Assembly (NCBI GenBank): GCA_021793405.1
Contig: JAJYSV010000014.1
Location: 1 to 64,000 of the forward strand
Reading direction: 5' to 3'
Length of the DNA stretch: 64,000 nucleotides
Source of the DNA: Acidobacteriota bacterium
GTDB taxonomy: Bacteria; Acidobacteriota; Terriglobia; Terriglobales; Acidobacteriaceae
Shown: positions 1-64,000 of the stretch, one piece after another
Layout of the letters: the number at the start of each line of letters is the position of its first letter
Position numbering within the stretch: the stretch's first letter is position 1
The notes under the pieces: generated by a model
Seen by the model: the letters and a program-made list of their open reading frames with translations, nothing else
The model's database searches: none
What the model was told of the DNA's origin: nothing
Made by a program: the position numbers and the translations under genes

Positions 1-155
1 TGCCGGAAGGCACGGAGATGGTGATGCCGGGGGACAATGTCAGCCTGGAGATTGAGCTGATTACTCCAGTGGCGATGGAGAAGGGCTTGCGGTTTGCGAT
101 TCGCGAAGGCGGACGCACGGTCGGCGCCGGCGCTATTGCTGAGATTTTGAAGTAA
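1..155 (+). CDS. tuf: elongation factor Tu, C-terminal end (partial)
   Basis: The first complete codon is at position 3 and the frame stays open to the TAA at 153-155. The roughly 50 residues read as the end of domain 3 of EF-Tu, the GTPase that delivers aminoacyl-tRNA to the ribosome. Recognisable pieces are [22 protein letters not shown] and the final AEILK. The 5' part lies outside the window. The order tuf, rpmG, tRNA-Trp, secE, nusG is the standard bacterial arrangement, which supports the call. Confidence 0.95.
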
Positions 156-166
156 CAGGGGACAAA

Positions 167-199
167 CCCACGTCTCAGAAGCGAGACGTGGGACACCCG
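167..199. repeat. hairpin repeat copy A (GGGCACCC family)
   Basis: A perfect 10-bp inverted repeat, CCCACGTCTC at 167-176 and GAGACGTGGG at 183-192, has a 6-nt loop and is followed by ACACCCG. It sits between tuf and rpmG. No T-run follows, so it does not look like a simple terminator. The same layout (CCCA arm, short loop, TGGG arm, then CACCC) recurs at several places in the window. Confidence 0.75.
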
Positions 200-266
200 C
201 AGTTGCATGAGATGGATCGGAAGCGGCTGGCAAGCAAATGCGGCCAAAATCGGATAGGATAAATAG

Positions 267-416
267 ATGCGCGAAATTATCACATTGCAATGTCCAGACT
301 GTAAAGAGCGGAACTATTCGACGACGAAGAACAAGAAGAAGACGACAGCGCGGCTGGAGTTTTCCAAGTTCTGCAATCGTTGCCGCAAGCATACGGCGCA
401 CAAAGAAACCAAGTAG
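267..416 (+). CDS. rpmG: 50S ribosomal protein L33
   Basis: This 49-residue protein was below the length of most gene calls but is clear from its sequence. It starts [17 protein letters not shown], carries a second cysteine pair CNRC, and ends in [10 protein letters not shown]. The two CxxC pairs are the zinc-binding form of L33, a small protein of the large ribosomal subunit. It lies between tuf and tRNA-Trp, its usual place. The start at 267 is the only in-frame ATG that gives the family's usual length. Confidence 0.95.
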
Positions 417-436
417 GCGCGGCGTTTCAACGATGT

Positions 437-512
437 AGGGGCGTAAGCTCAACGGTTAAACTGCTGGTCTCCAAAACCGGACTTGGGGGTTCGAATCCCT
501 CCGCCCCTGCCA
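437..512 (+). tRNA. tRNA-Trp (anticodon CCA)
   Basis: The acceptor stem AGGGGCG (437-443) pairs with CGCCCCT (502-508), followed by discriminator G509 and an encoded CCA at 510-512. The anticodon loop CTCCAAA places anticodon CCA at 471-473. The T-arm GGGGGTTCGAATCCCTC is canonical. It lies between rpmG and secE, where bacteria commonly keep tRNA-Trp. Confidence 0.97.
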
Positions 513-588
513 GCTCTGTTGGGCCGGCAATGCAATCGCGATTCCGGCATCGCGCGGAATGCAAGTGGATTTCAAGAAGGAAACAGCT

Positions 589-840
589 ATGGCAAAGGCA
601 ATTGCAGTCACCGAAACCCAGACAACGCCCCAGTGGCGTCAGCAACCGGAGCGGTTCCTGACCTTCCTGAAGGAAGTTCGCAGCGAACTGCACAAGGTGG
701 TGACGCCGTCGCGCAAGGAAGTTCAGTCGACGACAACGGCGGTCATCATTACGGTGTTTCTGTTTGCCGCATATTTTTACGTGGTCGATGCGGCGGTGGG
801 CAAGATCATGCAAAACCTGCTGGCGTGGCTGACACACTAG
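589..840 (+). CDS. secE: preprotein translocase subunit SecE
   Basis: SecE is the small clamp subunit of the SecYEG channel in the inner membrane. The 83-residue protein has the family core RFLTFLKEVRSELHKVVTPS before a single C-terminal membrane span (VIITVFLFAAYFYVVDA). The start at 589 is chosen because AGAAGG lies 9-14 nt upstream. A longer reading from 559 would put that site inside the gene. It is followed by nusG after 41 nt. Confidence 0.95.
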   Translation: MAKAIAVTETQTTPQWRQQPERFLTFLKEVRSELHKVVTPSRKEVQSTTTAVIITVFLFAAYFYVVDAAVGKIMQNLLAWLTH

Positions 841-881
841 AAAAGTTTGCCCCGGGACGTGACGCCGGGAAGGTGAGATGG

Positions 882-1490
882 ATGGCAGAAGAAGCGAAAA
901 TCGAAGCGCAACCGGCGTCCGCTGAGACGCCGCCCGAGCTGGCACCTCCCGTCAACGAACGTTTTCGGTGGTACATCATTCATGCGTACTCCGGGTTTGA
1001 GCGCAAGGTGCGCGAATCGATCGAGAGCCGCGTGCAGGCCTACGGGCTGCATGATCGCATCGGGCGCATTATGGTCCCGACGGAGCCGGTGACAGAGATT
1101 CGCAACGGCAAGAAGTACACCATCGAGCGGGTTTTCTTGCCAGGATATGTGCTGATCGAGATGGATCTCGATAACGAAATCTGGCACCTGGTGAAGAACA
1201 CACCGCGTGTGACGGGATTTCTGGGAACGGGCGAAAAGCCGGTGGCGCTGAGCGAGGAAGAAATCAGCTCGATTATCTTCCGGTCGGATGTGTCGAAAGA
1301 CAAGCCGCGGATGAAGGTGAAGTTTGAAAAGAACGAGTCGGTGAAGATTACCGAAGGACCGTTCGCCAACTTTAACGGGGTTGTGGACGAAGTGAACGAA
1401 GACCGCGAAACGTTGAAGGTGATGGTGACCATCTTCGGGCGGTCGACGCCGGTGGAGTTGGAATTCAGCAAGGTGGAAAAGATTGCGTAA
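882..1490 (+). CDS. nusG: transcription termination/antitermination factor NusG
   Basis: NusG binds the RNA polymerase clamp and links transcription to Rho or to the ribosome. The protein has 202 residues. After a short acidic leader (to about residue 25) comes the NGN domain, beginning RWYIIHAYSGFERKVRESI and including VFLPGYVLIEM. The C-terminal KOW domain contains VKITEGPFANFNGVVDEV. The start at 882 is preceded by GGAAGGTGAG. The frame is open further upstream through secE, but that part has no NusG similarity. Confidence 0.96.
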   Translation: MAEEAKIEAQPASAETPPELAPPVNERFRWYIIHAYSGFERKVRESIESRVQAYGLHDRIGRIMVPTEPVTEIRNGKKYTIERVFLPGYVLIEMDLDNEIWHLVKNTPRVTGFLGTGEKPVALSEEEISSIIFRSDVSKDKPRMKVKFEKNESVKITEGPFANFNGVVDEVNEDRETLKVMVTIFGRSTPVELEFSKVEKIA

Positions 1491-1548
1491 GAAAGATGTT
1501 TGTTCGTCGGTTTTAGCCATTCGCTTATAGCAACTCTGCATTATCAGT

Positions 1549-1607
1549 CCCACCCTTTGCGGTGAAACTGCAAAGGGTGGGGCACCCCGGCTTTTAGCTA
1601 AAAGCCG
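1549..1607. repeat. hairpin repeat copy B plus adjoining 20-bp palindrome
   Basis: Twelve-base arms CCCACCCTTTGC (1549-1560) and GCAAAGGGTGGG (1570-1581) are perfectly complementary around a 9-nt loop, and are followed by GCACCCC. Directly adjoining is a perfect 20-bp palindrome at 1588-1607 (CGGCTTTTAG and its complement). They fill most of the nusG-rplK gap. The first hairpin belongs to the GGGCACCC family. The second ends near the ribosome site of rplK and could affect its translation; that is an inference. Confidence 0.75.
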
Positions 1608-1627
1608 ATTTTGAAAGGGATCAGGAA

Positions 1628-2065
1628 ATGCCTCCAGTCAAGAAAGTACAGACGCAGGTGAAACTGCAAATTGTCGCCGCGAAGGCAACTCCAGCGCCGC
1701 CGGTCGGCCCAGCTTTGGGCCAGGCGCAGGTCAACATCATGGAGTTCTGCAAGCAGTTCAACGCGCGCACGCAGACCCCCGACATGGCGGGTCTGGTGAT
1801 TCCGGTCGTCATCACGGTCTACACGGACCGCACCTTTACCTTTGTCACCAAAACGCCTCCCGCGGCGGTGCTGCTCAAAAAGGCAGCCAGCGTGGCCAAG
1901 GGCTCCGGTACGCCTAATAAGGACAAGGTTGGCAAGGTGACGGAGAAGCAGGTGGCCGAGATTGCCAAGCAGAAGATGCCGGACCTGAACGCGGCATCGG
2001 TCGAGTCCGCGATTCGCTCGATCAAGGGCACGGCGCGGTCCATGGGCATTGAAGTCGTCGCATAA
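1628..2065 (+). CDS. rplK: 50S ribosomal protein L11
   Basis: L11 forms part of the GTPase-associated centre of the large subunit, on 23S rRNA. The 145 residues match the full family length. The N-terminal domain has [22 protein letters not shown] and [12 protein letters not shown]. The C-terminal RNA-binding domain has [14 protein letters not shown] and ends [16 protein letters not shown] short purine run, AAAGGGATCAGG, precedes the ATG. Confidence 0.97.
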
Positions 2066-2277
2066 ATAGTGCAATTTGCATTTGCCGGCCTTATTGCCGC
2101 ATAATGAGAAGACGCGTTCATACAGCAATCCTTTGCTGAGGTGGTGCGCGTCACATACCACGGCCGGACGGCCGCTCCGAGCAATGCCGTAACAAGCAGT
2201 TGAATACCAGCAACACGGGGCGGTTCAGCGGGAAACAGCGCTGCATATAGGTCCGCGCGGTGGGAGACAGAGGAAAT

Positions 2278-2994
2278 ATGTCGAAAAAGTCTGGAAAGAA
2301 TATAGAGAAGGCGCGCGCGGCTGTGGAAGTGCGTCCCTATTCTTTGACCGAAGCGGTCCCGCTTCTGCAAAAGGTCAAATACGCAAAGTTCGATGAGACG
2401 GTGGAGATCACGTTGCGGTTGGGTGTCGATCCCAAGCATGCCGACCAGATGGTGCGCGGCACAGTGGTGCTTCCCCATGGATTAGGCAAGACCAAGCGCG
2501 TGGCTGTGATTGCTTCCGGCGAAAAGGTGCGCGAGGCGGAAGCAGCGGGTGCGGACTTCGTCGGCGGCGACGACCTGGTGGAACGAATTCAAAAAGAGAG
2601 TTGGACCGACTTTGATGCCCTGATCGCCACGCCGGACATGATGAAGGCACTTGGCAGACTGGGCAAGATTCTTGGGCCACGCGGGCTGATGCCCAACCCG
2701 AAGACCGGTACTGTAACCACGGATGTGGCGGCGGCGGTGAAAGAGATCAAGGCCGGCAAGATTGAATTTCGCACGGACAAGACAGCGCTGATCCACGTGC
2801 CGGTCGGCAAACTCTCCTTTACGCCGGAAAAGCTGATCGAAAATGCGACGACCGTGATTACGAGCGTGGTGAAGGCCAAGCCTTCCGCCGCCAAGGGCAA
2901 GTATGTGAAGGGCATCACGCTGAGCTCGACGATGGGCCCTGGGATTCAGCTGGATCAGGCGGTTGTGGACGCGGCTGGGAAGGCTCAGTCGTAG
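2278..2994 (+). CDS. rplA: 50S ribosomal protein L1
   Basis: L1 builds the mobile L1 stalk near the E site and in many bacteria represses its own operon. The protein has 238 residues from MSKKSGKN. Family marks include [44 protein letters not shown] and [22 protein letters not shown] 2278 has AGAGGA just upstream and is preferred to the GTG at 2260. The gap to rplK is 212 nt, much wider than the usual tight spacing. I see no gene in it. Confidence 0.96.
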
Positions 2995-3098
2995 AGTTTG
3001 AAATCTGGAATCAAAAACTGGTTGGCAACGAGTTCACGGAAGAATGGGTTGGCGTCTGGAGCTGGACAAGCTCGACGCGACCAGATGGGATTAAAGCA

Positions 3099-3641
3099 AT
3101 GGCATTGACGAGAGCCAAGAAGGCAGAACAGGTCGAAAAGCTGGCCGCGGAGTTGACAGGCGCGACGACTGCGATTGTAGGAACCTTTCAAAAGCTGACG
3201 GTTTCACAGGATTTCGCCTTGCGCACCGTGGTTCGGAACGCAGGCGGCAAGTATCGCGTGGTCAAGAACAAACTGGCGGCACGCGCTTCCCAGGGAACGG
3301 GCGTGGAACAGGCGCTGCAGGGACTGAAGGGCGTTTCTTCGCTAGCTTACAGCAGCGGCGATCCAGTGGCATTGGCGAAGGCGCTGACCACATGGGTCAA
3401 GGAGAACGCGGAGTTTTCCTTCAAGCTGGCGATTGTGGATGGCAAGGTCCTGTCGGTCGCGGAGATTCAGCAGTTGGCCGCGATGCCGGGACGCGAAGAG
3501 CTGTACTCGAAGCTACTGTTCCTGATCAGTTCGCCGGCGCAAAGGCTGGCGACGGTGTTGAACGCTACCGGCCGCGATCTGGCCGTGGTGCTGGGTCAGG
3601 CTGTCGAGCAAAAGAAGTTTTCGGAAGCGGCTGCCTCGTAA
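3099..3641 (+). CDS. rplJ: 50S ribosomal protein L10
   Basis: L10 anchors the L7/L12 stalk to 23S rRNA. The 180-residue protein starts MALTRAKKAEQVEKLAAEL and contains the family segment GGKYRVVKNKLAARA. The last helical part (SPAQRLATVLNATGRDLAVVLGQAVEQ) is where L7/L12 dimers dock. It lies 104 nt after rplA and before rplL, the standard order. Confidence 0.96.
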   Translation: MALTRAKKAEQVEKLAAELTGATTAIVGTFQKLTVSQDFALRTVVRNAGGKYRVVKNKLAARASQGTGVEQALQGLKGVSSLAYSSGDPVALAKALTTWVKENAEFSFKLAIVDGKVLSVAEIQQLAAMPGREELYSKLLFLISSPAQRLATVLNATGRDLAVVLGQAVEQKKFSEAAAS

Positions 3642-3686
3642 GAACGGCGTGTTTTCAAAGGATTTTCTTTGTTACTGTAATGCGGG

Positions 3687-3710
3687 CTAGCTACGCTACG
3701 ATGGGCACCC
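3687..3710. repeat. degenerate hairpin repeat copy C
   Basis: The rplJ-rplL gap contains TAGCTACGCTA directly followed by CGATGGGCACCC. This matches the right half of the copies at 9422 and 13966 but the left CCCACCC arm is missing. Upstream sequence TGTTACTGTAATGCGG also resembles the flank of the other copies. I read it as a shortened or decayed member. Confidence 0.5.
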
Positions 3711-3872
3711 AACTTACTTGGTAACACTGGATTAGGATCTGCTGCATTGCGTTGGGGTGTCGTCTGGACACAACGGAAACCACCGCGGCGGCAATCGGGA
3801 TTGGAACGAAAAGTCCCGCGAGCATTACAGGGTTGAGCGGTACACACGAATTTAGCACAATGGAGAATGGAC

Positions 3873-4253
3873 ATGGCGGATTTGCAGCAGATTGAAGATC
3901 AAATTGTCGGGCTGACCCTGCTGGATGCGGCGGCTCTGGTGAAGAAGCTTGAAGAGCGGCTGGGAGTTTCGGCCGCAGCCGCCGCGCCGGTGATGGTAGC
4001 GGGCGGAGGCGCGGGGGCCGCTGCGGCACCTGCGGAAGAGCAGACGGAATTTGCCGTCATCCTGAAGGATGCTGGCACCAATAAGATCAACACCATCAAG
4101 GTAGTACGGGAAGTAACGGCACTGGGCCTGAAGGAAGCGAAGGACCTGGTGGATGGCGCTCCCAAGACGGTGAAGGAAGGCATCAGCAAAGAAGAAGCCG
4201 AGGCGATCAAGAAGAAATTTACTGACGCCGGGGCTGCGGTTGATGTAAAGTAG
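3873..4253 (+). CDS. rplL: 50S ribosomal protein L7/L12
   Basis: L7/L12 dimers recruit translation GTPases to the ribosome. The protein is 126 residues: an N-terminal dimerisation helix ([25 protein letters not shown]), an alanine/glycine hinge (residues about 40-57), and the C-terminal domain with [33 protein letters not shown] and a KKKF segment. ATG 3873 is chosen because TGGAG lies 7 nt upstream. The ATG at 3867 would overlap that site. Confidence 0.96.
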
Positions 4254-4261
4254 TTGTCCTT

Positions 4262-4320
4262 GCCTGTGGGGCGAATCTGCGCTATGCTAGTAACAAGAGT
4301 AAGCCATTCGCCCCACAGGC
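4262..4320 (+). promoter_or_regulatory. 15-bp perfect inverted repeat between rplL and rpoB
   Basis: GCCTGTGGGGCGAAT (4262-4276) is exactly complementary to ATTCGCCCCACAGGC (4306-4320), with a 29-nt loop. It starts 8 nt after the rplL stop. No T-run follows. In Escherichia coli this same gap holds an attenuator and an RNase III cleavage hairpin that separates ribosomal-protein from polymerase mRNA. A similar role here is an inference from position and structure only. Confidence 0.65.
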
Positions 4321-4840
4321 TCGATGGCTCGTGAAGTTCTTGCCGCCAGTAATCTGGCAGCCTGTCTTCACTTCGATTGGTCTAACAGCGCTTGGGAGCG
4401 ATCTCCAGCGCAGGCGGAAGCAAAAACCCATCTATTCGAATAGTGCACAATCCGGTTGTGGCGCTCGCGGGACTCACTGTCTCTTGCGGGCGGCTTTCTG
4501 TTTTTGAACAACTATCGCAGGATGGCATCGGAAGCTCCGAAGAGTACGGGCCGTGATAGGACACGCGCTTTGATTGAAAGCGAGAATGCAGCAAATCGTT
4601 GCCGGCTGGGAAACAGACAAAATCGCAGAAGAGTCCCTCGACCCCGCATGAGGAAAGACCGGTTCACGATCTGTCTTGTGCGAGAAGAAGGACCCCATCG
4701 CAGCAGGCGAACTTGAAAAGTAGCACCTCAACCATGTCGACTCGACGGGTCTTCTGTGAAGGAACCAGAATGCCGTCGAACCAATTCCCGGGTTGCCGCC
4801 GGGAGTAGTCCGCACAAGGCAAATCAGCCAGGAGTGAAGC
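4321..4840. other. rplL-rpoB intergenic region, no gene seen
   Basis: About 520 bases separate the hairpin from rpoB. The short open frames on either strand have no family resemblance and no convincing ribosome sites. The region may hold the rpoB leader or promoter. I could not identify a clear -35/-10 pair. CAGGAGTGAAGC just before 4841 is the likely rpoB ribosome site. Confidence 0.5.
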
Positions 4841-9316
<4,476 letters not shown>

Positions 9317-9383
9317 GTATTACTCCGGGCGCCGCGAGAAATTGCGGCGCCTGGGGAAGCGAATTTGAAGCCAGTTTTTTAGA

Positions 9384-9452
9384 GCATTTTCACTGTTGGT
9401 GTAATTCAGATGTCGTTCTATCCCACCCTAGCTTCGCTAGGATGGGGCACCC
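9384..9452. repeat. hairpin repeat copy D with extended flank (rpoB-rpoC gap)
   Basis: CCCACCCTAGC (9422-9432) and GCTAGGATGGG (9436-9446) form a stem with one mismatch and a 3-nt loop, followed by GCACCC. The preceding bases TTTTCACTGTTGGTGTAATTC resemble the flank of the copy at 13930-13995, so the repeated unit is about 65 bp. It lies in the 310-nt rpoB-rpoC gap (9317-9626). The rest of that gap shows no gene. Confidence 0.75.
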
Positions 9453-9626
9453 AGAATCATCACGCTATCTGTGAAAATGCGTAAGAGACACGGTTGTCGT
9501 CCACATAAGCCAACGCGCTCCCGGGACGGATGGACGACCGGAACCATGGAAATCCCGGGAACGCGAGAACCGGTCCTACTGCGTTCTTGAATCGCGCGCA
9601 GCAGAGATCAGGTCACGGAGGTCGTC

Positions 9627-13817
<4,191 letters not shown>

Positions 13818-13845
13818 GAAATTGTAACTTCTACTGTTCGAAATA

Positions 13846-13883
13846 AGAGAGCGGGCGATTTTTAGCCCGCTCTCTTTGTTTTC
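13846..13883 (+). terminator. intrinsic terminator after rpoC
   Basis: An 11-bp perfect stem (AGAGAGCGGGC at 13846-13856, GCCCGCTCTCT at 13865-13875) with an 8-nt loop is followed by TTGTTTTC. It lies 29 nt after the rpoC stop and ends the ribosomal/polymerase operon. Confidence 0.88.
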
Positions 13884-13929
13884 TCCCGGCCTTTGGCTCA
13901 TCTGGTGATCCATGTCGGGCGACTTAGAT

Positions 13930-13995
13930 CAGTTTCACAGTTGCTGGAATGCGGACATTTTACTACCCCACCCTAGCTGCGCTAGGATGGGCACC
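13930..13995. repeat. hairpin repeat copy E with extended flank
   Basis: The core is CCCCACCCTAGC, a 3-nt loop, then GCTAGGATGGGCACC. The upstream AGTTTCACAGTTGCTGGAAT resembles the flank of copy D. It lies between the rpoC terminator and the thioredoxin-like gene. Confidence 0.72.
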
Positions 13996-14068
13996 ACTCT
14001 CGGTGGAAATGCTCTGAGAATCCCGCGCTGGCAGGCGGCATCCAATTTGCGAGAGGAAGAGCTTTCTC

Positions 14069-14626
14069 ATGCGTTTCAATCAAAACCTCCAACGGACCGT
14101 GCTGATTGGTGTCGGCATCGTCACGCTTGCGGCCACTTCCGGTCGCGCTTCGACGGCTGCCGGGCTCCATCTCGGCACTGAAATTTATCCTCAGCTCGAT
14201 TCTGCGAACATTTATTCCGATACCGCCAATGCGAGGGAGGACATTCGCCAGGCAATTCTAAAGGCGGGCAGCGAGCACAAGCACGTGCTGCTGGTCTTCG
14301 GCGGCAATTGGTGCGAAGATTGCCACCTTCTTGAACTCTATTTTCACGATCCGGGCAACGCTTCCCTGCTGGCGGCCAACTATGTCCTGGTCAACGTGAG
14401 TGTCGGAGAATATGACAGGAATCTCGATCTGGCTCGCATGTACGGCATCCACCTGAACAAGGGCGTGCCGGCTCTGGTGGTGCTGAATGGAGCGGGACAT
14501 CTTCTCTATGCGCAGCGGAATGGAGAATTTGAAAATATGCGGGTTCTGAATTCGGCTGCCGTGACGACTTTCTTACTGAAGTGGAAGCCGCGAGGCAGGG
14601 CGCATCGCCGCAAAATAAAAGCATAA
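14069..14626 (+). CDS. secreted thioredoxin-like protein
   Basis: The 185-residue protein has an N-terminal signal segment (VLIGVGIVTLAATSGRA, cut near residue 28). A thioredoxin fold follows: VLLVFGGNWCEDCHLLEL holds the redox pair C82-E-D-C85, and KGVPALVVLN supplies the cis-proline loop. It is probably a periplasmic thiol-disulfide protein of the thioredoxin_7 type. Partner and substrate are unknown. It stands alone, after the rpoC terminator, with GAGAGGAAGAGC before the ATG. The basic tail RGRAHRRKIKA is not a family feature. Confidence 0.8.
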   Translation: MRFNQNLQRTVLIGVGIVTLAATSGRASTAAGLHLGTEIYPQLDSANIYSDTANAREDIRQAILKAGSEHKHVLLVFGGNWCEDCHLLELYFHDPGNASLLAANYVLVNVSVGEYDRNLDLARMYGIHLNKGVPALVVLNGAGHLLYAQRNGEFENMRVLNSAAVTTFLLKWKPRGRAHRRKIKA

Positions 14627-14631
14627 TTCGA

Positions 14632-14730
14632 TCCCACTCAAGCCAAAGGACTGCTTGAATTGAGGGGCACCCAGCGTTCCGCTGTTACAGTAGTGCCGGC
14701 TCTGTTCTATCCCACCCTTCGCAAAGAAGG
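14632..14730. repeat. two hairpin repeat copies F and G in tandem
   Basis: Copy F has CCCACTCAAGC and, after a short loop, GCTTGAATTGAGGGGCACCC. Copy G follows at about 14680-14730: CTGTTACAGTAGTGCCGG resembles the flank of copies C-E, then TCCCACCCTTCGCAAAGAAGG, where the expected TGGGGCACCC end is replaced by unrelated sequence. Copy G seems to be broken where the SDR remnant region begins. Confidence 0.6.
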
Positions 14731-14782
14731 ACGTGTCAAGTTCCTCGACATGGTTTACACATTGTTCCGGACATTCTTTCCA

Positions 14783-14956
14783 GATCGCTTCAGTGGTGGG
14801 ACCGCCGAGGGACGGCAGGCAGTGATCGCGCAGGAACCGGTGAGAAGAATGGGAACGCCGGAAGCGATCGCCGAGGCGGTGGTGCGGTTGTGTTCGGATG
14901 CGGCCAGCTTCGTCGTCGGCAGCGCCATGATCGTCGACGGCGGCCAGACGGTGTAA
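14783..14956 (+). pseudogene. remnant of a short-chain dehydrogenase (C-terminal end only)
   Basis: Fifty-seven residues from DRFSGGTAEGRQAVIAQE to the stop read as the last part of an SDR oxidoreductase. VRRMGTPEAIAEAVVRLCSDAAS and GSAMIVDGGQTV are the typical C-terminal segments after the active site. The Rossmann GxxxGxG and the YxxxK catalytic motif are absent because upstream DNA is hairpin repeat. An in-frame ATG exists at 14660 but would add unrelated residues. I read this as a gene cut off by a rearrangement at or near repeat copy G. Confidence 0.75.
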
Positions 14957-14981
14957 CAGCGTTCGATCATCTCTGAAAACG

Positions 14982-17384
14982 CTACTGCACGACGTTGAAG
15001 TCGGCGCTCTGGGTAGCATTGGAACTCCCCCCGACAAACACGGTGTAGTCCGCCGGTTCTACGACGCGCTGGCTCTTCGTATTGATGAACGACAGCTCAG
15101 AAAAGCCGAGCGGGAACGTGACCTTTTTCGATTCGCCCGGCTGCAGATTGACCCGCTCGAAGCCTTCCAACACGCGGAGCGGTTGTTCCACGCTGGCGCC
15201 GCGAATCCGAATATACAGCTGAACAATTTCTGTTCCGGCAACCGCGCCGGTATTGCGCACGATGGTGCTGGCCTCGATCGCTGGTTGCGCCGCACCCTGA
15301 TCAGGCGCGGACATGAGCTGCGTCATGGAGACGGAATTCGTGCTCAGCGTGATTGGGGAGTAGGCGAATGTCGTATAGCTCAGTCCATAGCCGAAGGGAT
15401 AGAGCGGCGAGTTAGGGACGTCAATATAGCGCGACACGTATTTTTCAAGGGTGTTGGTGGGCGGATGCGATAAATCCACGCCCGTCGCGGGACGCCCGGT
15501 TGGCATCTGGGCGAGATACAGCGGCTCCTGGCCAACCGCGCGGGGGAAGCTGACCGGCAATTTGGCGCTGGGATTTGTATTGCCGAACAAAATGTCGACC
15601 AGCGCCGGACCCGCTTCGATTCCCGGATACCAGGCTTCGAGAATCGCCGGAACGTGTTCCGAGGCCCAGTCCAGCACCAGCGGCCTGCCGCTGAAGACAA
15701 TCAGGACGACTGGCTTGCCTGTGGCGGCGATGGCCTGCAGCAACTGTTCCTGGTTGCCGGGCAGGTCCAAGTGCGCGCGCGACGCTGCCTCGCCGGTCAT
15801 GGTGGGGGCGTCTTCGCCGAGCGCCATGACCACGAGGTCGGCTTGCTGGGCGGCCTGTTTCGCGGCGTCGAAACCTGCCTGCGAGTCGGTGAGGATTTGC
15901 GTGCCTTCGGCATAGAGAACTTTTCCGCCATGAGTCTTTATCCGCTGTTCGAGCGCGGTTCGCAGGGTGATGGCATCGGCTGGATTTCCCTGACCGCCCC
16001 AGGACCCCAGCATTTCGCTTTGCGAGTCGGCCAGCGGACCGATCAATGCGATGGTGTGCACGTGGGCAGCGATCGGCAGCAGATTGGGTTGTCCTTGCCG
16101 TGCCTGATTCTGCAACAGGATGATGGATTCTTCCGCAGCCTTGCGTGCCAGGGCGCGTTTTTCCGGCGTTGCCTGATAGGCCGGCCGGTTCTCGTCGACA
16201 TAGGGATGATCGAAGATTCCAAGGGCAAACTTCACTCGGAGGACGCGCCTTACCGCCTCATCGACTGTCGCTTCCGATACGGCGTTGGTGCGCACCAAGG
16301 CAACCAGGCGCTGGTAGTAGGCGCCGCTTTCCATGTCCATGTCGAGTCCGGCGTCGATCGCCTTTTGCGCGGCGACGGAGTTGTTGAGGGCAATTCCGTG
16401 GGCCATCAATTCGCCGACCGCGCCCCAGTCGCTGACAACAAATCCGCCGAACTTCCATTCCTTGCGCAGGATGTCGGTGAGCGTATAGGGATCGGCGGTA
16501 GCAGGCACGCTGTTCAAGGAGTTGAACGAACTCATCACGGTGGCCGCGCCGGCATTCACCGCAGCTTGATAGGGCGGCAAGTACACCTGGCGCAACATAA
16601 TGTCCGACATGTCCACGGCGTTATAGTCGCGCCCCGCGATTACGGCCCCATAGGCGGCAAAATGTTTGACGCAGGCTGCCACCGAGTCGGGATTGCTAAG
16701 GCTTGTTCCCTGATACCCGCGGACATAGGCACGCGCCATCGCGGAGCCGAGGTACGGACTTTCTCCCGAGCCCTCGACAATGCGTCCCCAGCGCGCATCG
16801 CGGGCGATATCCACCATGGGAGAGAAGACCCAGCGGATGCCGTCGGCGCTCGCTTCTTCAGCGGCCATGCGCGCCGTAGCCTGCACCAGCGAAGGATCGA
16901 AGCTGGAGGCCAGCGCGAGCGGCACGGGGAAGACGGTTCTGTACCCATGAATCGAATCGAAGCCAAACATCAGGGGAATATGCAGGCGGCTTTTCTCCAT
17001 CGCAATCCGCTGGAACGCATTGGCCTTTTTGGGATCGGCCACATTCAGCATGGCTCCCAGCTGTCCGGCCGCGATCATGGCATCGTATCCCTGCCGTCCT
17101 GTGCCTGGGCCGGTGGGCGTCCCAGAAGAAAACTGCACCAACTGGCCGACTTTTTCTTCCAGCGTCATCTTCGACAACAAGGCATCGACTCTGTTGTTGA
17201 GGGCTGGGTCCGCTAACTGCGCGTTGGCGACGGAAGCGCCGGAGAGATTCTGAGACAACGCTCGTGATTTGGACGGAGGCCGAGGATGAAACTGTGCCTG
17301 CATTCGTTCACTCGAGAGGGAGATGAGGAGCAGAGCCGCTGTGGCGGCAAAAATAAGTCGTGAGCAGCATCGAGCCAAATTCAT
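14982..17384 (-). CDS. glycoside hydrolase family 3 beta-glucosidase-like (BglX type)
   Basis: The 800-residue secreted enzyme likely releases sugars from beta-linked oligosaccharides in the periplasm. It has a signal peptide (MNLARCCSRLIFAATAALLLI). The GH3 N-terminal barrel includes KMTLEEKVGQL, FGFDSIHGYRTVFP, KHFAAYGA and the nucleophile loop GFVVSDWGA (D319). The C-terminal alpha/beta sandwich (ESIILLQNQ, LALIGPLAD-like) and a fibronectin-III-like end (GTEIVQLYIR, LQPGESKKVTFPL) follow. The start at 17384 has AAGGA upstream. An ATG at 17417 would place residues before the signal peptide. Exact substrate is not determinable. Confidence 0.88.
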   Translation of the reverse strand: MNLARCCSRLIFAATAALLLISLSSERMQAQFHPRPPSKSRALSQNLSGASVANAQLADPALNNRVDALLSKMTLEEKVGQLVQFSSGTPTGPGTGRQGYDAMIAAGQLGAMLNVADPKKANAFQRIAMEKSRLHIPLMFGFDSIHGYRTVFPVPLALASSFDPSLVQATARMAAEEASADGIRWVFSPMVDIARDARWGRIVEGSGESPYLGSAMARAYVRGYQGTSLSNPDSVAACVKHFAAYGAVIAGRDYNAVDMSDIMLRQVYLPPYQAAVNAGAATVMSSFNSLNSVPATADPYTLTDILRKEWKFGGFVVSDWGAVGELMAHGIALNNSVAAQKAIDAGLDMDMESGAYYQRLVALVRTNAVSEATVDEAVRRVLRVKFALGIFDHPYVDENRPAYQATPEKRALARKAAEESIILLQNQARQGQPNLLPIAAHVHTIALIGPLADSQSEMLGSWGGQGNPADAITLRTALEQRIKTHGGKVLYAEGTQILTDSQAGFDAAKQAAQQADLVVMALGEDAPTMTGEAASRAHLDLPGNQEQLLQAIAATGKPVVLIVFSGRPLVLDWASEHVPAILEAWYPGIEAGPALVDILFGNTNPSAKLPVSFPRAVGQEPLYLAQMPTGRPATGVDLSHPPTNTLEKYVSRYIDVPNSPLYPFGYGLSYTTFAYSPITLSTNSVSMTQLMSAPDQGAAQPAIEASTIVRNTGAVAGTEIVQLYIRIRGASVEQPLRVLEGFERVNLQPGESKKVTFPLGFSELSFINTKSQRVVEPADYTVFVGGSSNATQSADFNVVQ

Positions 17385-17512
17385 CGCATCCTTTATGCTA
17401 GCAGTTAGCAATACCATTGGCTGCCACCACGCAATCCATGTCCCCAGGGTGCGTCTCCATTGGTAAGATGCCGAGTGGGATTTCCTTCACACTTTCTATA
17501 GTCTTTTCACCT

Positions 17513-18373
17513 ATGCGACGCTGGCTGGTACATATACGAAGGACCATTTCCAACAGCCTCAGTCATGACGTCCTGATGCTGGCGCGGGCAGGCGCCTACT
17601 CCGCGATTATTTGCATTTTTCCGATTGTGCTGGTAACAGCTGCCATGTTGGCAAGTTCACCCGCCGCCGAGGTTGTGCGCGCGGAGCTGCGTTCCATGCT
17701 GTACCAGATGTTTCCGCCGGATGTTCCGCCGCTGGTGCTGGGATATTTTCAAGGCCAGCACCGCTCGCTGCGTCTGGTATTGACCGCGGCGATCGTGTTT
17801 TTGCTGGCTGCCAACAGCGTCATGACCACGTTGATGGAAGCCATGCGGCGGGCTTATAAAATCCCCGAGGGATCATGGAGTGTATCGCGCCAGATCCTGG
17901 TTGCGTTCGTGCTGACATTCCTGTCGTTTTTCCCTTTGGCCCTGGCTTCGATATTCGTGGTCTTCGGGCATCAGATTGAACTATGGATGATCTATCAGTC
18001 TCTGTATGATGTTCGACCAATTGTGTTGGTCCTGGCGCGGCTGGCGCGCTGGCTGCTGGCGCTGACGACCAGCGTCACGGTGCTGGCCATCATTTATCAC
18101 ATGGGAACGCCACGGACGCAGTCGTGGCGGCGGGTGCTTCCCGGCTCCGTGCTGGCCACGGCCCTCTGGTTTCCTTCCACGCTGACGTTCGGCTGGTATG
18201 TTACCCGTCATGCGCACTACAGGCAGGTGTACGGATCTCTAGGCGCCGGTGTCGCGCTGCTGGTTTGGCTCTACATCATCATGGTCAGCGTCATGATTGG
18301 AGCGGAGTTCAACGCGCAGGTCTTCCCCAAGCAGCGCCCCGCATCCGCGCCAAGCAACCGCCAGCTACTGTAG
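17513..18373 (+). CDS. YihY/BrkB family inner-membrane protein
   Basis: A 286-residue integral membrane protein with about six spans (for example AYSAIICIFPIVLVTAAML, LVLTAAIVFLLAANSVMTTL, ILVAFVLTFLSFFPLALASIFVV). Family features are the SVMTTLMEAMRRAYKIPE segment and the end YGSLGAGVALLVWLYIIMVSVMIGAEFNAQ. The function of the family is not settled; it was once misnamed ribonuclease BN. Start is uncertain: 17513 gives the usual length, 17417 and 17468 are alternatives without good ribosome sites. It is divergent from the GH3 gene. Confidence 0.85.
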   Translation: MRRWLVHIRRTISNSLSHDVLMLARAGAYSAIICIFPIVLVTAAMLASSPAAEVVRAELRSMLYQMFPPDVPPLVLGYFQGQHRSLRLVLTAAIVFLLAANSVMTTLMEAMRRAYKIPEGSWSVSRQILVAFVLTFLSFFPLALASIFVVFGHQIELWMIYQSLYDVRPIVLVLARLARWLLALTTSVTVLAIIYHMGTPRTQSWRRVLPGSVLATALWFPSTLTFGWYVTRHAHYRQVYGSLGAGVALLVWLYIIMVSVMIGAEFNAQVFPKQRPASAPSNRQLL

Positions 18374-18495
18374 AGCTGTTCGCGAGCCGCGGACGTCTTC
18401 CCGTCCGGCGCGTTCCCAGGGTTCTCAGATTCTCACCCGGTACAATCACATTCAGGAACTGGAATCGTGAGCGAAATTCATCGAACGGAGTAGCA

Positions 18496-20067
18496 ATGCA
18501 CACAACGCTTTCTTCAGCGAGCTTCCCAACCGGCGCGCGACGAGCAAAGATCGTGGCCACCATCGGACCGGCGAGCAATTCGGAATCAGTTTTCCGCGGT
18601 CTGGTACGCGCGGGAATGGACGTCGCCCGATTGAATTTCTCTCATGGCACGCATCAGGAAAAGGTTAAATTGATCCAATTGATCCGCCGCGTTGCCGTGG
18701 ACGAAGGCAAGACCGTTTCCATTCTTGCCGACCTTCAGGGGCCAAAGATCCGCACCGGCAGACTGCGCAATCGCCTTCCTATCCCGCTGAAGACAGGCCA
18801 GCAACTGACCATCACCCCGCGCGATGTTCCCGGAACGCCCGCAGTGATCGGCACAACGTTTCCAACCCTGGGAGAAAATCTGGAAGAAGGCTCGCACCTT
18901 CTGCTCTCCGATGGCCTGATCGAGCTGCGGGTCCGACGCATCCGTGGAACCGATGTGATTTGCGAAGTGATCAACGGCGGCCTGCTGGGCGAATACAAGG
19001 GAATCAATCTGCCTGGGATCGCGGTTCGCGTTCCATCGCTTACCTCGAAAGATGAAATCGATCTCGCGTTTGCCATCCATCAGGGCGTGGACATGGTTGC
19101 CGTGTCGTTTGTGCGGACTGCGGAAGACGTGAGACTCGTCCGGCATCGGGTGGCCGCATTGGGCGCGGAGACCTGGATCATTGCCAAGCTGGAAAAACCG
19201 CAGGCGATTGAAGACCTGGAAAGCATTCTGGAGATGGCCGACGGGGTGATGGTGGCGCGCGGGGACCTGGGTGTCGAGATGTCGCCAGAGAAAGTGCCTG
19301 CCATCCAGAAGCGGGTGATACGGCGTGCCGCGGAGTTGCGCAAGCCAGTGATCACGGCCACGCAGATGCTGGAATCCATGATCGAAAATCCCCGCCCGAC
19401 GCGGGCCGAGGCCAGCGATGTGGCCAATGCAATTTATGACGGCACCGACGCCGTCATGCTTTCCGCGGAAAGCGCAACCGGAAAATATCCCGTGGAATCG
19501 GTCGCGATGATGGCCAAGATCGTCACCGAAACGGAAATGCAGATTCGGATGGAAGCGCAGCCCTACCCCTATCGCGTGAATCGCGGCTTATCGATCCCCG
19601 AGACCATTTGCGAGTCGATGGCGCATGCCGCGGAGGATCTCGACCTGGCGGCCATCGCTGTTTTCACGGAAACCGGCAACACGGCGCGCCTGCTTTCGAA
19701 GTATCGTCCGGCTTCGCCAATCTTCGCGCTGAGTAGCGCGGAGAAAGTCATCCGCCGCATGTCGCTGTTGTGGGGCGTGGAGCCGGTGCAGTGCCATAAA
19801 CTTCTCACTACGGATCAGATGGTGGACACGGCTGAGCGACTTTTGTCGGATGCCGGTCATATTCGAGAGGGACAGATTCTCGGCATGGTCGCCGGTACGC
19901 GCACCAAGACTGGATCGACCAATCTGTTGCGGCTGCACACGGTCGGCGACATCGACCGTCCGTCCCGCCGTGCCGCTGCAACGCGACCGAAGAAAAAGAA
20001 GGCGAAGTCAGGCACGACGCAGACATCCACGGCTTCCAGCACGGCAGCAACGTCTCAGAAAAAGTAA
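18496..20067 (+). CDS. pyk: pyruvate kinase
   Basis: Pyruvate kinase makes ATP and pyruvate from phosphoenolpyruvate in the cytoplasm. The 523 residues carry RRAKIVATIGPAS, VARLNFSHGTH, ILADLQGPKIRTG, VMVARGDLGVEM and the signature ITATQMLESMIENPRPTRAE. Start 18496 has GGAG 5 nt upstream. A TACAAT at 18441 is a possible -10. After the normal C-terminal domain (about residue 490) there is an extra Lys/Ser/Thr-rich tail (RPKKKKAKSG to the end) not needed for catalysis. mutL starts 21 nt downstream and may be co-transcribed. Confidence 0.96.
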   Translation: MHTTLSSASFPTGARRAKIVATIGPASNSESVFRGLVRAGMDVARLNFSHGTHQEKVKLIQLIRRVAVDEGKTVSILADLQGPKIRTGRLRNRLPIPLKTGQQLTITPRDVPGTPAVIGTTFPTLGENLEEGSHLLLSDGLIELRVRRIRGTDVICEVINGGLLGEYKGINLPGIAVRVPSLTSKDEIDLAFAIHQGVDMVAVSFVRTAEDVRLVRHRVAALGAETWIIAKLEKPQAIEDLESILEMADGVMVARGDLGVEMSPEKVPAIQKRVIRRAAELRKPVITATQMLESMIENPRPTRAEASDVANAIYDGTDAVMLSAESATGKYPVESVAMMAKIVTETEMQIRMEAQPYPYRVNRGLSIPETICESMAHAAEDLDLAAIAVFTETGNTARLLSKYRPASPIFALSSAEKVIRRMSLLWGVEPVQCHKLLTTDQMVDTAERLLSDAGHIREGQILGMVAGTRTKTGSTNLLRLHTVGDIDRPSRRAAATRPKKKKAKSGTTQTSTASSTAATSQKK

Positions 20068-20088
20068 CCGCCCCACAATTGGTTCCCC

Positions 20089-22122
20089 ATGGGATATATC
20101 CGCATTCTTTCCGATCAGGTAGCCAATCAGATCGCCGCTGGAGAAGTGGTGGAGCGGCCTGCCTCTGTGGTGAAAGAGTTGCTGGAAAATTCCCTCGATG
20201 CCGGCGCCCAGCGCATTCGCATCGACGTCGATGCGGGTGGACGCAAACTGATCCGCATCACGGACGATGGCAGCGGCATGGTGCGGGATGACGCGCTGCT
20301 GGCCTTTGAGCGGCATGCCACGTCGAAAATCCATTCCAGCGACGATCTGCTTGCCCTGGCGACACTCGGATTTCGGGGCGAGGCACTGCCGTCGATTGCC
20401 TCGGTCGCGCGCGTGCATCTGACCACTCGCTCGGCGGAAGAAGCCGTCGGCACGGAGATGGAAATCGCCGGCGGAAAAATTCTGCGGGTCGCAGACTGCG
20501 GTATTCCCGCAGGAACCACGTTGGAGGTCCGCGATCTCTTCTTCAACATGCCGGCGCGCAAGAAATTTCTGAAGTCGGAGCAGACGGAGTTGTCGCACAT
20601 CGCGGCGCTGGTGACGCACTATGCTCTGGCCAATCCAACAAAACATTTTGAGTTGCATAGCGCCACCCACGCGCTGGTGGAAGCTCCAGCGGTACAGCAG
20701 GTTTCCGAGCGGATCTTTCAAATCTTCGGGCGGGATGTATTGGATCAATTGCTGCCGGTCGCGGCGGAAACAAACTTCGAGCACGCCGGGATTCCCGAGC
20801 CGCCTCCCTGGAAACGCGGGGCGGACTGGGAACCGCAAGCGCCCGGGCCGCTACGTCTGCGTGGATTCGTTTCGCGACCGCAGTTACAGAAGCTGAATCG
20901 CAATTCCATGTACGTTTTCGTCAATCAGCGATTGATTCGCGACCGGCTCATTCTTCATGCGTTGACAGAAGCGTATCGCAATGTGATTCCGCCGACTTCG
21001 TTTCCGGTGATTCTGTTGTTTCTGGAAATGCCGCCGCAAGAGGTGGATGTGAACGTGCATCCGGCGAAAACGGAGGTACGATTTCGGCAGCAGGGATTTG
21101 TGCATGACTTTGTTCGCGACGCCGTTCGCAACTCGATCAGCAAGACACGGCCAGCGGCCAGCTTTCTAACCGCGCTGAGCGATCATGCGGCGATGACGCC
21201 AGCGCTGGTGCCGGATCTGTCGCCGCTGCCGGGCGCCCCGGAGCCTGCGAAAGGATCGACTGGCGGGCCTGGTAGCGCGGAAACCCGGGTCTCAGAGGCG
21301 AGATCTGGGGTGCCCGGCTCTGGCGCACCCGGCTCAATTGACTCTGGAACAGTTTCTCCTGAAGCCGCAGCTTTCCAGGATTCCGATCCGCCTCCAGCGG
21401 TCGAAGATGCCGAGCGGTTTGAGTTGCAGCCTCCAACGATTTCCCCTTCGGCGCAGTCGCTGCCCTTCCTGGCGATCGATGTTGCAGTCGCCCTGGCGCA
21501 GGCGACGGCAGGCGCGGACACAGTCCCGCCCAGCCTGCATGGGCTGGCAAGCCTGCGACCGCTGGGACAGTTGGAGGAATCCTTCATTCTTGCCGTCAAT
21601 GAAGAAGGTCTGTGGATTATCGACCAGCATGTCGCGCATGAACGTGTGCTGTTTGAGAAAATTGTGCGGGATCGCGACGTGGAGCAGGTGCAGCGGCAGC
21701 GATTATTGATGCCGGTGCTGATCGATTTGAAACCGGAGCAGATGCCGCTGTTTGCCACGATTGCCGCCGAGTTGGAGCGCAATGGGTTTGAAGCGGAACC
21801 GTTTGGACCGCGCACCCTGGCCGTGAAGGCAACGCCGGTCGGACTGGTGGGCCGCGAACTGGAACGTACTTTGGTCGAAGTGCTGGAGCAGACCGAGCGC
21901 GAGCAGCAAGCGCAGAACCTCGACACCCTGCGGCTGCGCATTGCCGCGTCGATTGCCTGCCACGCGGCCATCAAAATCCACATGCCGCTGGAAATGGGAA
22001 AAATGGAGTGGTTGCTGGCGGAACTGGCGAAAACGGAGCATCCGACGAGCTGTCCGCATGGGCGCCCCATCGTCCTACGGTATTCTTTAAAAGAGATACA
22101 GCGCGCATTTCAGCGCATCTAG
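20089..22122 (+). CDS. mutL: DNA mismatch repair protein MutL
   Basis: MutL couples MutS mismatch recognition to strand cutting. The 677 residues start with the GHKL ATPase domain: IAAGEVVERPASVVKELLENSLDAGA, DDGSGM, TSKI and GFRGEALPSIASVA. The transducer domain ends near residue 340 (VDVNVHPAKTEVRF). A Pro/Gly-rich linker follows. The C-terminal dimerisation domain has DQHVAHERVLFE (from about residue 512), the endonuclease motif of MutL proteins, with Val for Ala. So this MutL probably nicks DNA itself and no MutH is expected. Linker residues about 399-410 are coded by a hairpin repeat. Confidence 0.96.
   Translation: MGYIRILSDQVANQIAAGEVVERPASVVKELLENSLDAGAQRIRIDVDAGGRKLIRITDDGSGMVRDDALLAFERHATSKIHSSDDLLALATLGFRGEALPSIASVARVHLTTRSAEEAVGTEMEIAGGKILRVADCGIPAGTTLEVRDLFFNMPARKKFLKSEQTELSHIAALVTHYALANPTKHFELHSATHALVEAPAVQQVSERIFQIFGRDVLDQLLPVAAETNFEHAGIPEPPPWKRGADWEPQAPGPLRLRGFVSRPQLQKLNRNSMYVFVNQRLIRDRLILHALTEAYRNVIPPTSFPVILLFLEMPPQEVDVNVHPAKTEVRFRQQGFVHDFVRDAVRNSISKTRPAASFLTALSDHAAMTPALVPDLSPLPGAPEPAKGSTGGPGSAETRVSEARSGVPGSGAPGSIDSGTVSPEAAAFQDSDPPPAVEDAERFELQPPTISPSAQSLPFLAIDVAVALAQATAGADTVPPSLHGLASLRPLGQLEESFILAVNEEGLWIIDQHVAHERVLFEKIVRDRDVEQVQRQRLLMPVLIDLKPEQMPLFATIAAELERNGFEAEPFGPRTLAVKATPVGLVGRELERTLVEVLEQTEREQQAQNLDTLRLRIAASIACHAAIKIHMPLEMGKMEWLLAELAKTEHPTSCPHGRPIVLRYSLKEIQRAFQRI
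21283..21318. repeat. hairpin repeat copy H inside mutL
   Basis: ACCCGGGTCTCAGAGGCGAG followed by ATCTGGGGTGCCCGG closely matches copy A between tuf and rpmG (arms with GTCTCAGA.GCGAGA) and ends in the family's TGGGG..CCCGG. It is read in frame as TRVSEARSGVPGS in the MutL linker. A partly similar GGCGCACCCGGC follows at 21322. Confidence 0.65.
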
Positions 22123-22170
22123 GTCTTTGAGCGTGTGATGTCGCACCTGACGATTTGAGGACTGGAGAAT

Positions 22171-22204
22171 CCCAGGTCAGAAAATCGAGACTGGGGCACC
22201 CGGA
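22171..22204. repeat. degenerate hairpin repeat copy I (mutL downstream)
   Basis: CCCAGGTCAGAAAATCGAGA followed by CTGGGGCACCCGG keeps the outer CCCAG/CTGGGG arms and the GCACCCGG end of the family, with a decayed inner stem. It lies in the 120-nt gap between mutL and the next gene. Confidence 0.6.
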
Positions 22205-22242
22205 CCCGCCGCAGGCACAAAACCCATCGAAAGAAGGACCTA

Positions 22243-24642
22243 TTGAACGCGGAACAACTCAACTCGGCACGACTGGCTCGTTGGAGCCAGAACGGCGAAG
22301 CACGACTCACGCTCGAAGCAGCGACGGAGTGGCTCGACGAAATTGGTTTTTGCCCTTACATGCCCATGGGACTCACCGGGGGCGCGCCCGCGCCCAGTTT
22401 TCTGGAAGCGGTGGTGGGGCGACCCGCCCAGACTCCCAGCAGTGGGGAACGCTCGCGCGCGCTTGAACTGCTGGCGCGGCTCATTGAAAACTCCGCGGTC
22501 GTGCCGTTGAAACTTGGTTCGTCGCTGGGAGAGCAGCCGGACTTTGTGTGCAGCCCCGATACATTGCGATACATCTACGCGCTACGCGGAGATCGCAATT
22601 TCAAAACTGGCCCGCTGACGGTGGGCAACGAGAAAGTTACGCCGCTTTCGCTGCATTGCTGGCAGGCGATCGAGCAGCAAGGGCCTTTGGATGTCGCAGC
22701 GTTGCAACCGATTTTGGGCCGAGATATTACAGAAGCGGCAATTTCTCGCGCGCTCCAGGAGCTTTGGTCCGGGATGTACATTTTTCCAGCGTTGCGCGCA
22801 GGCGGCGAACCGGCGCAATGGGAACTGCTGTTCCGCCGCTTCCCCAAGCCAGTCGCCGCGGGAGCCAGCACCGGACACGCTGAAGCGCAGTCGGCCATGA
22901 TCTCGCTTTATTTGCAGGCATCAGTGGCGGCGCGCGAGGAAGAAATCCTAGCCTTCCTTTCTCCGCTGGCTCCGCAATCGAAACTGCGGGAAGTCATTCG
23001 CGGATTAGGCTCGATGCGTCAGCTCGATATTCTCGACATCGTCGGCCGCGCTCATGTAGCTCTGCAAGGGGGCCTGCTGCCAGAGATGGTGGCGCAGCTC
23101 TCGGAGGCACAGTTTGCGGCTTCACCCGAACCACCCATGATCGTGGGTGAACCTGAAGTCGCGATAGAAGCTGAGATTGAGAGTGAAGGGGAGATCGAGG
23201 ACGGAAGCGCGATGGATTCCGGGATACAGATTGAAGCGGTCCCGCCACCGGCTGCGCGTGCGTGGCGATCCCAGTCACTGGAAGAGCCGGATATATCCAG
23301 ACCTTCCGCGCCAAAGAAATTTGCGCCTAAGAAGTTTGCCGCGCGCGACTCGGAATCGAGTCGACCACCGAGACCGGGTAGCAGTGCCGCGCGTGGTTCA
23401 GGTGAAGAGAGAGCACCCCGGCGTCCGTTCAGCGGTGGATCGCGTGGCGGCGCGGGTGGATTCTCGCGTCCGGCAGGCGCTTACACTCCGCGCCCGCGAA
23501 GTTTTGCGCCCCGCAGTTTGGCTGCAAGTGCGGAAGAGACTCCAGGCGGACGTTCGGGTCGAACTGGACCGGCTCGGTTTGGACGCGATCGTGACGCTGG
23601 CTCCTCTCGCGGGCCAGCATCTCGCGGATCGTTCTCTCGTGACCGTGGGGAGCGCATCCCGAAAACGCAGGAGCGAAAAGGCTACGCCGCCAAAGGGCAC
23701 GGGATGGGAGAACGCGCGAAACGATGGGAGAAGTCGGGCGAAGTTCCTGATGCTCCCTCGACCAGCGGAAAAACATTTGCACCTAGATCGACGGGATTCA
23801 AGTCCTCCGGATTCAAACCGGGTGGGTCGAAATTCCGCGGATCAAAACCTTTCGGCTCCAAACCGGCGGGATCGAAATTCGGCGGCTCGAAGCCATGGCA
23901 ATCGAAATCATCCGGCGCCGGTGCGCACGAAGAGCGCCCGAAACCATGGAAAAAATTTGACGCGGAAGCTGGAGGGGGAGCAGGTTCGAGACCTGGGACG
24001 GGCAAACCCTACGCCGCAAAGTCCGGCGGCTGGAAAACACCGGGATTCAAACCGCGCGACGCCAAACCCTGGGCCGCAAAATCCGGCAACGAAGAATCCT
24101 TCTCCCGTCGTCCATACAAAGGCGGCTCTACGGAAGGAAGCGGCAGCCGAGAGACAGGAGAACGCGGGAAACCATGGCAAAGTTCCCGCGCCGGCGACCG
24201 ACCCGCAGGGCGGAAAGCGTATACGAAGAAGGCTTCTGGATTCACGCGGTCCGGATTTCGATCCGCAGGCTCCAAGTCGGCCGACGCCAGGGCAGGGGAC
24301 GCGAGACCCGTGGGGGCGAAGCCCTGGGCATCCAAAGGCGCGGAATCTAGAATTGGCTCGGCAAAATCCTACGCGGCCCGGTCCGCCGGCAAGCCGTATG
24401 CCAAGGCGGGCGGCGCAAAGCCGTGGTCGAAGCGATCTGCCACCTCTGGCGGAGACGCGGAAGGCAAGCCCAAGCGTCATGAGCCGAAAGAAGGGTCCGA
24501 AGCTTCGCCGCGTGAGAAGAGCGGGGCGAAGCCGTTCTGGGCGAAAAATCCCCATGGCGGTAAAGGATCGGCTAAGGCTTCCCGCACGAATCGCCCGCAC
24601 GGAAAAAAGAAGACGGTCAGAAAGGGCGGCAAGAAGAAATGA
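22243..24642 (+). CDS. unknown protein: helical/winged-helix-like N-terminus with long basic disordered tail
   Basis: I do not recognise this 799-residue protein. Residues 1 to about 310 look folded and mostly helical. A stretch near 145-270 (LDVAALQPILGRDITEAAISRAL, REVIRGLGSMRQLDILDIVG) suggests winged-helix units, as in DNA-binding proteins. Residues about 320-799 are low complexity and strongly basic, rich in Gly, Ser, Lys, Arg, Pro and aromatics. Near residues 515-560 are short GSKF/GSKPF/GSKPW repeats, and the end is KKKTVRKGGKKK. Start is TTG 22243 after AAGAAGGACC. Its stop overlaps cmk by 4 nt, so the two are translationally coupled. Nucleic-acid binding is an inference from charge and repeats. 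Confidence 0.75.
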   Translation: MNAEQLNSARLARWSQNGEARLTLEAATEWLDEIGFCPYMPMGLTGGAPAPSFLEAVVGRPAQTPSSGERSRALELLARLIENSAVVPLKLGSSLGEQPDFVCSPDTLRYIYALRGDRNFKTGPLTVGNEKVTPLSLHCWQAIEQQGPLDVAALQPILGRDITEAAISRALQELWSGMYIFPALRAGGEPAQWELLFRRFPKPVAAGASTGHAEAQSAMISLYLQASVAAREEEILAFLSPLAPQSKLREVIRGLGSMRQLDILDIVGRAHVALQGGLLPEMVAQLSEAQFAASPEPPMIVGEPEVAIEAEIESEGEIEDGSAMDSGIQIEAVPPPAARAWRSQSLEEPDISRPSAPKKFAPKKFAARDSESSRPPRPGSSAARGSGEERAPRRPFSGGSRGGAGGFSRPAGAYTPRPRSFAPRSLAASAEETPGGRSGRTGPARFGRDRDAGSSRGPASRGSFSRDRGERIPKTQERKGYAAKGHGMGERAKRWEKSGEVPDAPSTSGKTFAPRSTGFKSSGFKPGGSKFRGSKPFGSKPAGSKFGGSKPWQSKSSGAGAHEERPKPWKKFDAEAGGGAGSRPGTGKPYAAKSGGWKTPGFKPRDAKPWAAKSGNEESFSRRPYKGGSTEGSGSRETGERGKPWQSSRAGDRPAGRKAYTKKASGFTRSGFRSAGSKSADARAGDARPVGAKPWASKGAESRIGSAKSYAARSAGKPYAKAGGAKPWSKRSATSGGDAEGKPKRHEPKEGSEASPREKSGAKPFWAKNPHGGKGSAKASRTNRPHGKKKTVRKGGKKK

Positions 24643-25337
24643 CTTCATCCGCCGATGGACGTCTGCGCCCGGTAATCGCGATCGATGGGCCTGCCGGAGC
24701 CGGCAAAAGCACACTTGCCGCGCATCTGGCCCGCCGTTTCGGGCTCCTGAATCTCGAAACCGGGGCCATGTATCGCGCGCTCGCCCTGAAAGCGTTGGAA
24801 ACCACTACAGCGTTGGGGGATGAAGCCGCGCTGTCGCGGCTGACCGAAAGCACGCAGATCGCTCTGGAATCGCGCCCGAACGAAGGCAATCGGGTCCTGC
24901 TCGACGGGAAGGATGTTACGGCGCGCATTCGGGAGAAAGACGTGTCGGAGGCGGCTTCGCAAGTCAGCGTGCATCCCCGAGTGCGTGCCTGGATGGTCGA
25001 GCGTCAGAGGGCCATGGGCCGGCAGGGCGGGGTGGTCATGGAAGGGCGCGACATTGGCACCAAGGTATTTCCCGATGCCGAACTGAAGATTTTTCTCGAC
25101 GCCCAGGACGAAATCCGCGGTCAGCGGCGCTACCTGCAAAGCGCGGGATCGACGAATGCGCCCACAGCGGAGGCCGTTCTGGCCGCTGTTCGCGACCGCG
25201 ACGCCAGAGATCGAAATCGCGCAACATCGCCGCTCGAACCTGCCGCGGACGCCATCCACCTGGACACCACGGGTCTGACACTGGAGCAGGTGTACGCCCT
25301 CGCCGAGGATTTAGTGCGAGCGAAAATTCCCGGATGA
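24639..25337 (+). CDS. cmk: cytidylate kinase
   Basis: Cmk phosphorylates CMP and dCMP with ATP in pyrimidine salvage. The 232 residues include the P-loop IDGPAGAGKSTLA, LETGAMYRALALKAL, the CMP-binding RIREKDVSEAASQVSVHPRVR, GVVMEGRDIGTKVFPDAELKIFLDA and a final RDARDRNRATSPLEPAADA. It overlaps the preceding gene as ATGA. Length is normal for the family. Confidence 0.96.
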   Translation: MTSSADGRLRPVIAIDGPAGAGKSTLAAHLARRFGLLNLETGAMYRALALKALETTTALGDEAALSRLTESTQIALESRPNEGNRVLLDGKDVTARIREKDVSEAASQVSVHPRVRAWMVERQRAMGRQGGVVMEGRDIGTKVFPDAELKIFLDAQDEIRGQRRYLQSAGSTNAPTAEAVLAAVRDRDARDRNRATSPLEPAADAIHLDTTGLTLEQVYALAEDLVRAKIPG

Positions 25338-25453
25338 AATACGCGCTCCTACCCGATCATGCCGATCCTCGACCGTACATCTAGATGGCATCCGGTAGAC
25401 ATGCAAGGATTTGGAGTCCGTCCCCGCCATCCGACCATCTGGACCGTTCTCGC

Positions 25454-25459
25454 TATAAT
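25454..25459 (+). promoter_or_regulatory. sigma-70-type -10 box
   Basis: A consensus TATAAT lies 52 nt before the ATG of the small membrane protein at 25511. The base at the -35 distance (CCGACC, about 25431) is a poor match, so promoter strength is uncertain. It probably serves the 25511 gene and the TonB receptor. Confidence 0.5.
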
Positions 25460-25510
25460 AGCTTCAGACTCGTGGGTCATCCGGGCGCTCTCGAAACTTA
25501 CGCAGCAGCG

Positions 25511-25807
25511 ATGCAATCGAACTCTCTAACCCGCGTCAGCAAAGTCTCCATCGCCACCAGCATCATCCTTCTGCTCCTGGCCTTGATGCTGCCGGTGTGC
25601 CATTTGCATCCGCTGCTCGACAAGACCGCACCGGATCATTGCGCCATCTGCGTCTCTTTGCACGCGACCCCGCCGCTGGGAGTCCATGTACCTCCGGTCG
25701 TCCACCTGTTTCAAACCGGCAAAGTTCTTGTCTCTTTCGTCACCGCGCCATCCAGCCTCGCACCCCGCTTCGCTTCCAGCCGCGCCCCGCCCCTGCCAGC
25801 CTGCTGA
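25511..25807 (+). CDS. small membrane/periplasmic protein with His/Cys cluster (DUF2946-like)
   Basis: A 98-residue protein with one N-terminal membrane span or signal (ATSIILLLLALMLPV). It is followed at once by potential metal ligands: CHLHPLLDKTAPDHCAICVSLH has HxH, C and a CxxC. This layout resembles DUF2946 proteins, often found beside copper-related or TonB-dependent genes. A role in metal handling is an inference. The frame is open back to 25385 but the upstream residues look unlike protein. The receptor gene starts 69 nt later, so the two likely form one operon. Confidence 0.6.
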   Translation: MQSNSLTRVSKVSIATSIILLLLALMLPVCHLHPLLDKTAPDHCAICVSLHATPPLGVHVPPVVHLFQTGKVLVSFVTAPSSLAPRFASSRAPPLPAC

Positions 25808-25876
25808 ACCAGTTTTCTTCGTCAGATGGTTCGTTCGATCGTAGCGCTCTTTCACATGTATGGGAGGACTTTTCGT

Positions 25877-28534
25877 ATGAGGCGTGCGGCATATTTGCTG
25901 GCACTCGTTTTTGCATTTCAGTTGTTATGCGCCGGAACAGCGAAGACCTGGGCACAGAGCGGCGGAACATGCTGCCGCATCTCCGGCATTGTCGCGGACC
26001 CTTCCGGAGCTGTGATTCCCGGCGCCAGCGTGAATATCGTCAATCCCGTCAGCGGATATCATCGGACCGCGACGACAGATGCCGCTGGCCATTTTTCCTT
26101 TTCCAATGTGCCCCTGAACAACTACCACGTGGAGGCGACTTCGCCGGGATTTGCGCCGGTGACCCACGATGTCGATCTGGTGGGAAGCGTGCCGGTGAAC
26201 CTGGCGCTTACGATGCATTTATCATCGCAAACCACAACCGTCACCGTGACCACCGACAGCGGAGATCTTGTCAACGGCAGCCCGAGCATGCACACGGCTG
26301 TGAACATGTCTCTGCTGCCGACGCTTCCCACGGATGACGTAACGAACGGCCTTAGCTCCGCCGTCACTCTGGCCACTCCGGGGATTGCAGCCGACTCGAA
26401 TGGAATGTTCCATCCTCTGGGAGAACACTCCGATACTACGTTCAGCATCGATGGCGAGCCGATCTCCGACCAGCAGAGCCGCAATTTTTCCAACCAGTTG
26501 ACGGCCAACGCCGTGCAGTCGATCAATGTCATCAATGGCATGATTCCACCGGAGTATGGCGATAAGGCGAGCATCGTGGTGCAGACCACCACCAAGTCGG
26601 GATTGGGCGACAAGCATCCCACCGGAGACATCTCCGCCAGCTATGGCAGCTTTGGAACTGCAATCGCGGATGCCAATTTTGGGATTGGAACCCAGAAGTG
26701 GGGCAATTTTTTCGACGCAAATGCCATGAAAAGCGGGAGATTCCTGGATACGCCAGAGTTCACCGTGATGCATGCCTATGGAAACGAAGAGAATCTTTTC
26801 GATCGCATTGACTATAACCCGACCCCAAAAGACACTCTCCATCTCAACCTGACGGCTGCGCGCTCCTGGTTTCAGAATCCCAATCAATTCGACCAGCAGT
26901 TTCCTAATCTGAATGCGAATCCGTTCAATCCGCAGGGACTGAGCCAGGATCAGCGGCAGAAAAATCTGACTTACAATGTCGCGGCGTTCTGGACGCATCT
27001 ATTCGGCATGAATTCGCTTCTGAGTGTGGCGCCCTTCCTTCGCCAGGACAACATTCACTATTACCCCAGCGCGGATGTCTTCGCCGACACTCCGGCGACA
27101 CTGGCGCAAAGCCGCCGTTTGCAGAACGCTGGAATTACAGCAGACTATTCGTACGACAAGGGCATACATTCGTTCAAGGCCGGCGCTGTGTTTCAACACA
27201 CTTTCCTGAATGAGGGCTTCGGCTTTGGCATCACCAGCCCGACCTATAACGCTGTCTGTCAGTTAGCCGACGGTTCTCCCGTCGTTGCTCCCGGCATCAC
27301 GAATCCCAACGACTGTATTACGGAAGGCTACGAGGCGAACCCAAATTTTCTAAGCGGCGAACTGCAGTACGACCTGACGCGGGGCGGAAAGCAATACGTC
27401 TTCAAGGGCCGCACCGATATCAAAGAGGAATCGCTGTACGCGCAAGACACGATCGCATGGAAGAACTGGCAGTTTCTGGTGGGCGCGCGCGGAGATAACT
27501 ACAACGGACTGAGTTCCAAGTACATGCTGGAGCCGCGGGCCGGGGCGACCTATCAGATCCATGCAACTGGTACCGTGCTGTCTGCTGGGTACGCCCGCAT
27601 GATGCCCACTCCATACAACGAGAACCTTATCCTATCGAGTTCGGTCGGCACCGGCGGCCTGGCAAACAACCTGGGCGGCAGGGGGCAGCACCCTCTGACT
27701 CCGGCATCTCGAAACCAGTACAACATCGGCTTTCAGCAGGCGTTTGGAAAATACCTGGTGGTGAGCGGCAGTTATTTTTGGAAGTACACCAAGGGCGACT
27801 ACGATTTTGACGTGATCCTGAACACGCCGTTGACCTTTCCGATCCAGTGGAAGAAGTCCGATATCAGCGGTGGCGGGCTGCGCGTTTCGCTCACTCCATA
27901 CCACGGGGTGTCCGCTTTTTCGGTGATGGGCCATTCGCATTCACTGTTCTATCCGCCGGAAATTGGCGGCCTGATTTTCAACGACAACTCAAACGCAACG
28001 GATCTGCAACCGTTTCTGATCGACCACGATCAGGTGTTCGAGCAGAACACTCATGTGCAATATCAACCCAAAGCGAGCGGTCCCTGGTATGGTTTTACGT
28101 GGCGCTATGACAGCGGCCTGGTCGCGGGCAATGTGCCATTTGGGACTGCGCCGGGCGTGCCCATCAGCCTGACATACCTGACCGCCGATCAGCAGCAACA
28201 GCTTCGACTAAGCTGCCACGGGGTGCAGGCGACGTTTTCCGCTCCGCTGGTCAGCTGCCTGCCGGCGCAGTTGAAATCGCCGCTGGTGACGATTCCGCGG
28301 GCAGGCACGGAAACGCCCTACAGCAATCCGCCGCGCGTCGCTCCACGCAGTCTGTTCGATATGGACGCAGGATGGGACAATGTATTTCGACGCAAGCGCT
28401 TTCAAACCAACCTGAGCCTCACGGTAACCAATGTCACGAACAAGGTCGCGCTCTACAATTTCCTGTCCACGTTTAGCGGAACTCATTTTGTGCCGCCGAG
28501 AATGATTACCGGGCAGGCGGTCTTCAATTTCTAG
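25877..28534 (+). CDS. TonB-dependent outer-membrane receptor with carboxypeptidase-regulatory-like domain
   Basis: An 885-residue outer-membrane transporter. Signal peptide MRRAAYLLALVFAFQLLCAG is followed by a Cna-B/carboxypeptidase-regulatory-like domain (ISGIVADPSGAVIPGASVNI to about residue 100). The plug includes TTFSIDGEPISDQQSRNFSN and IPPEYGDKASIVVQTTTKSG. A long beta-barrel follows, ending in a terminal Phe (ITGQAVFNF), the usual outer-membrane assembly signal. The start at 25877 has GGAGG 10 nt upstream. ATGs at 25826 and 25856 are less likely. Substrate unknown; the preceding His/Cys-rich protein hints at a metal or metal complex. Confidence 0.85.
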   Translation: MRRAAYLLALVFAFQLLCAGTAKTWAQSGGTCCRISGIVADPSGAVIPGASVNIVNPVSGYHRTATTDAAGHFSFSNVPLNNYHVEATSPGFAPVTHDVDLVGSVPVNLALTMHLSSQTTTVTVTTDSGDLVNGSPSMHTAVNMSLLPTLPTDDVTNGLSSAVTLATPGIAADSNGMFHPLGEHSDTTFSIDGEPISDQQSRNFSNQLTANAVQSINVINGMIPPEYGDKASIVVQTTTKSGLGDKHPTGDISASYGSFGTAIADANFGIGTQKWGNFFDANAMKSGRFLDTPEFTVMHAYGNEENLFDRIDYNPTPKDTLHLNLTAARSWFQNPNQFDQQFPNLNANPFNPQGLSQDQRQKNLTYNVAAFWTHLFGMNSLLSVAPFLRQDNIHYYPSADVFADTPATLAQSRRLQNAGITADYSYDKGIHSFKAGAVFQHTFLNEGFGFGITSPTYNAVCQLADGSPVVAPGITNPNDCITEGYEANPNFLSGELQYDLTRGGKQYVFKGRTDIKEESLYAQDTIAWKNWQFLVGARGDNYNGLSSKYMLEPRAGATYQIHATGTVLSAGYARMMPTPYNENLILSSSVGTGGLANNLGGRGQHPLTPASRNQYNIGFQQAFGKYLVVSGSYFWKYTKGDYDFDVILNTPLTFPIQWKKSDISGGGLRVSLTPYHGVSAFSVMGHSHSLFYPPEIGGLIFNDNSNATDLQPFLIDHDQVFEQNTHVQYQPKASGPWYGFTWRYDSGLVAGNVPFGTAPGVPISLTYLTADQQQQLRLSCHGVQATFSAPLVSCLPAQLKSPLVTIPRAGTETPYSNPPRVAPRSLFDMDAGWDNVFRRKRFQTNLSLTVTNVTNKVALYNFLSTFSGTHFVPPRMITGQAVFNF

Positions 28535-28581
28535 TATGCTGAAAGAGAAGTCGAGTTCCGCAGTCCTTCCCCAGAACAGCA

Positions 28582-28750
28582 AGGGGCAGGTGGTTTGCCA
28601 CTCTGCCCCTGAAAGAATTCCTCAGTAATGGAAAAAACACCCCTTCGACTAAGCCGAGGGGGAGAATTCTCGTAGCGAAGTGAAGCATCCAGACGCTGCG
28701 CTCAGAATGACTCTTCTCCTTTTTTTGAATGCAGTATCTGTAAATTTGCG
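28582..28750. repeat. intergenic hairpin and SHSERS-type repeat upstream of pyrG
   Basis: A hairpin at 28582-28610 has outer arms AGGGGCAG and CTGCCCCT and inner GTGG/CCAC. After an AT-rich stretch comes CGCTGCGCTCAGAATGACTC from 28694, followed by a T-run and GAATGCAGTATCTGTAAATT. That last block (28694-28750) is repeated after pyrG at 30690-30745. The bottom strand reads SHSERS, the hallmark of a dispersed repeat known in several phyla. The 384-nt gap 28535-28918 holds no gene that I can see. Confidence 0.65.
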
Positions 28751-28864
28751 CTAGAAAAACGGCAGCTCGCAACAAAACCCTGAAACAAAACTCGACCGGT
28801 CGCATCTTCCCGCTGGAACCGGTCGAAAATTTCTTTCCTCCTGTGCTCGGTTCTGCGAGAATAG

Positions 28865-30589
<1,725 letters not shown>

Positions 30590-30610
30590 TATTTATTGAT
30601 CGAAAAACTC

Positions 30611-30745
30611 ATTCTGAACGGAGCGCGACGGAGTGAAGAATCCATATGATATTCGTATCGACTGCGCTGCCATCGCCTGCCGGATTCTTCGCTGCGCTCA
30701 GAATGACTCATCTCTTTTTTGGAATACAGTATCTGTCAGTTCGCA
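30611..30745. repeat. SHSERSEES-type inverted repeat downstream of pyrG
   Basis: Left arm ATTCTGAACGGAGCGCGACG...GAAGAATCC (30611-30643) and right arm GGATTCTTCGCTGCGCTCAG (from 30682) are imperfect complements. On the bottom strand the right arm reads MSHSERSEESG. The right arm continues into TTTTTTGGAATACAGTATCTG, matching the block at 28694-28750 upstream of pyrG at about four bases in five. Confidence 0.75.
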
Positions 30746-30785
30746 CTAAACAACTCTCAATGGGAAACTGTTTCGCAGGATTCGC

Positions 30786-31673
30786 ATGACCATTTTGCAC
30801 GTCATTATTCTGGCCATCATTCAAGGACTGGCCGAGCTGCTTCCGATTTCGAGTTCCGCGCACGTCGTGGTCGCGGAAAAACTGATGGGCATGGACCCGA
30901 GCGCTCCGGCGATGACGCTGCTGCTGGTCATGCTCCACACGGGCACCATGTTCGCGGTGATTGCCTATTTCTGGGCTCAATGGCGCGCGACTTACTTCCG
31001 CAACATGGAGACGTTCCAGACCATCGTGCTGCAATTATTTGCCGCGAGTTTCGTGACTGCCGTGATTGGCTACGGTCTGATTGAAGTCATTGAGAAACTT
31101 GTCCTCCATGGCAAGCACGCGGAGGTGGAGCAGTTATTTGGCCGCCTCGACCTGATTGCTCCCGCATTGGCGGCGGTAGGAATTTTGATTTTGATCGCGG
31201 GCCTGCGCCACAGCCGGGAACAGTCAGCTTCCGGTGCAGTCACGGCAGACAATCGCGATGACTCCACCGGTCTCGACATGCGGCTGGCTGGCTGGATTGG
31301 CGCCATCCAGGGTTTGTGCCTTCCCTTCCGCGGATTTTCCCGTTCCGGCGCGACCATCTCGACTGGCATGTTGCTGGGCGTGGCGAAAGCGCGGGCGGAG
31401 GAGTTCAGCTTCGCGCTGGCTGTGATTTTGACGCCTCCGGCCATCGCCCGCGAAGCATGGAGACTGATCAAAGCGCAGCATCTCATCGGAGCTGCTCCGA
31501 TCGCTTCCGCCATGATGCTGAGTCTGTTGGGGATGCTGTTCGCGTTTTTGGCCGGCCTGGTCGCGTTGAAATGGCTGAGCCAGTGGCTCGAGAGCGGGCG
31601 CTGGCATTGGTTTGGCGTCTACTGCCTGGTGGCTGCGATCGTGGTTGAGTACCTGCATCACGTCGGGTACTGA
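30786..31673 (+). CDS. uppP: undecaprenyl-diphosphatase (UppP/BacA family)
   Basis: UppP recycles undecaprenyl diphosphate to the monophosphate carrier used for peptidoglycan and O-antigen export. The 295-residue protein is a multi-span inner-membrane enzyme. Both active-site motifs are present: IIQGLAELLPISSSAHVVVAE near the N-terminus and PFRGFSRSGATISTGMLLG in the middle. The usual PG before the second motif is FR here, which is a small deviation. Family members confer bacitracin tolerance when abundant. Confidence 0.93.
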   Translation: MTILHVIILAIIQGLAELLPISSSAHVVVAEKLMGMDPSAPAMTLLLVMLHTGTMFAVIAYFWAQWRATYFRNMETFQTIVLQLFAASFVTAVIGYGLIEVIEKLVLHGKHAEVEQLFGRLDLIAPALAAVGILILIAGLRHSREQSASGAVTADNRDDSTGLDMRLAGWIGAIQGLCLPFRGFSRSGATISTGMLLGVAKARAEEFSFALAVILTPPAIAREAWRLIKAQHLIGAAPIASAMMLSLLGMLFAFLAGLVALKWLSQWLESGRWHWFGVYCLVAAIVVEYLHHVGY

Positions 31674-31744
31674 TCGAGAACGCTCAAGGAGGCGGATGCT
31701 GTTGGAAACGCTTTCTGAGCCTTCCTCATTTAAACTGGTGTCCT

Positions 31745-32893
31745 ATGGCGAGTTCGTCTGGTTCCGCGACTGCGTCCCCTCTGCAAAAGACTGCGCTAAA
31801 CCCAACTCATCGCCAGTGCGGCGCGAAGATGGTCGACTTTGGCGGCTGGGATATGCCGGTCGAATACTCCGGCCTGATCGCCGAGCACATGGCGGTGCGC
31901 ACGCGGGTGGGATTGTTTGACGTCAGCCACATGGGCGAGATCCAATTCCGCGGGCCCGAAGCGCTCGACGCGGTGCAGTTTGTCTCGATGAACGATGCCT
32001 CGAAGCTGTCGGAAGGACAGGCGCAGTACTCCGCGCTGCTGACGCCGGAAGGCACGTTCGTCGACGACATTCTTGTCCACAAACTCAGCCCCAACGATTA
32101 TCTGCTGGTGGTGAATGCCGGCACGCGGCTGAAGGACTATGCGTGGATCAAGCAACATGTTCAACGATTCCACTGCCACGCCAGCGATTTCAGCGACTAT
32201 TATTCGCAGCTGGCGATTCAAGGACCGCAGGCGTTAGCGACCCTGCAAAAGCTGACGCGCATCGATCTGACAGCCATCAAAAATTACTGGTTTGTCTGGG
32301 GCCAGGTTTGCGGTATTCATAATGTGCTGGTGTCGCGCACCGGCTATACCGGCGAGGACGGCTTTGAAATTTACATTCCCTCCGATCCGACGACCACGGT
32401 TCGGGCGTGGCAGGAAATTCTGGACGCCGGGCGCGAGTTCGAGATCATTCCGTGCGGTCTGGGCGCGCGGAATACGCTTCGCCTGGAAGCGTCGATGCCG
32501 CTGTACGGGCACGAAATTACCGAGGAGACGAATGTCTTTGAAGCCGGGCTGAATCGATTTTGCAAGCTCGACAAGCCGGAATTTCTAGGCCAGGCGGCTC
32601 TGAAGCATGTGCAAGAAAATGGCGGTCCGCAACGCAAACTGGTCGGCATGGAGATGACCGAACGTGGAATTGGGCGCGATGGCTATCCCATCTGCACGCT
32701 TGCCGGAGAACAGATTGGCGCGATCACGAGCGGCTCTCCGGCGCCATACCTGAAGAAAAATATCGCTCTCGGCTATGTTCCTGTCGCGCACAGCGCTGTG
32801 GAAACGGAGCTGGCGGTCAAGATTCGCGGCCAGGATGTGCGCGCCAGGGTTGTTCCGCAGCCGTTTTACCGCCGCCAGAAAAAACAGACATAA
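31745..32893 (+). CDS. gcvT: glycine cleavage system T protein (aminomethyltransferase)
   Basis: GcvT moves the methylene group from the lipoyl arm of GcvH to tetrahydrofolate and releases ammonia. The 382 residues show MVDFGGWDMPVEYSGL, RVGLFDVSHMGEIQFRGP, SRTGYTGEDGFEIYIP, LGARNTLRLEASMPLYGHEI and ITSGSPAPYLKKNIALGYV, all family marks. It is the first gene of a gcvT-gcvH-gcvPA-gcvPB operon. I looked for a glycine riboswitch in the short 71-nt leader and saw none. Confidence 0.95.
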   Translation: MASSSGSATASPLQKTALNPTHRQCGAKMVDFGGWDMPVEYSGLIAEHMAVRTRVGLFDVSHMGEIQFRGPEALDAVQFVSMNDASKLSEGQAQYSALLTPEGTFVDDILVHKLSPNDYLLVVNAGTRLKDYAWIKQHVQRFHCHASDFSDYYSQLAIQGPQALATLQKLTRIDLTAIKNYWFVWGQVCGIHNVLVSRTGYTGEDGFEIYIPSDPTTTVRAWQEILDAGREFEIIPCGLGARNTLRLEASMPLYGHEITEETNVFEAGLNRFCKLDKPEFLGQAALKHVQENGGPQRKLVGMEMTERGIGRDGYPICTLAGEQIGAITSGSPAPYLKKNIALGYVPVAHSAVETELAVKIRGQDVRARVVPQPFYRRQKKQT

Positions 32894-32983
32894 ATTCCAT
32901 ATCCGGCGAAAAATTCCACCGCGGAATAGACCATTCCGCCCCTGCAATTCCCTGGCAACATACAATGGAAGGTGGCGAATCCT

Positions 32984-33376
32984 ATGGCATATCCCAATTC
33001 TTACCATTACACACGCGAGCACGAATGGCTCCAGGTCGAAGGCGCAATTGGCACCGTCGGCATTACCGACTACGCGCAGAACTCCCTGGGCGACATTGTG
33101 TTTGTCGATGCGCCCAAAGTCGGGGATGCGGTCGAGGCCGGAAAGGTCTTCGGCAGCGTGGAGTCCGTGAAGGCGGTCTCCGATTTATATTCGCCCGTCA
33201 GCGGTACGGTGACGGCGGTCAATCAGGAGCTGGACACGGCGCCGGAGAAGATCAACACGGAACCGCATCAAGCCTGGATTATCAAGGTACAGCTTTCCAA
33301 ACCCGCCGAAGTCGATGCGCTGTTGAGTTCCGCCGACTACGAAAAATTTATTTCTGAAGAAGAAGCCAAGCAGTAG
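32984..33376 (+). CDS. gcvH: glycine cleavage system H protein
   Basis: GcvH is the lipoylated carrier of the glycine cleavage complex. The 130-residue protein has YTREHEWLQVEG, VGITDYAQNSLGDIVFVDAP and the lipoylation site ESVKAVSDLYSPVSG with K63. Start 32984 is preceded by GGAAGG 11 nt upstream. A GTG at 32972 overlaps that site. Confidence 0.96.
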   Translation: MAYPNSYHYTREHEWLQVEGAIGTVGITDYAQNSLGDIVFVDAPKVGDAVEAGKVFGSVESVKAVSDLYSPVSGTVTAVNQELDTAPEKINTEPHQAWIIKVQLSKPAEVDALLSSADYEKFISEEEAKQ

Positions 33377-33397
33377 CAACGTTCCGATAAACCAACC

Positions 33398-34756
33398 ATG
33401 CGCTATTTGCCAAAATCTCCCACCGACCGCGCCACCATGCTCGAACAGATTGGCGTCGGGTCGATCGACGATTTATTTCGCTCCATCCCAGCGGAATATC
33501 GCCTGACCGGCGACCTGAAGATTCCGCCGCAGATGGGCGAGCAGGAAATTGTCAGCCTGTTCCACGCGGCTGCGGATCGCAATGCCAACGGCTACGCCAG
33601 CTTTCTCGGCGCGGGCGCGTATCGTCACTATCGCCCGGTGGTCATCGATGCGCTGGTGCAGCGCGGCGAGTTTCTTACCTCCTACACGCCGTATCAGGCG
33701 GAGATTTCGCAAGGCACGCTGCAGGCCATCTTTGAATTTCAAACCATGATTTGCGAGCTGACGGGCATGGAGATTGCCAACGCCTCGATGTACGACGGAT
33801 CGACCGGCGCGGCGGAGTCCGTGATGATGGCGGCGCGCGTCACTCGCCGCAGTCACATGGTGGTGGCGAGCACGGTGCATCCGGAATATCGAGAAGTGCT
33901 CCGGACCTATGCCCAGCATCAGGGACTGTCGAAGCAGCGCGTCGGCTACGGACCCGACGGACGCATCGACATGCAAGCTCTGGAAGCTGCCATCACCGAC
34001 AAGACCGCGTGCGTGCTGATCCAGTCGCCAAACTTTTTCGGAGTCATTGAAGATGTGGCGGCCATCGCGGAGCTGGCACATGCCAAAGGTGCGCTGCTGA
34101 TTGTTTCCATCGCCGAGGCGCTCTCGCTCGGGATCGTGCGACCGCCGTCGGAGGCCGACATCGTGTCGCTCGAAGCGCAGTCCTTCGGCGTGGCGATCAG
34201 CTATGGCGGCCCTTACTGCGGCGTGTTGGCGTGCAAGGAAAAATTCATTCGCCAGATGCCGGGACGTCTGACCGGCGCCACTGTCGATCAGCAGGGTCGA
34301 CGCGGATTTGTCCTGACGCTTTCCACGCGCGAGCAACATATTCGCCGTGAGAAAGCGACTTCCAACATCTGCACGAATCAGGCGCTGGTGGCGTTGATGA
34401 CGTGCATCTATCTCACCATCTATGGCAAGGCAGGCATGCGCGAGCTCGCCGAACAAAATCTGGCGAAAGCGCACTACGCGGCGCAAACTCTGGGGGCGAC
34501 GCCGGGCAGCAAGTTACTCTTCGCCAACTCGCCGCGCTTCAATGAGTTTGTTTTGGATACGACGGAAGCGCCCGACGTCCTGAATGCTCGCCTGCTGCAG
34601 CAGAAGATGATTGGCGGTCTGCCGCTGGCGCACTGGTATCCGGAACTGCGGAATGCCTCGCTGTGGTGTGCGACCGAACAAAATTCACGCGCGCAAATTG
34701 ATGCCGCGGCTGCGGTACTCGCGGGCAAGGAAGCACCCGCACTGGTGTACGTATAA
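33398..34756 (+). CDS. gcvPA: glycine dehydrogenase (decarboxylating) subunit 1
   Basis: One half of the split P protein, which decarboxylates glycine. It has 452 residues: [72 protein letters not shown] (shown here in pieces), and [25 protein letters not shown]-like segments near residue 270. The cofactor lysine is on the other subunit. Split P proteins are typical of many non-proteobacterial lineages. It starts 21 nt after gcvH. Confidence 0.94.
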
Positions 34757-34770
34757 GCATGGAGAACGGA

Positions 34771-36390
34771 ATGGCAACGGAGACAGTTACACCCTCGAAC
34801 ACGACCGCCTCTGAGGCAAAGGGCTCGCCCTTTGTTGGCGAGCGTTCGAAGGTTTCCAGCCACATCAGCCAGAATGAGGGGCTGATCTTCGAGAAATCCT
34901 CGCCTGGCAAGAAAGCCTATCGGCTTGCGCCGCTCGATGTGCCCGCAGTGAACGCGAATGCGCTGCTGGGCAAGCAGGCACGCGAGGATCTTGGCTTGCT
35001 GCCTGAAGTCAGTGAGATCGAAATCATCCGCCACTTCACTCGCCTCTCTACATGGAATTACGCCATTGACCTGGGCATGTATCCGCTGGGCAGCTGCACC
35101 ATGAAATACAATCCGCGCGTCAATGAAATGGTGGCGCGGCTGGAAGGCATCGCCGACGCTCATCCCTACCAGCCTGAATCGCTCTCGCAGGGCGCGATGC
35201 GCGTCATGTGGATGCTGCAGGAATGTTTGAAAGAAATTACCGGCATGGAGGCGATCACGTTGCAGCCGGCGGCGGGCGCACATGGGGAATTCACGGGTAT
35301 TCTTCTCGTCCGCGCATACCATGAGTCAAGAGGCAATCCGCGCAAGAAGATTCTGATTCCCGACTCTGCCCATGGCACGAATCCGGCTACGGCTGCGATC
35401 TGCGGCTATCAGGTGCAGAATTTAAAGTCCAACAGCGACGGCATGATCGATCTGGCCGAGCTTGAGCATCTGGTCGATGAAGAGACCGCCGCGCTGATGC
35501 TGACCAACCCATCTACGATTGGTGTATTTGAAAGTGAGATTCACAAGATTGCGGATGTCCTGCATTCCAAGGGCGCGCTGCTCTACATGGATGGCGCCAA
35601 CATGAACGCCCTGGTGGGAAAAACGCGTCCTGGCGATTTCGGCGTGGACGTGATGCACTTGAACCTGCACAAGACTTTTTCGACTCCGCACGGCGGCGGT
35701 GGTCCGGGCTCGGGTCCAGTGGCTTGCAAGAAAATTCTGGAGCCATTTCTGCCTACGCCAGTCCTGGTGGAAACACCGGCGAACACGCTTACGTTCAACT
35801 ACGACCGGCCGCAAACTATTGGCCGCGTTCGCATGTTTTATGGAAACTACGGGATGTTCGTTCGCGCACTCGCCTACATCCTTGCCAACGGTCCCGACGG
35901 CCTGCGCCAGACCACGGAAGATGCTGTGCTGAACGCCAACTATCTGCGGAGCAAGCTGGAGGATGTGTACGAGCTGCCCTACAAAACCGCCACGCTGCAT
36001 GAGGTTGTCTTCAGCGATCGCCGACAGGCGCGCAATGGGGTCAAGACCGGCGACATCGCCAAGCGTCTCATCGACTATGGCTTCCACCCCTACACCACTT
36101 CGTTTCCGATGATCGTTCCCGGCGCGCTGATGATTGAGCCCACCGAAAGTGAATCGAAGGAAGAACTGGACCAGTTCGTCGATGCGATGCGCCAGATTGC
36201 CCGCGAAACGGAAGAAAATCCAGAGATCATTCTGCACGCGCCGCACGCGACCCGCGTCTCGCGCATGGATGAAGTTGCCGCCGCGCGCAAACCTGTTCTG
36301 CGCTGGAAACCTAACGCCAGCGTGTCCGAAGCTGCCGCATCCAGCGAGAATCCACCGCTGGTTCCCGCCACCGCCGCAAAGGAGTACTAG
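34771..36390 (+). CDS. gcvPB: glycine dehydrogenase (decarboxylating) subunit 2
   Basis: The PLP-binding half of the split P protein, 539 residues. The pocket sequence HLNLHKTFSTPHGGGGPGSG contains the Schiff-base lysine K301. Other marks are LGMYPLGSCTMKYNPRVNE, GAHGEFTGILLVRAYHE and DSAHGTNPATAAICGY. Start 34771 has GGAG six bases upstream; ATG 34759 is an alternative. The lipoamide dehydrogenase (L protein) is not in the window. Confidence 0.95.
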   Translation: MATETVTPSNTTASEAKGSPFVGERSKVSSHISQNEGLIFEKSSPGKKAYRLAPLDVPAVNANALLGKQAREDLGLLPEVSEIEIIRHFTRLSTWNYAIDLGMYPLGSCTMKYNPRVNEMVARLEGIADAHPYQPESLSQGAMRVMWMLQECLKEITGMEAITLQPAAGAHGEFTGILLVRAYHESRGNPRKKILIPDSAHGTNPATAAICGYQVQNLKSNSDGMIDLAELEHLVDEETAALMLTNPSTIGVFESEIHKIADVLHSKGALLYMDGANMNALVGKTRPGDFGVDVMHLNLHKTFSTPHGGGGPGSGPVACKKILEPFLPTPVLVETPANTLTFNYDRPQTIGRVRMFYGNYGMFVRALAYILANGPDGLRQTTEDAVLNANYLRSKLEDVYELPYKTATLHEVVFSDRRQARNGVKTGDIAKRLIDYGFHPYTTSFPMIVPGALMIEPTESESKEELDQFVDAMRQIARETEENPEIILHAPHATRVSRMDEVAAARKPVLRWKPNASVSEAAASSENPPLVPATAAKEY

Positions 36391-36657
36391 ATGGCCTCGG
36401 TCTTTGACGACCAGCGCGAGACGCTCGAAAAGCATGAGTTCATGCTGGGCATTCCTCGCGGCCGCCTCGCCGTCACCCTCGACATGATCACCGACGCGCT
36501 CATTCTGGTCGGCCAGCACGGCGTCTATTGCACTTCCGCCCGCAATCCCAACCAACCCGCGCTTGATCTGCAAACCGTCATGCAGCAGTTGACCGGAGCC
36601 AAAGAGCTGATCCAGTCCGTCCTGCACGAACTCGACAGCAAATCCAATTCCAAGTAG
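36391..36657 (+). CDS. small unknown protein at the end of the gcv operon
   Basis: An 88-residue soluble protein I cannot assign. Its ATG follows the gcvPB stop without a spacer, which implies translational coupling. It has no signal or membrane segment. The middle (LGIPRGRLAVTLDMITDALILVGQHGVYC) is hydrophobic and the C-terminal half (LDLQTVMQQLTGAKELIQSVLHELDSK) is predicted helical. Coupling suggests a link to glycine metabolism, but that is only an inference from position. Confidence 0.65.
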   Translation: MASVFDDQRETLEKHEFMLGIPRGRLAVTLDMITDALILVGQHGVYCTSARNPNQPALDLQTVMQQLTGAKELIQSVLHELDSKSNSK

Positions 36658-36727
36658 TCCTTGATACGCGAGGCATGATGCGCCGTTGCAAGCGCGAATA
36701 TCGGCAACGCGGCGGATCGGTTAGGTG

Positions 36728-37744
36728 CTATTTGATTCCAACCGCCATGGAATCCGGTCCCACGAGATGTTCGACGCGCACCTGGCGAAATCCTGCTTCC
36801 TGCATCCAGCCCATGCAGTCGGCCCCCGCGTAGTCGAAGCCGCCCGGAGTTTCGATCAGCATATTCAGGCTCATCAGCAGGCCAAAAGCGTTCTTCGACC
36901 GGTCATCGTCGATCATGGAGTCGTACACAATCAGCGCGCCTCCTTCGGGAATCGCCTCGTAGGCCTTCCGGATCAGCATGCGCTTCTCTTCCAGGTTCCA
37001 GTCGTGGAGGATGTGGCCCATCATGAGAACATCCGCCCTGGGCAGCGGATCGCGAAAGAAATTGCCGGCCTGGAATCGCACCCTGGACGACAGCCCGTTG
37101 GCCTCCACATACTCCTCAAAGATGGGAGCAACTTCAGCCAAGTCAAATCCGATGCCGGAAAGGTGCGGATTTTTGAGCGCCACCTGAACGATCAGATCGC
37201 CCTGGGCGGCGCCGGCGTCGGCCACGGTCGCATAGTTTGCCCAGGGAAACTTGGAAGCAATGGCAAGGTTCGCGCCGCGGCTGATCCCGGTCATCGCGCG
37301 CAAAAATCCCTTCAGCCGCTCCGGATCGGCATAGAGCGTGGCGAAAACATCCGGTTCGCCATGCGCTGCCTCATTCTGCGGCTGGCCGGTGCGCAGGGCT
37401 GTGGTCAGGTTGTTCCAGTGTCCGTAAAGGCGGCGATTCGCCATCTCCAGCATTCCGCCAATGTAGGACGGCTTGTGCTTGTCCAGGAAAAAGTCCGTGG
37501 AAGGCGTGTTGGAATACTTTCCGTCGTGGCGCTCGAGAAAGCCTAGCGCCACCAGCGCGTCGAGAAAATCGCGGGAGGACCGCGGATGCAGGCCGAGCCG
37601 TCCTGTCAGCGCATTCAGGTCTTCGGGGCCCTTGGCCAATTCGGTAAAGACCTCCATTTCGACCGCGCTCAGGAGTGTCTTCGAGGCCCAGAAACCTGTG
37701 CCAATTTGCAGGATGTGATCGGGTTGCAGCGGCGTGGTCGTCAA
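36728..37744 (-). CDS. SAM-dependent O-methyltransferase (methyltransferase family 2)
   Basis: A 338-residue class I methyltransferase with an N-terminal winged-helix dimerisation part ([45 protein letters not shown]). The SAM-binding domain has [20 protein letters not shown] and the characteristic [17 protein letters not shown]. These enzymes methylate phenolic or carotenoid-like hydroxyls; the substrate here is unknown. I chose TTG 37744 because GGGGGA lies just upstream and it gives the usual length. The ATG at 37831 lacks a ribosome site. The next gene upstream is a paralogue. Confidence 0.82.
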
Positions 37745-37861
37745 ATTTTTTCCCCCGTTGGTTGGTTCTTGTTGTTCTCGCAAACGAATTCCCGCAGGGC
37801 TTTCAATCACGGAATTCGCGTCGCCGGACATCGTCTGGCCCAGGCTTCGACTGTGAATGCC

Positions 37862-38887
37862 TCAGGCGTTCCCGGTCACAATCGTGTGCGGGCTCATCGG
37901 GATGGGATGGGCACTCATCCCTTGGAATCCAGCCTCGCTGTACATGCTGGTCAGTTCGCTCAGCGTATAGGCATCGCCGGCCGCCGTGCTGGTCAGCATG
38001 GTCATGGCAAAGGCCGCGGGCATGGGTGGAGAAACGCGGTCTTCGTTCGGAACAAACTCCAGCGTCGCGCACTTTCCGCCCGGACGCAGCGCAGCTTTCA
38101 CCTTGTGCAACAGTCCCACGCAGGTCGGCTTGTCGAAGTGGTGCAGAAAATTCGTCAGCAGCACAGCGTCGTACGGTCCGTCGAAATCCACCTCAAACGC
38201 GCTGCCCGGCAGCATCTTGTAACGATCGTGAACGCCGGCCTTGCGGGCATTGTCCAGGGCTACGCGCAACACCGGGGCCCAATCCAAACCAGTGACGCGC
38301 GCTTGCGGATTCTGCTTCGCAACTTCAATTCCGAAGAGGCCATGACCGGCGGCGATGTCCAGCACCCGCATCGGACCGGACTGTCCCTCCAGCACAATTT
38401 TGCCCAACGGACCCACCATGGGGGCCATCATCGGCGCCATGGTCTCAGCAAACTGCACCCAGATCGGATTCTCCGGCTCCACACTGCCATCGCCCGGCAG
38501 CACGGTACGGCCGGTGCGCACGATCTTCCCCAGATTGTCATAGGTCGCTCGCATCTCCGGATTGGCAAGGAACTGTGCGATGGAGGCGAGGCATGCAGGG
38601 GAGCGCGGATCGAGAAATGCCGCGCTCGTCGGCGAGTGTCGATAGCGCCCGTCCTCTTTGAGCAGCACGCCGTAAATCGTCAGAAAATCGCACAGGATGC
38701 GGATGCCCCGCTCCGAGGCCGCGCAGTGACGCGCGATGGAAGCCACGTCCCCCGGCCCTTCCCCCACTGCCCGGAAAAGATCCAGATCGATCGCCGCTTT
38801 CAGGGCCGCGGTGCGCTGATGCGCCTGTAGCATTTCGAAAACCAGACCCGGAGTTACCGGGCCTTCGCTGCTATTTCCAGCATGCAT
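37862..38887 (-). CDS. SAM-dependent methyltransferase with winged-helix N-terminus
   Basis: A 341-residue paralogue of the neighbouring gene. The N-terminal helix-turn-helix part has LDLFRAVGEGPGDVASIARHC and ILCDFLTIYGVLLKEDGRY. The SAM motif is VLDIAAGHGLFGIEVAKQNP, followed by VTGLDWAPVL and LLTNFLHHFDKPTCVGLL. GAGGAGG lies 6 nt before the ATG, so the start is firm. Both methyltransferases probably act in the same pathway, but no other biosynthetic genes are adjacent and the substrate is unknown. Confidence 0.85.
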   Translation of the reverse strand: MHAGNSSEGPVTPGLVFEMLQAHQRTAALKAAIDLDLFRAVGEGPGDVASIARHCAASERGIRILCDFLTIYGVLLKEDGRYRHSPTSAAFLDPRSPACLASIAQFLANPEMRATYDNLGKIVRTGRTVLPGDGSVEPENPIWVQFAETMAPMMAPMVGPLGKIVLEGQSGPMRVLDIAAGHGLFGIEVAKQNPQARVTGLDWAPVLRVALDNARKAGVHDRYKMLPGSAFEVDFDGPYDAVLLTNFLHHFDKPTCVGLLHKVKAALRPGGKCATLEFVPNEDRVSPPMPAAFAMTMLTSTAAGDAYTLSELTSMYSEAGFQGMSAHPIPMSPHTIVTGNA

Positions 38888-38992
38888 TGCGAGCCTCCTC
38901 GGACGGAGTCAGAAATTCATTTTTTTAGCATTGGACGAGGGGGCGTCGCACCAGCGTATCACCAAAACGCAATTACTGGAAATAGGGAAAGA

Positions 38993-39805
38993 CTACCTGG
39001 CTGCCAACAGAGAGGATGAACGGGCATTGGCGGCGAAATGCTGCTGCGGGAGTTGGTAATCCCGATACTGAATCGTCAGGGTAGCGCGACCTCCCAGCCG
39101 GATAGTGGAAACACTTTTATTATTCCGGGGCAGCCAGAACTCTCCCACTTTTTCATAGGTTTGAGCAATGGTGGTACTTGTGATCCAGAACGAGGGGTTT
39201 TTGGCCGGTTTCGCTTGAATGCGGCAGACGGCGAAATCCTGGTCGTTGATCCAGATTTTTCCGCGATAGAGATATTTGTTGGGATGTTTCGGTTCGACAG
39301 ACACCACGTAGGAGCAGCCGTCCGCCGCCGGTTCATAGTCGAGGTCGCTAAAGTTGTAATTTTTCTGGTTCAGGTCGACGGCTTTTCTGGTTACGTCCTG
39401 CTGCGCATCCGATTCGGTCTTCACCAGCCGCTTCAGGACGCGATCGACCAGCCATTTTGGGCCGCTCTGGGAGGTAATCTTGAATTCCTTTGTGTTGGGC
39501 GCGTCGTAGGTCATCTCCACGACTATCGTGGCAAGCAAGTTGCCAGGAAACCCACGGTACGCCACGGTGTAGGTGCGGCTCCCCTGATAGCTTGTCAGAT
39601 CTCTGGCGCGCGCCGCGTTCCTCGCCACGAGCGTACCCACCACCTGAGAAAGGGTCATAGGAGGCACGGTCGATTTTGCCGGAGCAGCTGCCGCGAACAG
39701 TTCGCCGGACCCCAGGATATTCAGAAATAGAAATAGCGCCGCGAAGAAAGCATATCGGCGAAATCCGGCGATCTCATACGACCGTGTGTGCACGTGCAGA
39801 ATCAT
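38993..39805 (-). CDS. exported LolA/lipoprotein-sorting-like protein
   Basis: A 270-residue protein with a signal peptide (YAFFAALFLFLNILGSGELFAAAA). The mature part contains RTYTVAYRGFPGNLLATIVVEMTY, FKITSQSGPKWLVDRVLKRLVKTE, DGCSYVVSVEP and KIWINDQDFAVCRIQ. This pattern of beta strands with a KIWIN/D step resembles outer-membrane lipoprotein-sorting (LolA/LolB/RseB-like) half-barrels. Specific function is not established. It overlaps the upstream glycosyltransferase gene by 32 nt, so the two are co-transcribed. Confidence 0.65.
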   Translation of the reverse strand: MILHVHTRSYEIAGFRRYAFFAALFLFLNILGSGELFAAAAPAKSTVPPMTLSQVVGTLVARNAARARDLTSYQGSRTYTVAYRGFPGNLLATIVVEMTYDAPNTKEFKITSQSGPKWLVDRVLKRLVKTESDAQQDVTRKAVDLNQKNYNFSDLDYEPAADGCSYVVSVEPKHPNKYLYRGKIWINDQDFAVCRIQAKPAKNPSFWITSTTIAQTYEKVGEFWLPRNNKSVSTIRLGGRATLTIQYRDYQLPQQHFAANARSSSLLAAR

Positions 39806-41015
39806 TCAGGCTCCGGTAGTTGTCGTGCATGATTGCCGCGGCCATGGGCACGGATAGTTGAGAACAATACGTTTGATAGATGTTTTGAAACGCACTGTCC
39901 CAGGAACTTGCCTGAGCGTACTGACGCGCTGCCGTACGCATCGAGGCCAGCAGGTCTGGAGTTGTCATCAGGGTGGCAACGCAGGCTGCGAATTCCTCGA
40001 AGTTTCGGGCGACGTATCCGGTCTTTCCATGCTGGACCGTGTACTTTGGGCCACCGGTCGCAGTCACAACGGGCGCAACCCCGGACGCAAGGGCTTCGAG
40101 AACGACCAGGCCAAAGGTCTCCGTCTCAGAGGGAAATGCCAGCACATCCATATTCGCATACGCACGCGACAGATCGTTGCCGGTAAGGACGCCGGAAAAT
40201 TCCGCACGCTGCAGTTTTGCACGTAACCAGCCCTCCTCCGCACCTTGGCCCACGATGAGAAGCCGGAAATCGCGATATCCTTTATGATGCAGCGCCAGTT
40301 CCAGCCGCGACAGCCAGCGGATATTTTTTTCCGGGGTGAGACGGCCCACATAACCGATCGTGAACGGGCCGTTCTGGCCGTCGCGGAATCTTGGATCGAA
40401 CCTGGCTGTATCGACCCCATGGCCCATCGGAAAGCAGGGCTTCCCAGTCGCCTGGATCAGTTCCTCCACGATTTCCGGGTTGGGCGCAAAGAGAAATCGG
40501 GGAATCCTATAGAAGCGCATGGTTGCGAGCCGGCTGAATTTCCTCGCCGCGCGCGAGACGGGGTTGGCTAGGTTCTCCGGCAAAAAGGAGAGCGCTTTGG
40601 AGGCGCGCAAGCCCGCGTATTCCGGAAGATTTGTCTGCCAGAACGCTGCCAGAGGAATTTTCAAATTGTAAGCGTGCAGCGCTCCCAAAATGCCAACATC
40701 GCTGGGGCCGGTGATCTGAACCACGTCTGCCGCGAACTCGCGCAGCAGAGCAGCCACCTTCCGATAGTGCCGTAAGAAAAACAGGTCGAACTCGTGATTG
40801 CGGTCCAATGGAAATTTTATCGGCCCGCGGCGAAGCTGCACGCGGGTGACCGAACCCTCGCGGATGACCTCGTCGCATGGACCGGCATGGACCATCATGA
40901 ACGGGATATCTCGTTGGCGAGCGTACGCTGCGAAGTTACGGGCAACCACCGCGACTCCGTCCACTTCATGGAAGGCATCGGGGAAAAAGGCGACCCGGAG
41001 GTGTCGCTCTTTCAC
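39774..41015 (-). CDS. GT4-type glycosyltransferase
   Basis: A 413-residue GT-B fold enzyme of the glycosyltransferase 4 family. The N-terminal domain has RVAFFPDAFHEVDGVAVVARNFA. The C-terminal nucleotide-sugar domain has FTIGYVGRLTPEKNIRWL, RLLIVGQGAEEGWL and PSETETFGLVVLEALASG, the E-x7-E motif. It may glycosylate a lipid or envelope component. The start is GTG and overlaps the PHP gene stop as GTGA. It does not look like BshA, so I do not link it to bshC. Confidence 0.88.
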   Translation of the reverse strand: MKERHLRVAFFPDAFHEVDGVAVVARNFAAYARQRDIPFMMVHAGPCDEVIREGSVTRVQLRRGPIKFPLDRNHEFDLFFLRHYRKVAALLREFAADVVQITGPSDVGILGALHAYNLKIPLAAFWQTNLPEYAGLRASKALSFLPENLANPVSRAARKFSRLATMRFYRIPRFLFAPNPEIVEELIQATGKPCFPMGHGVDTARFDPRFRDGQNGPFTIGYVGRLTPEKNIRWLSRLELALHHKGYRDFRLLIVGQGAEEGWLRAKLQRAEFSGVLTGNDLSRAYANMDVLAFPSETETFGLVVLEALASGVAPVVTATGGPKYTVQHGKTGYVARNFEEFAACVATLMTTPDLLASMRTAARQYAQASSWDSAFQNIYQTYCSQLSVPMAAAIMHDNYRSLNDSARAHTVV

Positions 41016-42199
41016 GAAATCGCCTCGGACGGGCTATCGGAAAGCAGATGCAAGTCCACCTCGTCGGCGTAGACGCGTTTCGCCGCCCACTGGATGGTCG
41101 TATTTTCCGCCAACCGGAAGACCGAAAAAATGCGCTCGACGAATGCGGGGGGCGCCTTCCAGAAAGCGGAAATCGGGAGGAAGCCGGTGCCGGTCTTGTC
41201 GGGATGAAAGACGCGGTCGTCCCAACGGCGAGACCCTTCCGGATATTCCGGATAGTAACGAATCACGTCCAGCACAGCGTGCGCAACGCGAACGCACATC
41301 GGATCGGCATACTGCTGCATGAATAAAATGTGGCTGCGTTGCTGATTGCGAATTTCGTCGACGAACTCTGCAAAGCTCTGTGCACGGCTCAAATTGACCG
41401 TAGCGCTCGGCTCGCACGCGTGACGGTCACCCCCGGAAACGATCGGCAAACCCCAGCGTTCCGCCAACGGAACCACGCGTTTATTCTCCTCCCACTTTCG
41501 CATCCCATTCAGTTCCATGGCGTGCAAAAAGGCGCCGTTCTGCCGCATAAACGTATCCAGGCAAATTGCGTGGCGCTCCGCTCCTAATCCACCCAGGTCC
41601 CACCATGGATGGTTGAACACAATCAGCACTTCCGGAAACCCATGCAGCGCCGCCAGCAGTTCCGTCACGTCCGCGGTGCGAGGCTTCTGCGTGTACTGCT
41701 CCAGCGCCTGCGTCAGATCGTGCGCATGCGCGACCGGTAGATTGTGAACTCCCAGATGAAACACGCTGCCGTCATACGGAACGGTCCACTCCATTGACAG
41801 TGGAACTTCCGCCGTCTCTTTCGCCAGGCGCAAGAAGGATGGAGCCTGAATCGAATCATGATCGGTCAGGCTTACAAGCGCCGCCAGATCCAACTCGCGC
41901 TCAATCTGGTCCTTCTCCACTTGGTAAGCCAGCTTTGGCGTCAGCGGGGAGGTCCAATAGGCGCGAGAAAAATCTACCGGAACGACGGATTTTCGATACT
42001 GCCGGTCCAGTGCCCGTTGGATAATGGGCCATTTTTCCGTAAAAGCCGGGATGAACTGAAGCTTCTCTTTCGAATGTCGCGTGTGGCTATGGAGGGATAA
42101 CCCGGTGCGATATCCGCGTGTGCAGTCTGTACTTCTCCAAATACACGAAACTTTAGTGGATGCCAATGGAAATAGAACCTCGCTGATCTGTGAACACAT
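41012..42199 (-). CDS. PHP-domain phosphoesterase-like protein
   Basis: A 395-residue protein with the metal-binding motifs of the PHP family: GLSLHSHTRHSKE (HxH at 37/39), ALVSLTDHDSIQAP, VLIVFNHPWWD and VSGGDRHACEPS. Such proteins hydrolyse phosphate mono- or diesters, including nucleotides and phospholipid-like compounds. The fused or overlapping PHP-glycosyltransferase pair suggests a shared substrate, perhaps a lipid-linked sugar; this is an inference. The N-terminal 30 residues look unlike the family, so the true start may be later. Confidence 0.75.
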   Translation of the reverse strand: MCSQISEVLFPLASTKVSCIWRSTDCTRGYRTGLSLHSHTRHSKEKLQFIPAFTEKWPIIQRALDRQYRKSVVPVDFSRAYWTSPLTPKLAYQVEKDQIERELDLAALVSLTDHDSIQAPSFLRLAKETAEVPLSMEWTVPYDGSVFHLGVHNLPVAHAHDLTQALEQYTQKPRTADVTELLAALHGFPEVLIVFNHPWWDLGGLGAERHAICLDTFMRQNGAFLHAMELNGMRKWEENKRVVPLAERWGLPIVSGGDRHACEPSATVNLSRAQSFAEFVDEIRNQQRSHILFMQQYADPMCVRVAHAVLDVIRYYPEYPEGSRRWDDRVFHPDKTGTGFLPISAFWKAPPAFVERIFSVFRLAENTTIQWAAKRVYADEVDLHLLSDSPSEAIS

Positions 42200-42649
42200 T
42201 ACACCCCCAGACCGATTGTCGGCACTCGTTCTGGAGAGAAAGACTTGGCTGCCATATTCGACTTGTTCCCAACAAATAGGTCATCGTGCCGTCATCTCTT
42301 TTGTGCCATGACAGCGTTCGCCCAGATATCCTCTTAACATCTTAAGACATTGACGATCTCCGATAGTTTACCCCAACCGCAACAATCGTAAAGGCTGACA
42401 CCGTCAACCCCGATAGAAAAACCACGAGATTCCGCGCCAAATTGGCCTCCGCACCGCACAACTCCAATCTCAGTCGCGCAACCAGGCATCGCGGCCCGTG
42501 GGATCTTGTATATCAGGAAGAGCTTGCGACGGTATGGGAAGGGTTGCGGCGCGAGCGAGATCTGAAGACGGAAAAAGGCCGCGAGGAACTCAAATGCGTC
42601 CTGCGCAAGCCATTGGCCTGATCTCACGCGTGATAATCTCAAAAAGGAT
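42200..42649. other. 450-nt gap with a possible decayed coding remnant
   Basis: Most of this region shows nothing definite. On the plus strand, one frame is open from 42367 to the TGA at 42619-42621 without an ATG. Its last part reads PWDLVYQEELATVWEGLRRE and continues ERDLKTEKGREELKCVLRKP, which is protein-like. It may be the tail of a lost gene. GATAAT at 42632-42637 is a possible -10 for the tRNA. Confidence 0.3.
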
Positions 42650-42726
42650 GCGCCCGTAGCTCAGCTGGATAGAGTGAACGCCTCCGAAGCGTTAGGTCAC
42701 AAGTTCGAATCTTGTCGGGCGCACCA
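42650..42726 (+). tRNA. tRNA-Arg (anticodon CCG)
   Basis: The acceptor GCGCCCG (42650-42656) pairs with CGGGCGC (42716-42722), followed by A and an encoded CCA at 42724-42726. The anticodon arm AACGC-CTCCGAA-GCGTT gives anticodon CCG at 42684-42686, reading CGG. The T-arm contains AAGTTCGAATCTT. Confidence 0.96.
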
Positions 42727-42775
42727 TAATTTTTCAGACGAAGTGCGTTCGGTTATAAGTTCCCGCCGCGGTGGG

Positions 42776-42790
42776 TTGTCGGGCGCACCA
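42776..42790 (+). repeat. direct repeat of the tRNA-Arg 3' end
   Basis: TTGTCGGGCGCACCA at 42776-42790 is identical to the tRNA 3' end at 42712-42726. An AAGTTC precedes both copies (42703 region and 42758 region). The 49 bases between them hold no gene. This is the expected trace of integration at the tRNA 3' end, or of a decayed second tRNA copy. Confidence 0.7.
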
Positions 42791-42853
42791 ACCATCCAAC
42801 CATGTAGCAGTTACCATTTCCCTCAGTTTTCACCACCAAGGAGAGACACGCGG

Positions 42854-43885
42854 ATGAGTTATGTTCCCGACGAAAAACGCTATCAGCAGCACGAGTTTCG
42901 GCGCTGTGGACACTCCGGGATCGTATTGCCGCCCATATCGCTGGGACTGTGGCAGAACTTCGGCGGCGCCGATGTTTTTGAAACCGGCCGCGCCGTCATC
43001 CGGCGGGCCTTCGATCGCGGCGTCACCCATTTCGACCTGGCCAACAACTATGGTCCGCCGTACGGGTCCGCCGAGGAAAACTTCGGGCACATTCTGCGCA
43101 AGGATTTTCGCGACCATCGCAATGAACTTCTGATCTCGTCGAAAGCCGGCTGGGACATGTGGCCCGGACCCTACGGCGTGGGCGGCTCGCGCAAATATAT
43201 GCTGGCCTCGCTCGACGAAAGCCTGGAGCGCATGGGGCTTGAGTACGTCGACATCTACTACTCCCACAAGCCGGACATGAACGTGCCGCTGGAAGAAACC
43301 ATGGGCGCACTGGTCACGGCCGTCCGGCAGGGCAAGGCTATCTACGTGGGCATTTCGTCCTACGACGCCGACCGCACCAGGGAAGCGGCAAAGATTCTAA
43401 AAAGCGAAGGCGTTCCGCTGCTGATCCATCAGCCTTCCTACTCCATGCTGAATCGCTGGATTGAAAAAGAACTGCTCGGCACGCTTGCGGAACTGGGCAT
43501 CGGCTGCATTGCGTTCTCTCCGCTGGCCCAGGGGCTGCTGACCGGAAAATATCTCAACGGAGTGCCGGAAAATTCCCGCGCCAAGGCAGGCGAAACGCTG
43601 CTGAAGGAATTTCTCAGCGAGCAAAATATCCAGCGTGTGCGCTCTTTGAATGAGCTGGCAAAAGGCCGCGGGCAAACCCTGGCGCAGATGGCGATTGCCT
43701 GGGTCCTGCGCGATCCGCGCGTTACCTCGGCATTGATCGGCGCGCGCAACGTGGAGCAGCTCAATGATTCTCTCGATGCGGTCAAGAAACTTAAGTTCAC
43801 TGACGCCGAATTGAAGGAGATCGATCGCTTCGCGCAAGAAAGCGGGATCGATCTGTGGAAGGATGCCCGCGAGGGACGCGAGTAG
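42854..43885 (+). CDS. aldo-keto reductase, YghZ/L-glyceraldehyde-3-phosphate reductase type
   Basis: A 343-residue NADPH-dependent aldo-keto reductase. Compared with the E. coli YghZ group it keeps FDLANNYGPPYGSAEENFG, ISSKAGWDMWPGPYGVGGSR, DIYYSHKPDMN and CIAFSPLAQGLLTGKYLNG. The tetrad Asp/Tyr/Lys/His is present in those segments. Members reduce L-glyceraldehyde 3-phosphate and methylglyoxal, a detoxification role. ATG 42854 follows AAGGAGA by about 9 nt. Upstream in-frame sequence is the tRNA and its repeat. Confidence 0.92.
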   Translation: MSYVPDEKRYQQHEFRRCGHSGIVLPPISLGLWQNFGGADVFETGRAVIRRAFDRGVTHFDLANNYGPPYGSAEENFGHILRKDFRDHRNELLISSKAGWDMWPGPYGVGGSRKYMLASLDESLERMGLEYVDIYYSHKPDMNVPLEETMGALVTAVRQGKAIYVGISSYDADRTREAAKILKSEGVPLLIHQPSYSMLNRWIEKELLGTLAELGIGCIAFSPLAQGLLTGKYLNGVPENSRAKAGETLLKEFLSEQNIQRVRSLNELAKGRGQTLAQMAIAWVLRDPRVTSALIGARNVEQLNDSLDAVKKLKFTDAELKEIDRFAQESGIDLWKDAREGRE

Positions 43886-44020
43886 CCGGCGCAGACTCCG
43901 CATCGATTCCTCGCATCTCCGCCCCTGCTGTAAGCATCCACTGCATGAGACACTTGGCATGTGCGCTGGAACCTGGCCTTCGGCGGCCAAGCCAGTCCAC
44001 CCCTCAGGAGCGACGCGCAG

Positions 44021-45625
44021 TTGAACGCAGATTGCTATCCCGTTACGGCGCTGCCCCATGTCAGCCCGCTGTTCCGCGACTACGTGTCCGGCAATTGGGA
44101 AAAGCTGTCCGCGTTCTATTCCGATGCGGCTGCCGCGGACGGTCAGTGGATGCTCGACCCCCCGGCGATCGAGCCAGCGCATCGAGCGGACATTGTCGAA
44201 TTGCTGCGCCAGCAGAATCGCGGTTTTGGCGCGGGCTCCGCGACGGAATCCAATTTAGACCGGCTGGCTGCGGGAGCTGCCGCTGTTGTCACAGGCCAGC
44301 AGGTCGCGCTGTTCGGCGGTCCGCTGATGACTCTGATGAAGGCTGCAACCGCGATTCATCTGGCCGGGGAGGCGAGCCGTGCGGGTCATCCCCATGTGCC
44401 CATCTTCTGGCTGGCCAGTGAAGACCACGACTTCGACGAAGTGAACCAGGCCACAATCCTGTGCGGCAAGGACATCACCACGCTGCGGCTGCCGCAGCCT
44501 TCCGCGCCGGGAAAACCGGTCGGCGATCTGCCGCTGGGCGATGCCATACTGCCATTGCTCGGCGAGCTGCGCCGATGTCTGGGCGAGAACAGCGTCACGA
44601 ATCTGCTTTCCACTCTGTACACTCCCACCGCGACCTTTGCTTCCGCCTTTGGCGGGCTTCTGTCACGCATCTTCAGCCGATACGGTTTGATAGTGATCGA
44701 CGCTTCGGCGCGGGCGTTCCATGCGCTCAGCGCTTCGACGTTGCGAGCCTCCATTGAACGAGCCGACGAGATCCATGCCGCGTTAATCGAACGTACCGCC
44801 GCGTTGGAGCAGGCGGGATACCACGCCCAGGTAATGGTGGGCGATTCCTCGAGCCTGCTGTTCTTGGTGAACGAAACCAGCGACGCGCGCGAGGCGCTGA
44901 AAAAAATAGCGAGCGACACATGGTCGGCGGGCTCTACGCGATATACGACCGCTGAGGTGATTGCCATTCTCGACGCGGCACCGGAGCGCATCAGCCCCAA
45001 CGCTTTGCTGCGTCCAGTCGTTCAAGACACACTGCTTCCGACTTCCGCCTACATCGGCGGACCGGCGGAGGTTGCCTACTTTGCCCAATCGCAGGTCGTC
45101 TACCAGCGCATCCTTGGCCGCGCCACCCCGGTCCTGCCGCGGTATTCGGCAACGCTGATTGAGCCAGCACTAGCGCGGCTACTCGAGCAGCATGGACTCG
45201 CGTTGCCCGATGTGTTTACTACCGGAGACGCGCTCGCTCATCAACTTGGCGCGCGGGCGATGCCAGTGGAAGGCAAGCGCAAGCTTTCCGCCGCAGGGAA
45301 TGCGCTGCATGACGAGCTGGAAGTGGTCACGACATGGATGCGCGCGCAGGATGAAGGGCTGGGCCACGCAGCCGACATTGCTGCATCGAAAATGCTGTAC
45401 CAGATGAATCGCCTGCGCCGGCTCTCCGCCAATTTTCAATTACAACGCGATCAAAGCCTGCGCCGGCACGCCGATGCGCTCTGTCTCAATCTTTTTCCCA
45501 ACGGTAATTTGCAGGAGCGCGTCTTCGCCGGAGTTTCCTTTCTCGCCCACAATCCATCCCTCATCGACTTGCTCGTCGAACAAGCATGCACGGAGAATTG
45601 CGGTCACCACGCGCTGTATCTATAG
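44021..45625 (+). CDS. bshC: bacillithiol biosynthesis cysteine-adding enzyme BshC
   Basis: BshC attaches cysteine to glucosaminyl malate, the last step of bacillithiol synthesis. The 534-residue protein shows YPVTALPHVSPLFRDYVSGN near the start, AAVVTGQQVALFGGPLMTLM and VPIFWLASEDHDFDEVN. It has LLRPVVQDTLLPTSAYIGGP, AEVAYFAQ and a C-terminal coiled coil ending in CLNLFPNGNLQERVF. I chose TTG 44021 because CAGGAG lies 10 nt upstream. A GTG at 43961 is in frame. bshA and bshB are not in the window. Confidence 0.92.
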   Translation: MNADCYPVTALPHVSPLFRDYVSGNWEKLSAFYSDAAAADGQWMLDPPAIEPAHRADIVELLRQQNRGFGAGSATESNLDRLAAGAAAVVTGQQVALFGGPLMTLMKAATAIHLAGEASRAGHPHVPIFWLASEDHDFDEVNQATILCGKDITTLRLPQPSAPGKPVGDLPLGDAILPLLGELRRCLGENSVTNLLSTLYTPTATFASAFGGLLSRIFSRYGLIVIDASARAFHALSASTLRASIERADEIHAALIERTAALEQAGYHAQVMVGDSSSLLFLVNETSDAREALKKIASDTWSAGSTRYTTAEVIAILDAAPERISPNALLRPVVQDTLLPTSAYIGGPAEVAYFAQSQVVYQRILGRATPVLPRYSATLIEPALARLLEQHGLALPDVFTTGDALAHQLGARAMPVEGKRKLSAAGNALHDELEVVTTWMRAQDEGLGHAADIAASKMLYQMNRLRRLSANFQLQRDQSLRRHADALCLNLFPNGNLQERVFAGVSFLAHNPSLIDLLVEQACTENCGHHALYL

Positions 45626-45729
45626 ACGGGCGGAGTCGCGAGGACACGGCTGGTGCACGGCTGAAGTTGAACAACCCCGTGAAGATGTATCCTGATGCGG
45701 AGCTTGAAGTCGCAGAAAGGATGCGCCCC

Positions 45730-46041
45730 ATGAGTGCGAAGAATTCCAGCATCTTTGACGTCACCTGCCCCGATTGCGGCGCCATCGTGAAGGTGGATGC
45801 GAGTACCCACGCCGTCATCGCTCACACGCCTGCCCCACGCAAGAAGACCTTTGAAGATTTCGAAGCGGCCACGCGGGCACTGAAGGACCAGGAAGAGCGA
45901 AAACAGATGCTGTTTCGGCAGTCGGTGGAAGCCGAAAAAAACAAGGATGATGTGCTTGAAAAGAAATTTTCCGAAGCCTTACGCCGCGCCAAAGAATCGC
46001 CCAGCGAATCCCGCCCTTTGCGCGACTTCGATCTCGATTAG
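45730..46041 (+). CDS. small zinc-ribbon-like protein with helical tail
   Basis: A 103-residue protein with one CxxC (FDVTCPDCGAIVKVD), which may be half of a zinc site. A Lys/Glu-rich helix follows (AATRALKDQEERKQMLFRQS, EKNKDDVLEKKFSEALRRAK), likely a coiled coil. Function unknown; a single CxxC would require dimerisation or other ligands to hold zinc. The ATG at 45730 has AAAGG 10 nt upstream; 45685 and 45721 are alternatives. It follows bshC by about 100 nt. Confidence 0.7.
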   Translation: MSAKNSSIFDVTCPDCGAIVKVDASTHAVIAHTPAPRKKTFEDFEAATRALKDQEERKQMLFRQSVEAEKNKDDVLEKKFSEALRRAKESPSESRPLRDFDLD

Positions 46042-46125
46042 GATCGATTCGTTATACGGGCCCTTGTAAGTGCGGTCAGTGCTGTCGTCCTGAATGAAAG
46101 CTGTCGCGGCTTCTATCCGCCGCCT

Positions 46126-47031
46126 TCAGTCCAGCGTTTGCACGACAGCCGCCAGCGAGGTCTTCCAGTTGGGCAACGCGCAGTCGAAGGCATGCGCCAA
46201 TTTTCCGCAATCCAGTTGAGAATTTTTTGGCCGCTCGGCAGGTGTTGGATACTCCGCGGAAGAGATGGGCGTCAGATGCGCCAACTTCCTCTCATGAGCG
46301 GACTGCGCGCGAAGCCGAATCGCTTCCGATGCGAAGCCATACCAACTGGTTCTGCCGCCCGCAGTGATGTGGTAGACGCCAGATTTGGCGGCAACAAAGC
46401 CGCTGTGCCGCCAACGCTCCGCAATGGATGCCGTGGCGAGCGCGATGTCGCGCGACCATGTGGGCGCGCCGATCTGATCGTCGACGATCCGCAACTCCGG
46501 CCGCTCCGTCGCCAGACGCAAAATTGTCAGCAAAAAGTTTTTCCCTTGCGCACCGTACACCCAACTGGTCCGCAGCACCAGATACGGAATCCCCGCAGAC
46601 GCCAGCGTCTGCTCTCCCGCCAGCTTGGTTTTTCCATACACGCTCAACGGATGCGTCGGGTCGCCCTCGACATACGGCGTCGCCTTCGCGCCATCGAACA
46701 CATAGTCCGTAGAGTAATGGATCATCGCCGCGCCAACCGTCTTCGCTTCCGCGGCCAGCGTCGTGACCGCGTCCGCGTTGATCCGCCGCGCAAAATCCGG
46801 TTCGCTCTCCGCTTTGTCGACGGCTGTATAGGCCGCGGCGTTCACAATCAAATGCGGTCGCAGATCCCGTACCAAGGTGGCAATGGAATAGTCGGAAGCG
46901 AGATCCAACTCCTCGCGACCCGTGGCTGTGACTTCGCCCAAACCAGCCAGTGCAGCAATCAGCTCCCGGCCCACCTGGCCATCGCGCCCGGTGAGCAGAA
47001 TGCGCAGGCCGCCCGCATGCTTCGCCTTCAT
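46126..47031 (-). CDS. rfbD: dTDP-4-dehydrorhamnose reductase
   Basis: RmlD makes dTDP-L-rhamnose, the last step of the pathway, with NADPH. The 301 residues have the Rossmann motif [17 protein letters not shown], the segment [33 protein letters not shown] and the catalytic [10 protein letters not shown]. Its ATG overlaps the stop of rfbA by 4 nt (ATGA). Confidence 0.95.
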
Positions 47032-47903
47032 GCCTCCGCCTCGCGCAGAACCTGCAGCAGATAGTTTCCATAGCCGCTCTTGCCCAGCTTGGCCGCCAGT
47101 CGCTCCATCTGAGCCGCGTCAATGTAGCCCAGGTGATATGCGATTTCCTCCGGGCAGGCCACCTTCAATCCCTGGCGTTTTTCAATCGTCTGGATAAAGG
47201 TCGCCGCTTCAATCAAGGAATCCTGCGTGCCCGTGTCCAGCCACGCGAATCCGCGCCCCAGCACTTCCACGAGCAGCTGGCCGCGTTCCAGGTACCATCG
47301 ATTGACATCCGTAATTTCCAGTTCTCCGCGGGGCGATGGCTTCAACGACTTTGCGACCTCAACCACTTGACGGTCGTAGAAATACACTCCCGTGACCGCA
47401 TAGCGGGACTTCGGTTCTCGAGGCTTCTCCTCAATCGAGATCGCGCGCCGTCCGGAATCGAACTCGACCACTCCATACCGCTCCGGGTCCTGCACTGGAT
47501 AAGCAAACACGGTCGCACCTTCCTCCCGTTGCGCGGCGCTTTGCAACATACGCGAAAGATCGTGACCATAAAAAATGTTGTCGCCCAGCACCAGCGCGGA
47601 ACGCTGTCCATCGACAAAGTGTTCGCCGATCAGAAACGCCTGCGCCAGCCCACCGGGTTCGGGCTGCACCGCATATTGAAATGAAAGTCCCCACTGCTCG
47701 CCGGTTCCCAGCAGCGCCGCAAATCGCGGCGTATCGTCGGGCGTCGAAATGATCAGGACCTCGCGAATTCCGGCGAGCATCAGCGCCGACAGCGGATAGT
47801 AAATCATCGGCTTGTCGTAGACTGGCAGCAGTTGTTTGCTGGCTGCAATCGTCAGCGGATATAGACGCGTTCCCGAGCCTCCGGCAAGAATTATTCCTCG
47901 CAA
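47028..47903 (-). CDS. rfbA: glucose-1-phosphate thymidylyltransferase
   Basis: RmlA joins dTTP and glucose 1-phosphate, the first step of dTDP-rhamnose synthesis. The 291 residues open [17 protein letters not shown] and include [33 protein letters not shown] and [17 protein letters not shown]. The start is TTG 47903 with GAGGGG 6 nt upstream. It lies 11 nt after rfbB. Confidence 0.96.
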
Positions 47904-47914
47904 GCTACACCCCT

Positions 47915-49015
47915 CTATTTCTCAATCCTGTCCTGGTAGTTCTGTTCCATCCATTGACGATACGCGCCGCTCACCACATCCTCGATCCATTCCGGATGAT
48001 CCAAGTACCACTGCACCGTCTTGCGCAGGCCAGTGGAAAATGTCTCGCGCGGACGCCAGCCCAGCTCGCGTTCGAGTTTGGTTGCGTCAATGGCATAACG
48101 CCGGTCATGGCCTGGCCGATCCTTCACAAACCGGATCAGCTGCTTGTGCGGACAATGCCGCGAGCCGGGGCGCAGCTCGTCGAGAATTTCGCAGATCGTT
48201 TCCACCACCTCGCGATTGCTGCGTTCATTTCTGCCGCCGACGTTGTAGGTTTCCCCCGGCCTTCCCCGCTCCAGGACCAAGCGCAGCGCGGCGCAGTGAT
48301 CGCCCACGTATAGCCAGTCGCGCACATTCAACCCGTCGCCATAAATCGGCAGCGGCTTGCCCTCCAGCGCATGCGTAATCACCAACGGAATCAGCTTCTC
48401 TGGAAAGTGATATGGGCCGTAATTATTGGAGCAGTTGGTGATCATCGTGGGCAGGCCGTAGGTATGGAAATATGCCCGCACCATGTGGTCCGAAGCAGCC
48501 TTGGTTGCCGAGTAGGGACTGTTCGGCGCATAGGGAGTGGTTTCGCAAAATGCAGGATCTTCAGCTCCCAGCGAACCGTAGACCTCGTCTGTCGAAACAT
48601 GCAGAAATCGAAATGCGGCGCGATCCTGTTCGGGCAGGGAATTCCAGTACGCGCGCGCCGCTTCCAGCAGCACAAACGTTCCCCGCACATTGGTTTCGAC
48701 AAAGGCCTCCGGCCCGAGAATCGAGCGATCGACATGGCTTTCCGCCGCGAAGTGCACAATCGCGCGTGGCTGATGTTTTTTGAGCAACTCATCCATGCGC
48801 GCGCGATCGCAAATATCGGCGCGAACAAACGTATACCCCGGATGGGCCGCCACTCTCTCAAGATTTTTGAGGTTCCCGGCATACGTCAGGCAGTCCACAT
48901 TGATCAAAGGGCGTGCCGAGTCTTGAGAGGACTCCAGCCAATCGAGCACAAAATTGGACCCGATAAACCCCGCGCCGCCGGTTACAAAAATCGAGGAATG
49001 CGTCAAAATCTTCAT
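47915..49015 (-). CDS. rfbB: dTDP-glucose 4,6-dehydratase
   Basis: RmlB forms dTDP-4-keto-6-deoxyglucose, the second step. The 366-residue SDR has [50 protein letters not shown] and the catalytic [15 protein letters not shown]. It is the first gene of the rfbB-rfbA-rfbD operon on the minus strand. GAAGG sits almost on the ATG, so the start could be 9 nt later at a TTG. Confidence 0.95.
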
Positions 49016-49296
49016 CCTTCAAACGATTTGATTGAAAATTGTCCCAGCCTGTTCCTCACGTCTCCGGTCATCCACAACGCGCTGATAGCTTGAAAGCTCA
49101 GTCTACTGGATTGTCAGATCGCAAGCGGCTGCCGGATTGTGCCATTTTGAGTCGTTCACGATCCTGGCCGGGCGTAGTATCCTTCTCTCTCCCCGATGGG
49201 TTTCCTTTCAAACTTGCAATCCAGAATGGTGCATGTCGTCGCGAGCCACGCACGCAAGTGGATTGCCCGCACGCGAAATAACGGTAAACTTCTTCC

Positions 49297-49842
49297 ATGG
49301 AAGTCGTTGCCACGCGCTTGCCGGGCGTACTGCTGCTGCGACCGCGCATGTTTGCCGATCACCGCGGCTGGTTTGCCGAGACCTGGAACGAAGCTGCTTT
49401 TCGCGAAGCCGGCCTTCCCTCCCGCTTTGTACAGGATAACCAGTCCCGATCCCGCCAGCACGTCTTGCGAGGGCTGCATTTTCAATTGCAGCATCCTCAA
49501 GGCAAACTGGTACGGGCCGTGGTGGGTCGCATTTTCGATGTTGCCGTCGATATTCGGCGCTCTTCCCCGGACTTCGGTCACTGGGTCGGGGTGGAGTTGA
49601 GCGCGGAAGTGCCCGAAATGCTCTGGATTCCTCCCGGATTCGCCCACGGTTTCCTGGTGCTGTCCGAATCCGCGGACGTGCTGTACAAAACCACCGATTT
49701 TTACTCGCCAGGATCCGAACGGACCATTCTCTGGAGCGATCCCGTTCTAGGGATCGAGTGGCCTCTGACGGGCGACCCGATTGTTGCCGCAAAAGACGCT
49801 GCTGGAACCGCCTTCGAGCAGACGGAGGTGCCAACTTGCTAA
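49297..49842 (+). CDS. rfbC: dTDP-4-dehydrorhamnose 3,5-epimerase
   Basis: RmlC is the cupin-fold epimerase of step three. The 181 residues have PRMFADHRGWFAETWNE, VLRGLHFQLQHPQGKLVRA with catalytic H61, and MLWIPPGFAHGFLVLSESA. It is transcribed away from rfbB across about 280 nt, so the set is divergent rather than one operon. Together the four genes give a complete dTDP-rhamnose pathway. Confidence 0.94.
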   Translation: MEVVATRLPGVLLLRPRMFADHRGWFAETWNEAAFREAGLPSRFVQDNQSRSRQHVLRGLHFQLQHPQGKLVRAVVGRIFDVAVDIRRSSPDFGHWVGVELSAEVPEMLWIPPGFAHGFLVLSESADVLYKTTDFYSPGSERTILWSDPVLGIEWPLTGDPIVAAKDAAGTAFEQTEVPTC

Positions 49843-50381
49843 CCCCCCACCCGGACCGAAAAGCCTGACCATTGCCCGCCAAGGCGCATCTCTACATTTC
49901 CACGTACAGCCAATCCTATTGCGGTAATAGACAAATAACCTCTATGCGTCGGGCCTGCCTTGTATTAAAGGGCGCAAATTTCCCCTATTTTCGCCTGATT
50001 CGCAGGCTGAGTGATTTATCCGATCCCCGCAAATCTGTATAGATAACGAAAGTTTTTTTTATCGTCTTATTTCCATAAATGGGTTAGACTCAGGCAGTAT
50101 TTTCTACGCACCTTTTTGCGAGCACCGATGTTTACTGTTCCACCAATCACTATTTATTGCGACATCGCTTCAAGACTTCTCCGAACGTAACCACATCAGT
50201 GATAACCAAAGGCACACTCGTTCTTTTAGCTTGCCGGGTGTAGAAATGAAGCTATTCATGCTGCGGGATGCGGTGTGCACCTGTGCAGCATATCAGGAGC
50301 GGAGCGCATCGCGGGCGATTCCGCACCCCTCCCGTTTACCCCCGCGTCGCGGTTAATGTGAATTTGAATTGAGGTCCCGCC
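49843..50381. other. 540-nt AT-richer intergenic region, no gene seen
   Basis: This region is richer in A/T than its neighbours, with a T-run (AGTTTTTTTTATCG) near 50050. I see no gene and no recognised RNA. It may hold the promoter and a long leader of the FG-GAP gene. TTGAGGTCCCGCC before 50382 is a weak ribosome site. Confidence 0.4.
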
Positions 50382-53336
50382 ATGATCCATCGTTCTGTCC
50401 GTAATCTTCTCCGTGCAGTCTCGGTCGGCAGTGTCGCCGTAGTCCTCCTCTCCGCCGCAGGCACTCGCGCTCGCGCACAGGCTTTATTTCAGCCGCTGGG
50501 CGGGAGCGGTTCGCAAAGCGCCACCCTCCCGGTAGGCCACACGCCTCAGGGGGTCGCAATCGCGGACTTCAATCATGACGGCTATCCGGATGGTGTGATC
50601 GCGAACAAAACCGACAACACCATCACCCTCTATCTGTCCAACGGCGCAGGCGGCGGCCAGCCACCGGTCACCTACACGACATGCGGCTCACCCACCGCTG
50701 TACTGGCCACGGACCTGGAACTGAGCGGCCTGCCGGATATCGTCGTCACGTGCGGTAGCTCAAATGAGATTGAAGTCTTTCTGAACCAAGGCAATGGGAC
50801 GTTTGTATCCACCCCCGATGGAGCCCATACTTTCGAGCTCCCAACAGGCGCGGGCCCAGTGGCCGCGGTATCGGGCGATTTTAATGACGACGGTCTCCCC
50901 GATCTGGCTGTAGCCAATAGCGGCGATGGCACCGTCACCGTATTACTCAACAACGCCCCCAACTTGCCCACCGTCAAGACGCTCACAGGGTTGGGCACGC
51001 CCATGGCAATCGCCGCCGGTCGATTCACCAGTTCCGGAAATCTCGATCTCGCTGTGGTCGATCCATCCAGTCAACATGTCCATATCCTGAAGGGCGACGG
51101 CGCGGGCAATTTCAGCCAATTCTTTTCTTCGACCGTGCAGAGCAATCCTACCGGCATCGCTGTCGGCGACTTCAATCGCGATGGAATGCTCGATCTGGCC
51201 GTTGTGAATGCCGGTTCAGGCACCATCAGCATCCTAACCGGCAATGGCAATGACACCTTCAGCGTCACCAATAACATCTCGATCGGTCCCGCTACTGGAA
51301 CAGGCGCGAGCGACTTGATCGCGATGGACATCAACGACGATGGGAATCTCGATCTCGTCACCGGCAATACTCTTCAAAACGATGTCGCCGTGCTGATGGG
51401 CAATGGCAACGGAAGCTTTCAGCCTGTAGAGGATTATGCAGTCCCGAATGGTCCCGCCTACCTCGCTGTAGGCGATTCCAATCGCGATGGCAAGCCCGAC
51501 TTGTTCGTCAGTCAGTCAAGCGACGCTTCCGTCGCGGCGCTCGTGAACAACACGTTGCCGACTCCAAAGCCGGGCGGCCTTAACTTTTCCGCCTCGACCA
51601 CGTTGACAAACGGGAATGGAAACATGGCCGACGGCATAGTCGCCGCCGACTTCAATCATGACGGCTTCCCGGATATCGCCACAACCTACCTTGAAGACAA
51701 TGCCGTGCGTGTCCTGATCGCGACCGGTAAGGGACAAAACTTCAATAATTTCGTCGACGTCTATCCCGTCGGCAAGCAGCCCTACTGGGTAGCCTCCGGC
51801 GACCTGAATAACGATGGATTTGCCGACCTGGTCACAGCCAACACCGGCGACAAAACCGTCAGCGTGCTGATGAACAAGGGCGATGGAAGCGGCACATTCA
51901 TGGCGGCGCAGACGTACGCTGTCGGATGGCTGCCTTACCAAGTCGCCATCGGCGATTTGAACGGCGACGAAATTCCAGACCTAGCGGTCACCGACTACGG
52001 AGATAACACTGTCTCCATCCTCTATGGCAAAGCTGGCGGCGGCTTCACTGGAGGCCAAACCCTGGCCACCTGCACCAATCCCTACGGCGTCGCCATCGGA
52101 GACACGCGCCACACGGGGCAAAACGACATCGCCGTCACCTGCTTCCACACCGCGCAGTTAGAAGTCTTCCTCAACAACAGCATGCTGCCCTTCGAGGCGC
52201 CATCGGCCCAGGCCAGCTTCCAGTCGCCGGAAATCTACACCACCGGTTCGAATCCGACATCGCTCGTCATGGGCGATTTCAATCGCGATGGCAATCTTGA
52301 TATCGTCACTGGTAACGCCACCGCCAACAACGTCTCTTTCTTTGGCGGCAATGGCAATGGTACTTTCAACACCGCTGTCGACAGCTTCGCCTTGAATTTC
52401 CCCGATTCGATCGCCGCCGGCGACGTCAATGACGATGGAATCCTCGACCTGGTCACGGTCGCGCCCAACTTCAACCAAGTTGCCATCCTGCTCGGCAAAG
52501 GAGATGGCACCTTCCAGCAACGCGTGGAATTCGCCGCCGGCCAGCAACCCTGGGCTGTCGCACTGGCCGATTTTGACAAGGACGGCAAGATAGACATCGT
52601 CACCGCCAATACGGTGAATCGTGTCAATCTCACCATTCCCGCTTACCAAACCATGTATATGAACGAATTCCCTCCGACCGGTGGCGGCGGGCCCAGCGTG
52701 AACATGCTGCTCAATGCAGCGGGCACGAACATCACGCTGACGCAGTCTCCAGCCGGGTCCGTCGCATCTGGAGCGCCGGTCACTCTCACCGCGACCATTA
52801 CCCCCACACGGGGGAGCACCGCGCCCACCGGAACTGTCACCTTTGAAGACACCGACGGCACAGTGCTCGGCGGAGGGCCGGTGGCCCTCAGCGGAGGAAC
52901 GGCGTCCATCACGGTCTCCAACCTCAGCACCGGAACTCATCAGATCACTGTCCTCTACTCCGGGGACGTTCTCTATGAACCCAACACCGCGAGCGGATTT
53001 ATGGTCACCGTGTCGGGTACGCCTGTTGTGTTGAACGCACCGGCCACCGTCGTTACCGGCGCGACGTTTAGCTACAGCGTCGTGGTCGGAACGGCTGGTT
53101 CCGGAGCGGCCCCGGTGGGGACGGCGAGTGTCTACGCCATTCCTCCTGGCGGCTCCGCGACGCTAGTCGCCGGCCCAACCGCTGTCGTCGACAACGGAAA
53201 CGGCACATCGACACTTTCTGGCACTTTAACGGTCGGCCCCCCGGGTACCTATTATGGCTACGCGACTTTTACGCCGACATCTGGCGGGTCTCAAGCCGGT
53301 ACTTCTCCGACGATCACGGTGACGGTCACGCCGTAA
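50382..53336 (+). CDS. secreted FG-GAP/VCBS repeat protein with Ig-like domains
   Basis: A 984-residue exported protein. The signal segment is VGSVAVVLLSAAGTRARA. Between residues about 55 and 745 I count 14 FG-GAP-type units of the form GDFNRDGxxDLAVxN, each with a DxDxDG-like calcium loop, consistent with two seven-bladed beta-propellers. Residues about 785-885 form a bacterial Ig-like domain (TLTATITPTRG, APTGTVTFEDTDG, HQITVLYSGDVLYE), and a second, weaker one follows. There is no membrane anchor or sorting tail that I see. Adhesion or polysaccharide binding is likely, but the ligand is unknown. Confidence 0.8.
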   Translation: MIHRSVRNLLRAVSVGSVAVVLLSAAGTRARAQALFQPLGGSGSQSATLPVGHTPQGVAIADFNHDGYPDGVIANKTDNTITLYLSNGAGGGQPPVTYTTCGSPTAVLATDLELSGLPDIVVTCGSSNEIEVFLNQGNGTFVSTPDGAHTFELPTGAGPVAAVSGDFNDDGLPDLAVANSGDGTVTVLLNNAPNLPTVKTLTGLGTPMAIAAGRFTSSGNLDLAVVDPSSQHVHILKGDGAGNFSQFFSSTVQSNPTGIAVGDFNRDGMLDLAVVNAGSGTISILTGNGNDTFSVTNNISIGPATGTGASDLIAMDINDDGNLDLVTGNTLQNDVAVLMGNGNGSFQPVEDYAVPNGPAYLAVGDSNRDGKPDLFVSQSSDASVAALVNNTLPTPKPGGLNFSASTTLTNGNGNMADGIVAADFNHDGFPDIATTYLEDNAVRVLIATGKGQNFNNFVDVYPVGKQPYWVASGDLNNDGFADLVTANTGDKTVSVLMNKGDGSGTFMAAQTYAVGWLPYQVAIGDLNGDEIPDLAVTDYGDNTVSILYGKAGGGFTGGQTLATCTNPYGVAIGDTRHTGQNDIAVTCFHTAQLEVFLNNSMLPFEAPSAQASFQSPEIYTTGSNPTSLVMGDFNRDGNLDIVTGNATANNVSFFGGNGNGTFNTAVDSFALNFPDSIAAGDVNDDGILDLVTVAPNFNQVAILLGKGDGTFQQRVEFAAGQQPWAVALADFDKDGKIDIVTANTVNRVNLTIPAYQTMYMNEFPPTGGGGPSVNMLLNAAGTNITLTQSPAGSVASGAPVTLTATITPTRGSTAPTGTVTFEDTDGTVLGGGPVALSGGTASITVSNLSTGTHQITVLYSGDVLYEPNTASGFMVTVSGTPVVLNAPATVVTGATFSYSVVVGTAGSGAAPVGTASVYAIPPGGSATLVAGPTAVVDNGNGTSTLSGTLTVGPPGTYYGYATFTPTSGGSQAGTSPTITVTVTP

Positions 53337-53373
53337 GTCGATCTGCTCGTCGTACGCTGCTTTTATCGATCCG

Positions 53374-53406
53374 AGGCCGCATACCTTGCGTATGCGGCCT
53401 TTTTTG
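53374..53406 (+). terminator. intrinsic terminator after the FG-GAP gene
   Basis: An 11-bp perfect stem (AGGCCGCATAC at 53374, GTATGCGGCCT ending 53400) with a 5-nt loop is followed by six T. It lies 37 nt after the stop codon. Confidence 0.92.
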
Positions 53407-53544
53407 TCCAACCCACCGCCGTCTGTGGGTAACGGCGGGATTTGGCCCGAATCGCGATCAAACTAAAATTAAATGATCCAGTTCGAGCATTTGATTCTTC
53501 CCGGGGGCGAACAAAAGCGTCTAAAATCAGAGATACCTTTTCCC

Positions 53545-55095
53545 ATGGCTGCGACTCAGGTTCAGGTTTTGCTCGCCGTACTGGATGCGGTTCACTGCGC
53601 GTCCGTGGCGCAGGCGCTTATGCAGACCGGCGCGGCGGTCTCGCTGGTTCAGATGCGTTCGCCGGACTTCCTGATGGGAGAGTTGGAGGCGCGCAATCCG
53701 GACTTGCTGGTGCTGGAGTTGGACCGCGCGGCCAGTGTGCTGGAGCAGATCCGGGAGCGGTATCCTCGCTTGCCCGTGGTCGTAGCGCTGACCAAGCCGA
53801 CGGAGAAAATCGCTTTCACTATTTCTCGGCTCGGCGCGGAAGATGTATGGACGCTTCCCATGTCCGCGGGTGCCATGGAGGAGCGGGTCAGGGCAGTACT
53901 CGACCGGGTGCCACTGCCCAATCCGATGCTCGATTCGCCCATGGATCAGGTCGAAGATACACCCGACACGTCCGCTTCGCCATTGCCGATTCTGGAAGAC
54001 GGCCCGGAGATCGATCCGTCGATGCCGCTGCTGCCGCCGCCAGCGATGGTGGGCGCCAATCCGCGCATGGCGGAGATTCGCGACACCTTGGACAAAGTTG
54101 CAGGCGCCGATGTCACCGTCCTGATCCGCGGCGAGAGCGGAGTGGGGAAAGAAGTTATCGCCCGGCTGCTGTTTGAACGCTCGCGCCGCAGCCAGAAGCC
54201 ATTCGTCAAGGTGAATTGCGCGGCCATTCCCCACGATCTGCTGGAAAGCGAACTGTTCGGATACGAGGCGGGAGCATTCACCGGCGCGACCCGGGCTAAG
54301 CCCGGCAAGTTCGAACTGGCGGACCATGGCACCCTGTTTCTGGATGAGATCGCCGAGATGCATCCCATGCTGCAGGCCAAGTTGCTGCACGTGCTGCAGG
54401 ATGGAAAGTTTTCCCGGCTGGGAGCCAAGCGCGACGTTTCTGTGGACGTGCGCGTGATATGCGCAACCAACAAATTGCTGGAGGAAAGAGTCAGAGAAGG
54501 ACTGTTTCGCGAAGATCTTCTCTACCGCATCAACGTTGTGACCATCTTCTTGCCGCCGCTGCGGGAACGCCTCGATGAGATTCCCGCGCTGACCGAGTAT
54601 TTGCTGCGAAAATATGCCATCCAGTATGATCGCGTGCCGCATCGCTTCAGCCCAGAGGTCACTCGGCGAATGCAAGAGTATGACTGGCCAGGAAACATTC
54701 GCGAATTGGAGAATCTCTGCAAACGATTCATCATCGTCGGCAGCGAGACGCAAATCCTCCGCGAGCTTGCCAACCGACATACGCCGCCGTCCGTCTCGTC
54801 CGAAGGCCAAGCCATGTCTGGCCGTGCTCCTGACGAAACAGCGTCCCCCGCCGCTAAGCTCCCTGCTCCGGACATCTCTCTTTTAGAGGTCGGCCGCCGC
54901 GCCGCCTGGGAGGCGGAACGTCGCGCCATCCAGGAAATGCTGGAAACAACCCATTGGAACCGTCGCGAAGCCTCCCGACGTTTGCAGGTCAGCTATAAGG
55001 CGCTTTTGAACAAAATCAAGCAAATGCACCTGGAAGAAACAGCCGCCACCGCGCGCGCAGCAGAGAACGTCAAAGAGAAGACTTCTACCCAATAG
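53545..55095 (+). CDS. sigma-54-dependent activator with degenerate receiver domain
   Basis: A 516-residue enhancer-binding protein. Residues 1-122 have a receiver-like fold, but the usual acidic pair is missing (VLLAVLDAVH). The phospho-acceptor position in NPDLLVLELD is E58, not Asp. The AAA+ domain (about 165-400) has Walker A GESGVGKE (196-203), EAGAFTGAT with GAFTGA at 243-248 for sigma-54 contact, and Walker B GTLFLDE (262-268). The C-terminal Fis-type helix-turn-helix is NRREASRRLQVSYKALLNKI. No histidine kinase is adjacent. A longer start at 53473 is possible. It lies directly upstream of a sigma-54 promoter. Confidence 0.9.
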   Translation: MAATQVQVLLAVLDAVHCASVAQALMQTGAAVSLVQMRSPDFLMGELEARNPDLLVLELDRAASVLEQIRERYPRLPVVVALTKPTEKIAFTISRLGAEDVWTLPMSAGAMEERVRAVLDRVPLPNPMLDSPMDQVEDTPDTSASPLPILEDGPEIDPSMPLLPPPAMVGANPRMAEIRDTLDKVAGADVTVLIRGESGVGKEVIARLLFERSRRSQKPFVKVNCAAIPHDLLESELFGYEAGAFTGATRAKPGKFELADHGTLFLDEIAEMHPMLQAKLLHVLQDGKFSRLGAKRDVSVDVRVICATNKLLEERVREGLFREDLLYRINVVTIFLPPLRERLDEIPALTEYLLRKYAIQYDRVPHRFSPEVTRRMQEYDWPGNIRELENLCKRFIIVGSETQILRELANRHTPPSVSSEGQAMSGRAPDETASPAAKLPAPDISLLEVGRRAAWEAERRAIQEMLETTHWNRREASRRLQVSYKALLNKIKQMHLEETAATARAAENVKEKTSTQ

Positions 55096-55137
55096 TGGCA
55101 TTTAGATACCGACATTGAACAGAAAAGCGGACACGAG

Positions 55138-55239
55138 GACTCAATGAAGAAAGATTTGACGGTTTAAAGTACCCAGAAGAGTCGGCAGAGGTTAACTTAC
55201 TGATTAATCTAATGTTACATAGTAATCTTCATGCGAGTC
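55138..55239. promoter_or_regulatory. possible activator-binding inverted repeat upstream of the sigma-54 promoter
   Basis: GACTCAATGAAGAAAGATT (55138-55156) is an imperfect complement of AATCTTCATGCGAGTC (55224-55239). The pair lies about 40-140 nt upstream of the -24 element, the distance expected for enhancer sites. Binding by the adjacent activator is an inference. Confidence 0.35.
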
Positions 55240-55277
55240 GATGAATACCCTTCGAATAAAGGCATCTTTATTGAGAC

Positions 55278-55294
55278 TTGGCACATCACTTGCT
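55278..55294 (+). promoter_or_regulatory. sigma-54 (RpoN) promoter
   Basis: TTGGCACATCACTTGCT matches the -24/-12 consensus: GG at 55280-55281 and GC at 55292-55293, with exactly 10 bases between. TTGGCAC and TTGCT are both consensus blocks. Transcription would start near 55305 on the plus strand. The next coding gene on that strand is pgeF at 55506, beyond a terminator. Confidence 0.85.
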
Positions 55295-55304
55295 TATTAA
55301 GGAA

Positions 55305-55458
55305 GTAAATATGAGGCATCCCAACTAAGCAATCCTCTCAGAAGTGATCCTGCTGTTTTTGTCGCCCTAGCCAAAGCATAGAGCGGCTCCTATCCGGTAA
55401 GTACCCGCCAACAAATCTTCGCTAGCCTCGATGCAGGGCCCGCAGCAGCGGGCCTTTT
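55305..55458 (+). ncRNA. candidate sigma-54-driven small RNA (about 150 nt)
   Basis: Between the predicted sigma-54 start and an intrinsic terminator lies a stretch of about 150 bases with no substantial open frame. The longest ATG frame codes only MRHPN at 55311, after AAGGAAG. The transcript would therefore be a small RNA, or a very small peptide mRNA. The boundaries are predicted, not seen directly. I do not recognise any known RNA family in it. Confidence 0.5.
55437..55458 (+). terminator. intrinsic terminator of the small transcript unit
   Basis: GGCCCGC (55437-55443) and GCGGGCC (55448-55454) form a perfect 7-bp stem with loop AGCA, followed by TTTT. It lies about 150 nt after the sigma-54 promoter and before pgeF. 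Confidence 0.75.
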
Positions 55459-55505
55459 GCGTCTGCTTGTATACCGGGCTATGAGTCGCGGCATAAACTT
55501 GACAC

Positions 55506-56642
55506 GTGGCGAAGACAAAATCCTCTCCAATCAGCGCGATGTCCGCCAGCGCCAGACTGCGCGAAATTGACGCATTGTTCGCGGACGGCGGACTGACGCA
55601 TAGCCCGCACAGGAAGCCGGCGTCAGCCAGCCGAACTGATACGTCCGGCAAGAAAAGAACAGCAAACCTGGCGAAGAAGCGGTCGAGCGCAGCGGTCGGA
55701 GGGGAGACACCGGGATTGGAGATTCTTCGCGTGCCGGAGTGGGAGCAATATATCTGGCTGGTGCATGGCTTCAGCACGCGCAGCGGAGGCGTGTCGACGG
55801 TCTATCGTCCCGGTGAGCGTTGCGGCGAACTGAATCTCGGATTCACGGCCACGGATTCGCGGGAGCATGTGGCGCGCAATCGCGAACTGTTTGTGCAAGC
55901 CCTGCTCGATGGGCCCGGGCATGCCATGACCGGGGAGGGCCGGAAGAAAGCTGCGGAGACAACACTGCAGTTGGTGCGGCAGATTCATTCAGGACTGGTG
56001 CATCGCTCGGAAGCAATGGTCGATGCGAGTATGATCCGCGCCGAAGATCGCGACAAATTGAGAGGAGACGGGATGATTGCCACGGAGCCGGGCGCGCTGC
56101 TGGCGATTCAGACGGCGGACTGCATCCCTGTGTTGATCGTGGATATGCGGCAGCGGGTTGTGGCGGCGTTTCATGCGGGATGGCGTGGGACGTTGGCGCG
56201 GATCGTAGAGCGCGGAGTCGGGCGAATGCGGGCGGAGTTAGGAAGCCAGCCGGGTGACATGACGGCTGCGATTGGACCGGGAATTGGCCCTTGCTGCTAC
56301 TCGGTGGGCGAAGAAGTGCGGATGGAGTTCGACTCGCAGTTCTGTTACGCGGATGATTTATTTCAGGAATTGTTCGATCTCGATCCGATCAAGGAAAAAT
56401 ATCCCATGTTGTTTTTGACGGCGCGCGCGCCCGGACATAGCAATCTGGGACCGAGCCTGCACCTTGACCTGCCGGAGGCGAATCGTCGTCAGTTGCTGGA
56501 TGCGGGGCTCGCTCCGGAAAAGATCCACTCACTGAATGTTTGCACGGCGTGCGATACGAAGCGCTTTTTCTCTCATCGCGCCGAGCGGGGATTTACCGGA
56601 AGGATGTTGAGCGCGATTGGCATACGACCCACGTCTGCGTGA
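55506..56642 (+). CDS. pgeF: peptidoglycan editing factor PgeF (laccase-domain, YfiH family)
   Basis: PgeF removes incorrectly built peptidoglycan precursors. The 378-residue call includes the core LVHGFSTRSGGVS, VRQIHSGLVHR with a catalytic His, LAIQTADCIPVLIVD, VAAFHAGWRGTLARIVE and AIGPGIGPCCYSVGEEV, which hold the Cys and His zinc ligands. The family is usually about 240-270 residues. The first 70 residues here are basic and low complexity. The start is uncertain: GTG 55506 or ATG 55539, neither with a good ribosome site. Confidence 0.88.
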   Translation: MAKTKSSPISAMSASARLREIDALFADGGLTHSPHRKPASASRTDTSGKKRTANLAKKRSSAAVGGETPGLEILRVPEWEQYIWLVHGFSTRSGGVSTVYRPGERCGELNLGFTATDSREHVARNRELFVQALLDGPGHAMTGEGRKKAAETTLQLVRQIHSGLVHRSEAMVDASMIRAEDRDKLRGDGMIATEPGALLAIQTADCIPVLIVDMRQRVVAAFHAGWRGTLARIVERGVGRMRAELGSQPGDMTAAIGPGIGPCCYSVGEEVRMEFDSQFCYADDLFQELFDLDPIKEKYPMLFLTARAPGHSNLGPSLHLDLPEANRRQLLDAGLAPEKIHSLNVCTACDTKRFFSHRAERGFTGRMLSAIGIRPTSA

Positions 56643-56764
56643 CCGGAGAAGACAATCGTCGCCAGGGCATATGATTCTGTTACGTGCTACCAATGTTCCG
56701 GCGCAGAACTCGCGGTACATATATATGCGGCGCTCGGCATAATCTGTTCGACTCAGGAGGGATC

Positions 56765-56974
56765 ATGGCGGTGGATAAGAAGACGACAGCGGTTCCTAGT
56801 ACGGAATCACAAAAACTAAAATACATGATTGTGCTTTTGAAAGAGTCTCTGGATATCAAACGCATCGAGCTGGCAGACACGAAAGAAGAAATTCGCAGAC
56901 TCCAGGGGCGAACGAAAGAAATAGAAAAGAGTATTAAGAGATTTGAGAAGCTGATGAATGCCGCACGATCCTAA
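56765..56974 (+). CDS. small coiled-coil protein, unknown
   Basis: A 69-residue charged protein. AGGAGG at 56755-56760 fixes the ATG at 56765. From about residue 20 on it is one long helix with heptad-like spacing (KLKYMIVLLKESLDIKRIEL, IRRLQGRTKEIEKSIKRFEK). No family was recognised. It could be a structural or regulatory small protein. It stands alone, 122 nt after pgeF. Confidence 0.7.
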   Translation: MAVDKKTTAVPSTESQKLKYMIVLLKESLDIKRIELADTKEEIRRLQGRTKEIEKSIKRFEKLMNAARS

Positions 56975-57169
56975 ACATGTGACGTGAACCACAATTTATT
57001 TAAAGCGGGCCAGAACTCTCCGTCGGATCACCTTCCGTACTTCAAGCACAAGTAGACGGTATTTGCGCAATATGATTACCGGAATTGGAGGAATTCACAC
57101 GATGGTCGAACATGTATCCGGTGCTTTGCTCAATGGATCGATTACCCATCGTACTAACTGGAGTTCTTC

Positions 57170-58936
57170 ATGACTCGACCTACCTGGACCGCTACAAATC
57201 GCCGCAAATTTCTTAAGCAGGTTGGCTCTGCGGCGATCGCTTCCGTGTCGATCGGCGGCCGCATCGGGTCAGCCCAACCCTCATCTGCGACGCTATCCGA
57301 ATCCACGGGGGCGCACCTCAAGGGTGACGCGACCGTTCTAGAGAACACCCGACCTTCTTCTATTACAGGAAGCAGAGTCATCCACATTAACCGCCGTTAT
57401 TTGAATATTCCGATCGCTCGCAAAGGCGACGCGCGTTTGTTTCAACTCAGCATGAACGGCGTCGTACAACGTGAATTTCCCTTACAGCTGGCAGAGGATT
57501 TCATCGACTACTGGATTTTTCTTTATGTAAGCGAGTTCGACGGTCAGACGGTTACTCTATCCGGCCCTGCCACTGAGACAGCGCTGAGCCGAATGTACCA
57601 GTCAGATGAAATTGCTGGGGCAGCTACCTTATACAAGGAACGCAATCGGCCACAGTTTCACTTCACGGTAAGGCGTGGATGGAACAACGATGTCAACGGC
57701 CCGATCTTTTACAAGGGTCAATACCATTTATTTTGGCAGGCTTTCCCTTTTGGGGTTATCCCGGATAACGGCTTCATGTATTGGGGGCATGCAGTGGGCA
57801 GCGATCTGATTCACTGGCGAGAGCTACCGCCGGCGTTGAGGTTAGATACGCTTGGTTCGCCCTGGTCCGGTACCGCATTTGTAGATCACCGTAATGACGG
57901 TGGGTGGGGAAAAGATGCGCTTGTATTGGTCTTCACCGCCTATGATCGAATCTCTCAAAAACAGGTACAGTGCATCGCCTACAGCACAGACGATGGAGTA
58001 ACTTTCACGCGTTTTGCGGGCAATCCTGTCGTAGATAGCAATCGCGAGCTAGGCACAACGCAAACTAGGGACCCGAAAGTGTTCTGGTATGGCCCAACCC
58101 GGTGCTGGGTGATGGTTTTATTCGAGAAGGACGGTATGTCTTTTTACAATTCTACGGATCTTAGATCGTGGACGCGGAAAAGTCACATTCAGGGATTCCA
58201 TGAGTGCCCTGATTTCTTTGAGTTACCAGTCGATGGAGATATTGGCCATAAGAAATGGGTTCTTCATGGAGGCTCGTCGAGCTATTTGATTGGGAGTTTC
58301 GATGGCGCTACATTTACCCCCGAGTCTTCTGAGTTACGTTACGCAGAGGGGAAAAATATGCATGGAGAGGACGTTCTGTATGCAGCGCAGTCGTTCGCGG
58401 AGATGCCAAACGACAGACGAGTGCAAATGGCCTGGGGGAGAATTGCAGAGGAGGGCATGCCCTTCAGTCAGATGCTGCTATTCCCCACTGAATTCCGTCT
58501 GACGACGACAAAGGACGGACTTAGATTGCTCGCCACGCCGATTAAAGAGATAGAGGAGCTGCATTTGAACCGGTATGCGTGGTCCTCGCTCAGCGCTGAA
58601 GATGCCAATCAGAAGCTTCGTCAGATTGCACCCGGACCTCTCCATGTAAAAGCACAGGTTGCAATCGAGAAGGATACCGCGGTAACCATTCGGTACCAAG
58701 GAAACTCTCTGGCGACGATTCAATCTGGAGATTTTGAAGGTGGCCGAGGTTCGCTGGAAATATTGATCGATGCGTGCGTAGCTGAAATATTCGTAGACGG
58801 CGGAAAGCGTTACATCATCCGAGAGACACCGTTGACTGCACGCAGTCAAGGCTTAGAGTTTGATTTGAAGCGAACCGGAGCTATCTTCAATTCTCTTGAG
58901 GTATATGAAATGCGGTCTATGTGGAGTGAGAAGTGA
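57170..58936 (+). CDS. Tat-exported glycoside hydrolase family 32 fructan hydrolase
   Basis: A 588-residue enzyme likely to cut levan, inulin or sucrose-type fructosides. The N-terminus has a twin-arginine signal (NRRKFLKQVGSAAIASVSIGG). Residues about 55-150 resemble DUF4980, a domain that precedes GH32 in some fructanases. The GH32 propeller holds the three catalytic acids: WNNDVNG (D174), TRDPKVFW (D301) and HECPDFFELP (E345). The first motif has Val where Pro is usual. A C-terminal beta-sandwich follows (EILIDACVAEIFVDGGKRY). Base composition is lower in GC than upstream genes, which suggests transfer. Confidence 0.87.
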   Translation: MTRPTWTATNRRKFLKQVGSAAIASVSIGGRIGSAQPSSATLSESTGAHLKGDATVLENTRPSSITGSRVIHINRRYLNIPIARKGDARLFQLSMNGVVQREFPLQLAEDFIDYWIFLYVSEFDGQTVTLSGPATETALSRMYQSDEIAGAATLYKERNRPQFHFTVRRGWNNDVNGPIFYKGQYHLFWQAFPFGVIPDNGFMYWGHAVGSDLIHWRELPPALRLDTLGSPWSGTAFVDHRNDGGWGKDALVLVFTAYDRISQKQVQCIAYSTDDGVTFTRFAGNPVVDSNRELGTTQTRDPKVFWYGPTRCWVMVLFEKDGMSFYNSTDLRSWTRKSHIQGFHECPDFFELPVDGDIGHKKWVLHGGSSSYLIGSFDGATFTPESSELRYAEGKNMHGEDVLYAAQSFAEMPNDRRVQMAWGRIAEEGMPFSQMLLFPTEFRLTTTKDGLRLLATPIKEIEELHLNRYAWSSLSAEDANQKLRQIAPGPLHVKAQVAIEKDTAVTIRYQGNSLATIQSGDFEGGRGSLEILIDACVAEIFVDGGKRYIIRETPLTARSQGLEFDLKRTGAIFNSLEVYEMRSMWSEK

Positions 58937-59030
58937 GGGAGCTGGGTGCCGTGAGCAGACGAGTGGTCCAAGCCTGATGATGAAGGTGTGGGTATATGGG
59001 ACATCTGGCAAGCGTGGTATTGCCCTCAGG

Positions 59031-60767
59031 ATGCATAGATTGTTGCTGTTACTGATTGTCGCTGTGAACCTGCCTGGACTTTGCATGCCGCACCCATCAA
59101 ACCGGGCGCGCAATTCCGACAGCTCCTACCTGCAAATTACTTGCCGCAAGTATTCGCTGAACAGCGCGGCCATTCCGCGCGCAAGTCTCGAATCTTTGAA
59201 TCGCCCAGTTTCGAGGACTTACAAGGATGCTGACGGCGCAGTCTGGCAAGCTACCCCACGCGGGTTGGTGAAAATCAATCCTACAGACGGCCAAGAAAAG
59301 GTACTGACAGGCAAGAATGGTTTGCCGATTCTGTCTGTGACTGGAATTGCCGGAGGGCCCAACGGCAGGCTTTGGCTGACCAGTAACCAAGGGGCGATTC
59401 TTTATATGCCGAATGCGGTGCCGAAGCAACGCTGGTTCTACTTTTGGGGGCAGCGGTATTTGAGTGACAATGAAGTGCTCCAAATCGTCGCGGTACGAAA
59501 CGGAGCATGGATTCGTACGCGGACAGGCATTTCGCGAATTGAATTGCAACCATTTACGCTGGAGCAAAAGAGCGAGATATTTCTGACACGCATACGGAAG
59601 CGCCATAACCGCTACGGCTACGTGGCTGACTGCGAGTTACTTCGCGCCGGCGATCCCGCTTCGTTCCGGATGGAGTCGACCGACAATGACGGATTATGGA
59701 CTTCGATCTTTGCGGCGGCGGAATCTTTTCGCTATGCGACAACCCATTCGCCAGAGGCGCTGAAGAATGCGCGGACCTCACTCGCGGCTCTGCTTCGTCT
59801 GGTGTCAATCACTCGGATTCCTAGATTCCCGGCGCGCTCGTTGATCCATCGAGGCGACTACCTTGCTCCCGGTGGGGAATGGCACTGGACCGCTAATAGC
59901 CAATGGAAGTGGAAGGGCGATACAAGCTCGGACGAGTTAGTGGGCCATTTCTTTGCCTACTGGGTCGCTTACAATTTGCTTCCGGATAACGGAGACCGTG
60001 CGGCAATTCGGAAAGCTGTCTTCAGCATCGCGAGCGGATTGCTCGAACACCATTTGCAGTTGATTGGATATGGGGGACACGTCACAACCTGGGGAAGATA
60101 CAATCCAGAATATCTAAAGACTTTGGTAAGCCGAGAAAGAGCACTCGATTCCCTCGAGTTACTTTCCCACCTGCGCGTGGCGTACGCGATCACAGGCGAC
60201 AATAAATTCCTAGACGGCTACCGCCGGATTGGAAGCGAATTGGGCTATGTGCAGAATGTCATGTACATCGGGGATGATACGGACCCGGCAAACATCAACT
60301 ATTCGGATGAAGAGTTGGCCTTCCTCTCGTTCTATCCGCTGTTGAGTTCCGAGAGCAATCCAAAATTACGCCAGCAATATGAGGTGGCGCTGACAAAACT
60401 GTGGCAACGTGTCCGCAATGAGAATAATCCGCTTTGGAATTTCATGTATGCCGAAGGTACGGGAGCAAAGGCTTACGACTGCACGGAATCCTTGGAGGCA
60501 TTGAAACGCATCCCGCTGAGCACGATTTCCTGGACCGTCAAAAATTCGCAGCGCCATGACCTTGTGATCGCGGGTCACATGGGACGGTTTGGAGAGGCCC
60601 AGTCCAGGAATGCGATTCCTCCGGATGAGCGCAGCGTAATGAAATGGAACGGCAACCCGTTTCAATTGGATGGCGGTGACGGTGGACGGAGCGAGGACGA
60701 TGGATCTTTCTTTCTACTTCCCTACTGGTTTGGGCGTTACCATCACTTGATCCCTTGTCCACAGTGA
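59031..60767 (+). CDS. secreted protein with propeller-like N-terminus and helical-barrel-like C-terminus, unknown
   Basis: I cannot assign this 578-residue protein to a family with confidence. It has a signal peptide (MHRLLLLLIVAVNLPGLC). Residues about 60-150 resemble a ligand-binding propeller strand set (GAVWQATPRGLVKINPTDG, GPNGRLWLTSNQGA). The long C-terminal part is helical with aromatic clusters (GGEWHWTANSQWKWKGDTSS, FFAYWVAYNLLPDNGDRAAI, FLLPYWFGRYHHL), like an alpha/alpha barrel. A sugar-processing role fits the GH32 neighbour, with which it may be co-transcribed. Starts at 58896 and 58977 are possible. Confidence 0.6.
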   Translation: MHRLLLLLIVAVNLPGLCMPHPSNRARNSDSSYLQITCRKYSLNSAAIPRASLESLNRPVSRTYKDADGAVWQATPRGLVKINPTDGQEKVLTGKNGLPILSVTGIAGGPNGRLWLTSNQGAILYMPNAVPKQRWFYFWGQRYLSDNEVLQIVAVRNGAWIRTRTGISRIELQPFTLEQKSEIFLTRIRKRHNRYGYVADCELLRAGDPASFRMESTDNDGLWTSIFAAAESFRYATTHSPEALKNARTSLAALLRLVSITRIPRFPARSLIHRGDYLAPGGEWHWTANSQWKWKGDTSSDELVGHFFAYWVAYNLLPDNGDRAAIRKAVFSIASGLLEHHLQLIGYGGHVTTWGRYNPEYLKTLVSRERALDSLELLSHLRVAYAITGDNKFLDGYRRIGSELGYVQNVMYIGDDTDPANINYSDEELAFLSFYPLLSSESNPKLRQQYEVALTKLWQRVRNENNPLWNFMYAEGTGAKAYDCTESLEALKRIPLSTISWTVKNSQRHDLVIAGHMGRFGEAQSRNAIPPDERSVMKWNGNPFQLDGGDGGRSEDDGSFFLLPYWFGRYHHLIPCPQ

Positions 60768-60836
60768 CTTGGGCAGAGAGCCATCGACTATCTGCAATGC
60801 TTCATCTGGAATGGCCCGCCATCTGGACGCGTTGGT

Positions 60837-62036
60837 TCAGATGCGAAGGAAAATTCTCTTGCGGTACATCCAAAAAAGCATCAGCCAGTATGTAGCAAGG
60901 GTTAACCCACCCAGGAACAGGGGTTCGAGCGCCGATCCAAATATGTTGAGAACTGAGGATCCCAGATGGATACGGAAGCTGTTCTCCACGGCGTCCTCAA
61001 AGAGATAGGACATGAGATAGGCGGCAATTGAGTTCATGCCAACGACAACGAGGGGAAACGCGAGCCGCCGGTGATTGTGGACGTCGATGATCCACGAGAA
61101 AGCCGACAGGAAAAGAAAGCACATGCCGCCGCTGAATAAAGTCCAGGATGGCGTCCAGATGCGCTTGACGATGGGGCAGATTCCTGTGAAGTGCAGGAAT
61201 AGTCCGGCGCAGAGCAATGCGACGGCTGCCAGCAAGAACCGCCGTAAGGGGACACGCGGCGCGGAGGCGATGAACCATCGTCCAGCGGCCAGGCCGAGCA
61301 CCATGGTGCAAAATGTCGGGATGAAACTCAACGTAAGATAGCCGCCATCGTTGAAGAGGAACGGGCTGGTACGGGGGAAGAGGTTCAAGAACCAGAGATC
61401 AAAGGCCTGCCCGAGATTGCTGTTCTTGTTCCAATGAGCGGCGAAGCCGATGAGCAGATGCCGATGCCAATCCGGAGGAACGCCAACCGCCGCATAATTG
61501 AACCCCTGGGCGGGGACGGGATAGAGCGCCCATGCCAGCCAGTAACAGAAAAGGGTCAGACCGAAGGCAACCCATTGCCATCGCGGCTTGCACCAGCTGA
61601 TCAGAAACACGAACGTGTATCCCAGACCGATCTGAGTCAACGTGTCTTCAAAGGTGAAATAGGTAGCGGAATGGTGGAGAGAGCGCAGGAAGATTCCGAG
61701 GGCAATCAGAACAAAACTGCGCCAGATGGTATGCAGGACCATGCGTTGGAAGCTCTCGCCCCTGCGCTGGCGGCTGCGGAGTGAATACGGCAGGGCAACG
61801 CCCACCAGAAAGGTGAAGGATGGCTGGATCATGTCGTGCAGACTCATTCCAGTCCACTCGACATGCGACTGGTTATAGGAAAGAATGCGCCAAAAGATGT
61901 TTCCCGGATAGGAGAGCGCTACCTTGGAAAACCTGAGAACCTCACCCAGCATAAGGAGCATGACGAAACCGCGGTATGCATCGACGGCTACATTGCGCTG
62001 CGGTAGTTTTTCAGTTCCATCCTGTTGACCCTCCAC
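60837..62036 (-). CDS. HGSNAT/NagX-like membrane acyltransferase
   Basis: A 399-residue protein with about ten membrane spans, of the family that includes heparan-alpha-glucosaminide N-acetyltransferase and NagX (DUF5009). Family marks are VAVDAYRGFVMLLMLGEVL, the loop SLHDMIQPSFTFLVGVALPY with the proposed catalytic His, and VVGMNSIAAYLMSYLFEDA. Such proteins move acyl groups across the membrane to sugars. It is convergent with the preceding gene and shares the lower GC of this area. Confidence 0.85.
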   Translation of the reverse strand: MEGQQDGTEKLPQRNVAVDAYRGFVMLLMLGEVLRFSKVALSYPGNIFWRILSYNQSHVEWTGMSLHDMIQPSFTFLVGVALPYSLRSRQRRGESFQRMVLHTIWRSFVLIALGIFLRSLHHSATYFTFEDTLTQIGLGYTFVFLISWCKPRWQWVAFGLTLFCYWLAWALYPVPAQGFNYAAVGVPPDWHRHLLIGFAAHWNKNSNLGQAFDLWFLNLFPRTSPFLFNDGGYLTLSFIPTFCTMVLGLAAGRWFIASAPRVPLRRFLLAAVALLCAGLFLHFTGICPIVKRIWTPSWTLFSGGMCFLFLSAFSWIIDVHNHRRLAFPLVVVGMNSIAAYLMSYLFEDAVENSFRIHLGSSVLNIFGSALEPLFLGGLTLATYWLMLFWMYRKRIFLRI

Positions 62037-62399
62037 GATGCAATCCTCCGCGCTCCTCTGAAGTTTCCAACCCTATCGCTTCCGACAGCAAATTTGTTTC
62101 ACTATAGCACCTGTAATTTCGGCATTCTGTGTGCAGAGAAAGTGCGGATATCGAAGGTCCTGCACGACGGTCATCGTTCGGGCACCTCAGAAAGCAGACT
62201 TTTCCTCTTACGTGAGTGCACGCAAAGCGCCAAAGAGCGATCATTCTACTGCAGGGAAGATTATGGCGACAAAAACATTTTGTGCGGGTCTCCGATACGG
62301 CCAGAAGCAACGGCCTAGCCGCAGGGGCCTAATGTAACATCGGTTGGGTTGCGGGAACTTTTTGCGTTGATTCGCCGTATGGGTCCTGAGAGGCTAATG
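62037..62399. other. 363-nt gap, no gene seen
   Basis: The gap separates two divergent genes and should hold both promoters. I found no clear -35/-10 pair, terminator or repeat. The small open frames on the plus strand have no family resemblance. Confidence 0.4.
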
Positions 62400-64000
62400 A
62401 TGCAAACTCTGCGCCAGGACATTGAGTACGCTTTGCGGCAAATGCGATTGTCGCCGGTCTTCACGCTGACGGCCATGTTGACGCTCGCGCTAGGGATTGG
62501 CGCAACGACGGCCATTTTCTCGCTGATTCACACGGTGATGCTGAAGTCGCTGCCGGTAGTCGATCCAGCGAGCCTGTATCGCGTGGGCGCAGGGAATGAT
62601 TGCTGCGTCGAAGGCGGCCCGCAGACGAACTGGGGCATGTATTCCTACCAGCTCTATCAGCGCTTCCAGGCGGCAGCGCCGGAGTTCGAACAACTCGCAG
62701 CTTTCCAGGCGGGGGGATCTCAGTTCAGCGTGCGGCGCGGCGGAACCAGTCAGTTAGCCAAACCTCTACACAACGAGTTCGTCTCGGGGAACTATTTTGC
62801 AACGTTCGGCATTCAGGCATTCGCAGGCAGAACCCTGACGCCAGCCGACGACCAGCCGTCCGCCACGCCAGCAGCCATGCTGAGCTATCGCGCGTGGCAG
62901 CAGGAATACGGGTCGGACCCGGGAGTGATCGGCGCAAGCTTCATTCTGGATGGCCAGCCCTTCACCATCGTCGGCATCACGCCTCCCGGCTTTTACGGGG
63001 AAACACTGCGCAGTGACCCGCCGCAACTGTTCGTGCCCCTACAGCAGGAGCCGCTGCTGATGGGGAAAAATTCTATCCTGAAGCAATCCAGCGCATGGCT
63101 GCGCGTGATTGGCCGTCTGCGTCCAGGAGCTACCGCAGCGGGGCTCTCCGCGCGTTTCACCGCCATCATGCGGCAGTGGCTGGTAACGGATTTCGTGACT
63201 GGACCGTTAAAGGAATATCTGCCACAGATCAAAGCCATGCTGCCGAAACAAACCATCGAAGTGATTCCGGCAGGGGCGGGCGTGGGAGAAATGAAAGCCA
63301 ATTATGAAGTTAGCTTGCGCATTCTGATGACAGTCTGCTGCCTGGTGCTGTTGATTGCGTGTGCCAATATCGCCAACCTGCTGCTGGCGCGGGGCACCGC
63401 CCGGCGACCGCAAACTTCGATCCGTCTGGCCATGGGAGCTTCCAGAAGACGGCTCATCCGCCAGTCGCTGACCGAAAGCGTCGTGCTTTCCGTACTGGGC
63501 GGAGCGGCGGGCATGCTGATCGCGTATGCGGGAGTCAAACTGATTGTTGCGCTGGCGTTTCACAGCGCGCACTACGTTCCCATCGATGCGTCGCCTTCGT
63601 TGCCCATTCTGGCTTTTGCTTTTGGCTTATCGCTGGTCACTGGATTGCTGTTCGGCGTCGCACCGGCTTGGCTGACTTCGCACGGCAACCCAGCGGAAGC
63701 GCTACGCGGAGCCAGTCGCAGTACGCGCGATAGCACGTCACTGCCACAGAAGATTCTGGTGGTGTTGCAGGCAACGCTCTCCATCGTGCTGCTGGCCGGA
63801 GCCGGCTTGCTGATTCGCAGCCTGCAGAAAATGGAGCATCAGGATTTCGGATTTGAGACAGACCATCGCGTCAATATCCGCGTGAATGCGCCTTTTTCCG
63901 GCTATCCTCCAGACAAACTGGACGCAATGTACCGCGAGTTGCAAAGCCGTCTCTCCCACATTCCCGGCGTCGAGCGCGCCGCTCTCGCTCTCTACACTCC
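62400..64000 (+). CDS. MacB-like ABC permease, acidobacterial orphan permease type (partial)
   Basis: The gene starts at ATG 62400 with GAGAGG 6 nt upstream and stays open to the window edge (about 534 codons seen). The order is a first membrane span (FTLTAMLTLALGIGATTAIF), a periplasmic MacB_PCD domain (FVSGNYFATFGIQAFAGRTL, MLSYRAWQQEYGSDPGVIG), then a FtsX-like permease block (CCLVLLIACANIANLLLARG, ETDHRVNIRVN). The second half expected of the duplicated family lies beyond the window. No ATPase gene is adjacent, as is usual for these orphans. The common N-terminal prefix domain is absent. Confidence 0.88.
   Translation, partial: MQTLRQDIEYALRQMRLSPVFTLTAMLTLALGIGATTAIFSLIHTVMLKSLPVVDPASLYRVGAGNDCCVEGGPQTNWGMYSYQLYQRFQAAAPEFEQLAAFQAGGSQFSVRRGGTSQLAKPLHNEFVSGNYFATFGIQAFAGRTLTPADDQPSATPAAMLSYRAWQQEYGSDPGVIGASFILDGQPFTIVGITPPGFYGETLRSDPPQLFVPLQQEPLLMGKNSILKQSSAWLRVIGRLRPGATAAGLSARFTAIMRQWLVTDFVTGPLKEYLPQIKAMLPKQTIEVIPAGAGVGEMKANYEVSLRILMTVCCLVLLIACANIANLLLARGTARRPQTSIRLAMGASRRRLIRQSLTESVVLSVLGGAAGMLIAYAGVKLIVALAFHSAHYVPIDASPSLPILAFAFGLSLVTGLLFGVAPAWLTSHGNPAEALRGASRSTRDSTSLPQKILVVLQATLSIVLLAGAGLLIRSLQKMEHQDFGFETDHRVNIRVNAPFSGYPPDKLDAMYRELQSRLSHIPGVERAALALYT

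Follow-up and report, generated by a model that had tools for sequence, protein, structure and literature searches.

The window, which is the whole 64,000-nucleotide stretch of Acidobacteriota DNA analysed, contains a unit of three overlapping genes on the minus strand. The first two genes, for a divergent PHP-fold protein with predicted phosphoesterase activity and for a GT4 glycosyltransferase, form a co-occurring and adjacent module. The third, for a LolA-like protein, is a later addition to the PHP–GT4 unit in one lineage. We consider the chances about even that the unit is a counterpart of PlcP–Agt lipid remodelling based on PHP, a phosphoesterase of a different fold. The features of the region are as follows.

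41012..42199, minus strand: gene for the PHP-fold phosphoesterase (predicted), 395 aa ORF, first gene of the unit
41012..41015, minus strand: 4 nt overlap (GTGA) between the stop of PHP and the start of GT4, from ORF coordinates
39774..41015, minus strand: gene for the GT4 glycosyltransferase, 413 aa ORF, GTG start
39774..39805, minus strand: 32 nt overlap between the end of GT4 and the start of the LolA-like gene, from ORF coordinates
38993..39805, minus strand: gene for the LolA/LolB-type half-barrel (predicted), 270 aa ORF
42278..42295, plus strand: non-significant, weak direct repeat of Pho-box type upstream of PHP, 3 mismatches to CTGTCAT-N4-CTGTCAT

The trio of overlapping genes described in the initial annotation was confirmed; all ORFs are open, and the PHP, GT4 and LolA-like products alike are conserved at the protein level in relatives. 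A start permitting the 4-nt PHP/GT4 overlap occurs in 23 of 47 scored pairs (one locus, L124 = L179, is included twice), some of them outside Acidobacteriaceae. Among the pairs scored, a start permitting the 32-nt GT4/LolA-like overlap was found only in the window, L046, L047, L048 and L050.

The AF2 model of the PHP protein (pLDDT 81, pTM 0.83) matched the PHP domain of RNase AM in Foldseek (7ug9, E 1.9e-7), and VIA gave Z-scores of 17.9 (3e38), 15.9 (PsfC, 7rty) and 14.9 (2yb1). The ten best VIA chains were PHP-type with Z of 14–18, and non-PHP rows had values of about 5 and below. The metal-site motif of the PHP superfamily comprises H-x-H, DH, E, H and D-x-H. This pattern is present in a putative metal-site set of eleven residues (H37, H39, E45, D113, H114, E137, H148, H197, E229, D258 and H260), invariant in all 32 sequences of alignment A2. 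This alignment combines the window with 31 of 34 named loci, omitting L050, L071 and the L078 fragment. The alignment with 9etk covers the HSHT and TDHD regions. The window protein has no Pfam match; at E ≤ 0.1, PF02811 matches 0 of the 32 members and PHP_C matches three weakly, an HMM miss that does not exclude membership. The PHP identity was accepted because of the predicted fold and the eleven invariant residues. A TIGR02032 match (13.7 bits against a cut-off of 158.8) was too weak and was discarded as evidence. An export signal is absent by sequence reading. The protein shares its predicted fold and putative metal-site residues with the PHP phosphoesterases RNase AM, PsfC, 2yb1 and HisK; unlike them, it lies below PF02811 detection, is linked to GT4 and has an additional region at the C terminus in which W326, R329 and V330 are invariant.

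The second protein is a clear GT4 glycosyltransferase (Pfam Glyco_trans_1_4, 1.4e-27), with the Glyco_trans_1_4/Glycos_transf_1 domains and the E/D-x7-E motif of this group. Alignment A3 consisted of the window and 21 of 24 GT4 loci; L045 and L054, both cut by a contig end, and L050 were left out. Position one of the motif is D in 15 of the 22 sequences and E in seven, including the window; the D is like that of the diacylglycerol-using GT4 enzyme GTcp, in which Asp replaces the signature Glu according to the part of PMC8231724 consulted.

The product of 38993..39805 is a moderately supported exported half-barrel of the LolA/LolB type. The half-barrel assignment, made initially from sequence, survived structure prediction and comparison with LolA/LolB, the AF2 model being a moderate one (pLDDT 70, pTM 0.61; five models range from 70 to 48). 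Foldseek retrieved DUF1329, LolA, LolB and MucB/RseB at E-values of 1e-5 to 1e-3, with best-match TM-scores of at most 0.41. VIA yielded Z-scores of 9.7 (3bk5), 9.1 (DUF1329), 9.0 (P. gingivalis LolA3) and 7.7 (LolB); the top three matches span 174–177 residues, and the upper rows are nearly all Lol-type. The similarity to LprG (Z 6.0) was no better than that to an unrelated barrel (OmpC model, Z 6.5). Pfam matches were sub-threshold throughout, to DUF5686 in nine and LolA_like in two of ten sequences. The gene does not match Pfam LolA (PF03548), two other genes of the genome do, and its identity as the housekeeping LolA was rejected. In addition to the predicted fold, the protein shares with LolA/LolB and DUF1329 half-barrels an export signal, taken from an N-terminal hydrophobic segment, and differs from them in the missing PF03548 match and missing lipobox, the signal and the lipobox being judged by inspection of the residues.

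Across 297 sampled Acidobacteriota genomes, PHP was found in 52 (E ≤ 1e-5), GT4 in 51 (E ≤ 1e-50) and both in 47. In 38 of these 47 the two are same-strand neighbours, with the phosphoesterase directly upstream of GT4 in the manner of PlcP–Agt. The LolA-like gene is present in 24 of the 297 genomes and adjoins the pair in three; the other copies examined lie away from it. The pathway of three parts suggested initially is partly supported: GT4 accompanies PHP in 47 of 52 PHP genomes, but the trio was rejected as a universal pathway. Within the window's genus, 8 of 10 genomes have the LolA-like gene next to the pair, as do a few other Acidobacteriaceae, including the cultured species Acidipila rosea DSM 103428 (L068), which carries the trio. 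One 98%-complete genome of the window's genus (G007) has no PHP, no LolA-like match and, for GT4, nothing closer than 6.9e-11. In a LolA-like tree of 36 rows (best match per locus, sequences under 150 residues dropped, identical rows merged), the 13 module copies, all adjoining the pair, form one clade (99/97), and two location changes suffice. Nine aligned module copies are 48–86% identical to the window copy.

In distant relatives, genes for a membrane protein, a second GT4 and a MacB/FtsX-like permease frequently come after the pair. The second GT4 occurs in 21 of the 297 genomes (E ≤ 1e-60), all of which also have GT4, and the membrane protein in 31 (E ≤ 1e-6), with GT4 in 30 and within 3 kb in 24. 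Downstream of the module in L123, L125 and L177 are genes for a DUF3419 protein (Pfam 2.1e-97), which would be of BtaA type, and a methyltransferase, presumably BtaB-like by position. NCBIfam returned no name for the DUF3419 protein. PHP and DUF3419 occur together in 13 genomes. Eight of these have the second GT4 at most 2 kb from DUF3419, and two, G194 and G226, feature the order DUF3419–methyltransferase–PHP, this second PHP copy being apart from GT4. Adjacency of DUF3419 is limited to one family (f24), and in three genomes of another (f35) it lies 39–49 kb off. At the thresholds applied, none of the membrane protein, second GT4 and DUF3419 had a match in the window genome.

The neighbours of some distant copies also include PstC/PstA, GDPD and a PhoB-like protein (below cut-off); Ppk, PhoX, Psd and a PmtA-like protein (below cut-off); an Na/Pi symporter, PhnX and Phn-HD; and an alkaline phosphatase. 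Phosphate genes were counted at 7 of 57 loci with PHP or GT4 (none of the seven in Acidobacteriaceae), with probe proteins drawn from some of those loci, and at 0 of 16 control loci, a small set in which L144 carries GT4, hence 0 of 15 true controls. The 57 loci do not include 16 of the 34 named ones (L045–L048, L053, L054, L057, L059, L062–L065, L069, L070, L072 and L078). No phosphate gene was seen beside the window unit. Hopanoid glycosyltransferase genes of the HpnI type occur close to LolA-like relatives in L140 (310.6 bits against a cut-off of 310) and, below this cut-off, in L149, L150 and L153 (257–289 bits). The lipid-headgroup and phosphate neighbours of the distant copies suggest a membrane-lipid function.

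The canonical Pho box did not reach significance in the window, with 2 Pho-box-like matches against 4.1 expected by chance. The repeat at 42278..42295 is in reverse orientation relative to the PHP gene and does not stand out as conserved in a 7-sequence upstream alignment. Allowing up to 4 mismatches, a Pho box was found upstream of PHP in 14 of 65 cases and upstream of other mechanical ORFs in 175 of 1429. The period-11 repeat GTCAY-N6-GTCAY, a pattern chosen after viewing these sequences, is over-represented in PHP upstreams (14 of 64 versus 39 of 2511 upstreams of mechanical ORFs, related sequences not being independent). Periods 9, 10 and 12 and the reverse orientation showed no enrichment, and period 13 gave 3 of 64 versus 22 of 2511 (p 0.02). 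Twenty pstC upstream regions of relatives showed no excess, with four same-strand period-11 matches, within the 0 to 8 of other periods; one of the regions spanned just 650 bases and another 2162, and pstS was not recognised at every locus.

From the predicted folds, conserved sites, gene linkage and neighbourhoods observed, we infer possible substrates, products, transport and phosphate regulation. The PHP enzyme, via its conserved multi-metal site, would strip the phosphate head group from a phospholipid or dephosphorylate a lipid phosphate, giving a neutral lipid acceptor such as diacylglycerol. GT4, translated from the overlapping gene, would add a sugar to this acceptor, and the product would be a glycolipid destined for the outer membrane. 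In other Acidobacteriota, the second GT4 may lengthen the sugar-lipid product, the small membrane protein and the MacB/FtsX-like permease may transport it, and BtaA/BtaB-type enzymes may make a betaine lipid from that neutral acceptor. In the window lineage, the LolA/LolB-type carrier at the end of the unit probably ferries the lipid across the periplasm. A fuller scenario is put forward tentatively, as a somewhat doubtful one: the Acidobacteriota PHP would be an independently evolved phospholipid phosphoesterase that feeds GT4 glycolipid and BtaA/BtaB-type betaine-lipid synthesis when phosphate is scarce, with an overlap-coupled, dedicated LolA-type carrier taking the sugar lipid to the outer membrane in one lineage.

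PsfC acts on a small molecule, and the PHP structural matches include histidinol phosphatases and 2yb1 with AMP and phosphate bound. Such matches would fit a soluble glycoside pathway, in which GT4 would transfer a sugar to a phosphorylated small acceptor and PHP would dephosphorylate it, on the model of sucrose-phosphate synthase/phosphatase or of MshA in mycothiol synthesis, with the LolA-like gene, mostly located elsewhere, as an unrelated envelope neighbour. The GT4 profile search of solved structures is consistent with this, with 3c4q/3c48 (MshA type) best, PimB next and sucrose-phosphate-synthase-like chains also matched. However, MshA was the modelling template for the diacylglycerol-dependent GTcp as well (in the consulted part of PMC8231724), and the neighbours of distant copies (DUF3419, permease, membrane protein, Psd, PmtA-like) point to lipids; we regard the soluble pathway as rather unlikely. 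Distinctly less probable is a glycolipid route without phosphate saving, where PHP would act on a phosphorylated lipid intermediate, GT4 would produce a phospholipid modified with a sugar (GlcNAc-PG, for example), and the carrier-like third gene product would move it. The GlcNAc-PG synthase model is the best NCBIfam match of both the window GT4 (76 bits) and the second GT4 of distant loci (119.5 bits), but these scores are far under the cut-off of 480. The glucosaminyl-phosphatidylglycerol operon gpgSDF of P. aeruginosa, the nearest NCBIfam model, likewise combines a GT4 with partner genes, but neither the deacetylase GpgD nor the predicted flippase GpgF, as described in the accessible part of PMC12713373, is among the three genes here.

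A reading compatible with every other one, and falling not far short of an even chance, is that the LolA-like gene is a passenger whose half-barrel serves lipoprotein sorting or sensing beside a PHP–GT4 module for lipids or glycosides. It would fit both the small number of sampled genomes with the gene next to the pair (3 of the 24 that have it) and a tree with just two location changes. The single clade of conserved module copies, the GT4/LolA-like overlap in the nearest relatives and an independent link in G102, where the LolA-like gene is directly behind the membrane-protein gene, argue against it.

Acidobacteriota are abundant in soils, many of which are phosphate-poor, and no phosphate-saving lipid pathway in Acidobacteria was apparent from the open-access titles searched. 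If the remodelling interpretation is true, the PHP enzyme provides a second, unrelated route from phospholipids to a lipid acceptor, and the LolA-type protein becomes a candidate for carrying glycolipids instead of lipoproteins; A. rosea DSM 103428 would allow a test of both ideas. To our knowledge, no PHP enzyme has phospholipids as a substrate.

PlcP, called a metallophosphoesterase, is of the calcineurin type, and the phosphoesterase here differs from it in having a PHP fold. The unit was not filed as a member of PlcP–Agt because of this difference, though it may work alike. The initial statement that no described pathway has these three parts should be qualified, since the known plcP–agt lipid-remodelling operon likewise places a GT4 gene next to that of a phosphoesterase, though a different one (consulted portions of PMC4796936, PMC8231724 and PMC8528852); plcP is found with either btaA/btaB or the GT4 gene agt (PMC4796936, in part). 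LolA-like or PHP genes occur in other lipid clusters, and the PHP–GT4 pair is not evident in the available parts of those descriptions (PMC13078400, PMC12419801). As in PlcP–Agt remodelling of SAR11, roseobacters, Agrobacterium, Pseudomonas and methanotrophs, the phosphoesterase gene directly precedes GT4, and the likeness extends to btaA/btaB-type alternative partners, a second glycosyltransferase and phosphate genes nearby in some families. Unlike PlcP–Agt, the Acidobacteriota system has a membrane protein and a permease as additional components in other families, and the LolA-like putative carrier in the window lineage.

The overlap of three minus-strand genes reported in the initial annotation is confirmed at 38993-42199, where neighbouring ORFs share 4 nt (PHP/GTA) and 32 nt (GTA/LOL):

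41012-42199, minus strand, ORF for a predicted PHP-fold phosphoesterase (PHP)
39774-41015, minus strand, ORF for a GT4 glycosyltransferase (GTA)
38993-39805, minus strand, ORF for a LolA/LolB-type half-barrel candidate (LOL)

The source genome comprises 4.6 Mb in 137 contigs, and the named relatives belong to Acidobacteriaceae or elsewhere in the Acidobacteria. Two O-methyltransferase genes, both with Dimerisation and Methyltransf_2 domains, lie downstream of LOL on the same strand (36728-38887, gap of about 105 nt); an O-methyltransferase homologue likewise lies downstream of LOL at locus L048. The product of 43961-45625 (plus strand) presumably resembles BshC of bacillithiol synthesis.

PHP is present in 9/10 genomes of the window's genus, and the three genes are contiguous in eight (G000-G005, G008 and G009). 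In G006 the contig breaks off within GTA; in G007 (98% complete) PHP and LOL are absent and the closest GTA match is only 6.9e-11. GTA lies downstream of PHP on the same strand at 24 of the 34 named PHP loci; LOL follows at nine of them and is missing at 15, three on contigs that stop inside GTA. Across 297 genomes sampled from the Acidobacteriota, PHP occurs in 52 (E<=1e-5), GTA in 51 (E<=1e-50) and both in 47 (Fisher p 4e-44, which ignores kinship of genomes). Co-occurrence within the trio holds for PHP and GTA, which adjoin each other in the same orientation in 38 of these 47, but not for LOL, which occurs in 24 genomes (E<=1e-20) and adjoins the pair in just three. In a LOL tree of 36 rows, one clade (99/97) unites 13 module copies, the module copy of G022 is separate and the remaining 22 rows are copies situated elsewhere; all module copies, G022 included, may still have a single origin.

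A contig labelled Rhodanobacteraceae (L072) bears acidobacterial-type PHP and GTA, possibly through transfer or misbinning. PHP without adjoining GTA, with a GT2-type gene nearby, was seen at L066 (Edaphobacter), L074 and L077 (both Granulicella), L073, L166, L167 and L175. A different small protein, PHP-domain-like by its sequence and unmatched in Pfam, is encoded beside a GT2 gene near GTA at L131 (7608-8357) and L172 (9961-10710); divergent PHP was not found in the respective genomes, G297 and G329.

GTA belongs to the GT4 enzymes, its profile lying nearest to solved MshA-type and PimB chains. PHP had no Pfam match, and its family profile retrieved a single weak PHP chain among solved structures (E 0.67). 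The AF2 model (pLDDT 81) resembles PHP phosphoesterases, with a Foldseek match to RNase AM (E 1.9e-7) and VIA Z-scores of 17.9 (3e38), 15.9 (PsfC) and 14.9 (2yb1). Eleven putative metal-site or PHP-motif residues, which we expect to bind metals or belong to PHP motifs, are unchanged in 32/32 homologues.

LOL begins with a hydrophobic segment, as read from the sequence. The half-barrel assignment holds in structure prediction with moderate confidence: the model has a pLDDT of 70 (five models, 70 to 48), Foldseek retrieved DUF1329, LolA and LolB at E 1e-5 to 1e-3 with TM-scores <=0.41, and VIA gave half-barrels Z up to 9.7. LprG, a binder of lipids and glycolipids, matched at Z 6.0, which carries no weight because an unrelated barrel scored 6.5. 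Non-module LOL relatives lie close to genes reading as CRP/FNR-type regulators (L142, L143, L145, L146). LOL relatives also lie near HpnI-type hopanoid glycosyltransferase genes (L140, L149, L150, L153; curated cut-off reached in 1/4).

Distant PHP-GTA copies are often followed by a small membrane protein of no Pfam family, by a second GT4 gene (GTB) and, at L119, L123, L125, L138, L177 and L178, by a MacB/FtsX-like permease. Occurrence is nested: GTA is present in all 21 genomes with GTB (E<=1e-60) and in 30 of 31 with the membrane protein (E<=1e-6), the sole exception being G102, where LOL lies directly downstream of that protein's gene (47 nt). In family f24 the module is followed by DUF3419, which we take to be the BtaA family (NCBIfam gave the protein no name), and a methyltransferase that is BtaB-like by position. 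DUF3419 occurs in 22 genomes, 13 of them with PHP; in eight of the 13 it lies <=2 kb from GTB and in three (family f35) 39-49 kb off. The other two of the 13, G194 and G226, show the order DUF3419-methyltransferase-PHP, with a second PHP copy. In the window genome, GTB, the membrane protein and DUF3419 were unmatched at the cut-offs used.

Phosphate and phospholipid genes near the module or distant GTA were as follows (PhoB-like and PmtA-like scores lie under curated cut-offs):

L126, GDPD, Ppk, PhoX, Psd, PmtA-like
L131, PstC, PstA, PhoB-like, GDPD
L130, Na/Pi symporter, PhnX, Phn-HD
L127, alkaline phosphatase, PhoB-like
L128, alkaline phosphatase
L170 and L171, Ppk adjoining distant GTA

With eight probe proteins, themselves taken from some module loci, such genes were found at 7/57 module loci (16 named loci outside the count) versus 0/15 controls, L144 of the initial 16 being set aside as it holds GTA. 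None of the seven is in Acidobacteriaceae, and the association is suggestive only. A Pho box search of the window gave nothing significant. GTCAY-N6-GTCAY, a pattern chosen after inspecting the data, precedes PHP on the same strand in 14/64 sequences, the related ones among them not being independent, versus 39/2511 regions upstream of other mechanical ORFs; upstream of pstC in relatives it showed no excess among 20 regions.

The initial reading of the trio as a small pathway making a glycolipid and moving it to the outer membrane is partly supported and has become more specific; LOL as carrier is its weakest link. According to published reports, plcP adjoins btaA/btaB or the glycosyltransferase gene agt, and betaine lipid or glycolipid is made from diacylglycerol that PlcP releases from phospholipid (PMC4796936, PMC8231724, PMC8528852, PMC9239053). 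PHP has both kinds of partner. GTcp is described as a DAG-using GT4 in which Asp replaces the signature Glu (PMC8231724); at this position GTA has Asp in 15/22 sequences and Glu in 7/22, the window's among the latter. The fold of PlcP is not that of PHP, and PHP-GTA is therefore not a member of the PlcP-Agt system; it may function in a comparable way.
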